Virus record (IMG/VR): IMGVR_UViG_3300037247_001584 | Location: 1-39,011 of that record | Strand: one strand, 5' to 3' | Origin: a virus | DNA length: 39,011 nt | In this document: positions 1 to 39,011 of the stretch, in pieces | Layout: each line of letters begins with the position of its first letter | How positions within the stretch are numbered: position 1 is the stretch's first letter | Translations under genes and position numbers: made by a program | The notes under the pieces: generated by a model | Told to the model about the DNA's origin: nothing | Seen by the model: only the letters and a program-made list of their open reading frames with translations | The model's database searches: none

Positions 1-11
1 GGTACGATGAG
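1..11. repeat. Left terminal direct repeat, putative cohesive end (cos)
   Basis: GGTACGATGAG at the left end is repeated exactly as the last 11 bases (39001-39011). It lies about 100 bases before the small terminase gene, where lambda-like phages carry cos. Filling in a 5' cohesive overhang before sequencing would give exactly such a short direct repeat at both ends. An accidental assembly overlap is the alternative; 11 bases is shorter than usual k-mer overlaps. Confidence 0.55.
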
Positions 12-28
12 TTCAATTCCTCGCTATT

Positions 29-40
29 TTTGTATACAAA
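29..40. repeat. 12-bp perfect palindrome between the genome end and terminase
   Basis: TTTGTATACAAA is a perfect 12-bp palindrome in the roughly 100-bp non-coding stretch between the left end and the small terminase gene. Its position fits a terminase or host-protein binding site (cosB-like) or an operator; the sequence alone does not say which. Confidence 0.4.
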
Positions 41-116
41 CAGTGTCATTTCGTTTCGCTTACAACGGCATATAGTGAATTCTTAACATACTGATTTATA
101 AGGAAATTAATATTTA

Positions 117-1103
117 ATGGCTAAAGGACAGGCTTCTGAAGCGAAATTGGGCAAAACGAAATCACCCGTTAAAGTGGATGTTTCTAAAAAAGTGCCCAAA
201 AAGAAGGCTAACAAATCAAAGAAAAGTAATACGAGTAAAAAGAAGTCAAGTAAAAAGAAGGTCGCCAGGAAGAAAATAGCCAGCAAGAAGACAGTCCCAG
301 AGAAGAAAGTTTTAAAATCTGAGCTGAAGTCTTCTGATCTTGGTATACCTATTAATGTCCAAGGCACGCCCATGCTTGAGATATTGGCCACAGCTCCCAA
401 GATTGCTGGTGTTATCACCCAGCCTCGCCATCGAGAAAGGGAGAACGATTGGGTAGTAGCGGTAGAGGTGGAGGATGCCAGTCGTAAACTTGTTCAATCT
501 ATAATGAGTTTTCCAACTGGTCAGCATGTGGTGGCCATATATATTCCGATAGAAAACGCAACTGACGCGGTTGAGTGGTTTGTTCTTAATGAGGGTATGG
601 ATCTTATGCAGGCGCCCAAGCAGCCGGACTGGGAGAAGCGCGAGGTTTCGGGTAAGTTCCTTGCTTGGTTATTTGATGTGTCAGATCGCCGTATACAGCA
701 GATCAATAAGGAAGGCCATCTCCATAAGATTGCTCGCGGGCGTTATGATTTTCATAAGTCAGTGCAGTTATATTTTAAGCACCTTAAGGACGAGGCCGCT
801 GGCAAGGGCGGCACTCAGCTTGTTGACCGCAAGCTTAAGGGGCTCGATCTCGATAACCAGAACAAGGAAGTTGATCTTAAGAAGAAGACGGAGGAGCTGG
901 TAGACGCGCATGGTGCCAGAAAGGCGGGCATAGAGCTGGGCCTCAAGGTAAATGATTCGCTTGTCCGGTGGGATGGTTTGTACGGCACGCGCCTGGCTAA
1001 GGCAAAAACCAAGCTGTCTGTGGTCTCTATTCTTACAGAAGCGCGGTTACGGTTACAGGGAGAACTGACAAAAGAGGGCAATGGTAATGGAAGCGGTAGT
1101 TGA
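117..1103 (+). CDS. Terminase small subunit with Lys-rich N-terminal tail
   Basis: Probable small terminase (Nu1-like DNA recognition subunit). Residues about 18-75 are a low-complexity run of Lys, Ser and Ala resembling a histone H1 tail, not typical of the family. A winged-helix/HTH-like part follows around residues 175-225 (pattern FDVSDRRIQQINKEGHLHK), then a charged helical segment with KLKGLDLDNQNKEVDLKKK, typical of small terminases, which should mediate oligomerisation and binding of the large subunit. The next gene overlaps its end and encodes a GpA-type large terminase, which supports the call. The start follows an AAGGA at a rather long distance. Late operons often begin here; no convincing sigma70 promoter is visible in bases 1-116. 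Confidence 0.8.
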   Translation: MAKGQASEAKLGKTKSPVKVDVSKKVPKKKANKSKKSNTSKKKSSKKKVARKKIASKKTVPEKKVLKSELKSSDLGIPINVQGTPMLEILATAPKIAGVITQPRHRERENDWVVAVEVEDASRKLVQSIMSFPTGQHVVAIYIPIENATDAVEWFVLNEGMDLMQAPKQPDWEKREVSGKFLAWLFDVSDRRIQQINKEGHLHKIARGRYDFHKSVQLYFKHLKDEAAGKGGTQLVDRKLKGLDLDNQNKEVDLKKKTEELVDAHGARKAGIELGLKVNDSLVRWDGLYGTRLAKAKTKLSVVSILTEARLRLQGELTKEGNGNGSGS

Positions 1104-2970
1104 GCCAATAAAAATACAAAGTGGTTACGAAGTGTTTGCCGAAGGTTTTGCCGAGGGCATACAGCCGATCCCTGATCAGAACATCTGGCAGTGGGCTGAT
1201 GAGCATATATGGCTTGCTGGCGAGGCCGCTGCCGAACCCGGTAAATTCCACTCTTCCAGAACTCCCTATATGCGCGAGGTTATGGAGTGCCTCAGCCCAC
1301 AGTCTATTGTGGATATAGTGGTGGGCATGATGTCAACGCAGATAGCCAAGACGCTCAATGGTCAGATAGCCATGGGATATTATACCCATCGCAGGCCATG
1401 GCCCATGGCTGCATATCTTCCTCGTGATACAGACGCGGCAAACCATTCAAAGTTAAAAATGCAGCCCATGATAAATGCGACCCCGGTGCTTCGCGCGCGC
1501 ATGGTGGACGGGGTTCCACGTTCTGATAATACGGTACATACCAAGCTCTTCCCAGGTGGATTGATAAAGTTCCTTGGTGCCGAGGCCGAGGCCAGCTTCA
1601 GGCATATGTCATATGGTTTTATACACGCGTCCGAGATAACTTCATGGCCCCATGATATCGAGGGCCAGGGAGATCCGACAACACTGCTCCTTAAGCGCAT
1701 GGATACATATACAGGCCATGGCAGCAAGCTCTATCTGGAGAGTTCACCAACACTCCATAAGCTTTGCAGGATAGAGCGCTGGTTCCTCGATTCAGACCAG
1801 AGTTATTATTTTGTACCTTGCCCCCTCTGCGGACATTATCAAACACTCGTGTGGCCACAGATCAAGTACAAGCGTGATGACAATTATAATCTCATACCCA
1901 TTGCTAAAGGCCTCCAAGCAGAACCAATGTATGAGTGTGAGAGTTGCAACCGCCTGTTCGCAGAGGACCACAAAGAAGCTATCATGGCCTACGGTGTGGC
2001 AGAGTGGCGTCCAACAAATCCTGATATCAAACATATACGCGGGTTCCATTTAAACTCGCTCTATTCTCCATTCGTAAGCTGGAACATAATTGTCAAGGAA
2101 TGGATACGCGCCAACAAAGAGAAAGACCGCACCCAGTTGATAGCCTTCACCAACACCCGCCTGGCGGAGACCTGGAAGGAAGACGTTGAGGTACAGGACG
2201 CGGACCGCCTGGCCTCCCATCGCGAGGCATATCCCGCCGAGGTCCCGGCTGGTGTCTGCATGCTCACTGCCTCGGTTGATGTTCAGGGCGACAGGCTTGA
2301 GGTAGAGGTCAAGGGCTGGGGCCCCGGCATGGAGAGCTGGGGCATAGAGCACCGTGTCCTGATTGGCAGCCCCAAGTTCGATGACGTATGGCGCGATCTG
2401 GATGCGTTCATTTTCGATACACGCTTCCAGCACGAGCTGGGCATCAAGATGAAGATAACCGGCACCGGGATTGATACGGGGTATGAGAAGGACATTGTTT
2501 ACGAGTATATCAAGAAGCGCAAGGGCCGCAGGGTGTTCGCGCTTAAGGGACGTGGTGGTGATTATCCCACGCTCAAGGGTCCCAATAAGGATAAGACATA
2601 CGGTATCAATCTCTACTCCGTTGGTACCAATGCCGCCAAGGAGCGCGTGATCGGCTGGCTGAGTATTGATGAACCGGGGCCGGGCTACTGTCATTTTGCT
2701 GATTCATACTCCCTCTCGTTCTTCGACCAGTTCGAGAACTTCTACGTTGTCACAAAAAAGGGTATCAGGGAATTCATAGACAAGGCAGGCAAGCCTGTGG
2801 AGGCGCTTGACCTCTTCGTTTATAACCGTGCTGTGCTTGAGATATTCGATGTGAATCTGGATAAGATATATACGAGTATGCTATTGCAGGTCGATGCCCT
2901 CAAGGAGGGCACGCCCGTACCTACAAACAAGAAGGTTCGCCGGGTGCGTGTCAAGAGGCCAGGAGCATGA
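1087..2970 (+). CDS. Terminase large subunit, lambda GpA family
   Basis: ATP-driven DNA packaging motor and cos-cutting nuclease of the GpA family. The N-terminal ATPase has a degenerate Walker A (STQIAKT, where many members have QxGKT) followed by the family-typical stretch ending NATPVLRARM; the Walker B position reads HASEITSWP, so the usual Asp-Glu is Ser-Glu; SSPT matches motif III. Two Cys pairs (CPLCGH and CESCN) form a zinc-ribbon-like element in mid-protein. The C-terminal RNase H-like nuclease begins with SVDVQGDRLEVEV and continues with TGIDTGY. Length fits lambda gpA (about 640 residues). An ATG at 1081 in the same frame is only 3 bases after the GAGG; the ATG at 1087 has 9-base spacing and is preferred. 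It overlaps the small terminase gene by 17 bases. Confidence 0.93.
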   Translation: MEAVVEPIKIQSGYEVFAEGFAEGIQPIPDQNIWQWADEHIWLAGEAAAEPGKFHSSRTPYMREVMECLSPQSIVDIVVGMMSTQIAKTLNGQIAMGYYTHRRPWPMAAYLPRDTDAANHSKLKMQPMINATPVLRARMVDGVPRSDNTVHTKLFPGGLIKFLGAEAEASFRHMSYGFIHASEITSWPHDIEGQGDPTTLLLKRMDTYTGHGSKLYLESSPTLHKLCRIERWFLDSDQSYYFVPCPLCGHYQTLVWPQIKYKRDDNYNLIPIAKGLQAEPMYECESCNRLFAEDHKEAIMAYGVAEWRPTNPDIKHIRGFHLNSLYSPFVSWNIIVKEWIRANKEKDRTQLIAFTNTRLAETWKEDVEVQDADRLASHREAYPAEVPAGVCMLTASVDVQGDRLEVEVKGWGPGMESWGIEHRVLIGSPKFDDVWRDLDAFIFDTRFQHELGIKMKITGTGIDTGYEKDIVYEYIKKRKGRRVFALKGRGGDYPTLKGPNKDKTYGINLYSVGTNAAKERVIGWLSIDEPGPGYCHFADSYSLSFFDQFENFYVVTKKGIREFIDKAGKPVEALDLFVYNRAVLEIFDVNLDKIYTSMLLQVDALKEGTPVPTNKKVRRVRVKRPGA

Positions 2971-3191
2971 CCATCAGGAATAAGCCAAAGTATATCGAGG
3001 TCACAGTCCAGCGAGCTGCCCAGTTAAAAAAGGTCTCAGTACGGACCATGCAGCGGTGGTGTGATGAACGCAAACTACTGTCTATCCGTAATTATGACCG
3101 TGCACCATATCGTATTTTTCTTCCGGAAGATGAGTACGAAAGTATGAAAAGTGCTCTACGTATTCCATCAGATTCCATCAAATCTCATTAA
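2967..3191 (+). CDS. Small helix-turn-helix protein
   Basis: 74-residue basic protein starting in an ATGA overlap with the large terminase. Residues 9-36 (VTVQRAAQLKKVSVRTMQRW) have the shape of a MerR/excisionase-like HTH, followed by a short wing (APYRIFLPEDEY). It lies between terminase and head-connector genes, so a packaging accessory role or a regulator of late genes are both possible. The C-terminal codons lie in a tandem CCATCAGATT-type repeat, so the last residues (IPSDSIKSH) may be under DNA rather than protein constraint. Confidence 0.7.
   Translation: MTIRNKPKYIEVTVQRAAQLKKVSVRTMQRWCDERKLLSIRNYDRAPYRIFLPEDEYESMKSALRIPSDSIKSH
3165..3180 (+). repeat. CCATCAGAT-type repeat, related to the repeats at 33.7 kb
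   Basis: CCATCAGATTCCATCA occurs here and, with one changed base (A for T), in the tandem repeats near 33720-33746. It lies at the 3' end of the small HTH gene. A shared protein-binding site is a plausible reading. Confidence 0.4.
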
Positions 3192-3192
3192 G

Positions 3193-3216
3193 TACGCCAA
3201 CTACGCCAACTACGAC
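3193..3216 (+). repeat. Short tandem repeat (TACGCCAAC) before the connector gene
   Basis: The 59-base gap between the small HTH gene and the next gene begins with two tandem copies of TACGCCAAC and a partial third (TACGAC). It is followed by a T-run, TTGACA (3228-3233) and TATGAT (3234-3239). The two hexamers abut, so they do not form one promoter; TATGAT alone may serve as a -10. Confidence 0.4.
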
Positions 3217-3250
3217 ATGTTTTTTTCTTGACATATGATAACGTCCCTGC

Positions 3251-3475
3251 ATGGCAGGAATAACTCAAGCTCAGGCAGAGACAGAATTACAGAACGCCCT
3301 TGACACTCTTACCGCAGTCCGTAAGGGTGAATTCCAGGTAAGAGATCGTAAAGTCAAACCACCAACTCTCGAAGAGGCTATGGCTGAAGTTAAGTTCTGG
3401 GATGAGATGGTGCGCAAAAAATCAGCCGAAGGCACACGCACAGGGCGCCGCATGCGGGGAGGTACTCCCACATAA
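3251..3475 (+). CDS. Small head-tail connector, gpW/DUF6148-like
   Basis: 74-residue helical protein. The opening MAGITQAQAETELQNAL, a central strand pair (FQVRDRKVKPPTLEEAM) and a helix ending WDEMVRKK match the DUF6148/gpW-type layout. Such genes commonly lie between terminase and portal, as here, and close the head connector. No Shine-Dalgarno is visible and an in-frame stop lies at 3239-3241, so the ATG at 3251 is the earliest ATG available; it lies in the loop of a perfect inverted repeat CCTGC-ATG-GCAGG. The stop codon overlaps the portal start. Confidence 0.75.
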   Translation: MAGITQAQAETELQNALDTLTAVRKGEFQVRDRKVKPPTLEEAMAEVKFWDEMVRKKSAEGTRTGRRMRGGTPT

Positions 3476-5085
3476 TGCATAAGGTCAAGCGCATAAGGAA
3501 GCCTGAGTTCAATCCAACCATTGTTGACCGTGTGGTTTCATACTTCAATCCAACCAGAGGACGAACCCGCGCTATAGCCCGCATGCAGTTGAGCATGATG
3601 GGCCAGTTCTACACTGGTGCCAGCAAGTCACGCCGCCAGACAAAGGAATGGAACACCAAAGATTCTTCTCCGGACGAGGCAGTCTTATGGGACATGATGT
3701 CCATACGCGACCGTGCCCGCGACCTGATGCGCAACACAGGTTACGCCAGGGGCGCCGTACTGACTCATTCCACGAATACTGTTGGCCCCGGGCTCCGGGT
3801 CAATCCAAATGTAGACGCCGCAGTGCTTGGCCTTAATGATGAGCAGAAGCATGAGCTTGAGACCACCATGCGCCGCGAGTTCAATTTCTTTGCTGACAGC
3901 CTTGAGTCAGACATCAGGCAGACGCTTCCATTCAATTACAGTAATGACCAGGCGCTCATGAACACACTCGTCGCGGGGGACACCATCACCGTCCTCAGTA
4001 ACGTCAAGAAGAAGCACTCACCATACACACTGGCTTATCAGATCATCGAGGCGGACCGCCTGAGTAATCCGAACAATGCCGCTGATACCCTGGAGATAAT
4101 CGCCGGGGTCGAGAAGACAGCCCAGGGCGCTCCTGTCGCGTATCACATCTCGCGCCACCACCCTGGAGATCGTCGCGTGGTCAAGCAGATGAAGTGGGAC
4201 AGGATAGAACGGTTCGGCAAAGAGACAGGGCGCCTGAATGTTATTCACCTGTTCAAGCCCGAACGCCCCGGACAGACACGTGGCATATCATGGCTTGCTC
4301 CGGTCATTGAACCGCTCAAGATGCTCGGCAGATATACGGATGCTGAACTCATGGCGGCTGTCATAGCCGGTATGTTCACCGTGTTTGTCAAAACCGAATC
4401 AGGTGAGGGCCTGGATAATTTTACAGACCTCTCACCCGAGACCGGGTCCAAGTCTACTGACAAGGATATGAAGCTTGGAGACGGTATGGTTGTTGACCTT
4501 CTTCCGGGTGAGGATATCGAGACTGCCAACCCTAGTAGACCTAATACTGCCTTTGAGCCATTCGTCCAGGCCATACTCCGTGAGGTTGGCGTATCGCTTA
4601 ATATCCCGTTTGAGATTCTTGTAAAACACTTCACCGCAAGCTACAGCGCCTCACGAGCCGCGTTGATGGAGGCCTGGAAGTTCTTCATCACCGAGCGTAC
4701 CTGGTTCGCCCGTATGTATTGCCAGCCTGTGTACGAGGCGCTTATGGACGAGGCCGTGGCTATCGGACGGGTCCCGGCACCGGGTTATTTCGCTAATACA
4801 TTTATCCGAGCTGCTTACCTCCGTGCTTCTTGGATAGGCCCACCCAAGGGAATGATAAATGAGAAGGTAGAGACAGAGGCAGCATTAAAGAGAGTTGAGG
4901 GTGGTCTTTCTACATTGAATGAAGAAACAGTCTCGTACACAGGCATTGAATACATGGACAAGCACCCGCAGCGTGTGCGTGAAGTCAAGATGCGTGTTGC
5001 TGACAAACTGGAAGAGCCAGTTGGCACTGGTGCCACAAGCGTTCAGGTAGTAGAGCCTGATGACGATCTGGCAGGGAGGACTTAA
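3475..5085 (+). CDS. Portal protein, lambda GpB family
   Basis: Forms the dodecameric ring at the capsid vertex through which DNA is packaged and to which the tail connector binds. The N-terminal region SIRDRARDLMRNTGYARGAV and the following THSTNTVGPGLRV are hallmarks of lambda-type portals; NDQALMNTLVAGDTITV, ADRLSNPNNA and the clip region DVIHLF-like segment (NVIHLFKPERPGQTRGISWL) follow in the expected order, with the stem/crown helix RYTDAELMAAVIAG next. The 536-residue length is usual for the family. It lies between the small connector and the protease, as in lambda (W, B, C), and is separated from the next gene by two bases. Confidence 0.95.
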   Translation: MHKVKRIRKPEFNPTIVDRVVSYFNPTRGRTRAIARMQLSMMGQFYTGASKSRRQTKEWNTKDSSPDEAVLWDMMSIRDRARDLMRNTGYARGAVLTHSTNTVGPGLRVNPNVDAAVLGLNDEQKHELETTMRREFNFFADSLESDIRQTLPFNYSNDQALMNTLVAGDTITVLSNVKKKHSPYTLAYQIIEADRLSNPNNAADTLEIIAGVEKTAQGAPVAYHISRHHPGDRRVVKQMKWDRIERFGKETGRLNVIHLFKPERPGQTRGISWLAPVIEPLKMLGRYTDAELMAAVIAGMFTVFVKTESGEGLDNFTDLSPETGSKSTDKDMKLGDGMVVDLLPGEDIETANPSRPNTAFEPFVQAILREVGVSLNIPFEILVKHFTASYSASRAALMEAWKFFITERTWFARMYCQPVYEALMDEAVAIGRVPAPGYFANTFIRAAYLRASWIGPPKGMINEKVETEAALKRVEGGLSTLNEETVSYTGIEYMDKHPQRVREVKMRVADKLEEPVGTGATSVQVVEPDDDLAGRT

Positions 5086-5087
5086 GA

Positions 5088-6482
5088 ATGAAAATGACTG
5101 ATATAGTCAACGGTCTCTGGGCCATCACCCCGGACATGCTCAATGAGATACAGAACATCTATGCCCTGCATATGCGTGGTGAGAAGATAGACATACCAAA
5201 GCTTGAGGCTCGCCTGGGCCGTAGCATCAGTAATGACCGCCGCTATATGGAAGTCAGTAATGGCCTGGCCGTCTTATCTCTCCATGGTGTCATTGCCAAG
5301 CGCGCCAACCTGTTCATGGATATCTCGGGCGGAGTCTCCACCCAGATAGCTTCCGAAGAATTTAAGGAGGCCCTTAATGACCCTGAGGTCAAGTCCATCC
5401 TTCTGGATATAGACAGCCCCGGTGGTGCCGTGGACGGCACCTTTGAGTTTGCCGAACTTATCAGGGATTCTCGTGGCATCAAGCCTATAACAGTGTTTAG
5501 TGATGGGAGTATGACATCAGGCGCATTCGCTATCGGTTCCGCAGCGGACAAGATATTCATTTCCGGCGAGACAGCCATAACCGGTTCCATAGGGGTGATC
5601 ACCCGTCATATGGATTACTCAAGATGGCTTGACCGCGAGGGAATTACGGCCACGGAGTTCATAGCCGGTAAATTCAAGAACGTGGGCACAGATATCAAGC
5701 CACTCTCAGATAGTGACAAGGATGTAATTCAGGGTCATATTGATCACATCTATACAGTGTTTGTGAACACTGTGGCAGAGAATAGGAATATATCAGTTGA
5801 TACCCATGAGCTATGGGCTGACGGTCAGATATTCATGGGTTCAAAAGCGATAGAGCTTGGGCTGGTGGACGGTGTTTCCACCCGCGACAAGTTGATTGAG
5901 CAGCTCACAGGCGGTGATCCTGTCAGTTCGCAGAGTAATACAAATACAACAATGGTAGCTGTGGGCGGTGTTCCCGTAGCTCAGGAGGATTCAATGAACA
6001 GAACTGAATTAGAGGCCAAGCATCCTGAACTCTATACGGAGGTTTTCGGGCTTGGTGTAGCAAGCGTGGACGTAGCTGGAATCACAGCAACGGCAACCGC
6101 AGCGGGCGCGGCCACAGAGACCGCCCGCGTAAAGGAAGTCCTTGCCCAGAACATGACTGGTTATGAGAAGGATGTGCTTGCCCTGGCAGTGGACGGCAAG
6201 TCAACAGGTGGTGATGTTGCAATGATGATCACCGGGAAGATGCAGAAGCAGAACGAGACCGCAGCCGCCGCCATCGAGGCTGATGCCGATACTCAGATTG
6301 TGGTACCTGATGCGCAGGCTGGCCCAACAGGTGCGGATGCTCCTGATATCTCAACTATGTCAGTTGAGGATGCCGCAAAGCACCTCTACGAGACAAGGGC
6401 TGAGATCAAGGCCGAGTTCGTGGACCTTGAGTCATTCACAGCCTTATACAAAACTGACCCTTCACAGTTCGTGACGGCGTAG
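5088..6482 (+). CDS. Capsid maturation protease, S49 (gpC/SppA-like), with scaffold C-terminus
   Basis: Head protease that trims scaffold and portal during procapsid maturation. Residues about 58-270 form the S49/ClpP-crotonase fold: LSLHGVI, LDIDSPGGAVDG, then SMTSGAFAIGSAADKI, where Ser144 is the expected nucleophile, and ITGSIGVI. The region after about residue 300 is Ala/Glu-rich and helical, as in scaffolds. A strong internal ribosome binding site and ATG at 5994 lie in the same frame, so the C-terminal part is probably also made separately as a scaffold, as lambda C and Nu3 are. The start is two bases after the portal stop, preceded by GGGAGGACTTAAG. Confidence 0.93.
   Translation: MKMTDIVNGLWAITPDMLNEIQNIYALHMRGEKIDIPKLEARLGRSISNDRRYMEVSNGLAVLSLHGVIAKRANLFMDISGGVSTQIASEEFKEALNDPEVKSILLDIDSPGGAVDGTFEFAELIRDSRGIKPITVFSDGSMTSGAFAIGSAADKIFISGETAITGSIGVITRHMDYSRWLDREGITATEFIAGKFKNVGTDIKPLSDSDKDVIQGHIDHIYTVFVNTVAENRNISVDTHELWADGQIFMGSKAIELGLVDGVSTRDKLIEQLTGGDPVSSQSNTNTTMVAVGGVPVAQEDSMNRTELEAKHPELYTEVFGLGVASVDVAGITATATAAGAATETARVKEVLAQNMTGYEKDVLALAVDGKSTGGDVAMMITGKMQKQNETAAAAIEADADTQIVVPDAQAGPTGADAPDISTMSVEDAAKHLYETRAEIKAEFVDLESFTALYKTDPSQFVTA
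5994..6482 (+). CDS. Nested scaffold protein (Nu3-like), internal start within the protease gene
   Basis: The ATG at 5994 is in frame with the protease gene (302 codons downstream) and is preceded by a perfect AGGAGG (5983-5988) at 5-base spacing, which nothing in the longer protein explains. The product is 162 residues, beginning MNRTELEAKHPELYTEVF, acidic and Ala-rich with a helical C-terminus; this fits a capsid scaffold. Lambda Nu3 is made in the same way inside gene C. Seen: the ribosome binding site, frame and composition. Inferred: separate expression and scaffold role. Confidence 0.75.
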   Translation: MNRTELEAKHPELYTEVFGLGVASVDVAGITATATAAGAATETARVKEVLAQNMTGYEKDVLALAVDGKSTGGDVAMMITGKMQKQNETAAAAIEADADTQIVVPDAQAGPTGADAPDISTMSVEDAAKHLYETRAEIKAEFVDLESFTALYKTDPSQFVTA

Positions 6483-6494
6483 GGAGGACATCAC

Positions 6495-7415
6495 ATGTTT
6501 AGATTTCTTTCAACGAGATTAAAAAGTATGTCCATAACAGGACTGGTTCTTATCGGCCTGTTCTTTGTAATGGGCATCGTGGCAGTGGGCCAGCTCGCAG
6601 GTTGGGAAACAGCGGGTATCGTGGCTCTTCTTCCGGGCGTGCCATTTGTATTCGGCACAACGCTCGCGGCCAATGAACCGAGAAAGTACGGTGTGGGCCT
6701 TTACACAAATATTCTCATCATCGCATCGGACATTGTTTATTCAGGCGCAGCTGTAGGAGATAACGGCGCGGGCTATGGAAGGCCATTAGTCGCGGGTGAT
6801 AAGTTCCTTGGGTTCGCTGACGCCAAGGTTGATAACTCCAGCGGCTCGGCGGGTGATAAGGATATCAGGTGCTTTATGCCGGAATTCATCCAGCTCGCTG
6901 TATCAGGCGCGGTCATTACAGACGTGGGCCAGCCTGTATACGCAAGTGACGACAACACATTCACATTCGTGGCTGTCAGTAACTCTCTCATAGGGCATGT
7001 CTCCCAGTGGGTTTCTTCCGGTGTTGTCATTGTCAAGCCTCTCGCTGAAGCTATTGACGACTTCGGGGCCAGGGAAGAACGCGAGACCAAGAGCGCCAAT
7101 TATACGATGGATGCTGAGGATGTCAGTAAAATCATCTACATTGACACTGATGCCTTTGCTATCACGCTCCCGGCAACTGTCGTTGGCTACAAGTACACCT
7201 TTGTCAATGCCGGTGCATTCGGCGCTGTGGCTATCAATATAAGTCCGGACGCGAACGACAAGATCATGGGCCCTGATATTGGCGGCACGAACAACAAGGA
7301 TCTTATTAACACCAAAACCACAGCCCGTCGTGGTGACTTCGTAACCATTCTTGCAGATGGCGTAGACGGTTGGATGGTTACGGACATTAAAGGAACCTGG
7401 GCCGAAGAAGGCTAA
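6495..7415 (+). CDS. Putative capsid decoration protein with hydrophobic N-terminus
   Basis: The part from about residue 60 to 175 (YGRPLVAGDKFLGFADAKVD to SQWVSSGVVIVKPL) resembles head decoration proteins of the DUF2190 type, which commonly precede gpT-type capsid genes. Residues about 13-57 hold two strongly hydrophobic segments (SITGLVLIGLFFVMGIVAV and AGIVALLPGVPFVFG), unexpected for a soluble capsid protein. The C-terminal 100 residues (NYTMDAEDVSKIIYIDTDAF onward, ending DGWMVTDIKGTW) look like a small beta domain found in other virion surface proteins. The ribosome binding site GGGAGG lies 8 bases before the ATG, so the hydrophobic segment is very probably translated. Role inferred mainly from position. 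Confidence 0.65.
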   Translation: MFRFLSTRLKSMSITGLVLIGLFFVMGIVAVGQLAGWETAGIVALLPGVPFVFGTTLAANEPRKYGVGLYTNILIIASDIVYSGAAVGDNGAGYGRPLVAGDKFLGFADAKVDNSSGSAGDKDIRCFMPEFIQLAVSGAVITDVGQPVYASDDNTFTFVAVSNSLIGHVSQWVSSGVVIVKPLAEAIDDFGAREERETKSANYTMDAEDVSKIIYIDTDAFAITLPATVVGYKYTFVNAGAFGAVAINISPDANDKIMGPDIGGTNNKDLINTKTTARRGDFVTILADGVDGWMVTDIKGTWAEEG

Positions 7416-7431
7416 GGAAGGAGGAAACTAA

Positions 7432-8376
7432 ATGATAATTGATAGATTAGGAAGCAGGGCTGTAATAGCCCTGATGGTGCAGTTCCTGGCAGAGCAGACA
7501 TTACCTGCCTGGATAACAGGTGGTACGATGTTCACTCCATCAAACCAGCTCTCAGAGATACATGCCTGGCTCGGGGATTCTCCGCAGCTCAGGAAGTGGA
7601 TTGGCCCACGTCTTGCAAAAGAACTCCGCGAGAATGGACTTACTATCCAGAACGAGCCTTTTGAGGCATCGATCCATGTGTCCTTGGATGACCTCAGGAG
7701 AGACAAGTCCACCCAGCTCAGGGACAGGATAAACAAGCTGTCTTTCAATGCCCAGGTAACACACTGGGCCAAGATACTTACGGAGCTCATTGAGGATGGC
7801 GAGGATAGCACCTGTTATGATGGTCAGTTCTTCTTCGATACTGATCACTCAGAAGACGACTCAGGCACTCTGAGCAACGACATCACATCCGCTGTCGTGC
7901 TTAAGACAGCTCCTTCTGTATCAGAGATGTCAAACGCTATCTTCGCGGGCTTAGTACAGATGTTGAAGTTCAAGAGCGACACTGGCGAGCCAATGAATGA
8001 GGACCTTATGCGCGTTGCGATTATGGTTCCACCTTCATTTATGAAGGCCGCTCTGGGTGCTGTGGCGCTTCCTCTGGTAACAAACCCGGCCACCACGGGA
8101 GTTGAATCAAATGCCCTTGGTATTTCGGGTTTCATTCTTGAGGTTGTGGTCAATGCTCGTCTCTCATGGACGGACAAGTTCATGCTCCTGAGGAATGACG
8201 GCATCAACCCTGCGTTCATCCGCCAGCAGGAGAACGATGTGAACATCAAAGCCAAAGCCGAGGGCTCAGACTACGAGTTTGATAACGATGGGCACCAGTA
8301 TGGTGTTGATACCAGTCGTGCTGTTGGTTATGCGCTCTGGCAGTCAGCACTGCTGTACACATTCACAACTACTTAA
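7432..8376 (+). CDS. Major capsid protein, Mu gpT family
   Basis: Main shell subunit. Family signs: QLRKWIGPRLAKELRENGLTIQNEPFEASIHVSLDDL, CYDGQFFFDTDHSEDDSG (close to the CYDGQNFFDTDH-type signature of gpT proteins) and the C-terminal part NARLSWTDKFMLLRNDG. The 314 residues match the usual size (about 305). The gene has a strong AGGAGG ribosome binding site and is followed by a GC-rich hairpin that may stabilise the mRNA. A Mu-type capsid protein downstream of a lambda-type portal and protease shows mosaic origin of the head module. Confidence 0.92.
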   Translation: MIIDRLGSRAVIALMVQFLAEQTLPAWITGGTMFTPSNQLSEIHAWLGDSPQLRKWIGPRLAKELRENGLTIQNEPFEASIHVSLDDLRRDKSTQLRDRINKLSFNAQVTHWAKILTELIEDGEDSTCYDGQFFFDTDHSEDDSGTLSNDITSAVVLKTAPSVSEMSNAIFAGLVQMLKFKSDTGEPMNEDLMRVAIMVPPSFMKAALGAVALPLVTNPATTGVESNALGISGFILEVVVNARLSWTDKFMLLRNDGINPAFIRQQENDVNIKAKAEGSDYEFDNDGHQYGVDTSRAVGYALWQSALLYTFTTT

Positions 8377-8383
8377 TAACCAT

Positions 8384-8410
8384 CGGGCGGGGGGCTCAGC
8401 CTCTCGCCCG
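8384..8410 (+). other. GC-rich hairpin after the capsid gene
   Basis: CGGGCG (8384-8389) pairs with CGCCCG (8405-8410), and inner G/C and G/T pairs extend the stem to about 11 pairs with a small loop. No T-run follows, so it is more likely an mRNA-stabilising or attenuating structure than a full terminator. Confidence 0.6.
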
Positions 8411-8427
8411 TAAGTTACAGGGAGATT

Positions 8428-9036
8428 ATGAAAAAGTTCATAGAATACATAGTGGTCTGTGTATCTATCAGGCTTCCAATCGAGACAGTGGTTGGCTTGA
8501 CTGATAAACAGTACAGGAAACGTGAGGCCAAGCTTGAGCCTCTTGGAGATGGATTTTACAAGGTCCTCAAGCATGCTGGATTCAAGAAGGGCGAGACATT
8601 GTTCCTCGATCCGGCCATGAAGCTTAACCCCAAGCAGGTGGCGGAGATAAGGCCGGAGATCCCGGAGGAAGAGACCGGGAGCAATGACGACGTAACGGTC
8701 AAGCCCGAAGGTGATATCCTTATTAAGGCCATCAGGGATGAGATATTCAACCTCGATGACGAGGACTACACTGCGGATGAGCTGCCCAAGGTAGATGCTC
8801 TCACAAGCAACTTGGGTTACATCGTCAGCGGAGAAGACCGCAACGCTGGCTTTGCGGCATACACGGAGTATGTGGAGCAACTCAGGCAGTCCATAGAGAT
8901 GATCGCGGCAGACCTGGACACGGACGAGATACCCCTTGCTTCAGTGGTTGCCGAATTCTTCAAGGACGAGACCATCACACAGGAACTCGTGGACGCTATC
9001 TATAACACCCTCAAGAAGGGTGAGGAGAACGGATAA
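8428..9036 (+). CDS. Head-module protein of unknown function
   Basis: 202 residues, acidic. The first 75 residues (GLTDKQYRKREAKLEPLGDG then FKKGETLFLD) look like a small beta-rich domain found next to gpT-type capsid genes; the rest is helical and acidic (DDEDYTADELPKVDALTSNL). The order gpT then such a protein recalls the Mu head module (gp35/gp36), so a neck or head-completion role is a guess from position. The ribosome binding site is GGGAG and the stop overlaps the next start (TAATG). Confidence 0.6.
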   Translation: MKKFIEYIVVCVSIRLPIETVVGLTDKQYRKREAKLEPLGDGFYKVLKHAGFKKGETLFLDPAMKLNPKQVAEIRPEIPEEETGSNDDVTVKPEGDILIKAIRDEIFNLDDEDYTADELPKVDALTSNLGYIVSGEDRNAGFAAYTEYVEQLRQSIEMIAADLDTDEIPLASVVAEFFKDETITQELVDAIYNTLKKGEENG

Positions 9037-9713
9037 TGAAGAAGCCAATTCTGATATTCATTGTCTTCTGCCTGCTTCTCATGGGTGTGGTTGTTTCTGC
9101 TGATGCTGGTGGCCGCGAGACCGATACAGGCCGCTGGCCTTACAATACTATCCCGGTTGCACTCGTAGACCCTGACGGCAACTATGTCGGGATATCCGAC
9201 CAGGGTAATAATGGTCTCCTGACCGTTAGTGTGGATTATGCTCACCACGAAACGCATGAATGCAAACACTACAGCTCTCAGCATAATGACACATTGGCTA
9301 ATAATGGAACTATACAGTTCATCATGAATACTCCCGCTGAACCAATTCAAGTACATTTACTTTTTTTGACCCGCTTCTCAGGGGAGGCCCATTACAATAT
9401 ATACCGTGCCCCATCATTTTCAGATATAGGCACACTACATCCCATAGGCAACCATAACGATCTGCTTGAGTGTAGTGGTAGTTCTGCGACAGAGATATAT
9501 CTGTCACCTACTATTACAGGTTTGGGCACGCTTATGCCTGCATGGGGGGATCATCTTGGGGCCGGTCAGCAGATGGGAGGCGAGAACAGGGGCACGGCTG
9601 AACGTATATTAAGGGCTTCGACTTTGTATTTTATCAATACTGTCTCCGAAGCTAATAGTAATGACAGCACTGTCGAGCTTGATTATTATGAGGATTCCGG
9701 AGACGCTCCCTGA
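9036..9713 (+). CDS. Exported or membrane-anchored structural-like protein
   Basis: 225 residues. Residues 1-24 form a typical signal peptide (MKKPILIFIVFCLLLMGVVVS with ADA before Gly). The remainder (VDYAHHETHECKHYSSQHND through GDHLGAGQQMGGENRGTAE to VELDYYED) resembles a widespread beta-rich phage protein with a YAHHExH opening found in capsid/neck clusters; function unknown to me. A signal peptide on a protein inside a head gene cluster is odd: it may be a lysogenic or surface-binding version of a head fibre, or be processed during export. Overlaps its neighbours as TAATG and TGATG. Confidence 0.6.
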   Translation: MKKPILIFIVFCLLLMGVVVSADAGGRETDTGRWPYNTIPVALVDPDGNYVGISDQGNNGLLTVSVDYAHHETHECKHYSSQHNDTLANNGTIQFIMNTPAEPIQVHLLFLTRFSGEAHYNIYRAPSFSDIGTLHPIGNHNDLLECSGSSATEIYLSPTITGLGTLMPAWGDHLGAGQQMGGENRGTAERILRASTLYFINTVSEANSNDSTVELDYYEDSGDAP

Positions 9714-10018
9714 TGGGTGTGCCCTTTGAATCGGATGCTGACCGCCTGGCTGAACTGCAAGCCCTGGGAGAGTCTGTCATATACACCCCCCTGGGCGGTG
9801 ACGCCAAGACCATCTACGTGATCTTCGACAACGTGTCCCTGGTGTCTGAGAACACCGGCAAGGTTGTGGGTTCAAGGCCGGAGGCCAAAGGCAGGACCAT
9901 AGACCTCACAGCCCCGGTGGTGGGAGGCTCGCTCCTGATAAGCGGCACAACATACACGATCAAGACAAACCTCCCTGATGATACGGGGATGACTGACATG
10001 GAACTGGCGGAGGCGTAA
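9713..10018 (+). CDS. Head-tail joining protein, gpFII-like
   Basis: 101 residues, mostly beta. The pattern MGVPFESDADRLAELQALGE, then YTPLGGDAKTIYVIFDN, and a C-terminal GGSLLISGTTYTIKTNLPDD is typical of small head-tail attachment proteins (lambda FII type), which cap the connector and receive the tail. Its place between capsid and tail genes agrees. It overlaps both neighbours by one base. Confidence 0.7.
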   Translation: MGVPFESDADRLAELQALGESVIYTPLGGDAKTIYVIFDNVSLVSENTGKVVGSRPEAKGRTIDLTAPVVGGSLLISGTTYTIKTNLPDDTGMTDMELAEA

Positions 10019-10272
10019 TGAGTTCAGACGATATCAAACGGGCTGTGCAGGAAGCTTTTAAGGACCGCGAGCTGGAGAAAAAAGCCTTTCGTATACCCTC
10101 CGAGCCACATTGGATACAGCATGAATTCCTTGCCGGAACCATGGAGTTCTGGGCTGATACACGCAAGATATTATGGAGAGTATTATTGACCGCCGGAATA
10201 ATGGGTGTGCTATCTCTCATCGGCCTTGGTATCACAGCATTCATCTACCTTAAATCAGGAGGACCGGTCTGA
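10018..10272 (+). CDS. Small single-span membrane protein, possible lysis accessory
   Basis: 84 residues. A charged amphipathic N-terminal half (DDIKRAVQEAFKDRELEKKAF) is followed by one membrane segment (ILWRVLLTAGIMGVLSLIGLGITAFIYL). It directly precedes and overlaps the endolysin gene by one base. This suggests a holin or antiholin role, but the two-span protein after the endolysin is the stronger holin candidate. Confidence 0.6.
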   Translation: MSSDDIKRAVQEAFKDRELEKKAFRIPSEPHWIQHEFLAGTMEFWADTRKILWRVLLTAGIMGVLSLIGLGITAFIYLKSGGPV

Positions 10273-10811
10273 TGCCATCCAACAGCACAGAAGACCTGGA
10301 CCCTGTAGTCAGGGCAATAGCCATCGAGCATGAGCGCCTCGTCAAGGCTGTTGGTATTGACTGCGAGATACGTCATACCCGGCGCACCATACTGGAGCAC
10401 GATGCCTACTGGGCACAGGGCCGCGAGGGCGTTGCCAAGATCAAGGCACTCCGTAAGATGGCCGGGCTCTATATCCTCCCACACAGGGAATATACAAAGA
10501 AGGTCACATGGGTACTCATTACTATTCACCTTTACGACTGCGCCTGGCATCTTGTACTCAAGCGTGCTGGCAAACTGTGCTGGGACGTGGACGCTGATAT
10601 CAATGAGAACGGTATCACGGACTACGAGGAGATGACGCGCATAGGAGAGAAGCTGGGACTCACTTGCGGCGGTCGCTGGACTAAGCTCGACTGGGTGCAT
10701 TACCAGTACACAGCAGGATTTACCACAGACGAACTCAAGCAGGGCAGGCGCCCTGTACAAATAATGAAGGTTCCCACTTATCGGGAGTCACAAACACAGG
10801 AGGCAATATGA
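10272..10811 (+). CDS. Endolysin, M15 (VanY-like) peptidase with altered zinc motif
   Basis: Putative peptidoglycan peptidase of the M15 family. The segment RRTILEHDAYWAQGREG is like the N-terminal helix of phage M15 endolysins, and GLTCGGRWTKLDWVHYQY matches the C-terminal GGDW...HF signature with its zinc His. The first zinc motif, normally SxHxxGxAxD, reads TIHLYDCAWHLVL: the His is kept but the Asp eight positions on is His. The zinc ligands would then be three His. This may be a real variant or an inactive protein. There is no signal peptide, so release through a holin is expected. It is 179 residues, overlaps the next (holin-like) gene by four bases and lies between head and tail genes. 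Confidence 0.7.
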   Translation: MPSNSTEDLDPVVRAIAIEHERLVKAVGIDCEIRHTRRTILEHDAYWAQGREGVAKIKALRKMAGLYILPHREYTKKVTWVLITIHLYDCAWHLVLKRAGKLCWDVDADINENGITDYEEMTRIGEKLGLTCGGRWTKLDWVHYQYTAGFTTDELKQGRRPVQIMKVPTYRESQTQEAI

Positions 10812-11122
10812 CCACCAAGCCAACACTGGGACTTATATTCGAGACAGTGCTCAGAGCACTGGCATTCCTTGACACACGCGAGAAGTACGAGGGGGCCACC
10901 AACAGCCCTCGCCCAGGCATCTTCTCACGCCGGGCCATCCATGGGTTTGTCGCGGTATGCAGTTTATTGCTCTCAGCGATCAAGGGCATTGAGATCCCGG
11001 AGGAAGCCATTACCCAGCTTATGGACAGCGGCGCCCAGCTCTATGATGCGGGCTGGCCACTCCTTATTACCTTTGGTTCTGCCTGTGGTGTGATCGTCGG
11101 GATAATCAAGAGGAAGAAATAA
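10808..11122 (+). CDS. Holin-like membrane protein
   Basis: 104 residues with two hydrophobic segments (about 41-60, GFVAVCSLLLSAIKG, and 82-97, LLITFGSACGVIVGII) and a basic C-terminus RKK. Size, topology and coupling (ATGA) to the endolysin gene fit a two-span holin that would open the inner membrane for the endolysin. No close family is recognised. Confidence 0.65.
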   Translation: MTTKPTLGLIFETVLRALAFLDTREKYEGATNSPRPGIFSRRAIHGFVAVCSLLLSAIKGIEIPEEAITQLMDSGAQLYDAGWPLLITFGSACGVIVGIIKRKK

Positions 11123-11125
11123 TAG

Positions 11126-11536
11126 ATGTCATTACGTATCCCTGATAATTGCACCAGCGCTCATAGCCGCTTGAGCTGTATTGCGGCTTATCAGGTACGC
11201 TTGATTGACGAGTGTAATTTAAACAAGGGCAATCCGGATAGAATGTCTATTTTCTTCAACCAGTTCCATTCGCTTGTGACCATGAACAACGAGGCCATTG
11301 GAGCGGTGGTTAAGATAAATTACCATGCGGCTGATCCGGCTATCCATATAAAAGACAACAAGGTCACTATCCCACCCTCTGCAAATGATGAAGCACAGTT
11401 CCTTGATTTTGCCCATTGCTTACTAAGCAAAACAGAACCAAATAGTGAGGATTGGCTTACGGCTTCTGTACTGATAGACCAGAAGAATAAACATGCAGCA
11501 GATATTGATTATTGGGATGTGCGTCATGGCTCTTAG
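11126..11536 (+). CDS. Unknown protein in an AT-rich segment
   Basis: 136 residues with no recognised family. Mixed alpha/beta, four Cys, no membrane segment. It starts three bases after the holin-like gene. This gene and the next are clearly more AT-rich and use different codons from their neighbours, so they were probably acquired as a pair and inserted between lysis and tail genes. The central part INYHAADPAIHIKDNKVTI looks like a beta hairpin. Confidence 0.6.
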   Translation: MSLRIPDNCTSAHSRLSCIAAYQVRLIDECNLNKGNPDRMSIFFNQFHSLVTMNNEAIGAVVKINYHAADPAIHIKDNKVTIPPSANDEAQFLDFAHCLLSKTEPNSEDWLTASVLIDQKNKHAADIDYWDVRHGS

Positions 11537-12185
11537 CAACCTTACAACATTTAACTTTGTTCAGGAGTTTGCTCAGTTCGTAGTTGATGCAGTCAAGTAC
11601 GTGTTTACAAATATGGCTACTCGTCAGGCCACATGGCTGGTTAAAGACCTTACTGGTTCAGCTGACGGGGATTTCACAAATAGGTTTGAATTTGAATTAA
11701 ATTCAATGCCAACTATGGGTTATTTGGGCTGTTGGGGATGGTCAGAATCGCTTGAAGGCGAAATGAACTATGTACTTAGGAATGATAAATTACTTCAATG
11801 CAGACTAGGACGCAATAGCGGTGGAGCCTATTATTTACAATTACTGGAGTGGGATAACGCCGTTCTTTTAAATATTGTACTTAACTCTGGTGTGTCTTTA
11901 GGAGTGCATTACTTTATTGAATTTATCAGAGATGAGTCTATTGGGTCATTTGGCAGATTAACCCTGCTTGCATGGACTGTTGATTTTGGAGATACATTGG
12001 CTTTCACTATTCCAATTGACCTGAATGAAAAAGTTGATTATACAAAGGCGTATGCACTTCAGTGTGACGATGTGGTCCCTCCAACATCACCCCCAGCAAA
12101 TGGATTTTGCCAGAACTATGATTTTGGAGAAGTAGTTTCAGACACAGTTATTCCACCCCCGCTATTACAGGGCAGGGTGCAATGA
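11526..12185 (+). CDS. Putative virion surface protein with LamG/ConA-like fold
   Basis: 219 residues from the ATG at 11526 (MALSNLTTF); a longer form starting 33 bases upstream is less likely because it would overlap the previous gene further. The pattern GYLGCWGWSESLEGEMNYVL, then LLQCRLGRNSGGAYYLQL, VHYFIEFIRDE and GRLTLLAWTVDFGDTLAF has the alternating strands of concanavalin-like jelly-roll domains in phage fibres and decoration proteins. The C-terminus is Pro-rich (DDVVPPTSPPANGF). AT-rich like the previous gene. Function inferred from fold impression only. Confidence 0.55.
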   Translation: MALSNLTTFNFVQEFAQFVVDAVKYVFTNMATRQATWLVKDLTGSADGDFTNRFEFELNSMPTMGYLGCWGWSESLEGEMNYVLRNDKLLQCRLGRNSGGAYYLQLLEWDNAVLLNIVLNSGVSLGVHYFIEFIRDESIGSFGRLTLLAWTVDFGDTLAFTIPIDLNEKVDYTKAYALQCDDVVPPTSPPANGFCQNYDFGEVVSDTVIPPPLLQGRVQ

Positions 12186-13222
12186 TACTCAGGGCGCAGG
12201 CTATATGGGTTCATTACCAAGCGTGGGATGCGGCCAACAACATTGGCAAGTCCGGGGACGTTGCCAATCATACGCTCCAGGTTGTTCTCGATGGAGTTAT
12301 CTCTCCGGCTACTAACTCGCCTCAGGCTGTAGGTGGCGATCTTTACAAGGTGTTGCTCACCACTGCCGAGGTGGACGGCCTGCTTATAACTCTAGGCGGT
12401 GTATCATCCACGTCTAATATCTATATCATGCCCGTACACTTCATCACCTCCGATGATACGCGGGGTGTTGTCCTCAAGCTGCAATACACAGCGTGGGACA
12501 CCTCTGCCAACGCACCCAAGACTACTGATGATGCCAACCATACCCTTAATATAGCTACAGGGTCCACTACGGCAGGGGCCACCAACACACCCACGGAGTT
12601 GAGCGCAGTTGATATCCCCGGAGTCTACAGCCTCGAACTCACAGAGGACGAGACAGCCGAACCTATTGACAGCCTTTACGGCACCTCATCAACGGATGAT
12701 GTGGTCATAGTCCCAACCATCATGTCCACGGGCAGGAAGTATTCAGTCATTACAGATCCCAGCGATACCCTCCGCCAGCGGATAGTGGATGTACTCACCA
12801 CTCGCCTGGCTACTATCACCATTGCCGATGGCTTCAAGACCGATGTCGGCAAGAGCGTTCATCGCTGGCTTGGGTTCGGGCTTGGGACAGACAAGCTCCC
12901 AGCCGTTGAGTACAAGGACACATTCGATAATCAGAGCCAGGGGACCATAGGCCGTGTAGACCATACCCTCACTATAGGCCTTCAGCTTATATCCAGGCGC
13001 AATACAGAGGCCACAGAGGACGCGGCTGAGAAGGAGATACGCCTCATCATAGCGGACATCAACCAGATGATTGGCACTGACGAGACCATGAGTAACCTCG
13101 CCGAGGACACGGAACTCATTGATGATGAGATAGTTATGGAGCAGCTTGAGAATAAACAGTGGGGTGCAACCATCTCGCTGAATATCGAATACAGGACAGG
13201 CAGGTTCAATTCTTATGCATAG
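12182..13222 (+). CDS. Tail terminator fused to two repeated N-terminal domains
   Basis: 346 residues. Residues about 6-85 and 98-185 are two related domains: both carry a YxAWD start, a (D)xANHTL motif, a TNxP turn and a repeated S-S-T-(S/D)-(N/D)-(I/V) end. This kind of unit occurs on many phage surface proteins. From about residue 190 (DTLRQRIVDVLTTRLATI) to the end (GATISLNIEYRTGRFNSYA) it has the layout of a gpU-like tail terminator, which stops tail-tube growth and joins tail to head. Fusion of surface domains to a terminator would decorate the neck. It starts in an ATGA overlap and lies before the tail tube gene, as expected. Confidence 0.65.
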   Translation: MILRAQAIWVHYQAWDAANNIGKSGDVANHTLQVVLDGVISPATNSPQAVGGDLYKVLLTTAEVDGLLITLGGVSSTSNIYIMPVHFITSDDTRGVVLKLQYTAWDTSANAPKTTDDANHTLNIATGSTTAGATNTPTELSAVDIPGVYSLELTEDETAEPIDSLYGTSSTDDVVIVPTIMSTGRKYSVITDPSDTLRQRIVDVLTTRLATITIADGFKTDVGKSVHRWLGFGLGTDKLPAVEYKDTFDNQSQGTIGRVDHTLTIGLQLISRRNTEATEDAAEKEIRLIIADINQMIGTDETMSNLAEDTELIDDEIVMEQLENKQWGATISLNIEYRTGRFNSYA

Positions 13223-13231
13223 GAGGATGTG

Positions 13232-13582
13232 ATGGTATTTAGAGCTAATTTCAGAATACCAAGGGCCAAGCCCTCAGGAGATCCCGGATGGGTGGACGTA
13301 AAGGCTGGGGATACCCCGGAGCAATACGGGCTCAAGCCGGAGGACTGCGTGGGCTATCTCACTGAGGTTGAGGTACCTGCTGGACTGGAGGCCGCCCTTG
13401 ATCTCGCATCATGCATAGCCGGGATGATGGAGACCGACCCCCTGCAGGAACGCGCTGAACTCTGGACAGAGGAGATGAAGCCCAGGGTCAGGGTCATAGA
13501 GGGAGTAATCAAGAAGGACATAACCGAGGCAGAGCGTGACGAAGCCTGGGAAATATACAACAGAGAGGTGAGTGATGGGTGA
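13232..13582 (+). CDS. Small tail-cluster protein of unknown function
   Basis: 116 residues starting at the ATG at 13232, five bases after AGGAGG (a GTG three bases earlier is possible). The first half is probably beta (FRANFRIPRAKPSGDPGWVDV), the second half helical and charged. It lies between the terminator and tail-tube genes and overlaps the latter by eight bases, so a tail role is likely. No family recognised. Confidence 0.6.
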   Translation: MVFRANFRIPRAKPSGDPGWVDVKAGDTPEQYGLKPEDCVGYLTEVEVPAGLEAALDLASCIAGMMETDPLQERAELWTEEMKPRVRVIEGVIKKDITEAERDEAWEIYNREVSDG

Positions 13583-14669
13583 TGAGTATAAGGGCCACCA
13601 ACAGGAATTAATGGTCTCCCTGATCGAGAAGGAATCAAGTTATGGCGGGGGCGTGACCCCCATAGACGTTACGAATTATCAGAAGGTGATCGGATACAAC
13701 ATGTCCCCTGAGACGGCTGATACTGTTACCGATGATATAGAGGAAGTACACGGTTCCGAGCAGGCCACCACGCAGGAGATAACGGAGAGTGCCGAGAACT
13801 TCCCCATGGAGTTTCCAAAGGTCACTCCAAACTATCTCGCCGGGTTCGGTGCCCTGGCCCTTGGGGTCATAGCCACCATAAAGGACGAGGCCGCTGATGC
13901 GTACAAGCATAACCTCACTCCTGTGGGCGATAATGTGGCGCTCCCTTCCGTGGCCGCTTATCTTCAGCAGGCAGACCAGCAGTATAAGTATGACGGCATA
14001 AAGGCCGGCAACCTGGATATAGCTTCAGAAGAGGGTGGTCATGTTTCGATGAATACCACGCTCATGTCCTCAGGGCGGATAACCGAGTCATCAGAGACAT
14101 TCGTGGCAGCGGTTGCCGAGGTCTTGATGAGGGCGGCTGATACAAAGGTCTACCTCCAGCCGAGTCCCAACCCAGCCAGCGACATCATAGCCGTGGCCGA
14201 TCTGGCGCAGGACACAGATAATATCAGCGCCGCCCAGAGCCTCAGTCCTATTGCCGCTCGTGTGAAGTCATGGAGCTTCGCGTGCAATAACAATCTGGAG
14301 GACCAGCGTGGCCACGGTGGGCAGGGCTTCAGCCAGGACATGGAGAACGGCATGCGCGAGCTGAGCATCGAGATGGCATTGAGGTTCAATGACAAGACAG
14401 AGCTTGGCTACTATACAGCGCAGACAGACTTCGCCCTGGAGTTCAATAACAGGCGTGTGGGCGCGGGTCTTATAGACACTGGCACTGGCACATGGTACTG
14501 GGGGTTCATCCTCCGCATCATGAAGCTACAGTTAAGCGCCAAGCCTCTGCCAGCCGGTGCTGTGGCTGATCCTCTTGAGATCACACTCACCGGGAAGATA
14601 CTGGACGATGGTACGAACCCGTGGTTCGACCTCACGGTATTCAATGCCATACCCGAGTATCTGACTTAA
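13575..14669 (+). CDS. Major tail tube protein
   Basis: 364 residues. The opening with ESSYGGGVTPIDVTNYQKVIGYN, the EVHGSEQATTQEIT strand and repeated beta-rich segments fit a major tail protein of siphophages; SWSFACNNNLEDQRGHGGQGFSQDMENG and LEITLTGKI fit the tube fold. It is encoded after the terminator and immediately before the frameshifted chaperone genes and tape measure, the standard order. The start at 13575 (second in-frame codon after a GTG) has GAGAGGTG upstream. Confidence 0.85.
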   Translation: MGDEYKGHQQELMVSLIEKESSYGGGVTPIDVTNYQKVIGYNMSPETADTVTDDIEEVHGSEQATTQEITESAENFPMEFPKVTPNYLAGFGALALGVIATIKDEAADAYKHNLTPVGDNVALPSVAAYLQQADQQYKYDGIKAGNLDIASEEGGHVSMNTTLMSSGRITESSETFVAAVAEVLMRAADTKVYLQPSPNPASDIIAVADLAQDTDNISAAQSLSPIAARVKSWSFACNNNLEDQRGHGGQGFSQDMENGMRELSIEMALRFNDKTELGYYTAQTDFALEFNNRRVGAGLIDTGTGTWYWGFILRIMKLQLSAKPLPAGAVADPLEITLTGKILDDGTNPWFDLTVFNAIPEYLT

Positions 14670-14674
14670 CAGGA

Positions 14675-14688
14675 GGAGCCCGGGCTCC
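14675..14688 (+). repeat. 14-bp perfect palindrome after the tail tube gene
   Basis: GGAGCCCGGGCTCC begins six bases after the tail tube stop codon. In RNA it would form a short hairpin. It opens a 104-base non-coding segment that also holds the larger folded element at 14701-14748. Confidence 0.5.
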
Positions 14689-14700
14689 AATGTAACAACA

Positions 14701-14748
14701 GGCCCCCCAGGCTGTCTCCTGTCAGCCGGGTTAAACCCCAGGGGGGCC
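14701..14748 (+). other. Folded RNA element between tail tube and chaperone genes
   Basis: An outer stem GGCCCCCC (14701-14708) / GGGGGGCC (14741-14748) encloses two smaller inverted repeats, GGCTG/CAGCC (14710-14714 with 14723-14727) and GGGT/ACCC (14728-14738), giving a three-way junction. No T-run follows. It may reduce transcription or protect the abundant tail tube mRNA, so that less chaperone than tube is made. Base pairing is read directly; function is inferred. Confidence 0.55.
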
Positions 14749-14773
14749 ACTAACCACAGGAGATGTAACGACT

Positions 14774-15136
14774 ATGGCTAAAGAAAAACCAGAAAAGAAG
14801 AAGCCAGTATTGATAGGTGGCCTCATAGAGGTCAGTGTCTCAGGGGGTGGGTCTTTTTTCTTCAATGAACCAACGAACCAGGAATGGTCAGAATGGGTCA
14901 CAGCTATCGCAAAGGCTGCGAATAATATCGAGGCTGATCTCAGTGCTTATGCCAAGTTATTTGACCAGACGTTTGAGACTGCCAAGGACCTGGTGATAAA
15001 CAACGCATCCGGTAAGGAAGTCATATTTAACAAGGACAATAAGCGGTTCATGTCCTCCCGTGACAAGAAGGAAGTCATACAGGCCGGGTTCGTTCTTCGG
15101 TCGAGGTTCAAAGCTGTAGATACAAAAAACTCTTAG
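14774..15136 (+). CDS. Tail assembly chaperone, gpG-like
   Basis: 120 residues starting with AKEKPEKKKPVLIGGL, then a beta strand pair and a helical part (EWVTAIAKAANNIEADLSAYA). It lies between tail tube and tape measure, as lambda G does. The reading frame ends just after A_AAA_AAC, at which a -1 shift would extend it to 15456. Such chaperones bind the tape measure and recruit tail tube subunits. The ribosome binding site CAGGAG is about 12 bases before the ATG. Confidence 0.8.
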   Translation: MAKEKPEKKKPVLIGGLIEVSVSGGGSFFFNEPTNQEWSEWVTAIAKAANNIEADLSAYAKLFDQTFETAKDLVINNASGKEVIFNKDNKRFMSSRDKKEVIQAGFVLRSRFKAVDTKNS

Positions 15137-15456
15137 GGGGCCTCCGAGTCTGGCTCGACAGGTCGAAGCGCCCCGGATGCAGTGAGTGTACAGAGTGGGA
15201 AGAGATAAAGGAAGGTATCCTCTCGCATATGCACGAAGAGACAAAGAAGGAACTATGTTCCGCCTGCCCTTGGGGTATGGATATAGACCCTCTGGTGCCC
15301 TGGCTTTATGATTACGTGCTTATGCAGCTCGCCGGATGCCCTATAGAACGGTGGGAGCTGGACAACGAGGAATGGAAGATGCTTGGTCAGTTCAGTACAG
15401 AGCGTGAATTGTGGATAAAGGAGAACACCCCGAAACATGGCGACAAACATAAGTAA
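14774..15456 (+). CDS. Tail assembly chaperone fusion, gpGT-like, made by -1 frameshift
   Basis: Ribosomes slipping back one base at 15124-15130 continue past the zero-frame stop at 15134 in the frame of a downstream open stretch that ends at 15456. Between the slip site and the first ATG of that stretch (15229) there is no stop in the -1 frame. The extension begins LLGGLRVWLDRSKRPGCSEC and includes a second Cys pair (CSACPWG), so the T part would carry two CxxC pairs, suggesting a zinc site. In lambda, G and G-T made in a fixed ratio are needed for tail assembly. Without the frameshift the downstream part has only a poorly placed ATG, which supports the fusion. Confidence 0.8.
15124..15130 (+). 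promoter_or_regulatory. -1 ribosomal frameshift site A_AAA_AAC
   Basis: The zero-frame codons are aca aaa aac, giving the canonical slippery heptamer A AAA AAC. Six bases downstream a stem can form between GGGGC (15137-15141) and GCCCC (15170-15174), with an inner stem CGAG/CTCG (15145-15148 with 15154-15157). Spacing and structure match known stimulators. Confidence 0.82.
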
Positions 15457-17188
15457 AGAGGAACTCAGGCTAACGGTCGATGATCAGACCGCTGACGGTC
15501 TTAATACCGCCAAGGGTAATGTTGGTGCCCTTCGTAAAAGCGTCAACAAGATGGGTGCCAGCTTCAGGGCTAATTCAGGTTTGATACTAGCGTCTCTGAC
15601 AGCCATAGCCGCCGGAACCGCTGCGGCTGCTATCAAGATGACAACCAATCTTGCCAAAACAGCTGATGAGGCAGGCAAGCTGGCATTCCGAATAGGGGCC
15701 AATGTTGAGGGACTTACTGAACTCCAATTCGTGGCTGAGCGTTCGGGTGTAAAGATATCCGCCCTGAATGTAGGCTTACAGAGGCTGGTGAGGAGGACTG
15801 CGGAGGCGGCAAAGGGTACTGGTGAGGCAAAGGACGCAATAAAGGAGCTGGGTCTCTCAGCAACCGAGTTAAGTAAACTCAAGGCAGATGAACAATTCAC
15901 AAAGGTTGCCGCCGCCCTCGATAAGGTAGAATCCAACGCAGATCGTGTACGCCTGGCGTTTAAACTCTTTGATACAGAAGGTGTATCCCTCTTGCAGACT
16001 CTTCAGAATGGCACAGAGGGCATGGAGGCTATGCGTGAGGAAGCACGTCGTCTGGGCCTTGTCATTGATCAGGATACAGCTGACGCCGCAGCAAGGCTCA
16101 ATGACGAGATAACCAATCTTAAAAATGTACTTCCCGGCCTGGGTAACCTCTTTGGTTCTGAGCTTCTGGACCCATTAGCTGGTGTGGTCAAGCTCGTTAA
16201 GGATATTGCTACAACAGACAACTTCTTAACCAGGTTCGTGAGTAACTGGACAACAGGGGTTGGCATTATCGTAGATAACTGGACAGCTGGCGCGCGGGAG
16301 ATCATCGGCCTTCAGGAAGATGTGGCTGAAAAATCAGACGAGATTGCCAAGAGACAGAGAGAAGCTGCCGCAACTGGCATTACACCCATAAAGACTGAGA
16401 AGGAAGAAAGGGAAGAATTAAAAGAGATCAATCGGCAGGAACGCATAAACGCCGAGCTTGAACGCCTCAGGCTTGCGAACGAGACAGCGGTGCTCACTGG
16501 ATTCGAGCGTGAATTGTTCATGCTGGACACCAAGCATGAGCAGACACTGGAGAAGCTACGGGCACAGGACGCCACAGAGGCAGAGATCAGGGATGCCCAG
16601 AGACTACAGGAAACCCAGAAGGCAATCGCATTCGAGGCCAACTCTTTAAAGATCACGCAGGACGCTGCCAAGGCAGAGGCCAAGGAAAAGGAAGAGCTTA
16701 ATAAGACCATCGAAAAGTTTCAGCGCAACCGTCTTGCTCATGCCGGGGTTATAGCTGACTCACTCTTCCAGCTCACGGGCAAGAAGAACAAGGAACTCTT
16801 CGCAGTCCATAAGGCCTTCGCCATAGGCCAGGCCGGGATAGATACGCATAGGGCAGTCACAGCCGCGCTTGCCAACCCTCCGGGGCCACCCTTCACTTTC
16901 GGTATAGCGGCCCTTGCCGCGGCAAAGGGAGCGTTACAGGTAGCGGCTATAAGCAGTACCACCATGGGCGGTGGCGGTGGAGTAACAGCCGCCGGAGCTG
17001 GCGTTGGAGGAGGCGGTGCGGCCCCTGCGGCCCCTCCCGTACCGGTTGCCCCTGCGCCATCGGAATCATTGATAACTATCAGGATACTCTCAGAGGGGCC
17101 CACTGAGGCAGATTTTATTAACAAGGTCACAACTGAAATAGTTGAAGACATAGGGGATGGACGTGTAACAGTCCAGACGGTGAAATAA
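15437..17188 (+). CDS. Tape measure protein
   Basis: 583 residues. It sets tail length and passes through the tube during DNA ejection. Opening: ISKEELRLTVDDQTADGLNTA, then helical stretches, a hydrophobic Ala-rich segment at about 48-68 (GLILASLTAIAAGTAAAAI), the common tape-measure region ADEAGKLAFRIGANVEGLTELQ, a long Glu/Arg/Lys coiled coil (residues about 290-440), a second small hydrophobic helix (FGIAALAAAKGALQVAAIS) and a Gly/Ala/Pro linker (about 515-550). With about 0.15 nm per residue a tail near 90 nm is expected (inference). The gene overlaps the chaperone fusion by 20 bases and the next gene by one. Confidence 0.9.
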   Translation: MATNISKEELRLTVDDQTADGLNTAKGNVGALRKSVNKMGASFRANSGLILASLTAIAAGTAAAAIKMTTNLAKTADEAGKLAFRIGANVEGLTELQFVAERSGVKISALNVGLQRLVRRTAEAAKGTGEAKDAIKELGLSATELSKLKADEQFTKVAAALDKVESNADRVRLAFKLFDTEGVSLLQTLQNGTEGMEAMREEARRLGLVIDQDTADAAARLNDEITNLKNVLPGLGNLFGSELLDPLAGVVKLVKDIATTDNFLTRFVSNWTTGVGIIVDNWTAGAREIIGLQEDVAEKSDEIAKRQREAAATGITPIKTEKEEREELKEINRQERINAELERLRLANETAVLTGFERELFMLDTKHEQTLEKLRAQDATEAEIRDAQRLQETQKAIAFEANSLKITQDAAKAEAKEKEELNKTIEKFQRNRLAHAGVIADSLFQLTGKKNKELFAVHKAFAIGQAGIDTHRAVTAALANPPGPPFTFGIAALAAAKGALQVAAISSTTMGGGGGVTAAGAGVGGGGAAPAAPPVPVAPAPSESLITIRILSEGPTEADFINKVTTEIVEDIGDGRVTVQTVK

Positions 17189-18612
17189 TGACGATCAACG
17201 CGAAGCCTGCATTACTGTTTCAGAGTGTGTTCAAGGACGGCTTAAGCCTTACTGCCACTGATACGGACGCTGACCCTCAGTACGATGTAGCGAATATAAT
17301 TGATTATCGGCAGGGAACCTTCTGGAAGGCCGCCTCATTAGGCACCAAGATCATCGAGGCAGACATGGGCTCAGCAGTGCCCGTGGACAGCCTGTTCATT
17401 ATCTCCCATAACCTCGGGAGTGCCAGCGCCACAGTATCGGTGGAGTCCAGTCCGGGCTTTAGTCTATCTGATCCTTTTGATGATTCATCCTTTGATACAA
17501 CTAAATTTGCCTCGGTACTTGCCGGAGCCGGCTCGGTGGTGGAGACCACATCTCTGGCTATAAGCGCACCATTGGCAGCTGATGCAGCTCTGGTCTATGA
17601 TAAGCAGATTCTCGGCGAGAGGGCGTTTCCCTGGGCAACCAGGCAAAAGGCAAGCCTTCTGGCGCCAGGACCTACATCAGTTCCGGTTCCTTTCCTTGCT
17701 TTATACCAGGATGCGGCCACTCCGGCTGTGGCAGCTCAGGCAGCTTTCCTTTCCAAGGTTCTGGCTGATATTACTCAGGACACGTTAGGAGATATCAGGT
17801 TCACTTATCTTGATACATCAGATGTCAGGTGGTACTGGGATGGTTCCGACTGGCAGAATACTGATGATGTGGCCTTTGCAGGGGCGATAAATACGGTATA
17901 TGTAACCCGCTTGATCAATGATGGTGTGAACCTTGCATTTGAGATATGGGATTCAACCGAGACCACGCTCCATGAATCCGCGTCCATTCCCTGGACATCT
18001 GTCAAGGCTGAGGCTGATGATGCATATATCTGCTTTGGTAATCCATATACGGACCAGTCAGCCATAACCATTGTATTATCTCTGTATGAGCGTGAGGGAG
18101 AGGCCGGGGGCGTTTATACTAACAGGATCGCAGGGTTCAACCCATCCACTGACCTTGCCATCTTCAAGACCTTCACACAGGTCAGTGTGCGTTACTGGAG
18201 GCTCAAGATAGTAACGGGGGCCATAGCTCCCTTCCTTGCCGTAGCGTTGCTTGGGGAGCGTCTGGAGTTCGAGCGCTGGATACGTGGTTCATTCAAGCCC
18301 AAGCCCCAGACAGCCAAGGGCGAGACCAATACCAATGCAGACGGCCTGTTCATCAACTCTGTGGTGGCGTCATTCATGCTCAAGTACAATCTCAATTTCA
18401 CGAACCTAACGCCAGCGTGGGTAACAGCCAACCTTATCCCGGCCATCGAGGCGCACCTTAAATGGGGCCTCCCATTCGCCTGGCTATGGGATATCGACAA
18501 CCACCCAACAGATATCTACTACGTGCGTGTGCCTTTGGGAACTGAGATAGCTGACCAGTTCGATCGCTCCCGCCAGTCCTTCAACCTCAAGATGACAGGT
18601 GTTACTGAGTAA
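17188..18612 (+). CDS. Distal tail/baseplate protein with inserted beta domain
   Basis: 474 residues. The first 95 residues (DPQYDVANIIDYRQGTFWKA, DSLFIISHNLGSASATV) look like an F5/8 type C or discoidin-like strand set seen in distal tail proteins. Residues about 98-300 form what seems a separate jelly-roll insert (DPFDDSSFDTTKFASVLAGA, DIRFTYLDTSDVRWYWDGSD, ITIVLSLYERE), after which the first domain resumes (VSVRYWRLKIV). The C-terminal 110 residues (FERWIRGSFKPKPQTAKGET through FDRSRQSFNLKMTGVTE) have the shape of a tail-tip ring domain. Position between tape measure and hub agrees. The insert may bind a host glycan or act as decoration. Confidence 0.7.
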   Translation: MTINAKPALLFQSVFKDGLSLTATDTDADPQYDVANIIDYRQGTFWKAASLGTKIIEADMGSAVPVDSLFIISHNLGSASATVSVESSPGFSLSDPFDDSSFDTTKFASVLAGAGSVVETTSLAISAPLAADAALVYDKQILGERAFPWATRQKASLLAPGPTSVPVPFLALYQDAATPAVAAQAAFLSKVLADITQDTLGDIRFTYLDTSDVRWYWDGSDWQNTDDVAFAGAINTVYVTRLINDGVNLAFEIWDSTETTLHESASIPWTSVKAEADDAYICFGNPYTDQSAITIVLSLYEREGEAGGVYTNRIAGFNPSTDLAIFKTFTQVSVRYWRLKIVTGAIAPFLAVALLGERLEFERWIRGSFKPKPQTAKGETNTNADGLFINSVVASFMLKYNLNFTNLTPAWVTANLIPAIEAHLKWGLPFAWLWDIDNHPTDIYYVRVPLGTEIADQFDRSRQSFNLKMTGVTE

Positions 18613-20588
18613 TGGGTTCATTCGCTGACAAAGCAAAGGAGCCATTAATACAGCCCCTGTATATCCTCGCCCTCACTATGGGTATCTGCTCCCGCACTTA
18701 CGGGATATCCCCCTGCACAGCCGGAATAATATTCACAGGCACAGCCACAGCCGGAACGAGCACGAAAATTACTCTTCCGGCTGGTGCCTCGGCTGTTGAC
18801 GATTTCTACAATGGCATGCTCATCAACCTCACAGGCGGCACTGGCAGCGGTCAGGATGAGACCATACTGGATTATGACGGCACCACGAAGGTGGCTACCG
18901 TGGCCACGTGGGGCACGACCCCGGACGCCTCAACTGACTTCGATATCATAGACCGCCCCAACGCCTGCTTTAATACACGCTTCACCTGCCAGGACCCCAC
19001 GAACTATGACCCCACCACCCGGACGGATAAGTATTGCCTTAACGATCGCCCCCTCCCAATAACAGGCGAGACCATAAGGCCGTACATGAGCACCATCCCG
19101 CTCTTCAAGCCATCTACCATAGACCCACGCACCAATATACTCCAGAACTCGTCCATTACTATCAGTCTCCTGGACGAGGCGGATAATGATATAGGGCTGG
19201 ATAAATACCGTGAGTGCCGCACCTATGATCCGGGGACAACCTCCACCTACTGGAGTAAGTGGTTCGCTCGCAATCGCTTCTTCAAGGGAAACCAGGCTGT
19301 CATAAAGCGCGGGATGGCTGGTATGACAGAGGGTGACTACGAGCTCTCGGAATATATCATCGACTCAGGGGAGATGAAGAGCGGCAAAGTTACCATGAAG
19401 CTCAAGGACCCGCTCAAGATACTGGACACTGCGAACGTCCCGGCCGCTACAGACAGCACGGTGGATGGCGCTGTGGCGCTGGACACCGCTACCATCCCGG
19501 TATCTGATGCTAGTATATACAAAGACCCGGCTGTCACCTCCTGGGACGAGGCTGTGATCATCGAGGAGAACATAATCACATATACCGGGATCTCCGGCAA
19601 TGATCTAACCGGGTGTGTCTGGGGGGCCTTCGGTTCTGATAAAGCCAACCTCGTTGGGGGAGAGAAGGTACAGCAGTGCTTTGCGGCTATCAACCGGCCA
19701 GTGCAGGACATACAGGAGCAGAACGCCCTGCGAGGCGGCATGCCATCCGGACAGCTTAATACAGCGGGATGGGCCACCGAGGCAGACCTATGGCTACAGA
19801 AGGCCGAATTTACAGGGTGCGTGTTATCGCCCCGCCCAGCTGTAAAGAACCTTCAGGAACTTATGCGGGACGGCATGCATAATCTGTACTGGAACGAACG
19901 CACCCAGAAGGTAGAGCTCAAGGCCCTGGCCCCGCCATTGCCCACGGACCCCATAGAGAGCATCAATGATAATGATATCTCCGGCCTGCCTGGGTTCGAC
20001 CCCAGGGTGAATGCCCATACCACAAGGGTGTTCATCCATTATGATCTGAAAACGCCCCTTGAGGACGATGACAAAATACAGAACTACGAGAATAACTTCC
20101 TTATCATAAATGAGGATGCCGAGGGTTCTGATCAGTATGACGGTGCGAGCCCGGAGAATATCTTCTCGCGCTGGATAATATCAGATGTATGGGCCGTGGC
20201 CCTGGCTACACGTAGACTCTCCCGGTACCTTAATGGCATCCCCACTATCACAGCCAACCTCACGCATAAGGACTTCGCCCTGCTTAATGTGGGGGACTTC
20301 CTTAACCTCACCACTCGCATGTATCCCAAGGCAACCGGAGAGCCGCAGACCCGCGCTGTGCAGGTAGTGAGTATAGGGCAGACCACTGACGGTAAGTTCA
20401 AGACAGTGATGGAGGACCCGGACTTTCTTGCCGGTGGAGTCATCGGCGGCAAGTATATGGTCATTGCCCCTGCAGGCCAGCCGGACTGGGACAGTGCCAG
20501 TGACGCTGAGAAGCTTTACTGGTACATAGGCGACGCTGCAAATAACCAGCTCGGGGTATTGAATGACCCCGGATTCTATATCGCTTAA
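18612..20588 (+). CDS. Central tail hub / tail tip protein
   Basis: 658 residues, following the distal tail gene with a one-base overlap. The N-terminal part has a Cys-containing segment (GICSRTYGISPCTAG, then RPNACFNTRFTCQDP, YCLND) interrupted by an about 70-residue beta insert (FTGTATAGTSTKITLPAGAS to TSTDFDIID) that also occurs as a module in other phage tail proteins. Then come beta-rich hub-like segments (YELSEYIIDSGEMKSGKVTM, LKDPLKILD) and a C-terminal region (ANLTHKDFALLNVGDFLNLT) typical of tail hubs that organise the tip. Exact family not certain; placement and size support the hub call. Confidence 0.7.
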   Translation: MGSFADKAKEPLIQPLYILALTMGICSRTYGISPCTAGIIFTGTATAGTSTKITLPAGASAVDDFYNGMLINLTGGTGSGQDETILDYDGTTKVATVATWGTTPDASTDFDIIDRPNACFNTRFTCQDPTNYDPTTRTDKYCLNDRPLPITGETIRPYMSTIPLFKPSTIDPRTNILQNSSITISLLDEADNDIGLDKYRECRTYDPGTTSTYWSKWFARNRFFKGNQAVIKRGMAGMTEGDYELSEYIIDSGEMKSGKVTMKLKDPLKILDTANVPAATDSTVDGAVALDTATIPVSDASIYKDPAVTSWDEAVIIEENIITYTGISGNDLTGCVWGAFGSDKANLVGGEKVQQCFAAINRPVQDIQEQNALRGGMPSGQLNTAGWATEADLWLQKAEFTGCVLSPRPAVKNLQELMRDGMHNLYWNERTQKVELKALAPPLPTDPIESINDNDISGLPGFDPRVNAHTTRVFIHYDLKTPLEDDDKIQNYENNFLIINEDAEGSDQYDGASPENIFSRWIISDVWAVALATRRLSRYLNGIPTITANLTHKDFALLNVGDFLNLTTRMYPKATGEPQTRAVQVVSIGQTTDGKFKTVMEDPDFLAGGVIGGKYMVIAPAGQPDWDSASDAEKLYWYIGDAANNQLGVLNDPGFYIA

Positions 20589-20602
20589 CTACAGGAGGAT
20601 GT

Positions 20603-20821
20603 ATGGAATGGTTGGCAGGAGCGATCGTATTACTGGGAGTCATATGGTTGGCCCTAAGAGGCAAGAAGTCGGAAGGTACTATTGAGGCCAGGCTTGAACA
20701 ATCAAATAATAATACGGAGGCACTGAAGAAGAATGCGAAGATCACTGAGCATTACCGTGCTGCTACTCTCGCTGATGCTCGTGACAGCATGCGGGACAAA
20801 GTGCGTAAACATAAACCCTGA
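20603..20821 (+). CDS. Inner-membrane spanin, Rz-like
   Basis: 72 residues: an N-terminal membrane anchor (WLAGAIVLLGVIWLAL) followed by a charged, helical, coiled-coil-like part (SEGTIEARLEQSNNNTEALK). Size and topology fit an i-spanin, and a lipoprotein gene overlaps its 3' half in another frame, the classic Rz/Rz1 layout. Together they would fuse inner and outer membrane in the last step of lysis. A strong AGGAGG precedes the ATG. Confidence 0.82.
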   Translation: MEWLAGAIVLLGVIWLALRGKKSEGTIEARLEQSNNNTEALKKNAKITEHYRAATLADARDSMRDKVRKHKP

Positions 20822-20933
20822 GTTCCCCGTACCTACACTTGCCATACTGAACGCGGTGGACGCTACGGGCAATGAGGAGCTAATAAATTGGGTCTATAAA
20901 GACCTTCAGTCCCTATGGGACAAACTACGATAA
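20733..20933 (+). CDS. Outer-membrane spanin lipoprotein, Rz1-like
   Basis: 66 residues, starting inside the Rz-like gene in a different frame (89-base overlap) and extending beyond it. Signal sequence MRRSLSITVLLLSLMLVTAC with lipobox VTAC, so Cys20 should be lipid-modified. The mature part is short, about 47 residues, with NPEFPVPTLAIL. Composition and nested position identify it as the o-spanin partner. Presence of this pair shows a Gram-negative host. Confidence 0.82.
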   Translation: MRRSLSITVLLLSLMLVTACGTKCVNINPEFPVPTLAILNAVDATGNEELINWVYKDLQSLWDKLR

Positions 20934-20943
20934 CAGGAGATAT

Positions 20944-21273
20944 ATGGAAACTACCAAGATCACAGAGGACGCGATGGTGGACACAAGGAATTTCATACTA
21001 ACATGCAACAAGTTCAGTAACGCGCTGGTCATAACAGCCGAGAACTGCGAGCCATGCCAGTTCCACGGCGGCATCATAGAGATAGGCCGCGCTGTATTGG
21101 ATGCTGAAGGTCTAGTGACTGACAGAATAGATGTCCCGGTCACTGCTTCAGAGATGGATCTCGAACTTCTGCCAGAGGGTAGGATGCGTATATATCAGAT
21201 TATCTGTTCTCGCCCTAAAGCTCTTGGGGTTGCAGTACTGGGAATGATACAACACGGCAAGGAGGTAATTTAG
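20944..21273 (+). CDS. Unknown protein between spanins and tail fibre
   Basis: 109 residues with a good ribosome binding site (CAGGAG) and a strong AAGGAGG near its end serving the next gene. Pattern is beta-rich; two Cys pairs at CEPCQFHGG and single Cys elsewhere. No membrane segment or signal peptide. It may be a small tail-tip or fibre-attachment protein by position. Family not recognised. Confidence 0.6.
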   Translation: METTKITEDAMVDTRNFILTCNKFSNALVITAENCEPCQFHGGIIEIGRAVLDAEGLVTDRIDVPVTASEMDLELLPEGRMRIYQIICSRPKALGVAVLGMIQHGKEVI

Positions 21274-22200
21274 ATGGCACTACAGGCATGGACAGGACAG
21301 GCACCAGGACAGACTGACCCGGACTCTCCGGGTGATACTACCCTGATGGACTCAATCCGTACCGACCTGGCTCACCTTCGTCAGGTGGTGTACGGAAATG
21401 GGTCAGGGGGATTCAATACGCCCATAGACGGGCATAACCATAATGGCACGAACAGTGTCAAGGTTCAGGGAGCGGCTACGGGTACCATAAACCAGGACGC
21501 CATAGGTGCAAGCGCTGTTGGGCAGGGGGAGTTGAAGACAAGTTCCGGTCCTGTTAGTACAGCACTAGCAAGACAAAGTTTAACATTGCCAGGTGGTATT
21601 TATGGATTTTATCCCCGAACCAAAATGAGCACTACCGCTTCGGGTAGTTGGTTGGCGAATATAATTGCTAACGATATTGCAAATGGTAGTATTACAAACC
21701 AAATTGGCTGGACTACATATGCTTCGATTATTCAGTTAGGTGCTGGCGCAGGCGGAACTATTTTTGCGGAGCATGTATTTATAACAGCATCTCCGCCGTA
21801 CAAGGTCGGTAATGCAGACTGGAATCATTTCATGTTCCTGCTGCGCGAGATTAACTCAGAGAAAGTATTATCAGCTTACGAGGCGGAGTGCCCGCCTTGG
21901 CAATATAACGGGAAAACCTGGCTTCCAAAAGACCACAAGGATAGACTGGAAACCATACCTCACCCCTTTGTCGATTATTGGGACAAGGACCCTGCTGATG
22001 ATGGCCTTGAGATCGTGCTGGTTGATCTGAATGAAGTGGATGTTATCGGTTGGCGTGAGAGTAACCATATTAAAGGTAAATGCACCCTTGAGGATATCCA
22101 GGCAGTATTGCCCGGCAAAGGAACTTCCCATCACGTTAAAGATATTGGGGTGCCTGATATTGCCAGATTCAGCGAGAGGGTGAAAATAGTAACTCCATAA
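21274..22200 (+). CDS. Tail fibre / receptor-binding protein
   Basis: 308 residues. The N-terminal 100 residues (GDTTLMDSIRTDLAHLRQVV, TPIDGHNHNGTNSVKVQG, TINQDAIGASAVGQGELKTS) are typical for fibre attachment parts. The middle (about 105-180) is a more AT-rich beta segment. The C-terminal third (YEAECPPWQYNGKTWLPKDH, PHPFVDYWDKDPADDGLEIV) contains a domain with many charged residues that could bind the receptor or act as a chaperone. It is the last late gene and ends 17 bases before a strong terminator, as expected for a host-range gene. Confidence 0.7.
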   Translation: MALQAWTGQAPGQTDPDSPGDTTLMDSIRTDLAHLRQVVYGNGSGGFNTPIDGHNHNGTNSVKVQGAATGTINQDAIGASAVGQGELKTSSGPVSTALARQSLTLPGGIYGFYPRTKMSTTASGSWLANIIANDIANGSITNQIGWTTYASIIQLGAGAGGTIFAEHVFITASPPYKVGNADWNHFMFLLREINSEKVLSAYEAECPPWQYNGKTWLPKDHKDRLETIPHPFVDYWDKDPADDGLEIVLVDLNEVDVIGWRESNHIKGKCTLEDIQAVLPGKGTSHHVKDIGVPDIARFSERVKIVTP

Positions 22201-22217
22201 GTAACCGTATAGTCTCG

Positions 22218-22250
22218 AAGCCCCCGGCTGAAAGGCCGGGGGCTTTTTTT
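22218..22250 (+). terminator. Intrinsic terminator at the end of the late operon
   Basis: AGCCCCCGGC (22219-22228) pairs perfectly with GCCGGGGGCT (22235-22244) around the loop TGAAAG, followed by seven T (22244-22250). It ends the rightward late transcript. On the other strand no T-run follows, so the convergent lipoprotein gene is not terminated by it. Confidence 0.93.
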
Positions 22251-23010
22251 ATGGTATCACATCAAAGATGTAGAACTTTTCATGGAGCGTCTCTGTGGCG
22301 TTCGTAACAGCTACCCTGGCAAGGTAGTTGGTTCTGATATCAAAGCCTCCACTTATCCCTGTAGCAGCTGTAAATGACTGTTCTGGTTCCAGTGAGGGTA
22401 AGTTGCCCCACGCTCTAAAGTTCCCATCGCTCGGAGCATTGTAGTCTATTGCGTATGATGGAGTTTGAGCGCAATCAAGTTTGGGGGGAAAGGTATCGAT
22501 ACAGTACCCTGCGGGAGCTTGCGGTGTGGTCTCATCGCACACTGCCAGCGATGGGCTCACGGTATTATAGAAGAACCCGCCATCCTCCTTCCAGAGTCCG
22601 TTGCAATAATGGCTCATCCCATCATCAGTAGCATAACATTGATTACATCCCCAGTCTTCCCGGTAGAGATATACAGGATTTTCAACCTCTACTATATACA
22701 ACAGGTCATTCGTTATGCTTGTGCTGTTATTTATGATCGTGGTCTCAAGGGTGAGCCAGTCTGCTTCTCTTATTGACTGTTTTCGTATAGGGTCTGTGGC
22801 CACTATCGTGGATAGTGGGGAAGTGAATACCCCGGGCTCCACTGCATTTACTACTGAGCTGACCACAGCGGGCGTATTAAGGAACACGGTATGTATCAGT
22901 ATGTCTCCGGGCTTGAAGCCGTCTGAGGGTATCACAGGGACGCTCCCACCACCACTCCCGCAACCTGTAAGCAGGATGATTACTATTATCAGATATGATA
23001 GTCTTCTCAT
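22249..23010 (-). CDS. Phage-encoded Cys-rich lipoprotein
   Basis: 253 residues. Signal sequence MRRLSYLIIVIILLTGC with lipobox LTGC (Cys17) followed by GSGGGS, a typical linker of outer-membrane lipoproteins. Six further Cys (about 122, 125, 136, 158, 170, 180), including CNQC, could form three disulfides in the periplasm. The last part is a beta domain (NYLARVAVTNATETLHEKFY). No known family. As a lone leftward gene with its own promoter in the lysogeny block, it is likely expressed from the prophage and might change the cell surface or block superinfection (inference). Its stop lies next to the late terminator. Confidence 0.75.
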   Translation of the reverse strand: MRRLSYLIIVIILLTGCGSGGGSVPVIPSDGFKPGDILIHTVFLNTPAVVSSVVNAVEPGVFTSPLSTIVATDPIRKQSIREADWLTLETTIINNSTSITNDLLYIVEVENPVYLYREDWGCNQCYATDDGMSHYCNGLWKEDGGFFYNTVSPSLAVCDETTPQAPAGYCIDTFPPKLDCAQTPSYAIDYNAPSDGNFRAWGNLPSLEPEQSFTAATGISGGFDIRTNYLARVAVTNATETLHEKFYIFDVIP

Positions 23011-23015
23011 GGCCT

Positions 23016-23044
23016 ATTATAGCATGGTATGTGCAGAAGGTCAT
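23016..23044 (-). promoter_or_regulatory. Sigma70-like promoter for the lipoprotein gene, leaderless
   Basis: On the - strand ATGACC, 17 bases, then TATAAT preceded by TGC (extended -10). The -10 ends only six bases before the A of the start codon, and no Shine-Dalgarno is present, so transcription should begin at or next to the ATG. Confidence 0.7.
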
Positions 23045-23076
23045 TAAAATACCACCGCTTATTTTTTACCCTTGGA

Positions 23077-23313
23077 TTATTTAGACCAGAACTTCTTGGA
23101 AGGAATCTTAAGCACACGGAGTGCGGCATTCATGGTTCCTTTCCCTAGCTCACAGCCTTCGCCATGGCATTTAAGGGAATACATGGGGCCATGATGTTCG
23201 CCATTCTTATCTATATCAGACTTGTGTCCGATATGGCGTTCACTGCCTTTGCCTTTTTCTATCTCGATCACGCCGGAGGATTTTAATTTCTGTAGGAACT
23301 TCTTGTAGGTCAT
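23077..23313 (-). CDS. hicA: HicA-like toxin (mRNA interferase)
   Basis: 78 residues. HicA folds as a small double-stranded-RNA-binding-like domain and cleaves mRNA. The opening TYKKFLQKLKSSGV, the GKGSERHI segment with the candidate catalytic His, and the end GKGTMNAALRVLKIPSKKFW match the family pattern (core GSH-like motif, then gTlrsILKqAgI). It starts four bases after the antitoxin stop, so the two are coupled, with the antitoxin first. It contains extra Cys/His (SLKCHGEGCEL) not usual in HicA. Confidence 0.75.
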   Translation of the reverse strand: MTYKKFLQKLKSSGVIEIEKGKGSERHIGHKSDIDKNGEHHGPMYSLKCHGEGCELGKGTMNAALRVLKIPSKKFWSK

Positions 23314-23317
23314 TTGT

Positions 23318-23644
23318 TTAGGCCAGACAGTATTCCAGGTTGCCTACTTTATGATCATGGCGACCGTCTGATATCTTTTTCTTATTGCATTTCTTGGCGT
23401 GAGCCAGCATGGACCAGTACTTGTCAGGCGCTGGCTTGAATACGTTATCCAGGTTATTGTTCTTTGTAGCGAAGTTAAGTTGCGCGATGATCAGGTCCTC
23501 GATATCCTTCTTGACCATAGCAATGCTCTCGCCAGTGGTCACCAGGTCCATCTCAAGGCAGTGCGCTGTAAGCTCTCCATCTTCCTTGTAAATGATAATA
23601 TGTACGGTCAAACCCATACCTTCCTTAATAGCGCTCTGTGCCAT
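23318..23644 (-). CDS. hicB: HicB-like antitoxin
   Basis: 108 residues from the ATG at 23644, which has a good AGGAGA eight bases upstream; a 21-residue longer form has none. The partial RNase H-like fold of HicB is clear: TVHIIIYKEDGELTAHCLEM DLVTTGES-type pattern, then a helix (MVKKDIEDLIIAQLNFA). The C-terminal 45 residues are basic (AHAKKCNKKKISDGRHDHK) and do not show a clear HTH or ribbon-helix-helix. It should bind and block HicA and may control its own promoter. The order HicB-HicA is the reverse of the classic arrangement but is known. Confidence 0.75.
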   Translation of the reverse strand: MAQSAIKEGMGLTVHIIIYKEDGELTAHCLEMDLVTTGESIAMVKKDIEDLIIAQLNFATKNNNLDNVFKPAPDKYWSMLAHAKKCNKKKISDGRHDHKVGNLEYCLA

Positions 23645-23695
23645 ATTCTCTCCTGTTGATTTAATATTTAACCCGATACCTCGCTGCCTGATTTC

Positions 23696-23708
23696 AGTAT
23701 ACCACACT
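23696..23708 (-). promoter_or_regulatory. Extended -10 promoter and operator-like motif for hicBA
   Basis: On the - strand AGTGTGGTATACT: TGG followed by TATACT is an extended -10; no good -35 is seen at 17 bases. The transcript would start about 45 bases before the HicB ATG. AGTGTGGTA is repeated in the same relation to the -10 of the divergent RHH gene (23810-23818 on the + strand), which suggests shared control. Confidence 0.6.
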
Positions 23709-23793
23709 ATATCGCGGTCTGCGTGAATGGCTCGTTATGTCTCATGTAGGCCATTTTGAGCTACGTAATTACTGGAGGTGTTTTCTTCGGGGG

Positions 23794-23822
23794 TTGATTT
23801 GTAGCCCTCAGTGTGGTACATT
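23794..23822 (+). promoter_or_regulatory. Promoter for the RHH gene, overlapping an AGTGTGGTA motif
   Basis: TTGATT (23794-23799), 17 bases, TACATT (23817-23822) with TGG just before it. The expected start of transcription is one or two bases before the ATG at 23831, so the message would be nearly leaderless. AGTGTGGTA at 23810-23818 is an exact inverted copy of 23700-23708. Confidence 0.6.
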
Positions 23823-23830
23823 TATATACA

Positions 23831-24031
23831 ATGAAGAACCCGAACAAGAGCGAGGTCACGAGGTTGCGGTTGCGGCCACTACTTAAAGGCCTTCTTCGCG
23901 AGGCTGTAAAACTGCGTGGGGTAGGGAGCGTATCAGAGCTGATACGCCTGCTGCTTATTAATGAATTCATCCGCCTGGGCCTTATGCCAAGCATGACGGA
24001 TGATGAGAAGGGCACCGAAGCCCGGAGGTAA
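23831..24031 (+). CDS. Ribbon-helix-helix DNA-binding protein
   Basis: 66 residues from MKNPNKSEVTRLRLRPLLKG. The short basic strand (VTRLRLRP) followed by two helices (LLKGLLREAVKLRG and SVSELIRLLLINEFIRLGL) is the Arc/MetJ/CopG fold. It is divergent from hicBA and shares a promoter motif with it, so it may supply the DNA-binding function that the HicB C-terminus seems to lack (inference). No Shine-Dalgarno; see the promoter entry. The next gene follows at once. Confidence 0.7.
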   Translation: MKNPNKSEVTRLRLRPLLKGLLREAVKLRGVGSVSELIRLLLINEFIRLGLMPSMTDDEKGTEARR

Positions 24032-24032
24032 T

Positions 24033-24413
24033 ATGGAATTCAAATTAAGTAAAGAGACTATAGATAAATATCGCGAGTGCCAGAAGGCTATTAAAATTGC
24101 TTCAGAGAAAATGCTTAATGGTATTTCATTAAAAGTTAGACGCTCTACTGAGAACCAGAGGAAAATTTTAGTAGCCCAGGCGAGTGGTAGGTTATTGAAA
24201 AACAGTATCCATGCTCGTCGGATAGATGAGGAGAGAAAAGCGAGGGAGAGAGGTGAGATGAAGGAATTATTCCCGTTTGATATAGGGTTTGTTATGCTCA
24301 GGCTGGGGCCTGGCAGGTATTATATGTATACAAAGGACGGCAGGAATTGTCACCTGTTATGGGGTAAGATGTTCCCTGATCTCCCTCTGGCTGAACCATG
24401 GCATCAGGATTAA
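24033..24413 (+). CDS. Unknown basic protein, partner of the RHH gene
   Basis: 126 residues from the ATG at 24033, four bases after GGAGG; a start 33 bases upstream lacks a ribosome binding site. Highly charged and helical in the first two-thirds (IDKYRECQKAIKIASEKMLN, RRIDEERKARERGEMKELF), then a small beta part (GFVMLRLGPGRYYMYTKDGR). Co-transcribed with the RHH gene. The end overlaps the stop of the convergent zinc-ribbon gene by four bases. Function unknown. Confidence 0.6.
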   Translation: MEFKLSKETIDKYRECQKAIKIASEKMLNGISLKVRRSTENQRKILVAQASGRLLKNSIHARRIDEERKARERGEMKELFPFDIGFVMLRLGPGRYYMYTKDGRNCHLLWGKMFPDLPLAEPWHQD

Positions 24414-24613
24414 ACTGACACCCTCACCACATGCTGAAACATACACTTCGGGCAAACAAGCCCTTTGGTAGTCAGTCGCCATACTGAGTAGAAAACACCC
24501 GGTACTATAAAGAGCAACCAGAGGAATACCTCCATAAGAAAACTTCCCTTTGTATACATTATTCCTTCGCCTTCGTACTTGCAGTTTGGACACTGTATCA
24601 TCTGTTTTGCCAT
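24410..24613 (-). CDS. Zinc-ribbon membrane protein
   Basis: 67 residues. CPNCKYEG at the start and CPKCMFQH near the end form a split zinc ribbon around a hydrophobic hairpin-like segment (FLMEVFLWLLFIVPGVFYSV). A good AGGAGG precedes the ATG. It is downstream of, and probably transcribed with, the exported protein gene. Such proteins occur widely in bacteria; the role here, in a prophage-expressed operon, is unknown. Confidence 0.7.
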   Translation of the reverse strand: MAKQMIQCPNCKYEGEGIMYTKGSFLMEVFLWLLFIVPGVFYSVWRLTTKGLVCPKCMFQHVVRVSV

Positions 24614-24635
24614 ATTGAATCCTCCTGTGGTGAAA

Positions 24636-25151
24636 TCACTTCGCGCATTCAGAGCGTATAGTCTTTAAGGCTGCTGACGATCCTGCTAGTGGGAATTTAA
24701 AATAGACCTTCCCCAGACTATACCAGTTCAGCTCCAGTAGTACGAAATTCGACTTGGTAATTTTTAAAACAATTTCTTTATCATTATCAAAGTGGATGGA
24801 TTTAGCACCCCAATCTTGAGACAGGGTAATATCTTCTACTTTATCGTCCCATTTTATTCGAGTACTAATATCACTGTAGCCATCCTTGGTTTCAGTGTTG
24901 CTTAAATTTGGAGCCATAGTAAAATTAACGTATACCCATTCATCGGTTTTGTCACATACTATAGCAAGCACTGCTTTGAGATTGTTATAGGGAGAAGCCA
25001 GTTTTTTTGTTGGTGCTACTATAAGAGAATGTGCCTGAGCGAGTATTTTCCCGGTCATTTCATCTCTTGAAATGGATGTATCCCACTCAGCGTAAGCAGG
25101 TATTGTTAATAGTAGTAGTATTGCTAATGATAATATTATTTTTTTATTCAT
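24636..25151 (-). CDS. Exported protein, VasI-like
   Basis: 171 residues with a signal peptide (MNKKIILSLAILLLLTIPAYA, cleavage after AYA). The mature part has the alternation of a single strand set with one Cys pair (CDK about residue 67 and C near the end): LKAVLAIVCDKTDEWVYVNF, then IRIKW-type and SIHFDNDKEIV strands, ending VYFKFPLAGSSAALKTIRSE C, which resembles VasI/T6SS-associated periplasmic proteins (end pattern Fdl-Gl-al-lR-eC). That likeness is by eye. Driven by a near-consensus promoter, so probably made by lysogens and acting in the periplasm. Confidence 0.65.
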   Translation of the reverse strand: MNKKIILSLAILLLLTIPAYAEWDTSISRDEMTGKILAQAHSLIVAPTKKLASPYNNLKAVLAIVCDKTDEWVYVNFTMAPNLSNTETKDGYSDISTRIKWDDKVEDITLSQDWGAKSIHFDNDKEIVLKITKSNFVLLELNWYSLGKVYFKFPLAGSSAALKTIRSECAK

Positions 25152-25181
25152 GGTGAGTCCTCCTGTAGTAAATCATTCAGC

Positions 25182-25210
25182 AGTATATCATACAGGCTGT
25201 GGTGGGTCAA
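25182..25210 (-). promoter_or_regulatory. Near-consensus sigma70 promoter for the exported protein operon
   Basis: On the - strand TTGACC, 17 bases, TATACT, with TGA just before the -10. The -35 overlaps the last codons of the repressor gene. AGGAGG lies before the ATG, so this transcript has a normal leader of about 25 bases. Confidence 0.8.
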
Positions 25211-25824
25211 TGCTTCAGCAGCCAGTCCAGATCAATCGTATCTGAATGTGCTGCATACAGTTTAGTAAGCGCGTTCGCCGGGATGGGTATCTCGTCCGCC
25301 TCCATCCTGCGTAAGCGTGCCTCAGTTATCCCCATGAGCTTTGCCATAGAGCGTAATGACAGGTTCAGCTCCGACTCTCTCAAATGCTTCAGGCGCTTGC
25401 CAGTGGTATCAAGGCCGAGGGACCCCGTGAGTGCCTGGCGCACCTCCTGCTCCGGGGTCATACTTTTACGTGATTGTTTCTCGATCATGATGCTCAGGTA
25501 TTCCTTGGCATCCTCTGCCACTCCAAGCCGGGCCAGCTTGCGCACCATCCCGTCAAGCTCATCAGTCTGTGTATTGTCTATATCAGCAAGGGTCTGCTCT
25601 CCCGTGAGTATCCAGTCTATTGTAACGTGATATGTCTCAGCCACCTTTATAAGGACCTCAGGCCCAGGCATGATTAACCCGCTCAAGTAGTCCCATAAGG
25701 ACTTCTGGGTTACTATTTTATCCAGCTTCACCCATGCTTGAGGGGCCTTGTCATCACCGAAGGCTGTTTTTAAACGCTCGGCAACACCTTTAAGTAGTGC
25801 TTGATTGTGTTTTTTTCGTGCCAT
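25207..25824 (-). CDS. Phage repressor with two HTH domains and no protease domain
   Basis: 205 residues. Residues about 8-76 form an N-terminal HTH as in CI-type repressors (KIVTQKSLWDYLSGLIMPGP, then VAETYHVTIDWILTG). Residues about 143-205 form a second XRE-like HTH (RLKHLRESELNLSLRSMAKL, MGITEARLRRMEAD, ending LDWLLKH). The linker is acidic/helical. There is no S24 self-cleavage domain, so induction would need something other than RecA-driven cleavage. It is divergent from the early operon across an AT-rich control region, the standard place for a lysogeny repressor. Autoregulation is likely from the operators over its promoter. Confidence 0.82.
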   Translation of the reverse strand: MARKKHNQALLKGVAERLKTAFGDDKAPQAWVKLDKIVTQKSLWDYLSGLIMPGPEVLIKVAETYHVTIDWILTGEQTLADIDNTQTDELDGMVRKLARLGVAEDAKEYLSIMIEKQSRKSMTPEQEVRQALTGSLGLDTTGKRLKHLRESELNLSLRSMAKLMGITEARLRRMEADEIPIPANALTKLYAAHSDTIDLDWLLKH

Positions 25825-25829
25825 TCTTA

Positions 25830-25865
25830 ATTGAAATCATATTAATATTACCTACTAATTTCAAT
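25830..25865. promoter_or_regulatory. Inverted repeat over the repressor promoter, putative operator
   Basis: ATTGAAAT (25830-25837) and ATTTCAAT (25858-25865) are perfect inverted copies around a 20-base spacer that contains the 10-bp palindrome ATATTAATAT (25839-25848). The element covers the -10 of the repressor promoter and its start site, so it is a good candidate for autoregulation. Confidence 0.6.
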
Positions 25866-25873
25866 AGGTTCAA
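25845..25873 (-). promoter_or_regulatory. Leftward promoter for the repressor
   Basis: On the - strand TTGAAC (25873-25868), 17 bases, TAATAT (25850-25845). The expected start lies about 15 bases before the repressor ATG. The element is covered by inverted repeats. Confidence 0.7.
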
Positions 25874-25882
25874 AGTTGCATT

Positions 25883-25896
25883 CTATTTAAATATAG
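25883..25896. repeat. 14-bp direct repeat, copy 1 (putative operator)
   Basis: CTATTTAAATATAG lies between the two divergent promoters; an identical copy is at 26148-26161. Near-palindromic and AT-rich, it may be a site for the repressor or for the first early regulator. Confidence 0.5.
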
Positions 25897-25955
25897 TAGC
25901 TAACGGTTAATGTAATATATAAAGGGCGCACCAGTCTATTAAATTAATTATATGC

Positions 25956-25984
25956 TTGACTTCTCACGTTATCAGTGATATGCT
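25956..25984 (+). promoter_or_regulatory. Rightward early promoter (PR-like)
   Basis: TTGACT (25956-25961), 17 bases, TATGCT (25979-25984). It is the only good promoter facing the early genes in this region and would start a transcript near 25991, about 180 bases before the first clear gene. Confidence 0.75.
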
Positions 25985-25994
25985 TTTCTCATGA

Positions 25995-26139
25995 AGCTGG
26001 CAAGTGACCACATAATAATTTTACCAAGCCGCAGCCAATCGTGTAAACAAAAGGTTTCCAGGGATTATTTAATCACTGGACTACTGCCCTCGTCCCGTAC
26101 CCTGTCCTCTGCTTGCCAGCTGAGTCTCTGGGGTACGGG
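25995..26139 (+). ncRNA. Structured early leader with interlocking inverted repeats
   Basis: Two perfect inverted repeats interlock: AGCTGGCAAG (25995-26004) with CTTGCCAGCT (26112-26121), and CCCGTACCC (26094-26102) with GGGTACGGG (26131-26139). The order a-b-a'-b' permits a pseudoknot or two mutually exclusive hairpins. A small frame begins with ATG at 25991, at the expected transcription start, and runs to 26155 (54 codons), but its product looks like no protein family. Either a regulatory leader/attenuator or a leaderless small gene is possible. Confidence 0.5.
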
Positions 26140-26147
26140 CGGGGGCG

Positions 26148-26161
26148 CTATTTAAATATAG
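26148..26161. repeat. 14-bp direct repeat, copy 2 (putative operator)
   Basis: Second CTATTTAAATATAG, 12 bases before the start codon of the first early regulator and overlapping the region just upstream of its ribosome binding site. With copy 1 it brackets the rightward promoter and leader. Confidence 0.5.
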
Positions 26162-26172
26162 AGGTAAAGGAA

Positions 26173-26667
26173 ATGAATAAAGTAATCGAGATATGGGATG
26201 CCTTGAGGATAGCGGTCAATACCAGAACCAAGTACGTGGCAGAGATTATCCGCTACTCAATGAATGTGGTGTACCGCTGGCAGGAACCCCAGGGGGGGCT
26301 GAACAGCGGCACCCGTTCCCCATACCAGGTAGTGGTGGAGATTTTCCACGCATGTATAGAGCTTGGCACCTCCCGCGTGGACGCGCTAGCTCCCCTGGAC
26401 TGGATAGAGAGAAGCGTGGGGCGCATTGCCTTCGACATTCCCAATGTGGAGGATGGGCCGGCCAGTGTGGTGGCATCCTTTATAGAAGTGACCGACCAGC
26501 TCGGGGATGTAGCCAGGGCGGTGAACAAGGGGCTCGCACCCAAGAGCCCCGGAGGGATGAACCTCACAGCGGATGAACGCAGGAAGATCCGAAAGGAAGT
26601 GGAAGACGTGCGCCGCGCATGCGCCGCCCTCGACCACGTAATAGCCAACCTCCCGGAGGTGAAGTGA
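26173..26667 (+). CDS. CII/Cro-like early regulator
   Basis: 164 residues from the ATG at 26173, with AAAGGA just upstream. The first 50 residues (ALRIAVNTRTKYVAEIIRYS, MNVVYRWQEPQGGLNSGTRS) read like an HTH of phage regulators, followed by PYQVVVEIFHACIELG. The C-terminal half is helical with a coiled coil (LTADERRKIRKEVEDVRRAC), probably for oligomerisation. As first gene of the early operon, opposite the repressor, it should decide lysis/lysogeny or activate later promoters. The family is not firmly recognised. Confidence 0.65.
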   Translation: MNKVIEIWDALRIAVNTRTKYVAEIIRYSMNVVYRWQEPQGGLNSGTRSPYQVVVEIFHACIELGTSRVDALAPLDWIERSVGRIAFDIPNVEDGPASVVASFIEVTDQLGDVARAVNKGLAPKSPGGMNLTADERRKIRKEVEDVRRACAALDHVIANLPEVK

Positions 26668-26960
26668 TGATGCGTCACATGTGTGTATGCGTCAGATCGC
26701 AAATGGGCTTGACTAACGCAGAGTTACTCAGGCGCTGGAAGGGATGCATCACAGACAAAGACACTACTTTAAAAACTGGTCAGGCTATAAGAGATTTTTT
26801 CATGGATCATTTAGCAGAGGGCCATGAGGTTATACCTGGCAGTGAGTGTGATAACTTCGATTTTAAAACGGGTTGTCTTGGACACCCCGAGCCGGGTAAG
26901 TATGAGTCTTCCCGCACCCCTTATCTCCGCGACCCAAAGGAGACCTGCGATGCCCAATAA
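26667..26960 (+). CDS. Small unknown early protein
   Basis: 97 residues starting in an ATGA overlap with the regulator (a later ATG at 26703 is also possible). Middle helix-rich (LTNAELLRRWKGCITDKDTT), then a Cys-containing end (SECDNFDFKTGCLGHPEPGK). Similar short proteins with GSECDNFD-type motifs occur in phage early regions, function unknown. It overlaps the ligase start by 11 bases. Confidence 0.55.
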   Translation: MMRHMCVCVRSQMGLTNAELLRRWKGCITDKDTTLKTGQAIRDFFMDHLAEGHEVIPGSECDNFDFKTGCLGHPEPGKYESSRTPYLRDPKETCDAQ

Positions 26961-27810
26961 GAAAACTCTCCTCCAGGGAGTCATGGACTATAAGCCGGAG
27001 TACGTCCGGGGCACGGTATATGTAGAGCCCAAGCTGGACGGGTGGGGCGCGATGTTTAAATGGGTAGCCGGGGTGGTCAAGGCCTTCACGCATACTGGCA
27101 CACCACTGGAGCTACCAACACAATGCAAACAGGTTGCCGAGGTACTGCCAACCGGGTTCTTCTTCCATGCGGAACTCACCCACCTCAAGGGCTGGCAGCA
27201 GATCAAGAGCGCCATTGCCTACGACCCTGACTCACTGATAGTAAATATATTCGACATGGTGAGCGAGGAGTTCTTTGTAGCCGGCGTTGACCTGCGGGGA
27301 TACACCACAAGGAAGAAGGCTCTATATAAAGTCTTTGCTGAAAAAGAACCTTTTGTTTTAGGCAGTCAGTTACTTACATATGCACACTTTGATAAATTAA
27401 CTGTGATTACAAAGGATGAGAGTATTAATGTCGAGAAAATACCAGAGGTTCATTCTATACACCTTAAGCTTGGTCACGAGGGCTCGGTGCTCAAGCGCCC
27501 GAACAGCCTGTATAACCTCGGCAAGACAACGGACTGGCTACGCATGAAGCCCGTACCCACCCAGGACTGTGAGATCGTAGAGGCTGTTTATAATAAACCT
27601 GGTGAATTAACAGTCGTCAAGGTGCTAGATGAGAAGGGCGTTATATGTAAAGTAAATGCTTTGGGTTGGAATGAAATTGGACTCCATATTAATAATGAAT
27701 CTTCTATCCTCGGCAAGATCATCGAGGTAGCGTACAGTCACCTCACCGAGGCAGGTCTCATGAGAGAGCCCCGCTTTGTTCGGTTCAGGGAGGACAAGAC
27801 AAGTGAGTGA
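26950..27810 (+). CDS. ATP-dependent DNA ligase
   Basis: 286 residues from the ATG at 26950, which has AAAGGAG upstream; the longer frame overlaps the previous gene. Nucleotidyltransferase motifs: I, VEPKLDGWG (Lys28 would take AMP; the usual Arg in KxDGxR is Gly); III, FFFHAELTH (Glu75); IV, HEGSVLKRP (Glu177); V, WLRMKPV (Lys200). The last 80 residues are a small OB-fold-like domain (DCEIVEAVYNKPGELTVVKV). It would seal nicks in replication or repair. It is the minimal phage type, lacking extra DNA-binding domains. Two stretches of the gene are notably AT-rich, suggesting mosaic exchange. Confidence 0.85.
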   Translation: MPNKKTLLQGVMDYKPEYVRGTVYVEPKLDGWGAMFKWVAGVVKAFTHTGTPLELPTQCKQVAEVLPTGFFFHAELTHLKGWQQIKSAIAYDPDSLIVNIFDMVSEEFFVAGVDLRGYTTRKKALYKVFAEKEPFVLGSQLLTYAHFDKLTVITKDESINVEKIPEVHSIHLKLGHEGSVLKRPNSLYNLGKTTDWLRMKPVPTQDCEIVEAVYNKPGELTVVKVLDEKGVICKVNALGWNEIGLHINNESSILGKIIEVAYSHLTEAGLMREPRFVRFREDKTSE

Positions 27811-28375
27811 TGTCAAAACCATCATAGCCCAGCTTGAGGCATTGCCAGACAGGGTGCTCGACCGTATCTGTGGCAACGAGATATTGGATACATCCGAGAC
27901 GTCAAATTGCTGCAAGTGGGGCGTGGGATGGTGGGAACTTCAATGCGTCATAGAGAAGGTCCACGAGGCTGGCCTCTTCCCTGAGTTCTTCGGATGTCTC
28001 CTGCACTGTATGGGCGATAAGGAATTCAGGGAGATATGCGGTATCCCCAAGGAGAGGCTAAAGGATTTAAGAGATAATGATTCCCCCTTCCTCATGGGTA
28101 TGGGCCTGATGGTACAGAGCCCGCGCAAGATAGTCATAGCCGCTATCGCGGCCAAGCGGTTACATGATATTTCACCGGAGGCGTGTGTTGGGTCTACCTC
28201 CAGCCCCGATGGCACACGCCTCCACCACACAGAACAGAAACCTTTTACCACCGTAGCTGTGGATGTCCAGAAGGATGGAGCTGAGGTAGAGGTAAAGGTA
28301 AATAATTGCCTCGGGTGTGGTCACTTTAAATGCACCGATGATTGCCCGCCTGGGGGTGAGCCCAATGATGCTTGA
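27803..28375 (+). CDS. Unknown protein with C-terminal Cys cluster
   Basis: 190 residues from a GTG at 27803 with GGAGG about ten bases upstream, overlapping the ligase end by eight bases. Helical middle (LKDLRDNDSPFLMGMGLMVQ, ISPEACVGST). It ends with NNCLGCGHFKCTDDCPPGGE, a compact four-Cys cluster likely to bind zinc. Two further Cys lie at CCKWGVGWWELQC. No family recognised. The start at GTG is a choice made from the ribosome binding site; an ATG 27 bases upstream is possible. Confidence 0.6.
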   Translation: MSDVKTIIAQLEALPDRVLDRICGNEILDTSETSNCCKWGVGWWELQCVIEKVHEAGLFPEFFGCLLHCMGDKEFREICGIPKERLKDLRDNDSPFLMGMGLMVQSPRKIVIAAIAAKRLHDISPEACVGSTSSPDGTRLHHTEQKPFTTVAVDVQKDGAEVEVKVNNCLGCGHFKCTDDCPPGGEPNDA

Positions 28376-28547
28376 TACCACAAGGATAAGCCAGGAGGCG
28401 CAGGACGTGGCTCTTGATCTGATGAGGGTCTTGGACATCACAAAGCCCGAGGCGTTTATCTACATGATCGATATCTATGCCATACGCAGCCGGGATGGTA
28501 AGAGGGTTGAGTACGAAGCCCTGCCTAGTGAACGCCTGAAGGTTTAA
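28365..28547 (+). CDS. Small unknown early protein
   Basis: 60 residues (MMLDTTRISQEAQDVALDLM onward), overlapping the previous gene by 11 bases in another frame, with GGGGGTGAG four bases before the ATG. One long helix and a short beta end (RDGKRVEYEALP). Longer versions beginning 48 bases upstream overlap more and lack a ribosome binding site. Function unknown. Confidence 0.5.
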   Translation: MMLDTTRISQEAQDVALDLMRVLDITKPEAFIYMIDIYAIRSRDGKRVEYEALPSERLKV

Positions 28548-28577
28548 ACAGATCGTACCGGTGACGGCCTTTGGCTG

Positions 28578-28616
28578 GACCGTTTCGATATAAGGGCCTT
28601 CTCGGCCCGGTCTTTT
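28578..28616 (+). terminator. Possible weak terminator after the ligase-containing operon
   Basis: GACCG (28578-28582) and CGGTC (28608-28612) enclose GGGCC/GGCCC (28594-28598 with 28604-28608; one base shared, so the two stems compete), followed by TTTT. Located in the 121-base gap before the DUF5131 gene. Weak as a terminator. Confidence 0.4.
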
Positions 28617-28628
28617 GGAATGTGTAGA

Positions 28629-28653
28629 GGGGAGGGACTAGTGACCCCTCCCC
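28629..28653 (+). other. Strong hairpin before the DUF5131 gene
   Basis: GGGGAGGG (28629-28636) pairs perfectly with CCCTCCCC (28646-28653) around a loop holding ACTAGT. It ends ten bases before the ribosome binding site of the next gene and has no T-run, so it may regulate translation or mRNA stability. Confidence 0.6.
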
Positions 28654-28671
28654 AAAGCACACAGGAGAATG

Positions 28672-29634
28672 ATGAACGACAATAAAATACATCTGCCGAG
28701 TATAGGCAAAGGCAAGTTCTGGAACCTGGGGCCAATGGTAGTGACCGGATGCACCCATGTTTCACCTGGCTGTGAAAACTGCTGGAGCGAGAAGCTCCAC
28801 GCTATGCGTATGGGCAACCCGAGGATGGTTAATGTCTACTCCCCCGACCTCATGACCAGGGACGGCAAGTTCAATGGCGAGGTTCAGTTCAACCTCCGCC
28901 TGTTAGAGAATGCAGTCAAGACCCGCAAGCCTCAGGTGATCGCCCTCTGGAACGATCTGTATCATGAGGGGATACTGTTTCACGATATGGCTAAGGTGTT
29001 TGATCTAATAAATTACTCCCCTCAACACACCTTCCTGATAATTACCAAGCGTCCCGAGAGGGCGGCTGAGTTCTTTGAGCTTGAAGAAGATACACTTGGG
29101 CTTGAAATAAAATTACCCCCGCACGTCTGGCACATAGTCACGATGGAGAACCAGGCCATGGTGGATGAGCGCATGCCGCACCTCCTGAACATCCCAGGCC
29201 AGCGAGGCATTATCATCGAGCCCATGCTCGGGCCTGTGGATTTGGAGATACCATATGGTCAGGGTGTTGGTGATTTGTTGATTGAGAATATCCACCAGGT
29301 CATACTCGGTGGTGAGACAGGCCCCGGAGCCCGACCCATGCATCCGGACTGGGTGCGTTCGGTACGTGACCAGTGCCAGGCCACTGGTGTCCCCTTCTTC
29401 TTCAAGTCATGTGGTAGATATATAACTGAGGTATCAGGTGCTACAGATTGTATGATTGAACCCGGCTGGATGCGTGAGGATGGTTTTGTGCGTTCTGGCT
29501 TGGTACCTTATTCATCAGAAGCATCCGAGGTTGAGAAGCATCAATGGATAAAATGCGGCAAAGTTACTAAGGGTGATTCAGGCCGTACCCTCGATGGACG
29601 CGAGCATAACGACCTCGCATGGGTGACATCATGA
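28672..29634 (+). CDS. DUF5131 (phage Gp37/Gp68) protein, radical-SAM-like
   Basis: 320 residues from the ATG at 28672 (an ATG three bases earlier is too close to AGGAG). Family signature: FWNLGPMVVTGCTHVSPGCE-type start with Cys spaced C-x6-C-x2-C (about residues 27, 34 and 37), then VFLIITKRPERAAEFF-like and WHIVTMENQAMVDERMPHLL, ILGGETGPGARPMHPDWVRS and PFFFKSCGR. This family is common in phages and looks like a radical-SAM or photoproduct-lyase relative with an iron-sulfur cluster; its substrate is unknown. It shares a neighbourhood with a DNA methyltransferase and a true radical-SAM protein. Confidence 0.85.
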   Translation: MNDNKIHLPSIGKGKFWNLGPMVVTGCTHVSPGCENCWSEKLHAMRMGNPRMVNVYSPDLMTRDGKFNGEVQFNLRLLENAVKTRKPQVIALWNDLYHEGILFHDMAKVFDLINYSPQHTFLIITKRPERAAEFFELEEDTLGLEIKLPPHVWHIVTMENQAMVDERMPHLLNIPGQRGIIIEPMLGPVDLEIPYGQGVGDLLIENIHQVILGGETGPGARPMHPDWVRSVRDQCQATGVPFFFKSCGRYITEVSGATDCMIEPGWMREDGFVRSGLVPYSSEASEVEKHQWIKCGKVTKGDSGRTLDGREHNDLAWVTS

Positions 29635-29765
29635 GTACCGAAGCAATGAAAGCTTTCAGACAATGGGCATGCTTTATTTGTGTTGAGCACTCCGACTTTA
29701 TGTGTCGTGAAGATGAGTGCCAACATCGGGACCACAAAATATTATTAAAGAACGTGGGGCGGTGA
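29631..29765 (+). CDS. 44-residue Cys/His-rich miniprotein
   Basis: Starts in an ATGA overlap with the DUF5131 gene and ends four bases before the next start. The product begins MSTEAMKAFRQWACFIC and continues with CREDECQHRDH, so four Cys and several His are set to bind a metal. Too short to be called by length alone; the overlap, the frame and the similar neighbour support it. Possible partner of the DUF5131 protein. Confidence 0.55.
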   Translation: MSTEAMKAFRQWACFICVEHSDFMCREDECQHRDHKILLKNVGR

Positions 29766-29769
29766 CACC

Positions 29770-29982
29770 ATGAACGGTAAGCCCACAAGGTGCTATTACA
29801 CAAAGGACTGTATTGCCTCATCCACTGAGTTTACCCGTCGCACTATAGGCTCTGGCTGTATTGGCTGTACGCTTACTGACAGCGAGGGTTGTGACTACCT
29901 TATATCGCAGGAGGAGTGGGACGCCATAGCCCGTGACCCTGAATCATGGAAGCTGATAGCGCACTGCGTTGGAACATATTGA
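29770..29982 (+). CDS. 70-residue Cys-rich miniprotein
   Basis: Six Cys: RCYYTKDC, GSGCIGCTLTDSEGC and HC near the end. GGTGA lies before the ATG. Composition suggests one or two small metal sites. It is the last gene before a 200-base non-coding region. Function unknown; similar Cys-rich short genes lie upstream. Confidence 0.6.
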   Translation: MNGKPTRCYYTKDCIASSTEFTRRTIGSGCIGCTLTDSEGCDYLISQEEWDAIARDPESWKLIAHCVGTY

Positions 29983-30187
29983 ATCAACCGTCTAAGCCCT
30001 TGGCTTGACGTGCTGATATGGGGGAATAATTACCCCCCGGATAACGACTTATGGACAGGGTTTTTAATGTTTGATTCTTGTATTAACAGACAACCAGGGA
30101 GGGCGATGGCTTGAACCCATGATTATTTACCGTAGGGCCGGCCTGTACTCCGGCCTCGCGGCAAGTTAATCAAGGGAGGTTTTTGAA
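29983..30187 (+). other. Non-coding region with hairpins and a promoter candidate
   Basis: 205 bases without a convincing gene. It holds three inverted repeats: AAGCC/GGCTT (29994-29998 with 30002-30006), GGGGG/CCCCC (30020-30024 with 30033-30037) and GGCCGG/CCGGCC (30136-30141 with 30150-30155). The last is 17 bases before the AGGGAGG of the next gene. The set could be a terminator/attenuator plus promoter, or a small RNA. Confidence 0.5.
30005..30032 (+). promoter_or_regulatory. Promoter candidate before the methyltransferase operon
   Basis: TTGACG (30005-30010), 16 bases, TAATTA (30027-30032). It overlaps two hairpins, so binding of a protein or RNA folding could modulate it. It would serve the HTH, methyltransferase, radical-SAM and integrase genes. 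Confidence 0.5.
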
Positions 30188-30625
30188 ATTAACACTATCA
30201 CTCATAAGCACGCGGCGCTTGATGTGGCCACGGACGAGCTGGCTATAATGTTCGGCACAGGGGAGATCATACTCGATGCCCAGGGCACGACACCGGCTGA
30301 CCTCCTCACGGACGATCAGAGGCACGCTCTCGCTCGCGGGGTACTGCAATGTGTGATCGAGCGTAACCTGTTGGGCCAGGCCATGCAGACCCTTGGGGGC
30401 CGTAAGTGGCTGAACATGCGCCAGGCGTGCGAATACCTGGGGGTCTCAGAGAACAAGATCAAGGAGCTGTGCCGTATGGGATTCATCTATGGCATGAAGC
30501 CTCAGCGCCTGGCTGAGTGGCGCATTGACCGCGAGAGCATAGATCAATATCTTAACAGCCAGCGGTCTGATGAGAATGATAAGATACAGAACCGCCTGCT
30601 CAAAGTAGCCGGGAGGAATGTATGA
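30188..30625 (+). CDS. HTH protein (excisionase-like), probable ATT start
   Basis: 145 residues if started at ATT 30188, which lies eight bases after a perfect AGGGAGG (30173-30179). The first conventional start, GTG at 30224, has no ribosome binding site; the extra 12 residues ([M]NTITHKHAALD) read like normal coding sequence. ATT starts are rare (infC, pcnB in E. coli). Residues about 72-125 carry a MerR/excisionase-type HTH: KWLNMRQACEYLGVSENKIK followed by a wing (LAEWRIDRESIDQYLN). It may be the directionality factor for the nearby integrase or an operon regulator. The stop overlaps the methyltransferase start. Confidence 0.65.
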   Translation: MNTITHKHAALDVATDELAIMFGTGEIILDAQGTTPADLLTDDQRHALARGVLQCVIERNLLGQAMQTLGGRKWLNMRQACEYLGVSENKIKELCRMGFIYGMKPQRLAEWRIDRESIDQYLNSQRSDENDKIQNRLLKVAGRNV

Positions 30626-31632
30626 AGGTTCACAAGTACAATACATTCGACCCGTGGCCGCTTGAGGACAAGAGCGTCCAGGCCATTATCACAAGTCCAC
30701 CGTACTGGGGCAAGCGCAACTATCCCATCCCTGATGTAATCATAGGGGGAGATTCGGAGCATGAACATATCTGGGTACCTGCCTCCCTGAAGGACAGTCG
30801 CTCATGGAAGAGCCCAAGCATAGTAAAGAGAGAGAACCTTACCAAGGATTGCAATATATGTGAGTGTGGCGCTTACTACGGTCAGCACGGCCTTGAGCCT
30901 TACATCCAGATGTACCTCGATAACTTCATGATATGGGTCAAGGAAGCCTGGCGGTGCCTGAAGGACGATGGCATACTGTTTATCAATATGGATGACACAT
31001 GGGGTGGGAGCTGGGGTGGTTCAAAGGATGACCCCCTCTTCAGGCGTAAGAGCTTGCTCATGATCCCGCAGCGCGTCTCAATTGCCATGTTCGATATGGG
31101 CTGGTACTTCCGTAATTATATGCCTTGGGAAAAAAGTAATGGTATACCTGACTCCGCAGGGGACAGGTTCGCTCATCGTCATGAGACTATATTCTTATGC
31201 ACCAAGAAGCCTGATTATTATTTTGACCTCGATCGGGTTAGAGTACCTTATCAGCCTGATTCATTCCGAAGGTTTAAGGATGGCTATACTCCTCAAAATA
31301 TTCCAGATAGTGATATGCCCGGACGTTCAAGACCGCATCAGAGGAATTATAAGATGCATCCCTTGGGCGCCAACCCCGGAGATGTCTGGAGATTCTCAGC
31401 ATCAAAGGAGCCCGGGCTCCAGCACTCAGCCATGTTCCCTGAACCATTAGTGGACCGCATGGTCAAATGCTCGACCAAGCCGGGTGATACGGTGCTTGAC
31501 CCCTTTGCCGGTTCGGGTACCACGCTCCGCGTGGCTGATTCCCTTGGCTGTAATGCCATTGGCTTTGACCTGGGCTACGAGGAAGTGAGAAAGCAACGCC
31601 TTACGGAGATCCAGAGGGAGATGGCGCTATGA
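30622..31632 (+). CDS. DNA methyltransferase, beta class (N4-cytosine/N6-adenine)
   Basis: 336 residues. Catalytic motif IV TSPPYW at 24-29 precedes the AdoMet motif I LDPFAGSGTT (about 293-302), which defines the beta order; SPPY favours N4-cytosine but adenine enzymes also have it. A small metal-like knuckle (CNICEC, Cys 77, 80, 82) with GQHGLEPYIQMYLDNF, then LKDDGILFINMDDTWGGSWG, match a widespread phage methyltransferase group. No restriction enzyme is nearby, so it is an orphan enzyme, possibly for protection from host restriction. It is coupled (ATGA) to the HTH gene and to the radical-SAM gene. Confidence 0.9.
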   Translation: MKVHKYNTFDPWPLEDKSVQAIITSPPYWGKRNYPIPDVIIGGDSEHEHIWVPASLKDSRSWKSPSIVKRENLTKDCNICECGAYYGQHGLEPYIQMYLDNFMIWVKEAWRCLKDDGILFINMDDTWGGSWGGSKDDPLFRRKSLLMIPQRVSIAMFDMGWYFRNYMPWEKSNGIPDSAGDRFAHRHETIFLCTKKPDYYFDLDRVRVPYQPDSFRRFKDGYTPQNIPDSDMPGRSRPHQRNYKMHPLGANPGDVWRFSASKEPGLQHSAMFPEPLVDRMVKCSTKPGDTVLDPFAGSGTTLRVADSLGCNAIGFDLGYEEVRKQRLTEIQREMAL

Positions 31633-32555
31633 AGGTCTTACTGATAGACATAGACAGCACTATCCCCAACCTGGCCCTTGCCAAATGTAAGGCATTCCAT
31701 GAGCAGAGGGGTGATACCGTGAGTGAGAACTTCCCCCTTGCCGCCAGCTCGGCTGATCGGATATATGTATCATGCGTATTCCAGAAGAACAGGCATGAAG
31801 CTGAACAGTATGAGGTATATCCTCAAGCTTCAATCGGCGGTTCCGGCTACGATCTTAAATCGAAGTTACCGCCTGAGATAGACGCTATCAAGCCTCGCAT
31901 CAATATGGGCTTCACCACAAGGGGTTGTATAAGGAAGTGCGGCTTCTGTGTGGTGCCTGAGAAGGAAGGTAATATTCAGATAGTGGGTGATCTCCTTGAC
32001 CTCTGGGACGGCAAGAACAAGCGCGTCACTATCATGGACAATAATATACTCGCTGTGCCCGAGCACTTCATGATGATATGCAGGCAGGCGCGAGAGAACA
32101 ATATCCGGATTGACTTTAACCAGGGCCTTGACCACAGGCTATTGACTCCTGAGATAGTGCAGGAGCTAGCCATCACGCCCATTTCAGCTTACAGGTTTGC
32201 GTATGATGGCTTGGGTATGCGTAAGTCTGTTAATCGCGCTGTGGCTCTCCTGCATGCGTATGGCATCAGGTATGCTCAATGGTACGTGCTCGTTGGATAT
32301 GATACCTCAATGCGTGAGGACGTTCAGCGTATCAATCACCTGCGGTTCCTCCGCCAGAGAGCCTATGTTCAGCGTTACAATCCAGAATATCGCAAATATA
32401 TTGTAATTGCCAGATGGGCTAACCAACGTAAAGTATCTAATATGACACTCATGCAGTTCATGAATCATAAAGCTGAAGTTAAATACTGTGACGAATGGAT
32501 GGATTGCTATTTGCATGACATTGGGCGTGACGTTATGGAGGGCCCCAGGGTATGA
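31629..32555 (+). CDS. Radical-SAM protein with B12-binding-like N-terminus
   Basis: 308 residues. The Cys motif CIRKCGFC (Cys100, 104, 107) binds a 4Fe-4S cluster for radical chemistry with S-adenosylmethionine; NMGFTTRGC precedes it and VTIMDNNILAV follows, where the next strand of the partial barrel lies. The first 60 residues (MKVLLIDIDSTIPNLALAKC) look like a small Rossmann or B12-binding-like domain, as in methylthiotransferase-like proteins. Similar phage proteins of unknown substrate exist. It overlaps the methyltransferase and integrase genes as ATGA. Together they suggest modification of a nucleic acid or protein (inference). Confidence 0.85.
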   Translation: MKVLLIDIDSTIPNLALAKCKAFHEQRGDTVSENFPLAASSADRIYVSCVFQKNRHEAEQYEVYPQASIGGSGYDLKSKLPPEIDAIKPRINMGFTTRGCIRKCGFCVVPEKEGNIQIVGDLLDLWDGKNKRVTIMDNNILAVPEHFMMICRQARENNIRIDFNQGLDHRLLTPEIVQELAITPISAYRFAYDGLGMRKSVNRAVALLHAYGIRYAQWYVLVGYDTSMREDVQRINHLRFLRQRAYVQRYNPEYRKYIVIARWANQRKVSNMTLMQFMNHKAEVKYCDEWMDCYLHDIGRDVMEGPRV

Positions 32556-33568
32556 GACTCTATAAGCGCGAGAACGGATACTGGTACATCGAGGTCAACC
32601 GGGGCTTTAAGTTCACCACGGGTACCAGGGACAAGCGTATTGCGGAGGAGTTCTTCCGGCGATACAGGGAGCAGCTCAGTGAGGGCAAACTCGTCAAGCT
32701 CGGGCGCACGAAGCATATCAAGGTGCTGGATATGATAGGCGAGTACCTGGAGCACAAGACAGACGAGGGCCTGGCTGGCAGCACGCTCAAGTCCTACCAC
32801 CAGTCACTCACGCAGATGGCAACCATCCTCGGCAACGGGATGGTGCGAAGTATTACAGGGGAACATGTGACCATCCTCAAACAGAGACTTCTGGAGCGTG
32901 GGGTACTTAAGAGCACCATCAACTCGCGCCTGACCATAGTGAGCAGCTTCTTCACCTGGGGCGTGGGACGCAAATATATGAGGGACAACCCATGCCAGAG
33001 GGGGCCGGGCGAGGGCACGCTCAGATTTAGGACAGACAAGTCCCTGCCTCGCTACCTGAGAGAGGACGAGATAGAGCGCCTGCTTGATGGGTCCCGTGCT
33101 ATACCGGGGCTATTGCTTGCGGTATGTATTGGGTTGTACGCGGGCCTCAGGGCGTCTGAGATGCTTAACCTCGATGCCCGCAAGGACATTGACCTCAGGA
33201 ACCGAAGGATCATAGTGCGCAGGACCAAGAGCAAAGAGGACCGTATGGTACCGATCAACGCGGCGCTGATGAAGGTGATAGGGAAGCAGCTCACGCCCTT
33301 TGACCGCTATGTTACGGGACGGCAGTGGTCATACAATATGCTGAGAACGCGCCTGAAGGCGCTGGACAGTATGACGGGGGACCACGTGACCTTCCATATG
33401 CTTCGGCACACGTTCGCCTCTTACCTTGCTATGCAGGACATATCCATGGCCAAGCTCCAGAGGTTGATGGGCCATAAGGATATCAAGACAACGATGATAT
33501 ACGCCAGGGTCTCGGATGAGTCGCTCCGCGAGAGCGTCGAGTCCCTAGACTTCGGCACAGGAGGATAG
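32552..33568 (+). CDS. int: Tyrosine integrase
   Basis: 338 residues. Catalytic set: Arg200 (GLYAGLRASEM), Lys in RTKSKEDR (about 226), His282 and Arg285 (HMLRHTFAS), His308 (LMGHKD), Tyr317 (TMIYARV). The N-terminal arm-binding region (MRLYKRENGYWYIEVNRGFK) is a three-stranded fold as in lambda Int-like enzymes, followed by the core-binding helical domain (SLTQMATILGNG, INSRLTIVSSFFTWGV). It integrates the phage at a host attachment site. Direct repeats suitable as arm sites lie just downstream. It is transcribed in the early direction, so integrase would also be expressed with the early operon. Confidence 0.95.
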   Translation: MRLYKRENGYWYIEVNRGFKFTTGTRDKRIAEEFFRRYREQLSEGKLVKLGRTKHIKVLDMIGEYLEHKTDEGLAGSTLKSYHQSLTQMATILGNGMVRSITGEHVTILKQRLLERGVLKSTINSRLTIVSSFFTWGVGRKYMRDNPCQRGPGEGTLRFRTDKSLPRYLREDEIERLLDGSRAIPGLLLAVCIGLYAGLRASEMLNLDARKDIDLRNRRIIVRRTKSKEDRMVPINAALMKVIGKQLTPFDRYVTGRQWSYNMLRTRLKALDSMTGDHVTFHMLRHTFASYLAMQDISMAKLQRLMGHKDIKTTMIYARVSDESLRESVESLDFGTGG

Positions 33569-33572
33569 TAAC

Positions 33573-33791
33573 ATGCACCCAAACAGCACCCAACGCCAAT
33601 GTAACCCACTGATTAATATACACCCCTCAGATAATAGCATATATTATGTGATAGGTGGGGTTAAGAGGTTGATATCTAAGGGAATAAAGGGTTTGCGGGG
33701 ATGGTTCAATAATCTTAAACCATCAGATACCATCAGATACCATCAGGTTTGCACCCAATTTACACCCAATCCGGAGGCTAATGCCTACTAG
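33573..33791 (+). CDS. Possible small protein overlapping the attP candidate
   Basis: A 72-residue reading frame begins four bases after the integrase stop, eight bases after a perfect AGGAGG located in the end of the integrase gene, and ends 11 bases into the next gene. Its sequence (MHPNSTQRQCNPLINIHPSD) shows no family and passes through the repeats thought to be integrase sites. The good ribosome binding site argues for it, the repeats against it. Confidence 0.35.
   Translation: MHPNSTQRQCNPLINIHPSDNSIYYVIGGVKRLISKGIKGLRGWFNNLKPSDTIRYHQVCTQFTPNPEANAY
33575..33769. other. Putative attP: paired arm-type repeats
   Basis: Two pairs of CACCCAA, each pair with an 11-base period: 33576-33582 and 33587-33593 on the left, 33752-33758 and 33763-33769 on the right. 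The space between them holds AT-rich sequence and the tandem repeat CATCAGATAC (33721-33746). This is how arm-type sites for a tyrosine integrase flank a core. No tRNA-gene fragment is visible, so the core cannot be placed. Confidence 0.45.
33721..33746 (+). repeat. Tandem repeat CATCAGATAC
   Basis: CATCAGATAC twice (33721-33730, 33731-33740) and a partial third copy (CATCAG, 33741-33746). The unit is nearly the same as the repeat at 3165-3180. It lies before the initiator gene and inside the possible attP. Confidence 0.6.
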
Positions 33792-34599
33792 CGAGGACAA
33801 GGGATATTTCATTGTTCCCAGGGCTCTGGCTGATCTTCCATGGTGGAACGAGAAGCCGTTCAGCAAGGCGCATGCGTTGGTGGACCTCTACAGGATAGCC
33901 AACTACAAGGACGGGGAGATTATAACCAAGCGTGGGATCATCGTGAAGGTGAAACGCGGGCAGGTTGGATGGTCTTTTCGGCTGCTCGCAGAGAAATGGG
34001 GTTGGGCGCCCAATACGGCGAAGCTTTTTCTTTTGAAGCTAAAGGACTGCTCACAGATTAGCATGCAGTGTGACACTGTAACCACCTTAATTACCTTAAA
34101 AGATTATGACAGATGGGATAAAGACTGCACGCAGAATAGCACGCAGGCTGCGTGCAGGCTGCGTGCAGCCTGCACGCAGCCTGACCCTATCAATACAGAT
34201 AAAGAAGTTAATACAGATAAAACAGGTAAAGAAGATGCTGTACAGCAGCACCCTTTAACTCAGATATTTCCTCCCCCTCTTAAGGCGCTATCCGAGGTGC
34301 CTGGCTACAAGGTGGATATGGTAATTGACGGTGACTATCTTCAGGAGCTGATAGAGGAGTTCCCAGGGGTGGACGTTATAAATCTGCTTAAGGGCTGGAA
34401 GGCATACAAGATAGATAAGCCTTTTAAGGCGAAGGACAATAAGCGCTCACAGCTCCGTAACCAGTTTGTAATGGCAAAGGAGCGTGGATTGCATAAGCGC
34501 GGTAAGGGTAAGGGTAATGGCAGTGGGAGCGGCGAGATGAGCGATGCTGAGAAGGTACACGCTGGTACGTTTGATTATGAAAAAGCCGGGAAGGCTTAA
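33781..34599 (+). CDS. Replication initiator, helix-turn-helix type, with internal origin
   Basis: 272 residues; GGAGG precedes the ATG. The first 110 residues are like phage replication initiators: GYFIVPRALADLPWWNEKPF, VKRGQVGWSFRLLAEKWGWA (winged-helix part), KLKDCSQISMQCDTVTTLIT and LKDYDRWD. The C-terminal part (LTQIFPPPLKALSEVPG, LLKGWKAYKIDKPF, RNQFVMAKERG) resembles the DnaD-like or replisome-organiser end, then a Gly/Lys tail. Bases 34125-34221 inside the gene encode the odd stretch TQNSTQAACRLRAACTQPDP and carry a dense cluster of repeats that looks like the origin, as in lambda O. A DnaC-like loader lies downstream, completing the module. Confidence 0.82.
   Translation: MPTSEDKGYFIVPRALADLPWWNEKPFSKAHALVDLYRIANYKDGEIITKRGIIVKVKRGQVGWSFRLLAEKWGWAPNTAKLFLLKLKDCSQISMQCDTVTTLITLKDYDRWDKDCTQNSTQAACRLRAACTQPDPINTDKEVNTDKTGKEDAVQQHPLTQIFPPPLKALSEVPGYKVDMVIDGDYLQELIEEFPGVDVINLLKGWKAYKIDKPFKAKDNKRSQLRNQFVMAKERGLHKRGKGKGNGSGSGEMSDAEKVHAGTFDYEKAGKA
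34125..34221. other. Candidate replication origin: iterons, 38-bp palindrome, AT-rich repeats
   Basis: Five copies of CTGC(A/G)(C/T)GCAG-type sequence start at 34125, 34137, 34148, 34159 and 34170, that is with 11-12 base phase. The last ones form a palindrome at 34145-34182: AGGCTGCGTGCAGGCTGC, two bases (GT), and its perfect reverse complement. The following AT-rich stretch holds two copies of AATACAGATAAA (34192-34203, 34210-34221), suited to unwinding. Iterons next to an AT-rich element inside an initiator gene is the lambda plan. Confidence 0.75.
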
Positions 34600-34611
34600 C
34601 AGGAGGATGTG

Positions 34612-35298
34612 ATGAAGAAGATACTCATTTTTATACTGCTGATGGTTCCGGCGCTTGCCCAGGCTGGCACTCTTGATCTTGGGTTCAAGGAGATCCGCTC
34701 CGCTGAGCTTGAGAGGGCTTATCACCTTGGGCTTGAACATGATATGGGCGAGTTCTCGGTGGGCGCCAGGCGCAACTATGGCCGCATCGGAGAGGTGGTC
34801 AATATCAACGATGCGCGTATCAGCCTGGGATACGATCCTGTGTTCAGCGATAAGTGGTCGGGCTGGTTTGATGCAACGGCAGGGTATAACAAGCCCGGAG
34901 GTATCGAGGCAGAGAACTTCCTGGGCGCCGGGCCCAAGTACACAGCTTACAGGTCTGATAGCGTAAAGGCCTCAATCTCGTTTGGATATATACATCACTG
35001 GCAATCGATGTTCGGCAGTGATGGCGTGCCCGAGTACAAGACAGTAAAGCGCTGGTCCCTGAGGGCCAAGTACAAGAGAACCGGCGAACACGGCAAGGCG
35101 CTCCTTGTGGCTTCATATCAGCCCGCGGTTGATGACAGCGCGGACTATCTGTCTACTGCCGAGGCCTCATACTCCATCGTCCTGAATGACTTCATGGATC
35201 TAAAGCTGTCGGTGTCTGACGAGTATCGAAGCATCGTCCCCGAGGGGCGGGAGAATAATAAACTGACCGAGACGGTCATGATCGTCCTTAAGTTCTAA
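34612..35298 (+). CDS. Phage-encoded outer-membrane beta-barrel protein
   Basis: 228 residues from the ATG at 34612, five bases after AGGAGG. Signal peptide MKKILIFILLMVPALAQA, then alternating amphipathic strands (GLEHDMGEFSVGARRNYGRI, WSGWFDATAGYNKPGGIEAE, VKASISFGYIHHWQSMFG, RWSLRAKYKR) and a final strand ending ETVMIVLKF, whose terminal Phe is the typical barrel signal. This resembles DUF481-type outer-membrane proteins. It is odd between the replication genes; it may alter the cell surface and exclude other phages during early infection (inference). Confidence 0.75.
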   Translation: MKKILIFILLMVPALAQAGTLDLGFKEIRSAELERAYHLGLEHDMGEFSVGARRNYGRIGEVVNINDARISLGYDPVFSDKWSGWFDATAGYNKPGGIEAENFLGAGPKYTAYRSDSVKASISFGYIHHWQSMFGSDGVPEYKTVKRWSLRAKYKRTGEHGKALLVASYQPAVDDSADYLSTAEASYSIVLNDFMDLKLSVSDEYRSIVPEGRENNKLTETVMIVLKF

Positions 35299-35308
35299 CG
35301 GAGGGGTG

Positions 35309-35845
35309 ATGGATAAAGAGCTAATCAACAGGCAACTAGCAACCCTCACACAGGAGCATTTCAGGGATAAGGCTGAGAAGGTGAGGGGAGTTTGTAAGCA
35401 TTGGACATTACCCCCTGGTAATTGTGTTCTAATTGGTGAAGCTTTAAATTTTGAGCATTGTACTAGTGCTCAATGTGCCTTTTTTAAACAAACACCAGAA
35501 CACGAACGGTTAATAAAGCTGGCTGAGAAGTATTGCTGGCATGAGTGGGTTATCAGCACTATTCCTATTGTCGGGGGTAAAGTTGCAAAATGCACTCTGT
35601 GTGCGAGTGAAATAGAGGGCGAATTATTTGCGCCCATTAATCCTAAAAGGCTAACAACACCCACATTCGACACAATCGAATCACTTATCACCCTGCTGAA
35701 TGATTTGGGGTTGTTTGCTGATTGTGTGCATTATATATGGCATATTCAGAAAATTAAATGGCACTATACATACGCCGAAATCCTAACCACGCCAGAGCTA
35801 TTAGCGCAAGCAATTTTGAGCTTCTTGAAGAGGCATAATGGTTAG
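35309..35845 (+). CDS. Unknown early protein with several Cys, AT-rich
   Basis: 178 residues from the ATG at 35309 after GGAGGGG. Cys pairs: GVCKHWTLPPGNC (positions about 29-40), HCTSAQC, and KCTLCASE around residue 95, so one or two zinc sites are likely. Ends with a helical part (FDTIESLITLLNDLGLFADC). More AT-rich than both neighbours, suggesting recent acquisition. Overlaps the loader gene by eight bases. No family recognised. Confidence 0.6.
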   Translation: MDKELINRQLATLTQEHFRDKAEKVRGVCKHWTLPPGNCVLIGEALNFEHCTSAQCAFFKQTPEHERLIKLAEKYCWHEWVISTIPIVGGKVAKCTLCASEIEGELFAPINPKRLTTPTFDTIESLITLLNDLGLFADCVHYIWHIQKIKWHYTYAEILTTPELLAQAILSFLKRHNG

Positions 35846-36572
35846 CCAGAGAGATAAGCAGGGCCTCAGCGCTGTGTCGCCTGAATTAAAGGAGATATAC
35901 GATCAAGCCATGAGTCATGAGCCATGGCCAGACCGTGTGTATAAGTGTGAGCCATGTAAAGACAAAGGCCTGCTTGATAATGGTGCGCGCTGTAAGTGTC
36001 TTATCACCCAGATAAAGATGGAGAAGTTTCACGCCCTCATGAAGGAGTGCCGTATACCGGGAGCCAAACGTTTTACCTTCGACAGGTACAAGCCGAAGAA
36101 CGAGTCTCAGGCCGCTGCCAAGCGTGCGGTGATGGCGTTCGAGCGTGGGCCCAAGGGCTTCTATCTGGTGGGTGATACTGGCGTTGGCAAGACCCATCTC
36201 ATGACCGCCCTGGCGCAGAGGGTGGTTGACGTCCAGCACCGTCCGGCTATCGTGTTCAGCTCGGCTGTGCTGTTTGATAACCTCCTGAGCGGTACGATGG
36301 AGGCGCGGGAGGAGAAGTTCAGGCAGGTGATGAGTATCCCCTTCCTGGTGATCGATGATATAGGCGAGGAGCGCAGGACTGAGGCTGTGGATAAGGCCAT
36401 GTGGTCGCTTATCAATGAGCGATACAATGCGTTTACGCGGAGGGTGACGTGCTTCACGAGCAACCTAATGCAGAGTCAGCTTAAAGAAGCGTGCGGGTAT
36501 AGCGCCACCATGATCGACAGAATACGAGGGCTGGCTGATGAGATCATAGTCACCGGCCCCAGTGGGAGGTAA
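35838..36572 (+). CDS. DnaC-like helicase loader ATPase
   Basis: 244 residues. N-terminal zinc-like cluster (CEPC at 37-40, CKC at 52-54) followed by an AAA+ ATPase: Walker A GDTGVGKT (112-119), Walker B FLVIDDIG (169-176), sensor I FTSN (about 206-209), Arg finger region MIDRIRGLAD (about 225). This is the DnaC/IstB-type arrangement, which places the host or phage replicative helicase at the origin. It works with the initiator encoded upstream. The start overlaps the previous stop; GAAGAGG precedes it. Confidence 0.9.
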   Translation: MVSQRDKQGLSAVSPELKEIYDQAMSHEPWPDRVYKCEPCKDKGLLDNGARCKCLITQIKMEKFHALMKECRIPGAKRFTFDRYKPKNESQAAAKRAVMAFERGPKGFYLVGDTGVGKTHLMTALAQRVVDVQHRPAIVFSSAVLFDNLLSGTMEAREEKFRQVMSIPFLVIDDIGEERRTEAVDKAMWSLINERYNAFTRRVTCFTSNLMQSQLKEACGYSATMIDRIRGLADEIIVTGPSGR

Positions 36573-36573
36573 A

Positions 36574-36678
36574 ATGGAGGATTCATTTATAGTTGGGCTT
36601 TGTCTTGGATTGATATGGGGTGCCTGTATCGGTGTGATAGTTACATGCTGGCATTTCAGACGTTTAGTGGGAAGGTAG
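36574..36678 (+). CDS. 34-residue membrane miniprotein
   Basis: MEDSFIVGLCLGLIWGAC and then IGVIVTCWHFRRLVGR: an acidic start, one membrane span and a basic end. The ATG is one base after the loader stop, with GGGAGG four bases upstream. The next gene begins three bases after its stop. Too short for family assignment, but the ribosome binding site and tight packing support translation. Confidence 0.55.
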   Translation: MEDSFIVGLCLGLIWGACIGVIVTCWHFRRLVGR

Positions 36679-36681
36679 AGG

Positions 36682-36882
36682 ATGAGTAAGAAAGCGTATA
36701 ATCCGCTACCTGTGGGAGCTGTTAAACCATCTCCGCCTCCAGCCCCTCCAAAAGTGAATCAGGATAGGTGCGAGCGAGCCGCTGAGATATTAGAGCATCA
36801 ATCTAATGTTGTCGGGAAAGGAACTATGTTGCCCAGCGATATCCTCTGGCTTGTATCCCGAGCCCTGAGAGGTAAAGAGTAG
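36682..36882 (+). CDS. Small unknown protein
   Basis: 66 residues: a Pro-rich start (PLPVGAVKPSPPPAPPKVNQ) and a helical end with WLVSRALRG. GAAGG lies six bases before the ATG. Such short Pro-rich proteins occur near replication genes; role unknown. Confidence 0.5.
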   Translation: MSKKAYNPLPVGAVKPSPPPAPPKVNQDRCERAAEILEHQSNVVGKGTMLPSDILWLVSRALRGKE

Positions 36883-36885
36883 CTC

Positions 36886-37281
36886 ATGACTGACCTCTCC
36901 TCCATAAGAGCCGAAGTGGCGGCACTGGACGATCAGGCCTTGATACTGGAGGTGGTGAAGGCCATCGGGTGGACCGTCCAGGAGGGTGGACACTATGCCA
37001 TGAAGCATGACGGCACGCGCTTTATGCTGGCTGATCCAAAGGTCCTTGGGCGGTGCATGCTGGGCTCAGTGCTCGACCTGACCAGCAAGAGCATACAGTG
37101 GGCCCGGCTGCATGAGGTGGTGAGTGGGGCGTGGGAGAACCCGTTTACTGTTGAGAACTTCGAGGAGGCGTTGAGGTATATGGCCGGGAACACGCCAGGC
37201 CCTGACCTGTGCGACGCCCTGATGATCAAACCGCGCCAGCTATGCGAATGCATAGTCATGGCACAAAGGATGAGGGGATGA
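36886..37281 (+). CDS. Unknown protein
   Basis: 131 residues, all-helical pattern with a small central hairpin (VQEGGHYAMKHDGTRFMLAD). A Phe/Trp-rich patch around FTVENFEEALRYMAG. It overlaps the ASCH-like gene by four bases (ATGA). No family recognised. Confidence 0.55.
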   Translation: MTDLSSIRAEVAALDDQALILEVVKAIGWTVQEGGHYAMKHDGTRFMLADPKVLGRCMLGSVLDLTSKSIQWARLHEVVSGAWENPFTVENFEEALRYMAGNTPGPDLCDALMIKPRQLCECIVMAQRMRG

Positions 37282-37868
37282 AAGAACGTCCAATACTATT
37301 CAACGCCGAGATGGTGCGAGCCATATTTGATGGCCGAAAGACCCAGACAAGGCGGGTGGTATCCGACAAGATACTTGACAAGGCTAACGATGGCTTTATA
37401 TTAGATGGTGAGTGGCACTTATGGTGTCCCTACGGTAAGGTGGGTGACAGGCTATGGGTGCGCGAGACATGGCAGACAGATGCTGAACAAAGGGGATTAG
37501 CTTACAGGTCCACCGATAGTAAACTTAACGAAGATATACCATGGAAACCATCAATCCATATGCCCCGATGGGCCTCACGCCTCACCCTTGAGATAACCGA
37601 TATCCGAGTGGAGAGGGTGCAGGATATAAGCGAGGAAGATGCTAAGGCCGAGGGTGCTAAAATGATGCCATGGTTTGTTCCTTATGGCTGTAAAGATGAG
37701 GGCGAGCATAAATATGTAGATGGTTTAGAAGCAATGATAAAGAATCATAAGGCTATCTACAGGAACGGATTTGCTACTCTCTGGGGCTCCATCAACGCCT
37801 CACGTGGCTATTCATGGACCACTAACCCCTGGGTATGGGTAGTGGTGTTTAAGGTGATAGATGCCTGA
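37278..37868 (+). CDS. ASCH/PUA-like domain protein
   Basis: 196 residues from the ATGA overlap at 37278. The opening RPILFNAEMVRAIFDGRKTQ TRR-type pattern followed by GDRLWVRETWQ, SIHMPRWASRLTLEITDIRV and ERVQDISEEDAKAEGA match phage ASCH-like (PUA fold) proteins, probably RNA binding or involved in modified-base handling. The end NPWVWVVVFKVID is typical too. Function unproved. Confidence 0.75.
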   Translation: MKERPILFNAEMVRAIFDGRKTQTRRVVSDKILDKANDGFILDGEWHLWCPYGKVGDRLWVRETWQTDAEQRGLAYRSTDSKLNEDIPWKPSIHMPRWASRLTLEITDIRVERVQDISEEDAKAEGAKMMPWFVPYGCKDEGEHKYVDGLEAMIKNHKAIYRNGFATLWGSINASRGYSWTTNPWVWVVVFKVIDA

Positions 37869-38166
37869 AACATACACCCAGATGAAGACGCGGCGATGGG
37901 AGGAGGCCGGGGAGTGTTGCGAGGTATGCAAGGCTTATGTCTCGCGTGACAAGGTGCAGATACACCATGTGCTGCATCAGGCTCAGCATCCTCACTTGGT
38001 ACAGGCCGAGATCAACTGTGTGATCATATGCTGGATGTGTCACCGTCTGGATGAGGTAACAGACCCAGGCGAGGAACACACGCGCCTGAGACGTATACTC
38101 ATCAGACAGAAGGGACAGGAGTGGTACGAACGCCTCATAAGCAAGAGGGAGGTACACCATGCCTGA
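37861..38166 (+). CDS. HNH-type endonuclease-like protein
   Basis: 101 residues. CEVCKAYVSRDKVQIHHVLH then INCVIICWMCHRLDE: two CxxC pairs for zinc and the HH of the nuclease core, with Asn in the middle, fit the HNH fold. Phages with cos ends often encode an HNH protein near the terminase that aids cutting; after circularisation this gene lies about 1.2 kb before the terminase gene. AAGGTGA precedes the ATG; overlaps both neighbours. Confidence 0.75.
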   Translation: MPETYTQMKTRRWEEAGECCEVCKAYVSRDKVQIHHVLHQAQHPHLVQAEINCVIICWMCHRLDEVTDPGEEHTRLRRILIRQKGQEWYERLISKREVHHA

Positions 38167-38917
38167 GCTGGCTATCAACTTCGACCCAAAGTCCTACCTT
38201 AATCTACTATCAAGGTATCCAAAGATAGTGAAGGTGGCCACGCCCAGGGCCATCAATAAGGCTCTGAAGCAGGCCAGCAACGTGGGAGTGCGAGCCATGG
38301 CCAAGCGATATAACCTGAAGGTGTCACGGATCAAGCGAGCCATGAGTATAACGAGGGCCACTACCAGCAGAGCACTGGGTGTGCTTAAGGCGCAGGAGAA
38401 GCGCAGGGGAGGGCTGGGGAGCGACAGGCCGGGGCTCATATCATACAAGGGTACGAGCCAGAAGGTGCGAACCAGGGGCGGCGTGAGGAAGCTAAGCAGG
38501 ACCACGGGGGGCGCACTACAAGCCAGCAGGAGGAAGTTCAAGAGCGCAGGCAAGGGTGGAGTGACGTACTCGGTCATACGTGGGCGTAAGCAGCGCCTGG
38601 GCAAGGGATTCATTGCGGCTGTATCGCAGAAGGGAAACAGGGCGCCGAATGTGTTCAAGAGAACAGGAGTGATGAAGGTGCCAGTGAAGGGGAGCTATAA
38701 GGGCAGGACTATCACGAGGGGGAGGTTCAGAGGACTACCGCTCAAGCGTGAGCTGATCAAGCGCCTGGTCGGGCCGAGTATCCCAAGTATGTTCCTGGTG
38801 CAGGGCAGGCCGGCAGCGGCTAAGTTCCTGCGTGAGAACTTCGGACGCATCTTCGCCAACCAGGTGGCGTTCGCGAGGCAACGGATAGTCAAGACACAGA
38901 GGAGGAAGGCAGCGTGA
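38159..38917 (+). CDS. Minor tail protein Z-like (gpZ)
   Basis: 252 residues, very basic. The opening AINKALKQASNVGVRAMAKR, then KVSRIKRAMSITRATTSRAL resembles lambda gpZ-type minor tail proteins, in which AlaINka.n..a....r..a are usual. The C-terminal end (GPSIPSMFLVQGRPAAAKFL, NFGRIFANQVAFARQRI) also fits. In lambda, Z is inside the late head-tail cluster; here it is at the end of the early strand, next to the genome end and before terminase, so it may be expressed with the late operon after circularisation. Confidence 0.65.
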   Translation: MPELAINFDPKSYLNLLSRYPKIVKVATPRAINKALKQASNVGVRAMAKRYNLKVSRIKRAMSITRATTSRALGVLKAQEKRRGGLGSDRPGLISYKGTSQKVRTRGGVRKLSRTTGGALQASRRKFKSAGKGGVTYSVIRGRKQRLGKGFIAAVSQKGNRAPNVFKRTGVMKVPVKGSYKGRTITRGRFRGLPLKRELIKRLVGPSIPSMFLVQGRPAAAKFLRENFGRIFANQVAFARQRIVKTQRRKAA

Positions 38918-39011
38918 TAGTGGAGCAGCTCCAGCAGGGTAGACATATAACCACTATGTTATGCAAGGCGCGGGTCCTTCTGGGGTGTACGCCCTATGCG
39001 GGTACGATGAG
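38914..39011 (+). CDS. Possible small gene that spans the genome ends
   Basis: A GTG at 38914 with GGAGGAAGG upstream opens a frame of 32 codons (VIVEQLQQGRHITTMLCKAR...) that reaches the right end still open. If the ends are joined at the 11-bp repeat it continues at base 12 and stops at 73-75, giving 53 residues. Complete only in the circular form. Could be chance. Confidence 0.3.
   Translation, partial: MIVEQLQQGRHITTMLCKARVLLGCTPYAGTM
39001..39011. repeat. Right terminal direct repeat, putative cohesive end (cos)
   Basis: Exact copy of the first 11 bases. It follows the gpZ-like gene and, after joining of the ends, precedes the terminase operon. Joined, the sequence reads without interruption from the early operon into the packaging genes. 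Confidence 0.55.

Follow-up and report, generated by a model that had tools for sequence, protein, structure and literature searches.

Does a viral gene run that places two candidate radical-SAM proteins on either side of a DNA methyltransferase encode one joint pathway for modifying phage DNA or a host molecule, as an earlier note on this DNA had proposed, or does it gather enzymes that act independently? Here, this question was addressed in the complete 39,011-nucleotide stretch of the IMG/VR virus record IMGVR_UViG_3300037247_001584 (hereafter, the window).

Organization of the locus

Between positions 28669 and 33568, the window encodes a DUF5131 protein, two Cys-rich open reading frames (ORFs), an HTH_17 protein, a methyltransferase, a radical-SAM protein of the phrog_9298 family, and an integrase, all on the plus strand. 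Profile matches and motifs agreed with the earlier description of the DUF5131, HTH, SPPY methyltransferase, and CX3CX2C proteins, as did the common direction of the genes, several of which are joined by ATGA overlaps in which the start of one gene lies in the end of the previous one. Four such overlaps were found (at 29631, 30622, 31629, and 32552), the last of which, absent from the earlier note, couples the phrog_9298 gene to a tyrosine integrase (32552-33568; PF00589, 1.8e-27) that forms the island boundary. The run falls into two blocks at a 241-base gap (29982 to 30224), which sets the DUF5131 gene and its two small ORFs apart from the methyltransferase–radical-SAM block. Directly upstream of the DUF5131 gene lies a terminator-like hairpin (28594-28608, plus strand) with a 5-bp stem and a T-rich tail, which we graded as weak because five terminator-like sites were found against 3.4 expected in shuffled sequences. 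The ASCH/PUA-like protein reported farther downstream was recovered 4.7 kb away by its match to phrog_874 (E 3.7e-70), with the Pfam ASCH score slightly under the cut-off.

The first Cys-rich ORF (29631-29765) overlaps the DUF5131 gene by ATGA and encodes 44 residues from that start, or 48 from an upstream ATG, with four cysteines in a CxxC-x7-C-x4-C arrangement; its sequence makes a small metal-binding protein possible. The second (29770-29982) would encode 70 residues with six cysteines. Both ORFs are thus present as described, but neither had a family match or a homolog in the fetched loci, and for the latter reason both are only putative protein-coding genes. The HTH_17, excisionase-like DNA-binding protein (30224-30625; PF12728, 7e-10) comprises 133 residues from a GTG start and scored slightly under the cut-off of TIGR01764 (2.4e-6). 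A start farther upstream than the GTG at 30224 is possible.

The methyltransferase

The 336-residue methyltransferase (30622-31632; PF01555, 2.7e-47; phrog_67, 4.2e-52) scored 162 bits against a PF01555 cut-off of 26.7 and carries SPPY at residue 25 ahead of FAGSG at residue 295, which is the beta-type motif order. It thereby matches, over its full length, the phage beta-class N4/N6 DNA methyltransferases, in which SPPY precedes FxGxG. Its closest relatives in isolated phages are only about 33% identical, IMG/VR yielded no close relative of either this methyltransferase or the DnaC of the window, and no restriction endonuclease was recognized beside the gene. We infer that the enzyme methylates the phage (and host) genome, with SPPY pointing to N4-methylcytosine (m4C) as the probable product, and that such methylation would protect the genome from restriction. 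The SPPY motif is in itself no proof of m4C.

The phrog_9298 radical-SAM protein

The 308-residue protein encoded at 31629-32555 (phrog_9298, 2.3e-53) contains a C100-x3-C104-x2-C107 motif that far exceeds chance expectation and in which all three cysteines are invariant among 21 aligned radical-SAM proteins. Besides CX3CX2C, it shares the DNNIL and DFNQGLD motifs with the phrog_9298 family, annotated as "radical SAM domain protein" in phages of anaerobes, from which it shows no notable difference. Its structural model (pLDDT 90) combined a Rossmann domain with a radical-SAM barrel in a two-domain fold of the B12/MiaB type, and the best solved folds, AprD4 (Z 17.1), MgmA, MtaB, TsrM, and MiaB (Z 15-17), displayed the same architecture over most of the chain, although the N-terminal Rossmann-type domain is shorter than in B12-type radical-SAM enzymes and methylthiotransferases. 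By sequence, no meaningful match to solved structures was found and no NCBIfam model scored over its cut-off. Motif, alignment, and predicted fold together make a convincing case for membership of the radical-SAM superfamily, in line with the earlier assignment of the CX3CX2C protein.

A methylthiotransferase of the MiaB/RimO kind was considered and rejected, since the set of three N-terminal cysteines for the second cluster is missing: C100, C104, and C107 are the only invariant cysteines, and C49 is frequent but stands alone. The substrates of the fold neighbors are tRNA, protein, antibiotics, or tryptophan, and DNA for none of them. These substrates speak for a possible, though somewhat doubtful, reading in which both radical enzymes act on RNA, protein, or a metabolite and not on DNA. 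The phrog_9298 protein would then be a MiaB/B12-type modifier of tRNA or a small molecule, the DUF5131 protein an RlmN-like RNA modifier, and their closeness to methyltransferases the mark of a storage site for accessory genes. An RNA ligase gene near phrog_9298 in Phocaeicola phage PV4-TP1 is consistent with this reading; DNA-modification genes, however, adjoin phrog_9298 more often than they do other genes of the same regions (see below).

The DUF5131 protein

The DUF5131 (Gp37/Gp68) protein (28669-29634, 321 residues; PF07505, 2.8e-56; phrog_2045, 1e-63) starts at an ATG three bases ahead of the start in the earlier note. Its GC-x6-C-x2-C motif (Cys28, Cys35, and Cys38) lies far beyond chance, with all three cysteines invariant in 35 aligned proteins, and corresponds to the canonical CX3CX2C with a three-residue insertion, such that every cysteine aligns with those of CX3CX2C relatives. 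Among 100 relatives, 86 have the CX6CX2C form and 13 the CX3CX2C form. The protein scored over the Pfam cut-off of its family, and its Cys triad, T-K-R, and GARPMHPDW motifs recur in 34 viral relatives. Some of the CX3CX2C relatives are tied by NCBIfam to "radical SAM mobile pair protein A" (TIGR04471); the relatives with the highest scores against that model are of the CX3CX2C form, whereas the CX6CX2C window protein falls far under its cut-off (37.3 versus 355 bits), and no pair B protein was found among the neighboring genes scanned.

Structural comparison of the predicted model (pLDDT 81) identified spore photoproduct lyase as the closest fold (4FHC and related entries; Z 11.5, rmsd 3.2, residues 16-247), followed by RlmN (Z 10.6), both of which are enzymes that act on nucleic acid. 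Matches to unrelated barrels were lower (Z 8-9), which supports a partial TIM barrel of the radical-SAM kind. Foldseek alone gave a weak match (E 0.005), and phmmer matched no solved structure. Taken together, the invariant cysteines, the alignment of the insertion, and the predicted lyase-like fold convincingly support the proposal that the DUF5131 protein is an iron-sulfur protein of the radical-SAM superfamily.

Since the top fold match, over 193 residues, is spore photoproduct lyase, the protein might be thought to repair a lesion in phage DNA with a spore-photoproduct-lyase-like activity. We consider this very unlikely: the aligned residues are 12% identical, the cysteine spacing is 6+2 against 3+2 in the lyase, phmmer linked the protein to no solved structure, and a fold cannot tell lesion specificity. 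The same comparison bears on the RNA, protein, or metabolite reading from both sides, as RlmN is the second fold match while the top six matches are to a DNA-acting enzyme. Some depositors, for their part, annotate DUF5131 as an RNA methyltransferase, which would favor an RNA target.

PADLOC identified DUF5131-like proteins as component B of the phage-defense candidates PDC-M30 and PDC-M41 (E 1.6e-36 and 1.8e-38). Together with the separate block formed by the DUF5131 gene and its two small ORFs, these matches are compatible with a prophage-borne defense or counter-defense system that is independent of the methyltransferase–radical-SAM block, which we nonetheless judge to be quite improbable. 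DUF5131 genes sit among replication and recombination genes in phages of several hosts, and a three-Cys-motif (TcmP) protein, tried as a partner, turned up neither in the window nor in 50 viral records with DUF5131. As for component A, nine proteins were scanned and it was listed for none of them (for the methyltransferase, among the best 25 of 69 matches). The literature searches returned no work naming DUF5131.

Gene neighborhoods and the joint pathway

Across a non-redundant set of 152 loci, phrog_9298 is directly adjoined by a DNA methyltransferase or PAPS-reductase-family gene in 32, compared with 24/581 among distant genes from those loci (p 4e-10). In this comparison, all families except the beta methyltransferase had been picked because they are common within 6 kb of phrog_9298; for the beta methyltransferase, fixed in advance, the enrichment is only 8/152 (p 0.042). 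A modification gene stood next in 1/360 random viral loci, and methyltransferase density near viral phrog_9298 reached 2.8 per 100 kb versus 0.3 in random viral loci, with a gradient towards phrog_9298. In the other 120 of the 152 loci (e.g. a Marinitoga virus and vir215), no recognized modification gene adjoins phrog_9298. The partners vary among N4/N6, C5, and Dam-like methyltransferases and PAPS reductase, and a dedicated radical-SAM–methyltransferase pair was rejected by a co-divergence test, as the distances of the two proteins were uncorrelated over 13 adjacent pairs (Mantel r -0.08, p 0.69). The methyltransferase is one of several interchangeable neighbors of phrog_9298.

DUF5131 was next to phrog_9298 in 0/152 loci and never directly adjoined a beta methyltransferase in the relatives examined. 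Co-occurrence at the level of whole records was modest (9/50 versus 2/50, p 0.026); only two of those nine records carry the CX6CX2C form, and the DUF5131-family genes near phrog_9298 mostly belong to another subgroup. Thus, the earlier proposal was supported in part: the two radical-SAM assignments and the association of phrog_9298 with DNA-modification genes were borne out, while a joint pathway or conserved cassette of the three families was not supported.

In a joint hypermodification, a base would first be marked by the methyltransferase (or by a different enzyme), after which phrog_9298 and/or DUF5131 would elaborate the marked carbon or ring by radical chemistry into a new phage DNA base. 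Such a scheme would fit the ATGA coupling of the methyltransferase and phrog_9298 genes, the zero-gap junction of the same two genes in locus L104, the density gradient, and the presence of all three families within 10 kb in the window and in L136, L162, L170, L218, and L232. It also has precedents in phage pathways built on a methyltransferase-type first step, such as carboxymethylcytosine formation by CmoX (PMC12783734). The differing methyltransferase classes among loci (SPPY, DPPY, C5, and Dam-like), the lack of co-divergence, the rarity of the methyltransferase as next gene, and the separation of DUF5131 all weigh against such a pathway, which we regard as unlikely. There is a similarly small chance that phrog_9298 installs or elaborates a phage DNA base modification after, or in parallel to, interchangeable methyltransferases or PAPS-reductase-family proteins. 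Radical chemistry on whole phage genomes was not found in the literature searched; targeted searches combining radical SAM with phage DNA modification were empty, and broader ones gave context only. Uncharacterized radical-SAM gene modules occur in other phages too, but with other partners described: an amidinotransferase gene in Campylobacter phages CP220/CPt10 (PMC2853527) and DUF483 in the Cumys/phiMa module of Thermus phage (PMC11437467).

A proposed accessory island and its significance

The recurrence of phrog_9298 near DNA-modification genes with its partners swapped points to a mixed accessory island rather than one fixed pathway, and varying partners with uncorrelated radical-SAM and methyltransferase distances are as expected for a modular one. 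In isolated actinophages, DUF5131 has a methyltransferase, HNH, or ASCH gene no more than a few genes away. We therefore favor an accessory island next to the integrase gene of a tailed phage, with several nucleic-acid-modification genes that do not make up one dedicated pathway, a reading to which we give about an even chance. In this reading, phrog_9298 is a radical-SAM enzyme of B12/MiaB-type architecture and DUF5131 one with a spore-photoproduct-lyase/RlmN-like barrel; each would most likely generate a 5'-deoxyadenosyl radical and, without depending on the methyltransferase, act on nucleic acid or a nucleotide.

Phages rank among the major sources of new DNA modifications, and here two widespread, uncharacterized phage radical-SAM families lie beside a DNA methyltransferase. 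Although a three-enzyme pathway is not conserved, DUF5131, as a predicted radical-SAM protein whose cluster loop carries an insertion, and phrog_9298, as a recurrent neighbor of DNA-modification genes of several chemical types, each become testable enzyme candidates.

Two gene blocks in the window

The 39,011-base IMG/VR virus record displays a gene order as in tailed phages, and its large terminase shares up to about 37% identity with terminases of named tailed phages. All of the genes that an earlier note had assigned to one modification cassette are present, namely a DUF5131 gene (28669-29634), two Cys-rich ORFs (29631-29765 and 29770-29982), an HTH_17 gene (30224-30625), a PF01555 methyltransferase (MTase) gene (30622-31632) and the phrog_9298 radical-SAM gene (31629-32555), and the ATGA overlaps were located at 29631, 30622, 31629 and 32552. 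However, a 241-base gap (29982-30224) divides the proposed single run into two blocks, the second of which continues without a gap into an integrase gene (32552-33568); an ASCH-like gene (37209-37868) lies 4.7 kb downstream. DUF5131 and the two small Cys-rich ORFs look like a separate upstream block, while the HTH, MTase and radical-SAM genes, joined to the integrase, look like integrase-proximal accessory cargo.

Just upstream of the DUF5131 block, 27764-28375 (+) encodes a ~200-aa protein with a C-terminal Cys cluster (CLGCGHFKCTDDC) and weak, sub-threshold 4Fe-4S ferredoxin matches, possibly a third iron-sulfur protein. The ORF at 26824-27810 (+) resembles an ATP-dependent DNA ligase, as judged by eye from EPKLDGWGA, EGSVLKRP and DWLRMKP. 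The two ends of the window, bases 1-11 and 39001-39011, are identical (GGTACGATGAG); the genome may be complete, with these bases as a short terminal repeat or an assembly overlap.

Predicted folds of the two radical-SAM proteins

The cysteines of the DUF5131 CX6CX2C motif were invariant across 35 aligned proteins and share columns with those of CX3CX2C relatives, the difference being a 3-residue insertion. Among 100 DUF5131 relatives, 86 carried GCX6CX2C and 13 carried CX3CX2C; the latter group matched TIGR04471 (radical SAM mobile pair protein A) with an E of about 1e-30, though scoring far below the model's cut-off, and the window protein matched it with an E of 1.9e-9. Foldseek alone gave a weak match for the AlphaFold2 model (pLDDT 81), whose nearest folds were spore photoproduct lyase, similar over 193 residues (Z 11.5), and then RlmN (Z 10.6), with unrelated barrels scoring lower. 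Cys alignment, family relatives and predicted fold together identify DUF5131 as a predicted radical-SAM protein.

In phrog_9298, CX3CX2C was invariant in 21 aligned proteins, along with DNNIL- and DFNQGLD-type motifs. Its model (pLDDT 90) matched AprD4, MgmA, MtaB, TsrM and MiaB (Z 15-17) over most of its length, and the protein is thus predicted to have the Rossmann-plus-barrel architecture of B12-type radical-SAM enzymes and methylthiotransferases. The iron-sulfur assignments first made from motifs were strengthened for both proteins. A methylthiotransferase function for phrog_9298 was rejected, since no second-cluster Cys set was conserved in the 21 proteins.

Among deposited phage records, phrog_9298 occurs in 15 of 50,697, with Bacteroides, Phocaeicola, Methanomassiliicoccales, Oscillospiraceae and Marinitoga as written hosts, all of them anaerobes. 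DUF5131 occurs in 152 records, many from phages of aerobic actinobacteria. In actinophages, a methyltransferase, HNH or ASCH gene lies a few genes away from it and no phrog_9298 is annotated nearby.

Genomic neighbourhood of phrog_9298

For the co-occurrence test that the earlier note had proposed, loci carrying phrog_9298 were gathered from IMG/VR and GTDB genomes and compared with DUF5131 loci and 80 IMG/VR control loci drawn by an arbitrary 15-mer. Once near-duplicates had been removed, beta-MTase density around viral phrog_9298 was 2.8 per 100 kb, compared with 0.8 around DUF5131 and 0.3 in the random set. Within 150 bases of phrog_9298 there was a concentration of MTases, C5-methyltransferases, Dam-like and PAPS-reductase-family genes. 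The adjoining gene (<400 bases away) belonged to one of four modification families, three of them chosen for their high frequency within 6 kb of phrog_9298, in 32/152 loci versus 24/581 distant genes (>4 kb away, same loci; p 4e-10); the corresponding values were 4/70 for DUF5131 and 1/360 for random loci. For the beta MTase, the family fixed in advance, adjacency was 8/152 versus 13/604 (p 0.042).

Record-level tests with library models gave modest results: PF01555 in 19/50 phrog_9298 records versus 9/50 random ones (one-sided p 0.022), PF07505 in 9/50 versus 2/50 (p 0.026, one-sided), with the window-type CX6CX2C in only 2 of the 9 matches, and phrog_9298 in 5/50 DUF5131 records versus 0/50 (one-sided p 0.028), only one of the five being full-length and strong.

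A PAPS-reductase-family PP-loop gene, possibly reflecting sulfur chemistry, adjoined phrog_9298 in 12/152 loci versus a background of 7/610, mostly in anaerobe genomes (comparison loci L183, L193, L219, L232, L236, L238, L244, L250, L139, L126, L206 and L223). Several contigs, viral as well as genomic (L133, L136, L162, L170, L218, L002 and L199), had a member of a TIGR04471-related CX3CX2C subgroup of PF07505 no more than 10 kb from phrog_9298. Another neighbour, phage endonuclease I-like, formed a cluster of eight (L170:11116-11553 and seven other loci), the single member scanned matching PF05367. In a gut phage, Phocaeicola phage PV4-TP1 (L255, 778-11372), a stretch of 11 kb encodes phrog_9298 and a second protein annotated as radical-SAM, along with several methyltransferases, ASCH, PAPS reductase and a tRNA splicing ligase.

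The data did not support a joint three-enzyme pathway as a conserved unit. In no case did DUF5131 directly adjoin phrog_9298 (0/152) or the beta MTase (0/70). A stand-alone MTase gene precedes phrog_9298 by no more than 1.2 kb in 13 loci; across these, MTase and radical-SAM distances were uncorrelated (Mantel r -0.08, p 0.69), SPPY and DPPY enzymes both being represented. The partners of phrog_9298 are exchanged, in a pattern as in an accessory island.

Proposed roles

Among amino-methyltransferase motifs, SPPY points to N4-methylcytosine, and its presence in the window MTase favours this product. The enzyme would most likely protect DNA from restriction. Methyltransferase relatives are known to make phage base modifications (PMC12783734). 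Phage radical-SAM modules without assigned function have already been reported, with gene partners other than those in the window (PMC2853527, PMC11437467). Both radical enzymes would most likely act on nucleic acids, DUF5131 because of its fold neighbours and phrog_9298 because of its gene neighbours, with RNA, protein or a metabolite as a serious rival substrate. The gene neighbourhood of phrog_9298 offers a real lead that can be tested.
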